Source: Clostridiales bacterium
GTDB taxonomy: Bacteria > Bacillota > Clostridia > Christensenellales > Aristaeellaceae
Reading direction: 5' to 3'
Length of the DNA stretch: 12,525 nucleotides
Assembly: GCA_012512355.1 (NCBI GenBank)
Contig: JAAZEI010000260.1
Span: 1-12,525 of the forward strand
In this document: one piece after another, positions 1-12,525 of the stretch
How the letters are laid out: each line of letters starts with the position of its first letter
How positions within the stretch are numbered: position 1 is the stretch's first letter
Position numbers and translations under genes: made by a program
Notes under the pieces: model-generated
What the model saw: the letters and a program-made list of their open reading frames with translations, nothing else
What the model was told of the DNA's origin: nothing
Databases searched by the model: none

Positions 1-2
1 AT

Positions 3-164
3 AAACTGCATCTGCCAAATGTTTCCGCACTGTTAGGGGCCTTCTCTCTACAGATCAATGAATGGAGCGTTTTAAAAAAACTCAAAAACTCCTTCAATTG
101 TCAGGTCATTATCTCACTGCTTCCCTGTACAGCATCGTGTTTATTCTGCTATGCTATCAAATAA
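3..164 (+). other. Left-edge segment; possible 3' tail of an upstream gene
   Basis: One + strand frame is open from the window edge to a TAA at 162-164 (about 53 codons). It could be the end of a gene starting outside the window. The predicted tail is Cys- and Leu-rich and matches nothing I recognise, and an open run this short is not rare by chance. The 28 bases after it contain only the strong thyA ribosome binding site. I see no convincing promoter or terminator in 1-192. Confidence 0.2.
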
Positions 165-192
165 TAACCAAGGGGGTTTAAAGGAGGTAAAA

Positions 193-1023
193 ATGAGCGC
201 AGCGGATACAATTTTTATTAACAACTGCAAACAAATACTTGAACAGGGTGTTTGGGACAGGGACCAGGCTGTACGGCCCAAGTGGCAGGATGGCAGCCCG
301 GCCCATACCATCAAGTGTTTTGGTGTGGTCAACAGATATGACTTATCAAAGGAATTTCCCATCCTCACCCTGAGGGAAACGCGCCTGAAAAACGCGGTAG
401 ATGAATTGCTGTGGATATGGCAAAAAAAGTCAAACAATGTAAACGACCTGGCAAGCCACATTTGGGACCAGTGGGCAGATGATACCGGCAGCATCGGCAA
501 GGCCTACGGCTACCAGCTGGGCATCAAGCACCACTACCCAGAGGGAGAGTTTGACCAGGTTGACCGCATCCTATTTGACCTTTTGCACAACCCGCATTCA
601 CGGCGCATCATCAGCAGCATGTATGTGCATCAGGATTTAAGTGCCATGGCCCTTTATCCCTGCGCTTACAGCATGACCTTCAATGTGTCAGGCAAGACGC
701 TCAACGCCATATTAAACCAGCGCTCCCAGGATATGCTGGTTGCCAACAGCTGGAATGTCAGCCAATACGCAGTGCTTGTTCATTTGCTGGCACAAGTCAG
801 CCAGCTTGAAGTGGGTGAGCTGGTCCACGTCATCGCGGATGCACACATCTATGACCGCCATGTTCCGCTGGTGGAAGAGCTGATAGAGCAAACCCCTTTT
901 GAAGCACCCCGGCTCATCATCAACCCCGGGATTGACAATTTCTATGACTTCGAAGTAAACGATGTGCATCTTGAAAATTATCAGTTTCACAAATTCGCGC
1001 ATCGCATTCCCGTCGCGCAGTAG
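193..1023 (+). CDS. thyA: Thymidylate synthase (ThyA-type)
   Basis: Makes dTMP from dUMP with 5,10-methylene-tetrahydrofolate as methyl donor and reductant, releasing dihydrofolate; cytosolic. The ATG at 193 is chosen over the upstream in-frame ATG at 151 because a near-perfect AAAGGAGGT lies 5-6 bases before it. This gives 276 aa, close to the 279 aa of Bacillus subtilis ThyA, which it resembles throughout (ELLWIWQ at 71-77, HIWDQW at 89-94, SRRI at 136-139). Catalytic Cys157 sits in LYPCAY; QRSQD (176-180) supplies the phosphate-binding Arg; Asn188 is the dUMP-base Asn; DAHIYDRH (216-223) is the nucleotide-binding DxHxYxxH motif. The segment before Asn188 reads LVANSW rather than the common LGxPF. 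The next gene, dihydrofolate reductase, starts 9 bases after the stop, and its binding site overlaps the thyA TAG. Identification is secure. Confidence 0.97.
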   Translation: MSAADTIFINNCKQILEQGVWDRDQAVRPKWQDGSPAHTIKCFGVVNRYDLSKEFPILTLRETRLKNAVDELLWIWQKKSNNVNDLASHIWDQWADDTGSIGKAYGYQLGIKHHYPEGEFDQVDRILFDLLHNPHSRRIISSMYVHQDLSAMALYPCAYSMTFNVSGKTLNAILNQRSQDMLVANSWNVSQYAVLVHLLAQVSQLEVGELVHVIADAHIYDRHVPLVEELIEQTPFEAPRLIINPGIDNFYDFEVNDVHLENYQFHKFAHRIPVAQ

Positions 1024-1032
1024 GAGGGTCTT

Positions 1033-1539
1033 ATGGAGGCGATTGTCGCTGTTGACCGCAATCATGCCATCGGCTCGGGTGGGGGGATGCTTTTTCACCT
1101 TCCGGGCGACTTAAAGTACTTTGCGGCCATGACAAAGGGTAAGATATTGGTGATGGGACGCAGCACCCTCCTGTCCCTGCCAGGGGGCAAACCCCTTAAG
1201 GACAGGTTAAACATCATCCTCAGCCGTGAAATAGGCTATCATGTCCCCCAGGCTCTGGTTGTAAACTCCTTGACGGAATTGGCTGCAGCACTTGCTCCCT
1301 ATGCTCCTGATAAGGTGATGCTCATTGGCGGCCAGCAGATCTACCATTTGCTCATCGACAGCTGCAGCAAGGCCTATGTCACTAAAATTGATGCCGCAGC
1401 GCCTGCAGATTGCTATTTCCCCAACCTGGATAGCAGGCCCCACTGGCAGCTGCAGCAACAGTCTGAGGTGTATCATGACAATGGTCTGAACTACAGGCAT
1501 TGCACCTACATCAATCACAGGGTATTGCCCATCTCATGA
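1033..1539 (+). CDS. folA: Dihydrofolate reductase
   Basis: NADPH-dependent reduction of dihydrofolate to tetrahydrofolate, regenerating the cofactor consumed by the ThyA encoded just upstream. At 168 aa it has normal family length. Seen in the sequence: N-terminal strand with VAVDRNHAIG (5-14); HLPGDLKYF (22-30), whose Asp26 is the substrate-binding acidic residue; VMGRSTLLSLPG (40-51) for NADPH phosphate and adenine binding; MLIGGQQIY (96-104), the IGG cofactor turn. The usual Trp before the Asp (E. coli Trp22) is Phe21 here, so trimethoprim or methotrexate sensitivity cannot be assumed. The ribosome binding site AGGAGGG overlaps the thyA stop codon, so the two are surely co-transcribed. 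The symbol folA or dfrA depends on convention. Confidence 0.95.
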   Translation: MEAIVAVDRNHAIGSGGGMLFHLPGDLKYFAAMTKGKILVMGRSTLLSLPGGKPLKDRLNIILSREIGYHVPQALVVNSLTELAAALAPYAPDKVMLIGGQQIYHLLIDSCSKAYVTKIDAAAPADCYFPNLDSRPHWQLQQQSEVYHDNGLNYRHCTYINHRVLPIS

Positions 1540-1562
1540 AATAACTATGGAGGGAAAAGATT

Positions 1563-1823
1563 ATGACAGAAAATATTGAATACAAATACGATATCCAATT
1601 GCTTATCGAAGGCACCAACCTGGACGAAGAGGCGATATTCGACTACATCCAGGACAACATTGTCGGTGACAGCCTGCTGGCTGTTGGCGATGAAGAGCTC
1701 ATTAAAATACACTACCACAGTAACGAACCCTGGCAGGTGCTGGAGTACTGTGCGAGCCTTGGGGATATCTATGACATCGTCGTTGAAAACATGCAGCGGC
1801 AGTCAGACGGGCTGGGCGGTTAA
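1563..1823 (+). CDS. Small protein resembling the isolated middle domain of FakA/YloV
   Basis: An 86-aa protein with a clear GGAGGG site 8 bases before its ATG; third gene of the thyA-DHFR operon and last before the terminator. The block GDSLLAVGDEELIKIHYHSN (35-54), followed by EPWQVLEY and ending VVENM (73-77), closely resembles the middle domain of FakA/YloV, the fatty-acid kinase that has a DhaL-type kinase domain at its N-terminus and a DegV-like domain at its C-terminus. Neither flanking domain is present, and the start and stop are clean, so it looks like a genuine stand-alone domain and not a visible fragment of a broken gene. There is no signal peptide or membrane segment. The function is unknown. 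I infer a binding or regulatory role, perhaps with a full-length FakA elsewhere. The resemblance is recalled from memory, not searched. Confidence 0.75.
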   Translation: MTENIEYKYDIQLLIEGTNLDEEAIFDYIQDNIVGDSLLAVGDEELIKIHYHSNEPWQVLEYCASLGDIYDIVVENMQRQSDGLGG

Positions 1824-1855
1824 TCACAGGAACACTTTAATCTCATATCTATTCA

Positions 1856-1889
1856 CAAAAGCCCCGGCAACATTTTGCCGGGGCTTTTG
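1856..1889. terminator. Bidirectional intrinsic terminator
   Basis: A perfect 15-bp inverted repeat: CAAAAGCCCCGGCAA (1856-1870), loop CATT, then TTGCCGGGGCTTTTG (1875-1889). The GC-rich core is flanked by A4 and T4, so it works on both strands. It lies 33 bases after the stop of the 86-aa gene and 16 bases after the - strand rubrerythrin stop, separating the convergent units. Confidence 0.93.
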
Positions 1890-1904
1890 CTGATACACCA
1901 AAAT

Positions 1905-2447
1905 TTATTTAAAGAAATAGCGCTTGAGCATGCCCTCAAAAATTTGACCATGGCGAACTTTGTCTCTGGACATGTCGCGCAGCACACTGCGAATCTCTTC
2001 GTAGCCAAGCTCTTTGGCCAGCAAGGATAGCTCCTGTTTGCCCTCTGATGCGAACTTTTCAGCTTCCAAACGCCGCATGATGTTCTCGCGGGTATCTTCC
2101 ACCAGCTGCTCACCCAGTACTTCAGCCAGGCGTCCGGCATGGGCTGCCTGCTCACGGGCCATGCGGAAGAAAGTGTTGGCTATTTCAGCATAGCCCTGAG
2201 AATCCGCCTGCCTGCCCATGGCCAGATAAATGCCTATTTCATGGGATACTGATTCATAGTTTTTGCGAAGGCCGATGACTACACGTTCATCAAGATTCTT
2301 TGCTTCGCCAAGCTTGTACTCATCGCCCCAAACCGGATTGTCTTCAAGCTTTTCAAATTTTTCTTTGCCCACCTTGCAAACCGGGCAGATATCCGGCGGC
2401 TGGGGCCCTTCGTGTATGTAGCCACATACCTTGCAAATCCATTTCAT
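1905..2447 (-). CDS. Rubrerythrin-family protein, N-terminal rubredoxin domain, degenerate di-iron site
   Basis: 180 aa. Residues 1-35 form a rubredoxin-like Fe(Cys)4 module (C5xxC8 and C21xxC24); about 45-178 form a four-helix ferritin-like domain. Rubredoxin-first order is the 'reverse rubrerythrin'/NADH peroxidase arrangement, which in anaerobes reduces peroxide using electrons from NADH via rubredoxin. The oddity is in the di-iron site: rubrerythrins carry two ExxH motifs, but here they read QAAH (Gln100, His103) and KVRH (Lys163, His166). The helix-A Glu position appears to be Val67, with Glu70 one turn on. Both substitutions were checked in the codons (CAG and AAA). A normal peroxidase centre is therefore doubtful, while the rubredoxin site is intact. 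The site AGGAGGG lies about 10 bases before the ATG, slightly long. Monocistronic; ends at the shared terminator. Confidence 0.9.
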   Translation of the reverse strand: MKWICKVCGYIHEGPQPPDICPVCKVGKEKFEKLEDNPVWGDEYKLGEAKNLDERVVIGLRKNYESVSHEIGIYLAMGRQADSQGYAEIANTFFRMAREQAAHAGRLAEVLGEQLVEDTRENIMRRLEAEKFASEGKQELSLLAKELGYEEIRSVLRDMSRDKVRHGQIFEGMLKRYFFK

Positions 2448-2501
2448 TAATCAGTGACCCTCCTTCATTCCATTCACATAATAGTTACCCTAACAATCAA
2501 T

Positions 2502-2530
2502 AGGATAAACGATGAGGCGAAAGTGTTCAA
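2502..2530 (-). promoter_or_regulatory. Candidate promoter for the rubrerythrin gene
   Basis: On the - strand, TTGAAC (2525-2530) and TATCCT (2502-2507) are separated by exactly 17 bases, each matching 4 of 6 sigma-A consensus positions. Transcription would start near 2495, giving a leader of about 50 nt. The wider 2448-2690 divergent spacer is AT-rich and also holds a near-palindrome GAATTAATTATTC (2621-2633, 5 of 6 positions paired), a possible operator. No convincing + strand promoter was found there. Confidence 0.4.
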
Positions 2531-2690
2531 GACCTTTTTGAGCAGTTTTATAAAAATTACTAAAACCAAGAAGCATTCATTTTACAAAAAAATCATCATA
2601 TATCAACAGAAAACACATAAGAATTAATTATTCGACATCTTTTTGCAACATTTGACTTGTCTGTGACGTTTAATCATTGAGGTGAATAAC

Positions 2691-3026
2691 ATGACAACAC
2701 TATTCTCATTCAAAAAACCGGACGTAAAGGGACAAACCCACATCAAATTATGTGATCAGGGCCGACTTGTCTTTGTGGATGGAAAGCCCTGCGCACTGAC
2801 CTTGCAGGAGTTTCGCCTGCTCCGTACCCTGGCCTCCTGCGCCGGCCGCGTACTCAGCCGCGAGCTCCTGCTGCGCCAGGCCTGGGATTATCTGAGCCCC
2901 GGCAAAAGCCGCATGGTGGATGTGCACATGCAGCGACTGCGGCGAAAGCTTGGCAAAAGCCTGTTCCAAACCGTTCATGGTGAAGGCTACAAAATGATGG
3001 CAGTCCCTGTTCCTAAAATCCAGTGA
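2691..3026 (+). CDS. Stand-alone OmpR/PhoB-type winged-helix DNA-binding protein
   Basis: 111 aa, composed almost entirely of the C-terminal effector domain of an OmpR/PhoB response regulator. Seen: LTLQEFRLLRTLA (36-48) and GRVLSRELLLRQAW (52-65), the first two helices; SRMVDVHMQRLRRKL (73-87), the recognition helix; FQTVHGEGYKM (92-102), the C-terminal wing hairpin. There is no receiver domain with its phospho-acceptor Asp, and the first 18 residues are too short to be one. The ATG at 2691 is preferred to the GTG at 2682 because TGAGGTG at 2678-2684 is well spaced for it. No kinase or receiver gene is adjacent. It presumably binds DNA as a transcription regulator that does not depend on phosphorylation; the target is unknown, with the divergent rubrerythrin promoter and its own as the obvious nearby candidates. 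Confidence 0.88.
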   Translation: MTTLFSFKKPDVKGQTHIKLCDQGRLVFVDGKPCALTLQEFRLLRTLASCAGRVLSRELLLRQAWDYLSPGKSRMVDVHMQRLRRKLGKSLFQTVHGEGYKMMAVPVPKIQ

Positions 3027-3040
3027 GTTAATGTGTCCAG

Positions 3041-3065
3041 GCAGGGAGGGGTTATCCCTTCCTGC
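3041..3065. other. Hairpin just downstream of the winged-helix gene
   Basis: GCAGGGAGGG (3041-3050), loop GTTAT, CCCTTCCTGC (3056-3065): ten pairs with one G-U, starting 15 bases after the stop codon. No T-run follows on either strand, so it is at best a weak terminator or an mRNA-end stabiliser. The rest of 3027-3259 is GC-rich with no ribosome binding site or recognisable protein; I see nothing else in it. Confidence 0.5.
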
Positions 3066-3259
3066 ATGATTGATTCGTCCCTTGGCGCAGCCTGCCCGCT
3101 TTGTGTGAAAGAACCAACAACACAAGACTGGCCCCGCAGGCAAGGCTTGCGACATACTGCCCCTTTAAATTAGCGCTAGCCTGTGCGGAAGCTGTGCCGG
3201 CTGATCATACTGACGCAGGCGTGCAGTTAACACCCGTCTTTGTTGACGCGCGAACGCTT

Positions 3260-3286
3260 AAAACTGCCGCGCACGAGGCGCGGCAG
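3260..3286 (-). terminator. Intrinsic terminator of the candidate RNA
   Basis: Read on the - strand, CTGCCGCGC (3286-3278), loop CTCGT, GCGCGGCAG (3272-3264) is a perfect 9-bp GC-rich stem followed directly by TTTT (3263-3260). On the + strand a T4 run follows three bases after the same stem, so it could also stop rightward read-through, but the geometry is better on the - strand. Confidence 0.75.
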
Positions 3287-3378
3287 CTGTTTTACCTATT
3301 TAGTTGTCGGTTGACTACGATAGCACTCGGCTGACTTCCGGGGTTTTACCTAAAATACCTAATCTATATGAATAACCA

Positions 3379-3452
3379 CCGGGTTACATAAGGTGTCGTT
3401 TGATCGTTACCTTTTAGAATTAAATGTTCTTGGATTTACCGATGTAACCCGG
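3379..3452 (-). repeat. 11-bp perfect inverted repeat, nested stem-loop
   Basis: CCGGGTTACAT (3379-3389) and ATGTAACCCGG (3442-3452) are exact reverse complements 52 bases apart. Inside and directly abutting the first arm, AAGGT (3390-3394) can pair with ACCTT (3409-3413). This is the strongest single structural signal in the candidate RNA. Confidence 0.8.
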
Positions 3453-3489
3453 CTACGGGTATGGGGTTAACGATAATTCTTACTCCAAT

Positions 3490-3527
3490 TCCAGTCTTTA
3501 ATTCCAGTTTTCCAGTATTAATCCAGT
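3490..3527 (-). repeat. Four copies of ACTGGA in 38 bases
   Basis: TCCAGT on the + strand (ACUGGA in the candidate RNA) occurs at 3490-3495, 3503-3508, 3511-3516 and 3522-3527, at spacings of 13, 8 and 11. The segment has few good local pairing partners in the RNA, so the copies may be exposed. Confidence 0.7.
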
Positions 3528-3552
3528 TAAGTACCAAGTTTACCAATTTCCT

Positions 3553-3568
3553 GGGTTTCCGGGTTTCC
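3553..3568. repeat. Tandem 8-bp repeat GGGTTTCC x2
   Basis: Two exact adjacent copies of GGGTTTCC at 3553-3560 and 3561-3568 within the candidate RNA gene, read as GGAAACCC twice in the RNA. No function can be assigned. Confidence 0.6.
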
Positions 3569-3853
3569 TAAAAATCATGTTAGTCTGCCAGTCAGCCGTT
3601 CGTTAGGCACCTGACCCTGTTTGCTTTGTTTCACCCTACCTGTTCAGCATCCTTAACAGGATGAAGATTGGGGTGTGTTTACTCTGGGCTTAGATTTTGT
3701 TTACCGTTTTTCGTTCTGTCGAGTAAACTGATCCCCCTAAGTGTTTGAACCTGGCGGGGTGCAGTAAGCAATGGGTTCCGATAAGATTTCTGTATTCAGC
3801 AAACCGCCCTCCTCTGAACCTTGTACTTGTTTCCTGTTCTTTGGTTCGACTTC

Positions 3854-3883
3854 ATTATAAACCACAACAATCATAATTGTCAA
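3854..3883 (-). promoter_or_regulatory. Perfect-consensus sigma-A promoter firing leftward
   Basis: On the - strand, TTGACA (3883-3878) and TATAAT (3859-3854) are both exact consensus hexamers with an 18-base spacer. Predicted start is near 3847. It lies 26 bases beyond the stop of the pseudouridine synthase gene and points into the gene-free stretch, so it should drive strong, probably constitutive synthesis of the candidate RNA. Confidence 0.8.
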
Positions 3884-3909
3884 CCCCTTTGTTGAAAAAG
3901 GTTCAATAG

Positions 3910-4806
3910 TCACCTCATACAACCCCAAGATGCAGGAGGACCAATGATTTCCTGCATTTCCGGCGGCATGTCAGCGCTTGCTTGTACCCACCGCGACAGC
4001 AGCGGATGGAAAAATTTTACACTGCAGGAATGCAGAGCAAACCGGCCGGGCATCTGGACTTCCTCCTGCCCATATAAAAAATCGCCGTACACCGGGCAGC
4101 CCAGCGCCCCAAGATGCACCCTGATCTGGTGGGTGCGCCCCGTGATAAGCCGGATCGCCACCAGGCTCAGATCTCCTTTTGTATGCACTACCTCATAGAA
4201 GGTCAAAGCCGCCTGACCGTCTGCATCCACCACCCTGCGGATACCTGCGCCATGTCCGATGGGCAGATCGATTCGGCCGCTGCTTTGCGGCAAGTGCCCC
4301 ACAGTGATGGCCAGGTACTCGCGCAGAAACTCTTGGCTGTGAAGCTTCTTTTGCATTCTCTGCTGGATATGGGCATTTTTAGCGACGAGCATCAGCCCGC
4401 TGGTTCCCTTGTCCAGCCTGTTGATGGGGCGATAGACAAAGTCTGCCGGCTCGCCCAGGTAGCTGAATACGCGGTTTTCCAGTGTTTCACCCCCTTGTTT
4501 TGAGGAAATGCTGTGCAGGGGCGCGGGTTTGTTAACCATAAGTAAGTCATTATCTTCATAGGCGACCACCAGGGGCTGGCTGCCGCTGAGCGGTCTTGGG
4601 CCTGCATCGTTTCGAAACACCAGCTTCAGGCTCTCCCCCCGGCTCAGGCGATAGTCGCTGCGCCGCGGCATCCCATCCACATAAATGCCCTCGTGAAACT
4701 TGAGCCGTTTATACTGCGTGTAGCTAATCTTCAGCTGGCCTCTGAGCAAGTTCTGAATGCTCATCCCCTGCTGCTCCCCGGTAATGACCCAATTCATTTC
4801 ATGCAT
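3910..4806 (-). CDS. RluA-family pseudouridine synthase
   Basis: Isomerises uridine to pseudouridine in structured RNA, in this family usually 23S rRNA or tRNA. Numbering from the ATG at 4806 (298 aa): an S4-like N-terminal region (about 15-62), then the catalytic domain from about 80. The signature INRLDKGTSGL (128-138) holds catalytic Asp132; His of the common HRLD form is Asn here, as in many Firmicute relatives. GRTHQIRVHL (223-232) and GCPVYGDFLYG (236-246) are the other family motifs. The frame is open upstream to a GTG at 4875, but the extra residues do not look like family sequence and would run into the divergent operon's promoter region. Neither start has a good ribosome binding site, so the start is uncertain. 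The exact rRNA or tRNA position modified cannot be told from sequence. Confidence 0.92.
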   Translation of the reverse strand: MHEMNWVITGEQQGMSIQNLLRGQLKISYTQYKRLKFHEGIYVDGMPRRSDYRLSRGESLKLVFRNDAGPRPLSGSQPLVVAYEDNDLLMVNKPAPLHSISSKQGGETLENRVFSYLGEPADFVYRPINRLDKGTSGLMLVAKNAHIQQRMQKKLHSQEFLREYLAITVGHLPQSSGRIDLPIGHGAGIRRVVDADGQAALTFYEVVHTKGDLSLVAIRLITGRTHQIRVHLGALGCPVYGDFLYGQEEVQMPGRFALHSCSVKFFHPLLSRWVQASADMPPEMQEIIGPPASWGCMR

Positions 4807-4870
4807 AAAAACATCATAAGAAGCAAAACCCCGTCCGTCAAGCAGCAGCCTGAAAAGCCTGTGTGCGCTG

Positions 4871-4899
4871 TTCACAACCAGATGAAATTATGCTATCTT
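4871..4899 (+). promoter_or_regulatory. Candidate extended -10 promoter of the parAB operon
   Basis: TTCACA (4871-4876), 17-base spacer, TATCTT (4894-4899) preceded by TGC, an extended -10 element. The start would be near 4906, about 36 bases before the first ATG. The -35 matches 5 of 6 and the -10 matches 4 of 6 positions. Confidence 0.45.
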
Positions 4900-4941
4900 A
4901 TAAGGGTAGAATTACGCTGCCGGCACGCGGAGGGAAGGGTC

Positions 4942-5424
4942 ATGACAGCCATAAATCAGACCATCGCCATCCTCACCCCCTGGCTTGGGGGTGACTTTGT
5001 CAGCGCGCAGGCCCCACTGATGGCCCGCATCAGCTTTAAACTGGCGCACTTTCATCCCCAAAGAGACAGCCTGCCGGCACTGGCACAGGATGTTGACAGC
5101 CAGCTTTTTCTCGCTGTGCGGGATGATACAAAAGGCCGCATGATCCTGCGCCTTTGCAATCAGCAATATATGAAGGTACGGCTGCAGGATTTTGCCACGA
5201 TGACAGATGAACTGCTCTACCTCGTGATGAGTGCCCTGCCCCGGAACATCACCAACTTCAGGTTGGTTCAGGAGTATTCTATGCGGCAAGGCTCCCTTTC
5301 CGCCCTGCGCGCGCTCTATATTGATTTTCAGGCTTTCCAGACAGAAGAAGAATGGCGCACCGTCATTCGCGTCATAAAAACCTGCCACCCGCCCTTCCGC
5401 TGGCGGAACTGGCTTGAAGCATAG
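4942..5424 (+). CDS. Uncharacterised 160-aa protein leading the parAB operon
   Basis: I do not recognise this protein. The ATG at 4942 is preferred over upstream in-frame starts because GGAGGGAAGG (4929-4938) precedes it and the upstream frame overlaps the divergent pseudouridine synthase gene. It has no signal peptide, no obvious membrane segment and no P-loop or metal-binding Cys motif. The N-terminal half (1-85) alternates short hydrophobic stretches that could be beta strands; 85-145 looks mainly helical, with several Arg, and the tail (149-158) is basic and aromatic ([10 protein letters not shown]). The stop TAG is embedded in the ribosome binding site of parA, with 7 bases between the genes, so it is translated in step with ParA. 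That suggests, but does not show, a role tied to chromosome segregation. It lacks the sequence features of Noc, RsmG or Jag, the usual parAB neighbours. Confidence 0.75.
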
Positions 5425-5431
5425 GAGCAAC

Positions 5432-6202
5432 ATGGCAAAGATTATCGCGATTGCGAACCAAAAAGGTGGTGTGGGCAAAACCACGACCGCCGTCAATCTG
5501 GCTGCCTGCCTGGCTGAGCTTGGACAAAACGTGCTGCTCATTGACATGGATCCACAGGGCAACGCCACCAGCGGCTTGGGACAAAAGGCAGGCACGGCCA
5601 CCAGCTACGAAGTGCTGTCAGGCACCGCAGACATGGCGCAGGCGGTCATCAAGACGCAGATACCGGGACTCAGCCTCCTGCCGGGCGATATTCGCATGGC
5701 AGCAGCTGAAGTTGAACTGGTGCAGATTGATGAGCGCGAGCACCAGCTGGGACGTATGCTGCAGGACCAGCTGCAGTTTTATCACTATGTCCTCATTGAC
5801 TGTCCGCCATCGCTGGGACTGCTCACCATCAATGCCCTCACGGCAGCAGACAGCGTGCTGGTACCCATCCAGACAGAATATTATGCCCTGGAAGGCGTCA
5901 CCTCCCTGATGAAGACTGTTGACCGCATCCAGCGCTCCGTCAACCGTCAGCTCAAGCTTGAAGGGGTTGTGCTCACCATGTATGACGGCCGCACCAACCT
6001 GTCGCTGCAAGTGGCATCTCAGGTCAAAAAATACTTCAAGGGCAGCGTCTACAGTACCATCATTCCGCGCAATGTGCGCCTTGGCGAAGCACCCAGCCAT
6101 GGGCTGCCCATTCACGCCTATGACCCCAAGAGTGCGGGCGCTGATGCCTACCGCGCCCTGGCAAGGGAGCTCATCAGGCGCAATCCGCCCCAGAAGGGAT
6201 AA
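5432..6202 (+). CDS. parA: Chromosome-partitioning ATPase ParA (Soj)
   Basis: Walker-type ATPase that binds nucleoid DNA as an ATP dimer and is released by ParB-parS complexes, aiding origin segregation and, in Bacillus, regulating DnaA. 256 aa, standard Soj length with no N-terminal HTH extension, as expected for a chromosomal rather than P1-type plasmid ParA. Deviant Walker [10 protein letters not shown] (11-19) with signature Lys11 and catalytic Lys16; switch [14 protein letters not shown] (38-50); Walker [17 protein letters not shown] (121-136) with Asp123. The ATG at 5432 follows TAGGAGC, which overlaps the upstream stop; the TTG at 5414 in the same frame is unlikely. parB follows after 6 bases. 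Confidence 0.97.
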
Positions 6203-6208
6203 GCAGAC

Positions 6209-7048
6209 ATGAAGAAAAACGCGCTGGGCCGGGGCCTTGATGCCCTCATGCCACAAGCTGATTATGAAAATAGCGTACAGGAAATCGCAATAGACCTGGT
6301 GGATATCAACCCCGGTCAGCCCCGCAAGAAGTTTGACCAGGATGCTTTGCAACAGCTGGCAGACAGCATTGCCCAGGTCGGCCTTTTGCAGCCCATTTTG
6401 GTGATGCGAAAGGGCGGGCGCTTTGCCATCATCGCCGGTGAGCGCCGCTACCGTGCCTGCCGCCTGGCAGGGCTCAAGACCATTCCCATCATCGAGAAAA
6501 CCTACACCGGCGAAGAGAGCATGCTGGCCGCCCTGGTGGAAAACCTGCAGCGCGAAGACCTCAACCGCATGGAAGAGGCGGCCGCCATCCGCGAGCTGAT
6601 GGATGTCACTGGCTTTACCCAGGAAGAGGCGGCAAAGCGTCTGGGCAAATCGCGCTCCGCGGTGGCCAATGTGCTGCGCCTGCTCAACCTGCCGCCCCTC
6701 ATCCAGGAAATGTTGCGCAATAACCTCATCAGCGAGGGGCACGCCAGGGTGCTGGCCAGCGTCAAGGACCTTGAGTGGAAACTGCAATTGGCCCAAATTA
6801 CCATCGATGAGGGGCTCAGCGTGCGCGCCCTGGAGGCCAGGGTACACAAACCGCTCAAAGCAACTGCGCCCCAGGCACCCCCGCGCTTAGCGCCTGAGCT
6901 GGATGACTTTGCCAGGCGTCTGCAGCGCCTGACGGGTGTGCGCACAAAAATCACCGGCGACCTGCAGCAGGGCAAGCTGACCCTGGTCTACAAAAGCGCA
7001 GAGGAGCTCGAATCGCTCTATCAGGCCCTCGAAGGGCTTTTGCCGTGA
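6209..7048 (+). CDS. parB: Chromosome-partitioning protein ParB (Spo0J)
   Basis: CTP-dependent clamp that loads at parS sites, spreads along DNA and recruits SMC while stimulating ParA. 279 aa, normal length. Opens with the family motif ALGRGLDALMP (5-15). The CTP-binding N-domain shows GERRYRA (77-83, the Arg box needed for spreading) and ENLQRED (111-117). The HTH for parS lies at about 136-160 (FTQEEAAKRLGKSRSAVANV), and a C-terminal dimerisation domain at about 228-279. No parS palindrome was spotted in the window. Its TGA overlaps the GTG start of the following transporter gene by 4 bases (GTGA), so they are translationally coupled. Confidence 0.97.
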   Translation: MKKNALGRGLDALMPQADYENSVQEIAIDLVDINPGQPRKKFDQDALQQLADSIAQVGLLQPILVMRKGGRFAIIAGERRYRACRLAGLKTIPIIEKTYTGEESMLAALVENLQREDLNRMEEAAAIRELMDVTGFTQEEAAKRLGKSRSAVANVLRLLNLPPLIQEMLRNNLISEGHARVLASVKDLEWKLQLAQITIDEGLSVRALEARVHKPLKATAPQAPPRLAPELDDFARRLQRLTGVRTKITGDLQQGKLTLVYKSAEELESLYQALEGLLP

Positions 7049-7962
7049 AAAGATCGCTGAAGGGCAACCTGCTGCTGGCTGTCGCTTCCCTGATTTGGGG
7101 CACCGCTTTTGTGGCGCAAAGTTTGGGGATGGAGTACATCGGCCCCTTTACTTTCATGACCTCCCGCTCCTTTGTGGGCACCATCTCCCTGCTGCCGGTC
7201 ATCGCCCTGCAAAACCGTTACAGGAAAAAACACCTCAAGACGACGCACATTCCGTCCTTAAACAAAAAGGCGCTCATCAAGGCTGGGATTGTCTGCGGCC
7301 TGATATTGAGTGTGGCCTCCAACTTGCAGCAATATGCCATGCAGTACACCACAGCCGGCAAAACCGGCTTTTTAACCGCCCTGTATATCCTGCTGGTACC
7401 CCTGGCGGGCTTCTTTTTTGGCAAAAAACCACCCCGCCTGCTGTGGTTTAGCATAGCGGGCGCTACGGTTGGCCTGTATCTGCTGAGCGTCACCAGCAAG
7501 TTCACCATCGAGCCAGCCGATTTGCTGGTCATCGCCTCGGCTTTTGTCTTCACAGGCCACATCATGGCTGTGGATTACTATTCGCCCAAGGTGTCGGGGG
7601 TGCAGCTGTCGGCCCTGCAGTTTTTGGTGGCAGGACTCACCAGCGCCGTCCCCATGTTTATTTTTGAAAATCCCCAGTGGGCCAACATCATCAAAAGCAG
7701 TCTGCCCATTTTGTATGCGGGCGTCCTGTCAAGCGGTGTGGCCTACACCCTGCAGATTATCGGCCAGCGCCTGACCACCGCCACCATGGCCAGCCTGATT
7801 ATGTCAGCCGAGTCAGTATTCGCCCTCATCGGCGGGATGCTGATATTGGGCGAGAGCCTGACAGGCCGCGAGGCCATGGGTGCCGCCCTGCTGCTGCTTG
7901 CCATTATTTCTGCCCAGCTGGTGCAGTCACGCGCGAAAGGAATCACTCATGAAGCTGTTTAA
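7045..7962 (+). CDS. EamA/DMT-family permease
   Basis: 305-aa integral membrane protein with about ten hydrophobic segments in two repeats, the EamA (drug/metabolite transporter) architecture. The first helix carries the typical LLLAVASLIWGTAFVAQ (9-25), and the second half repeats the pattern, ending in SLIMSAESVFALIGGMLI (about 252-269), a very common EamA signature near the last helices. The N-terminus (KRSLKG) is basic, fitting an inside N-terminus. It starts at GTG 7045, overlapping the parB stop; the nearby GAAGGG is only a fair ribosome binding site, so coupling to parB translation is likely. The 3' end overlaps the next gene by 14 bases. Substrate cannot be predicted; family members export amino acids, metabolites or drugs. 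Confidence 0.92.
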   Translation: MKRSLKGNLLLAVASLIWGTAFVAQSLGMEYIGPFTFMTSRSFVGTISLLPVIALQNRYRKKHLKTTHIPSLNKKALIKAGIVCGLILSVASNLQQYAMQYTTAGKTGFLTALYILLVPLAGFFFGKKPPRLLWFSIAGATVGLYLLSVTSKFTIEPADLLVIASAFVFTGHIMAVDYYSPKVSGVQLSALQFLVAGLTSAVPMFIFENPQWANIIKSSLPILYAGVLSSGVAYTLQIIGQRLTTATMASLIMSAESVFALIGGMLILGESLTGREAMGAALLLLAIISAQLVQSRAKGITHEAV

Positions 7963-8965
7963 ACCCTTGACCATCAAAAATATGACCCTTAAAAATCGCC
8001 TGGTCATGCCGCCCATGTGTATGTATTCTGCCATTAACCAGGATGGCATGGTCACCCCTTTTCATATCGCCCACTACACCGCCCGCGCCATAGGCCAGGT
8101 GGGCCTGATTATTGTGGAGGCCACCGGCGTCACCCCCCAGGGACGCATCAGCAATGAGTGCTTGGGCCTGTATGATGACGACCAGATCGCCGGCATGCAG
8201 CAGGTGGTCGACAATGTGCACTACGCCGGCAGCAAAGTTGCCCTGCAGCTCAACCACGCCGGGCGCAAATCACAGACAGATACCTTCCCCCACCTGGCGC
8301 CCTCGGCTGTCTGCTACAACCATTATGCCGTCAATTATGACGAAATGACCCAGGCGCAGATCAATGAAGTGGTCGAAGCCTTTGCCCAGGCGGCCCGGCG
8401 CGCGGATGAAGCCGGCTTTGACGGCCTGGAGATCCACGCGGCCCACGGCTACCTGATCCACCAATTTTTAAGCCCGCTGGCAAACCAACGCAGCGATGCC
8501 TACGGCCAGGATCGCTCTTTGTTTTTAAACCAGGTGGTCGATGCCGTGCACAGCGTCTGGCCCCGGGAAAAGCCCCTGTGGCTGCGCATCTCCGCCACCG
8601 ATTGGCTGGAAGGCAGCGTCGCGGTGCCGGATTGGTGCGGCTTTATCAATGGGCTCAAAGGTAAAATCGATATGGTGCATGTCTCCAGCGGTGCCCTGCA
8701 AAAGGCGGATGTCCACGTGTACCCAGGCTATATGCTGCCCCTGGCGCAGGGTATCCAGGCAGGTACGGGACTGCCCACCATCAGCGTGGGCTTGCTGAGC
8801 GATGAGCAGCTGATCATCAACGCCCTGGAGGATGACAGGTGCACCCTCGTGGCCCTGGGCCGTGAGCTGCTGCGCAGCCCCAACAAGCTATGTGAGCTGG
8901 CGGCACAATATGGCCGAATGGATCTGGTGACCAAAGCCTATGAACGGGCCTATCTGGAAAAATAA
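7949..8965 (+). CDS. namA: NADPH dehydrogenase / ene-reductase of the YqjM (NamA) type
   Basis: FMN-containing Old Yellow Enzyme that reduces activated C=C bonds of enones and some nitro compounds with NADPH; cytosolic. The ATG at 7949 gives 338 aa, the same length as B. subtilis YqjM. Features of the YqjM subclass: MPPMCMYS (20-27) with the redox-tuning Cys24 and Tyr26; IIVEATGVTPQGRIS (54-68); Gln100; HAAHGYLIHQFLSP (163-176) with substrate-binding His163 and His166; GRELLR near the C-terminus for FMN phosphate. The usual YGGSxENR segment is shortened to YGQDR (about 185-189). GAAAGG precedes the start, which lies inside the end of the transporter gene (14-base overlap). Last gene of the parAB operon; physiological substrate unknown. 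Confidence 0.93.
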   Translation: MKLFKPLTIKNMTLKNRLVMPPMCMYSAINQDGMVTPFHIAHYTARAIGQVGLIIVEATGVTPQGRISNECLGLYDDDQIAGMQQVVDNVHYAGSKVALQLNHAGRKSQTDTFPHLAPSAVCYNHYAVNYDEMTQAQINEVVEAFAQAARRADEAGFDGLEIHAAHGYLIHQFLSPLANQRSDAYGQDRSLFLNQVVDAVHSVWPREKPLWLRISATDWLEGSVAVPDWCGFINGLKGKIDMVHVSSGALQKADVHVYPGYMLPLAQGIQAGTGLPTISVGLLSDEQLIINALEDDRCTLVALGRELLRSPNKLCELAAQYGRMDLVTKAYERAYLEK

Positions 8966-8980
8966 ATAAAAAAATAACCA

Positions 8981-9020
8981 AAAAAAGCAGCGGCGCAATT
9001 TAGTTTGCCCGCTGCTTTTT
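8981..9020. terminator. Bidirectional intrinsic terminator
   Basis: A run of A's and GCAGCGG (8982-8993) pairs with CCGCTGC and TTTTT (9009-9020): 12 perfect pairs with A5/T5 flanks around a 15-base loop. It ends the five-gene parAB operon on the + strand and the convergent dehydrogenase gene on the - strand, whose stop is 12 bases away. Confidence 0.92.
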
Positions 9021-9031
9021 GCTGCTGTTAT

Positions 9032-10111
9032 TTATCTGCTGATGTAGTTGCTTCTCACATTTTTTATCGTCTCGATGCGCTGCTGCGCGAATATCTTGGC
9101 GGCCTGCTGGCTGGGCACGCCTTCCTTGTCGGCGATGGCCAGTATCTCAAGCAGGCGATCGTATATCTTGGCGGTGTCAGATATCGCGCGGTCTTTATTG
9201 TATCCCTGCAGCTCATGGTAGACATTGATGAGGCCGCCGGCGTTGATGACAAAATCCGGGCAGTAAATGATGCCCCTATCCATGATCATCCTGCCATGCA
9301 GGTCTTCATCCAGCAGCACATTGTTGGCAGAGCCGGCAATGATGGGCGCCTTGATTTGCGGGATGGTATCCGAATTGAGGCTGCCGCCCAGCGCGCAGGG
9401 GGAGAACACATCCACCTCCTGGCTGTAGATATCCTCAGGCGCCACAAACGCTACCTTGGGATGCTCTGCCTTCATGCGGTCAATGTGCTTTTGACTGATT
9501 TCGGTAAAGTAGATTTTCTTGGCCCCTGCCTCCAGCAGATAGCCGATGAGGTAGTAGCCTGTTTGGCCCGCACCCTGCACGGCGAAGCTATAATTCTCGA
9601 TATCGGCATTGCCGTACTTGCGCTGCAGGCCGGCCTTGACGCCATAAAATACGCCCAGGCCTGTGATGGGCGAAGGGTTGCCCGATTTGCCCTCCAGGCC
9701 CACGACGTGGTCGGTCTCCATCGCCACATAGCCCATGTCCTTGGTGGAGGTGTTGACATCCTCCGCCGTGATATAGCGCCCATTGAGGCTTTGCACATAA
9801 CGCCCCAGAGCGCGAAAGTAGGCTTCGCTCTTCACAGCGGCCGCGTCACCTATCAGCACGGTCTTTCCACCGCCCAGGTTGAGGCCGGAGGCAGCTGCCT
9901 TGTAGGTCATGCCGCGCGCCAGACGCAGACAATCCACCAGCGCATCCTCTTCGCTGGCGTAGTTCCAAATCCTCGTCCCGCCAAGCGCCGGGCCCAGGGT
10001 GGTATCGTGAATAACGGTGATTCCCTTCAGCCCCGTATACTGATCATAGAAGTGGACCACCTGTTCATAGTGATGTTTCTGCATGTGTTCAAAGACCTTG
10101 AGTTCGCCCAT
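9032..10111 (-). CDS. Leucine/branched-chain amino-acid dehydrogenase
   Basis: NAD-dependent oxidative deamination of leucine, valine or isoleucine to the 2-oxoacid plus ammonia, or the reverse. 359 aa, close to Bacillus leucine dehydrogenase along its whole length. Seen: TTLGPALGGTR (37-47); MTYKAAASGLNLGGGK (68-83) with Lys71 and catalytic Lys83; NGRYITAEDV (110-119); GNPSPIT (144-150); Rossmann GAGQTG (180-185) with an acidic Glu204 at the end of the second strand, favouring NAD over NADP; SPCALGG; IAGSANN; VINAGGLINV. GGGAGGG lies just before the ATG. It stands divergent to the butyrate kinase and 2-oxoacid oxidoreductase genes, which would use its product. Valine or phenylalanine preference cannot be excluded. 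Confidence 0.93.
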   Translation of the reverse strand: MGELKVFEHMQKHHYEQVVHFYDQYTGLKGITVIHDTTLGPALGGTRIWNYASEEDALVDCLRLARGMTYKAAASGLNLGGGKTVLIGDAAAVKSEAYFRALGRYVQSLNGRYITAEDVNTSTKDMGYVAMETDHVVGLEGKSGNPSPITGLGVFYGVKAGLQRKYGNADIENYSFAVQGAGQTGYYLIGYLLEAGAKKIYFTEISQKHIDRMKAEHPKVAFVAPEDIYSQEVDVFSPCALGGSLNSDTIPQIKAPIIAGSANNVLLDEDLHGRMIMDRGIIYCPDFVINAGGLINVYHELQGYNKDRAISDTAKIYDRLLEILAIADKEGVPSQQAAKIFAQQRIETIKNVRSNYISR

Positions 10112-10143
10112 AGCACCCTCCCTATCATATGTTCTGTGGGCAC

Positions 10144-10172
10144 ATTATATTCTCTGCGGGGGTGAATCGCAA
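10144..10172 (-). promoter_or_regulatory. Promoter of the amino-acid dehydrogenase gene
   Basis: On the - strand, TTGCGA (10172-10167), 17-base spacer, TATAAT (10149-10144, exact). Transcription would start near 10137, about 26 nt before the ATG, leaving room only for the ribosome binding site. The rest of the 10112-10293 spacer is AT-rich; a rightward pair TTGCAT (10199-10204)/TATTCT (10222-10227) is too weak to call for the butyrate kinase operon. Confidence 0.7.
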
Positions 10173-10293
10173 GGGTTTGTGGGAATTATGTTTTTTTGTT
10201 GCATTTATGAGCATTTTAAGTTATTCTGTCTCTGAACACAAAGCCCTGCAATGTCCACTTATTGGTAATATTCTCACAAGATGAGGAGCTCTT

Positions 10294-11355
10294 ATGAAGA
10301 TACTGGCCATCAACCTGGGCTCAACCTCCACCAAACTGGCTGTCTTTGAAGATACTGTCCCAGTGAGCACGGTCTGCCTGCGCCACCCCAAAACGGAACT
10401 GGCGAGGTACGCCGGCATCATGGCGCAGAAGGACTACCGCAGGAGCTTGATGGATGAGTGGCTCAGCGCAAACGGCCACCACCCCTCGCAGATGGATATC
10501 ATCGTCAGCCGCTGCGGCCCCATCCGGCCCATGGCAGGCGGTACCTACCTCATAGACGAAGCGGCCATCCATGACGCCACCGACTGCCGCTATGGCGAGC
10601 ACGCGGCCAATATCGGCCTGCTCATCGCGGATGAATGGCAGCGCACCTTTGGTATCCCCGCCGTGTTTGTCGACCCGCCCTGCACAGACGAGCTGGATAC
10701 GGTCGCCCGGGTCTCGGGTTACGAGGGCATTGCCCGCCGCAGTGTCTTTCACGCCCTCAACGCCAAGCGCGTCATCCGCCTGTATTGTGACAAGGCGGGG
10801 CTGGACCCCCTTTGCAGCAGCTTTATCGTAGCCCACCTGGGCGGCGGCATCAGTGTAGCCGCCTTTGAAAATATGCGGGCCATAGATGTCACCAACGCCA
10901 TCGACGGCGAAGGCCCCTTCTCGCCGGAGCGTTCGGGCAGCCTGCCCAGCGCCGGCCTGCTCAAACTGGTCAGCAGATTTGAAGGCAATGCAAAGGCGCT
11001 GCACACTGCCTTATACAGGCAGGGCGGCCTGCAAAGCTACTTTGATACCAACGACGTGGCGGCGCTGATTGACAGGGCGCAGAATGAGCCCGCGGTGCGT
11101 CTGGTGCTGGATGCCATGTACTACAATATCGCCAAGGCCATCGGCGCGATGGCGACCGTGCTGTCGGGCAAGGCAGCACAGATTATCCTCACCGGCGGCA
11201 TGGCACACAATGCGGATGTGACAGACAGCATCAAAGCGCGCGTCGCCTTTATCGCCCCTGTCACCATCTACCCGGGCGAGGATGAACTGGCGGCACTCGC
11301 CCAGGGCGCCTATCGCTGCATCACAGGCCTTGAACAGGCCGGGAGGCTGTCATGA
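10294..11355 (+). CDS. buk: Butyrate / branched-chain fatty acid kinase
   Basis: Transfers phosphate from butyryl- or branched-acyl-phosphate to ADP, giving the free acid and ATP. 353 aa, the usual Buk length, in the ASKHA (acetate kinase-like) fold. Seen: phosphate-1 loop LAINLGSTSTKLAVF (4-18); SRCGPIRPMAGGTY (71 onward), the acyl-binding region; AHLGGGISVAAF (about 184-195), the ATP-binding glycine turn; DGEGPFSPERSGSLP, a Buk hallmark distinguishing it from acetate kinase; TGGMAHN near the C-terminus. GAGGAG (10283-10288) precedes the ATG. The stop overlaps the start of the next gene (ATGA). The absence of ptb beside it, together with the VOR genes downstream and leucine dehydrogenase upstream, suggests branched-chain acids as the main product, but butyrate remains possible. 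Confidence 0.93.
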   Translation: MKILAINLGSTSTKLAVFEDTVPVSTVCLRHPKTELARYAGIMAQKDYRRSLMDEWLSANGHHPSQMDIIVSRCGPIRPMAGGTYLIDEAAIHDATDCRYGEHAANIGLLIADEWQRTFGIPAVFVDPPCTDELDTVARVSGYEGIARRSVFHALNAKRVIRLYCDKAGLDPLCSSFIVAHLGGGISVAAFENMRAIDVTNAIDGEGPFSPERSGSLPSAGLLKLVSRFEGNAKALHTALYRQGGLQSYFDTNDVAALIDRAQNEPAVRLVLDAMYYNIAKAIGAMATVLSGKAAQIILTGGMAHNADVTDSIKARVAFIAPVTIYPGEDELAALAQGAYRCITGLEQAGRLS

Positions 11356-12035
11356 CAACCAACACCTTTCCCCTGCCGGGCCGTCGGCTGTTTATTATCC
11401 TGGGGGCTTATGGCACCGGCAAAACAGAAATCTCCGTCAACCTGGCCCTGCAGCTGGCGCAAGCCGGCCGGCAGACGGCCCTGTGCGACCTGGATATCGT
11501 CAACCCCTATTTCCGCTCGCGCGACAAGGCAGCCCTTCTGCAGGAGGCCGGCATCCGCCTGATTGCACCCCCGGCCTTCACCCGCGCGGCCGATCTGCCC
11601 GCCATACCCGCCGGCCTGTGGCAGGCCATCCTCGATGAGAGCCTATCAAGCGTGCTGGATGTGGGTGGCGACAAGGAAGGCGCCCGTGTGCTGGCGGCCT
11701 ACAATGAGCAGATTAAGCAGTACAATCCCTGCATCTGGTATGTGTTCAACGCCTCGCGCTACGACAACGATACAGCAGACCATGCCCTGCATAGCCTGCG
11801 CCAGATCCAGGACTATGCCGGTCTGCAGGCAGACGGCATCATCGCCAACACCCACCTGCTGGCAGAGACCACCCCTGACACAGTGCTTGAAGGCGCTGCC
11901 AGGGCGCAGGAGCTGTCCTGGCTGTCGGGTCTGCCCCTGGTGTGCTACGCGCTTGAGGAGACAATAGCGGGACAATTGCCTCAGCTGCAGCCTCAGCTGC
12001 CCCTCAGGCTGTACATGAAGCGACCCTGGGAATAG
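11352..12035 (+). CDS. Uncharacterised P-loop ATPase between buk and the VOR genes
   Basis: 227 aa, no signal peptide or membrane segment. Walker A is GAYGTGKT (18-25), lacking the extra Lys of the ParA/MinD deviant Walker A. Next comes LCDLDIVNPYFRSRD (44-58), a switch-I-like segment recalling MinD/Mrp proteins, then a Walker B-like VLDVGGD (101-107), in which GGD replaces the usual PxG. No conserved Cys pair for an Fe-S scaffold is present. It overlaps buk by 4 bases (ATGA), and the ferredoxin-like subunit follows 58 bases later, so it belongs to the same operon. Proteins with this GxYGxGKTE...DIVNPYFRSR pattern occur in Clostridia beside 2-oxoacid oxidoreductase genes, to my recollection, without an assigned role. 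Assembly or maturation of the oxidoreductase is an inference from position only. Confidence 0.85.
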   Translation: MTTNTFPLPGRRLFIILGAYGTGKTEISVNLALQLAQAGRQTALCDLDIVNPYFRSRDKAALLQEAGIRLIAPPAFTRAADLPAIPAGLWQAILDESLSSVLDVGGDKEGARVLAAYNEQIKQYNPCIWYVFNASRYDNDTADHALHSLRQIQDYAGLQADGIIANTHLLAETTPDTVLEGAARAQELSWLSGLPLVCYALEETIAGQLPQLQPQLPLRLYMKRPWE

Positions 12036-12093
12036 AACATTTTTACTCGCAGCTTTTTCACGCCATGACAACATATATAATGAGGAGATAACC

Positions 12094-12315
12094 ATGAAAG
12101 GCATCGTCACCTTCAACCTTGACCGCTGCAAGGGCTGCGGCCTTTGCGTCGCCATCTGCCCCGTGCAGTGCCTGCGCCTGAATACCAAAGTAACCAACAT
12201 CAAGGGCTACCACCCCTCGGGCATCGCCGAGCCCGAAAAGTGCATTGCCTGCGGCAACTGCGCCAAAATATGCCCCGATTCTGTGATCACCGTGCGAAAG
12301 ATAGTGGAGAAGTAA
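12094..12315 (+). CDS. vorD: 2-oxoacid:ferredoxin oxidoreductase, delta (2x[4Fe-4S]) subunit
   Basis: 73-aa ferredoxin-like electron-transfer subunit with two complete [4Fe-4S] motifs: [12 protein letters not shown] (12-23; C12, C15, C18, C22) and [12 protein letters not shown] (50-61; C50, C53, C56, C60). It carries electrons from the thiamine-diphosphate/CoA site of the alpha-beta-gamma enzyme to soluble ferredoxin. The length and the GYHPSGI spacer (38-44) fit KorD/VorD subunits rather than a free ferredoxin. GAGGAG (12082-12087) lies 6 bases before the ATG, and the alpha-subunit gene follows after one base. Substrate class (branched-chain versus 2-oxoglutarate) rests on the VorB-like neighbour. 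Confidence 0.9.
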
Positions 12316-12316
12316 C

Positions 12317-12525
12317 ATGCAAAAAGAGCTATGGAAGGGCAATGAGGCCATCGGTGAGGCGGCGGTGCGCGCCGGCTGCAAGGCATACTTTGGCTACCCC
12401 ATCACACCCCAAAACGAGATCCCCGAATACATGAGCCGCCGCATGCCAGAGGTGGGCGGTGTCTTTGTGCAGGCAGAGAGCGAGCTGGCCGCCATCAACA
12501 TGGTGTACGGCGCCTCGGCCGCCGG
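12317..12525 (+). CDS. vorB: 2-oxoacid:ferredoxin oxidoreductase alpha subunit, 5' part (VorB-like)
   Basis: Only the first 69 codons are in the window; the frame is open to the right edge. It begins with [14 protein letters not shown] (8-21) and [15 protein letters not shown] (24-38), the N-terminal pyrimidine-domain signature of alpha subunits. The [10 protein letters not shown] variant is the one I associate with VorB (3-methyl-2-oxobutanoate:ferredoxin oxidoreductase) more than with 2-oxoglutarate enzymes. [17 protein letters not shown] (52-68) follows as in the family. GGAGAAG at the end of the delta-subunit gene serves as ribosome binding site. The enzyme would convert branched 2-oxoacids, CoA and oxidised ferredoxin to acyl-CoA, CO2 and reduced ferredoxin. 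The gamma and beta subunit genes are expected just beyond the window. Confidence 0.88.

Follow-up and report, generated by a model that had tools for sequence, protein, structure and literature searches.

To our knowledge, few conserved stand-alone bacterial RNAs of the size considered here have been described, and for several large ones no function has yet been established. The RNAIII/delta-haemolysin RNA is a dual-function sRNA, and in leader-peptide attenuators of the erm and tna type a short ORF overlaps one arm of a helix. VcdRP is reported to be another dual-function sRNA (PMC8672173). OLE, ROOL and GOLLD are characterised as large ornate bacterial RNAs, and PMC11706538 describes the raiA motif RNA, or ModT, as a conserved structured RNA of Bacillota and Actinomycetota.

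The RNA analysed here lies in the window, that is, the whole stretch of 12,525 nucleotides under study, and each of these systems resembles it in part. It shares with the dual-function sRNAs the form of an independent RNA that carries a short ORF along with a presumed regulatory part, and a promoter and a terminator of its own can be recognised from its sequence. Unlike them, it shows no ATG start in any of the 52 members found, the second half of its ORF is an arm of a conserved long-range helix, and it is not known to be related to them in sequence, an Rfam search having given no match. The overlap of ORF and helix is the same as in the erm and tna attenuators, but the present RNA has its own terminator and no neighbour gene common to all genera. 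It is large, as are OLE, ROOL and GOLLD, but it has no Rfam match, varies in length and contains a micro-ORF. The raiA RNA is likewise conserved and structured, yet it occupies other loci, Rfam gave no match of the present RNA to it, and the term "open reading frame" is absent from the text of PMC11706538.

Member loci are designated here by L numbers (win for the window) and genera by the gN labels of the search tool, g1 being the genus of the window. No hit at the gathering level of Rfam 15 was obtained in the window. At E≤10, positions 3040-3950 gave four weak hits, the best of them to the DnaX element (E 0.099, 19.7 of 35 bits); at E≤1, nine member loci gave only a neighbouring tRNA and sR22 (0.91), and eleven further loci gave two hits in L113, the best with E 0.026 and 23.9 of 39 bits, off the core formed by the ORF and the long-range helix. 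Three known classes were rejected as divergent relatives because they were encoded separately: raiA (RF03072), which in 9 of 10 carrier genomes, the window's own among them, sits on a different contig, tmRNA (RF00023) above the cut-off in 8 of 10 carriers (not in G000 and G001), and 6S RNA (RF00013) at its own locus in all 10 (E≤5e-8, 8 above the cut-off). This is an RNA family without Rfam match that recurs in related Clostridia-type bacteria, and the preliminary description, which had proposed a structured element with its own promoter and terminator matching no known class, is upheld in this. A full-text search found, among the matches listed, no paper describing the RNA; large candidate sets such as that of PMC8040213 may contain an earlier, unnamed prediction of it.

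Anatomy of the RNA

Comparison of the members shows, at the level of sequence, a common anatomy that runs from 5' to 3' through a strong promoter, one or two 5' hairpins, a Shine-Dalgarno-like stretch, an ORF with a weak start codon, a long-range helix (P2), a variable domain and a terminator; a 3' motif before the terminator was seen in several genera only. The corresponding features of the window are listed in Table 1.

Table 1. Predicted parts of the RNA in the window, in 5' to 3' order
Feature	Positions	Strand	Remarks
Whole RNA, about 590 nt	3258..3847	-	both ends predicted; ends conserved and middle diverged in three same-genus relatives
Sigma-70 type promoter, TTGACA-18-TATAAT	3854..3883	-	12/12 match; start site placed near 3847
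P1, 5'-end hairpin	3816..3847	-	arms 3843-3847 GAACC and 3816-3820 GGTTC; paired in predicted fold
Shine-Dalgarno-like AGGAGG	3808..3813	-	8 nt 5' of CTG, 5 nt 5' of TTG
Micro-ORF LNTEILSEPIAYCTPPGSNT and stop	3737..3799	-	from CTG; in-frame TTG upstream at 3800-3802
P2, 5' arm	3746..3782	-	within micro-ORF; core 3746-3761
Small hairpin CATCC..GGATG	3648..3663	-	predicted fold; just 5' of P2 3' arm; also in L002, L003, L004
P2, 3' arm	3609..3646	-	core 3632-3646, TGAAC-A-GGT-A-GGGTG
Variable domain with 11-bp stem	3310..3608	-	stem present; unalignable in relatives
3' motif CGACAACTAAATAGG	3295..3309	-	CCCGACAACTGAATAGG or near variants in g1 relatives
Terminator hairpin, then TTTT	3260..3286	-	9-bp perfect stem (3264-3286); stem and tail seen in sequence

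The promoter and the intrinsic terminator that had been reported at these positions were both recovered. Among 15 promoter-like sites of the window this promoter ranked first, and exact matches are expected by chance at about 0.004 per 12.5 kb (composition of positions 2001-5000). TTGACA together with a -10 element of at least 3/6 was found in 50 of the 52 members, with a spacer of 17 nt in 48, and in all 13 strong model hits, which had been found regardless of the promoter. The terminator stem, followed by TTTT (TGTTTT in L002), is kept in three same-genus relatives; the terminator scan reported it in the plus orientation only, because the tail on the minus strand, TTTTAAGCG, has four T. The observation of a free-standing folded RNA with a promoter and a terminator of its own is confirmed at the level of sequence. 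The predicted fold of the whole 594 nt has an energy of -157 kcal/mol (z -1.86) and 3 of 100 shuffles were equally good; the window RNA thus barely outfolds its shuffles and the single-sequence argument is weak. The decisive support for the predicted RNA is comparative, namely its recovery from three of the four other genomes of the genus and from 52 members in all. The element also stands out by its G+C content, 0.40-0.43 inside vs about 0.55 on both flanks.

At the 5' end, P1 shows a compensatory change, GAACC/GGTTC in g1 vs GAGCC/GGCTC in most g20 members. The 11-bp perfect stem that the preliminary description had singled out, CCGGGTTACAT/ATGTAACCCGG at 3379-3389/3442-3452, is present, but it lies in the diverged middle with which the relatives do not align, and by that alignment it is a local feature rather than a key one. 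A 3' motif similar to that of the window was recovered in four g20 members, one g6 member and one g68 member. Length fared likewise: about 590 nt holds for the window but is no feature of the class, as the RNA measures 299-314 nt in 22 g17 members and across the family the length goes from about 300 nt up to 800 nt or more. The upper value comes from L059, whose RNA would be at least about 800 nt by its sequence because the 3' arm of P2 is located about 680 nt past the start codon. In L113 (g6) the TTACAACTGAATAACC motif recurs about 450-520 nt past the ORF start, beyond a first terminator-like hairpin, and another such hairpin comes after it, so that this particular g6 RNA may end later than assumed.

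Distribution of the family

When 60 relatives were searched at the DNA level, three of the four other genomes of the genus proved to carry the element, its 5' end being 72-83% identical (E≤1.3e-16); the promoter, the 5' domain and the 3' end align among them, and the middle does not. With model R1, built on the 5' domain, and then R2, 13 genomes from two genera were identified as carriers (E≤2.2e-17). L031, L059 and L062 were picked out among the weak hits, model R3 contributed eight more members and a pattern search, paired with promoter, ORF and P2 checks, another 28; R2 and R3 contain no base pairs. The resulting 52 members, the window included, belong to 11 genera of one bacterial family, of which 308 genomes, many of them incomplete, were searched. 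Carriers among the genomes of each genus were 4/5 in g1, 9/11 in g20, 22/28 in g17, 4/7 in g6, 3/5 in g18, 3/3 in g2, 3/6 in g10, 1/1 in g68, 1/6 in g60, 1/7 in g71 and 1/1 in g63, and in 28 of the 80 genomes of these genera the RNA was not found.

The count of 52 is a lower bound: 97 and 153 genomes matched in two model searches, mostly weakly, and the loci viewed were those returned, while the pattern search matched 98 of the 308 family genomes, from which 30 loci and 44 stretches with A or G at the wildcard were viewed. By eye, L026, L032, L033, L047-L057, L060, L061, L063, L117 and L120-L124 were taken as coding DNA or as unlike the RNA. L058 was dropped as a different small gene, and L179, which passed the promoter filter, because its sequence continues as a frame of 144 aa; L149 and L125 are one locus. 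Three loci were kept despite failing the script filter: L115 (no promoter found), L150 (TTTACA) and L192 (another site picked).

In a pattern scan of named genomes, 5 of 19 stretches were true members, whose hosts, all uncultured, are Christensenella sp. UBA1385 and UBA5327 and Clostridiales, Eubacteriales and uncultured Clostridia MAGs. Twelve other stretches, with R2 E values of 9e-6 to 5e-3 that arise in part because they contain the search pattern, were taken as chance. Nothing clear was found by R3 outside the family among 396 genomes of the order and 196 of the class, where matches in four order genomes and six class genomes reached E values of 6e-4 to 9e-3 only. Six of these loci were examined and rejected; their promoter-like sites matched at no more than 9/12 positions and their longest open run covered 103-199 of about 200 codons.

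The micro-ORF and the long-range helix

The Shine-Dalgarno-like stretch reads GGGAGG in 25 members, AGGAGG in 14 and AGGGGG in 6, together 45 of 52, and is weaker or shifted in the remaining 7. It precedes a frame of 16-26 codons that in the window corresponds to the last 20-21 codons of a mechanical 63-aa ORF (3737-3928, minus strand) and that starts with TTG in 39 members, with CTG in 12, with CCG in one (L042) and with ATG in none. This frame is open through codon 14 and reaches its first stop by codon 27 in 52/52 members, a figure that is partly selected because the ORF helped to recognise some of the members taken by eye; the same holds for frame 1 in 20/52 and for frame 2 in 9/52. The 28 pattern-found members were preselected by their TTG start, and all but L150 and L192 also by script for a promoter; the 11 others (the three weak hits and the eight from R3) were taken with promoter and ORF in view, so that the set free of bias for promoter, start and frame is that of the 13 strong model hits, which were retrieved from their DNA alone. 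Among these 13 the start is CTG in 12 and CCG in one, and frames 0, 1 and 2 are open in 13, 0 and 2 members, as against 11, 7 and 3 of the 11 taken by eye and 28, 13 and 4 of the 28 found by pattern. We take the micro-ORF as probably translated. The statement that no protein gene lies between promoter and terminator is right as far as ordinary genes are concerned, but with this frame kept in 52 members an RNA without a protein gene inside is doubtful, and the view of it as purely non-coding is not sustained.

The peptides resemble each other between genera (for example LYHTEIGSEPIACLVRFMDT, LYHNESNEQPIACIARTETI and LNTEILLEPVACLALSRFDD), the likeness being centred on T-E and [AV]-C-x-x-R. In L042 (genome G294), the sole member with CCG at the ORF start, Arg replaces the usual Cys and P2 is intact. 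Differences in ORF length come in threes in an alignment of 16 members, with the exception of L002, where a single base is inserted within the ORF and the peptide differs thereafter. In g20 (6 of 9 members tested) variation concentrates at the third codon position (entropy 2.2/1.3/6.8), and 26/54 single-base codon differences between pairs are synonymous vs 10/59 and 3/59 in the other frames. Third-position variation was also seen in g10 (3 members, 7/10 synonymous), g1 was uninformative, and no synonymous bias appeared in g17 (16 distinct sequences among 21 members, with 6/5/5 variable sites at the three codon positions) or in g6 (4 members; 6/3/5, with 3/19 synonymous).

One reading of these data is that the product would be the peptide of roughly 20 amino acids, with the remainder of the RNA serving as a long stabilising 3' untranslated region and P2 limiting translation, as comparable pairing limits it in some type I toxin mRNAs. 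The frame kept in every member and the third-position variation in g20 and g10 speak for it, as does the g17 stop, whose position is shared by 21 of 22 members even though the last codons vary. However, the peptides are short, variable and unlike membrane helices, the Cys is lost in L029 and L042, those of L164 and g10 share little, start codons are weak throughout, g17 is conserved outside the ORF too, and L042 and L002 have lost the start codon and gained one base, respectively. We regard this reading as rather unlikely.

In P2 the latter half of the ORF is paired with sequence located roughly 100-660 nt further downstream, and a homologous helix is found in other genera. In the minimum-energy fold of the window it has 27 pairs, interrupted, between the two arms; with the window set aside, 45 of the other 51 members have a helix of 10-16 bp. 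The preliminary description had proposed conservation and covariation in relatives as a test, and along with the 52 members in 11 genera compensatory changes do occur in P2 between genera: each column from -3 to +10 forms a pair in 35-43 of 43 distinct members and shows 3-6 pair types. When the unbroken helix of 20 members was compared with 200 shuffles, none was as good for 13 members and two to seven for 4 more, whereas in three it was not significant (184 shuffles as good for the window, 78 for L003 and 14 for L182). Because P2 was picked as the best helix, permutation between representatives is the fair control; in 16 representatives, the window and L003 not among them, 0.909 of the positions were paired vs a mean of 0.607 and a maximum of 0.784 in 2000 arm permutations.

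In g1, P2 is a longer but interrupted helix. An unconstrained search for duplexes between the ORF and downstream sequence returned the matching place in the window, L003 and L004 (143-150 nt past the start) and one overlapping it in L002, but the duplex energies with interruptions were equalled by 36 (window), 54 (L002), 139 (L003) and 104 (L004) of 500 shuffles, and the support for P2 in g1 is therefore positional rather than statistical; in the 51-member comparison the unbroken helices that scored best in L003 and L004 sat elsewhere. For 22 g17 members RNAalifold recovered P2 and two 5' hairpins, with compensatory changes in 8 of 52 pairs (three in P2, three more in the two hairpins) and a small covariation term (-1.84 of -60.91 kcal/mol).

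The pairing and its compensatory changes also suit a second reading, in which the RNA would be purely structural and non-coding and its open frame a by-product of the conserved P2 and G-rich motif sequence; g17 and g6, which lack synonymous bias, the lost start of L042 and the in-ORF base of L002 agree with it. But start, frame and stop are kept jointly over 11 genera while the other frames are closed far more often, and an NTG codon stands in 51 of 52 members at a fixed distance past the G-rich, mostly Shine-Dalgarno-like stretch, so that this reading seems unlikely to us.

Genomic context and proposed mode of action

The neighbours of the RNA are largely syntenic within a genus and mostly different between genera. 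They include GNAT and other enzyme genes in g17, VanZ-like, UvrB and M29 peptidase genes in g20, an MBL-flavodoxin gene in g10, a TPP-dependent oxidoreductase gene in g2, and Soj/ParA and pseudouridine synthase genes in g1; exceptions are two g18 members, L240, which has the GNAT and mannitol-dehydrogenase-like neighbours of g17, and L239, with a pseudouridine synthase nearby as in g1. No neighbour is common to all genera, which fits a trans-acting RNA. It is very improbable that the RNA is instead the leader or attenuator of an adjacent gene: an ORF like that of a leader peptide overlapping a helix arm is typical of attenuators, but no conserved co-directional downstream gene was found, and the window gene past the terminator is convergent (2682-3026, plus strand). 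A decayed mobile element or phage-derived piece is hardly credible. The restriction to one family and the patchy occurrence in some genera would accord with such an origin, but searches of phages with the window RNA, of plasmids with one g17 member and of viral contigs with two RNA patterns gave no match, no convincing second copy was seen among the loci examined, and the surroundings largely keep their synteny within genera.

Several observations were made on nearby genes. The window gene convergent with the RNA encodes an OmpR-type DNA-binding domain (Trans_reg_C) of 114 aa that stands alone and has no receiver domain, and an 86-aa protein encoded at 1563-1823 (plus strand) consists of a FakA-like middle domain only (PF21645). 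In the window (3910-4875) a pseudouridine synthase gene separates the RNA from soj; L003 and L004, of the same genus, apparently lack this gene. A tRNA gene is located downstream of the RNA in L027 (2655-2728), with a near-identical stretch in L046. The dropped locus L058 has, at about 1450-1700 (plus strand), a TTGACA/TATAAT promoter, a Shine-Dalgarno sequence, an ATG, a Cys-rich ORF of 24 aa (MKRVFTNCMCCMRRQRRPMPCRLC) and a terminator-like hairpin, after which follows a gene that reads by eye like one for a secreted solute-binding protein; this small ORF and hairpin look like a leader-peptide attenuator.

The reading that we prefer, and that we hold to have an even chance of being correct, is that of a trans-acting stand-alone dual-function RNA in which translation of the micro-ORF opens P2 and so switches the downstream domain. 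That a weakly started ORF supplies, with its body, one arm of a conserved long-range helix points to an opening of this helix by ribosomes. With a UUG or CUG start the ORF would be translated at low efficiency; the untranslated RNA would be the closed form and the translated RNA, with a ribosome on the ORF and P2 opened, the open form, and the downstream domain or the peptide may then act in trans on some host target. A narrower version, a ribosome-operated trans switch in which initiation at the weak UUG or CUG start, or elongation through the "xACxxR" codons, opens P2 as a report on the cell's translational state and frees the downstream domain to act elsewhere, is improbable.

The family is unusual in design, since its micro-ORF also serves as an arm of a long-range helix that covaries, and an ATG start is absent in all 52 members. 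Should translation indeed set the fold, the RNA would sense ribosomes as a regulator that controls no adjacent gene, and if the ribosome-operated switch is real, it would amount to a free-standing attenuator tied to no gene.
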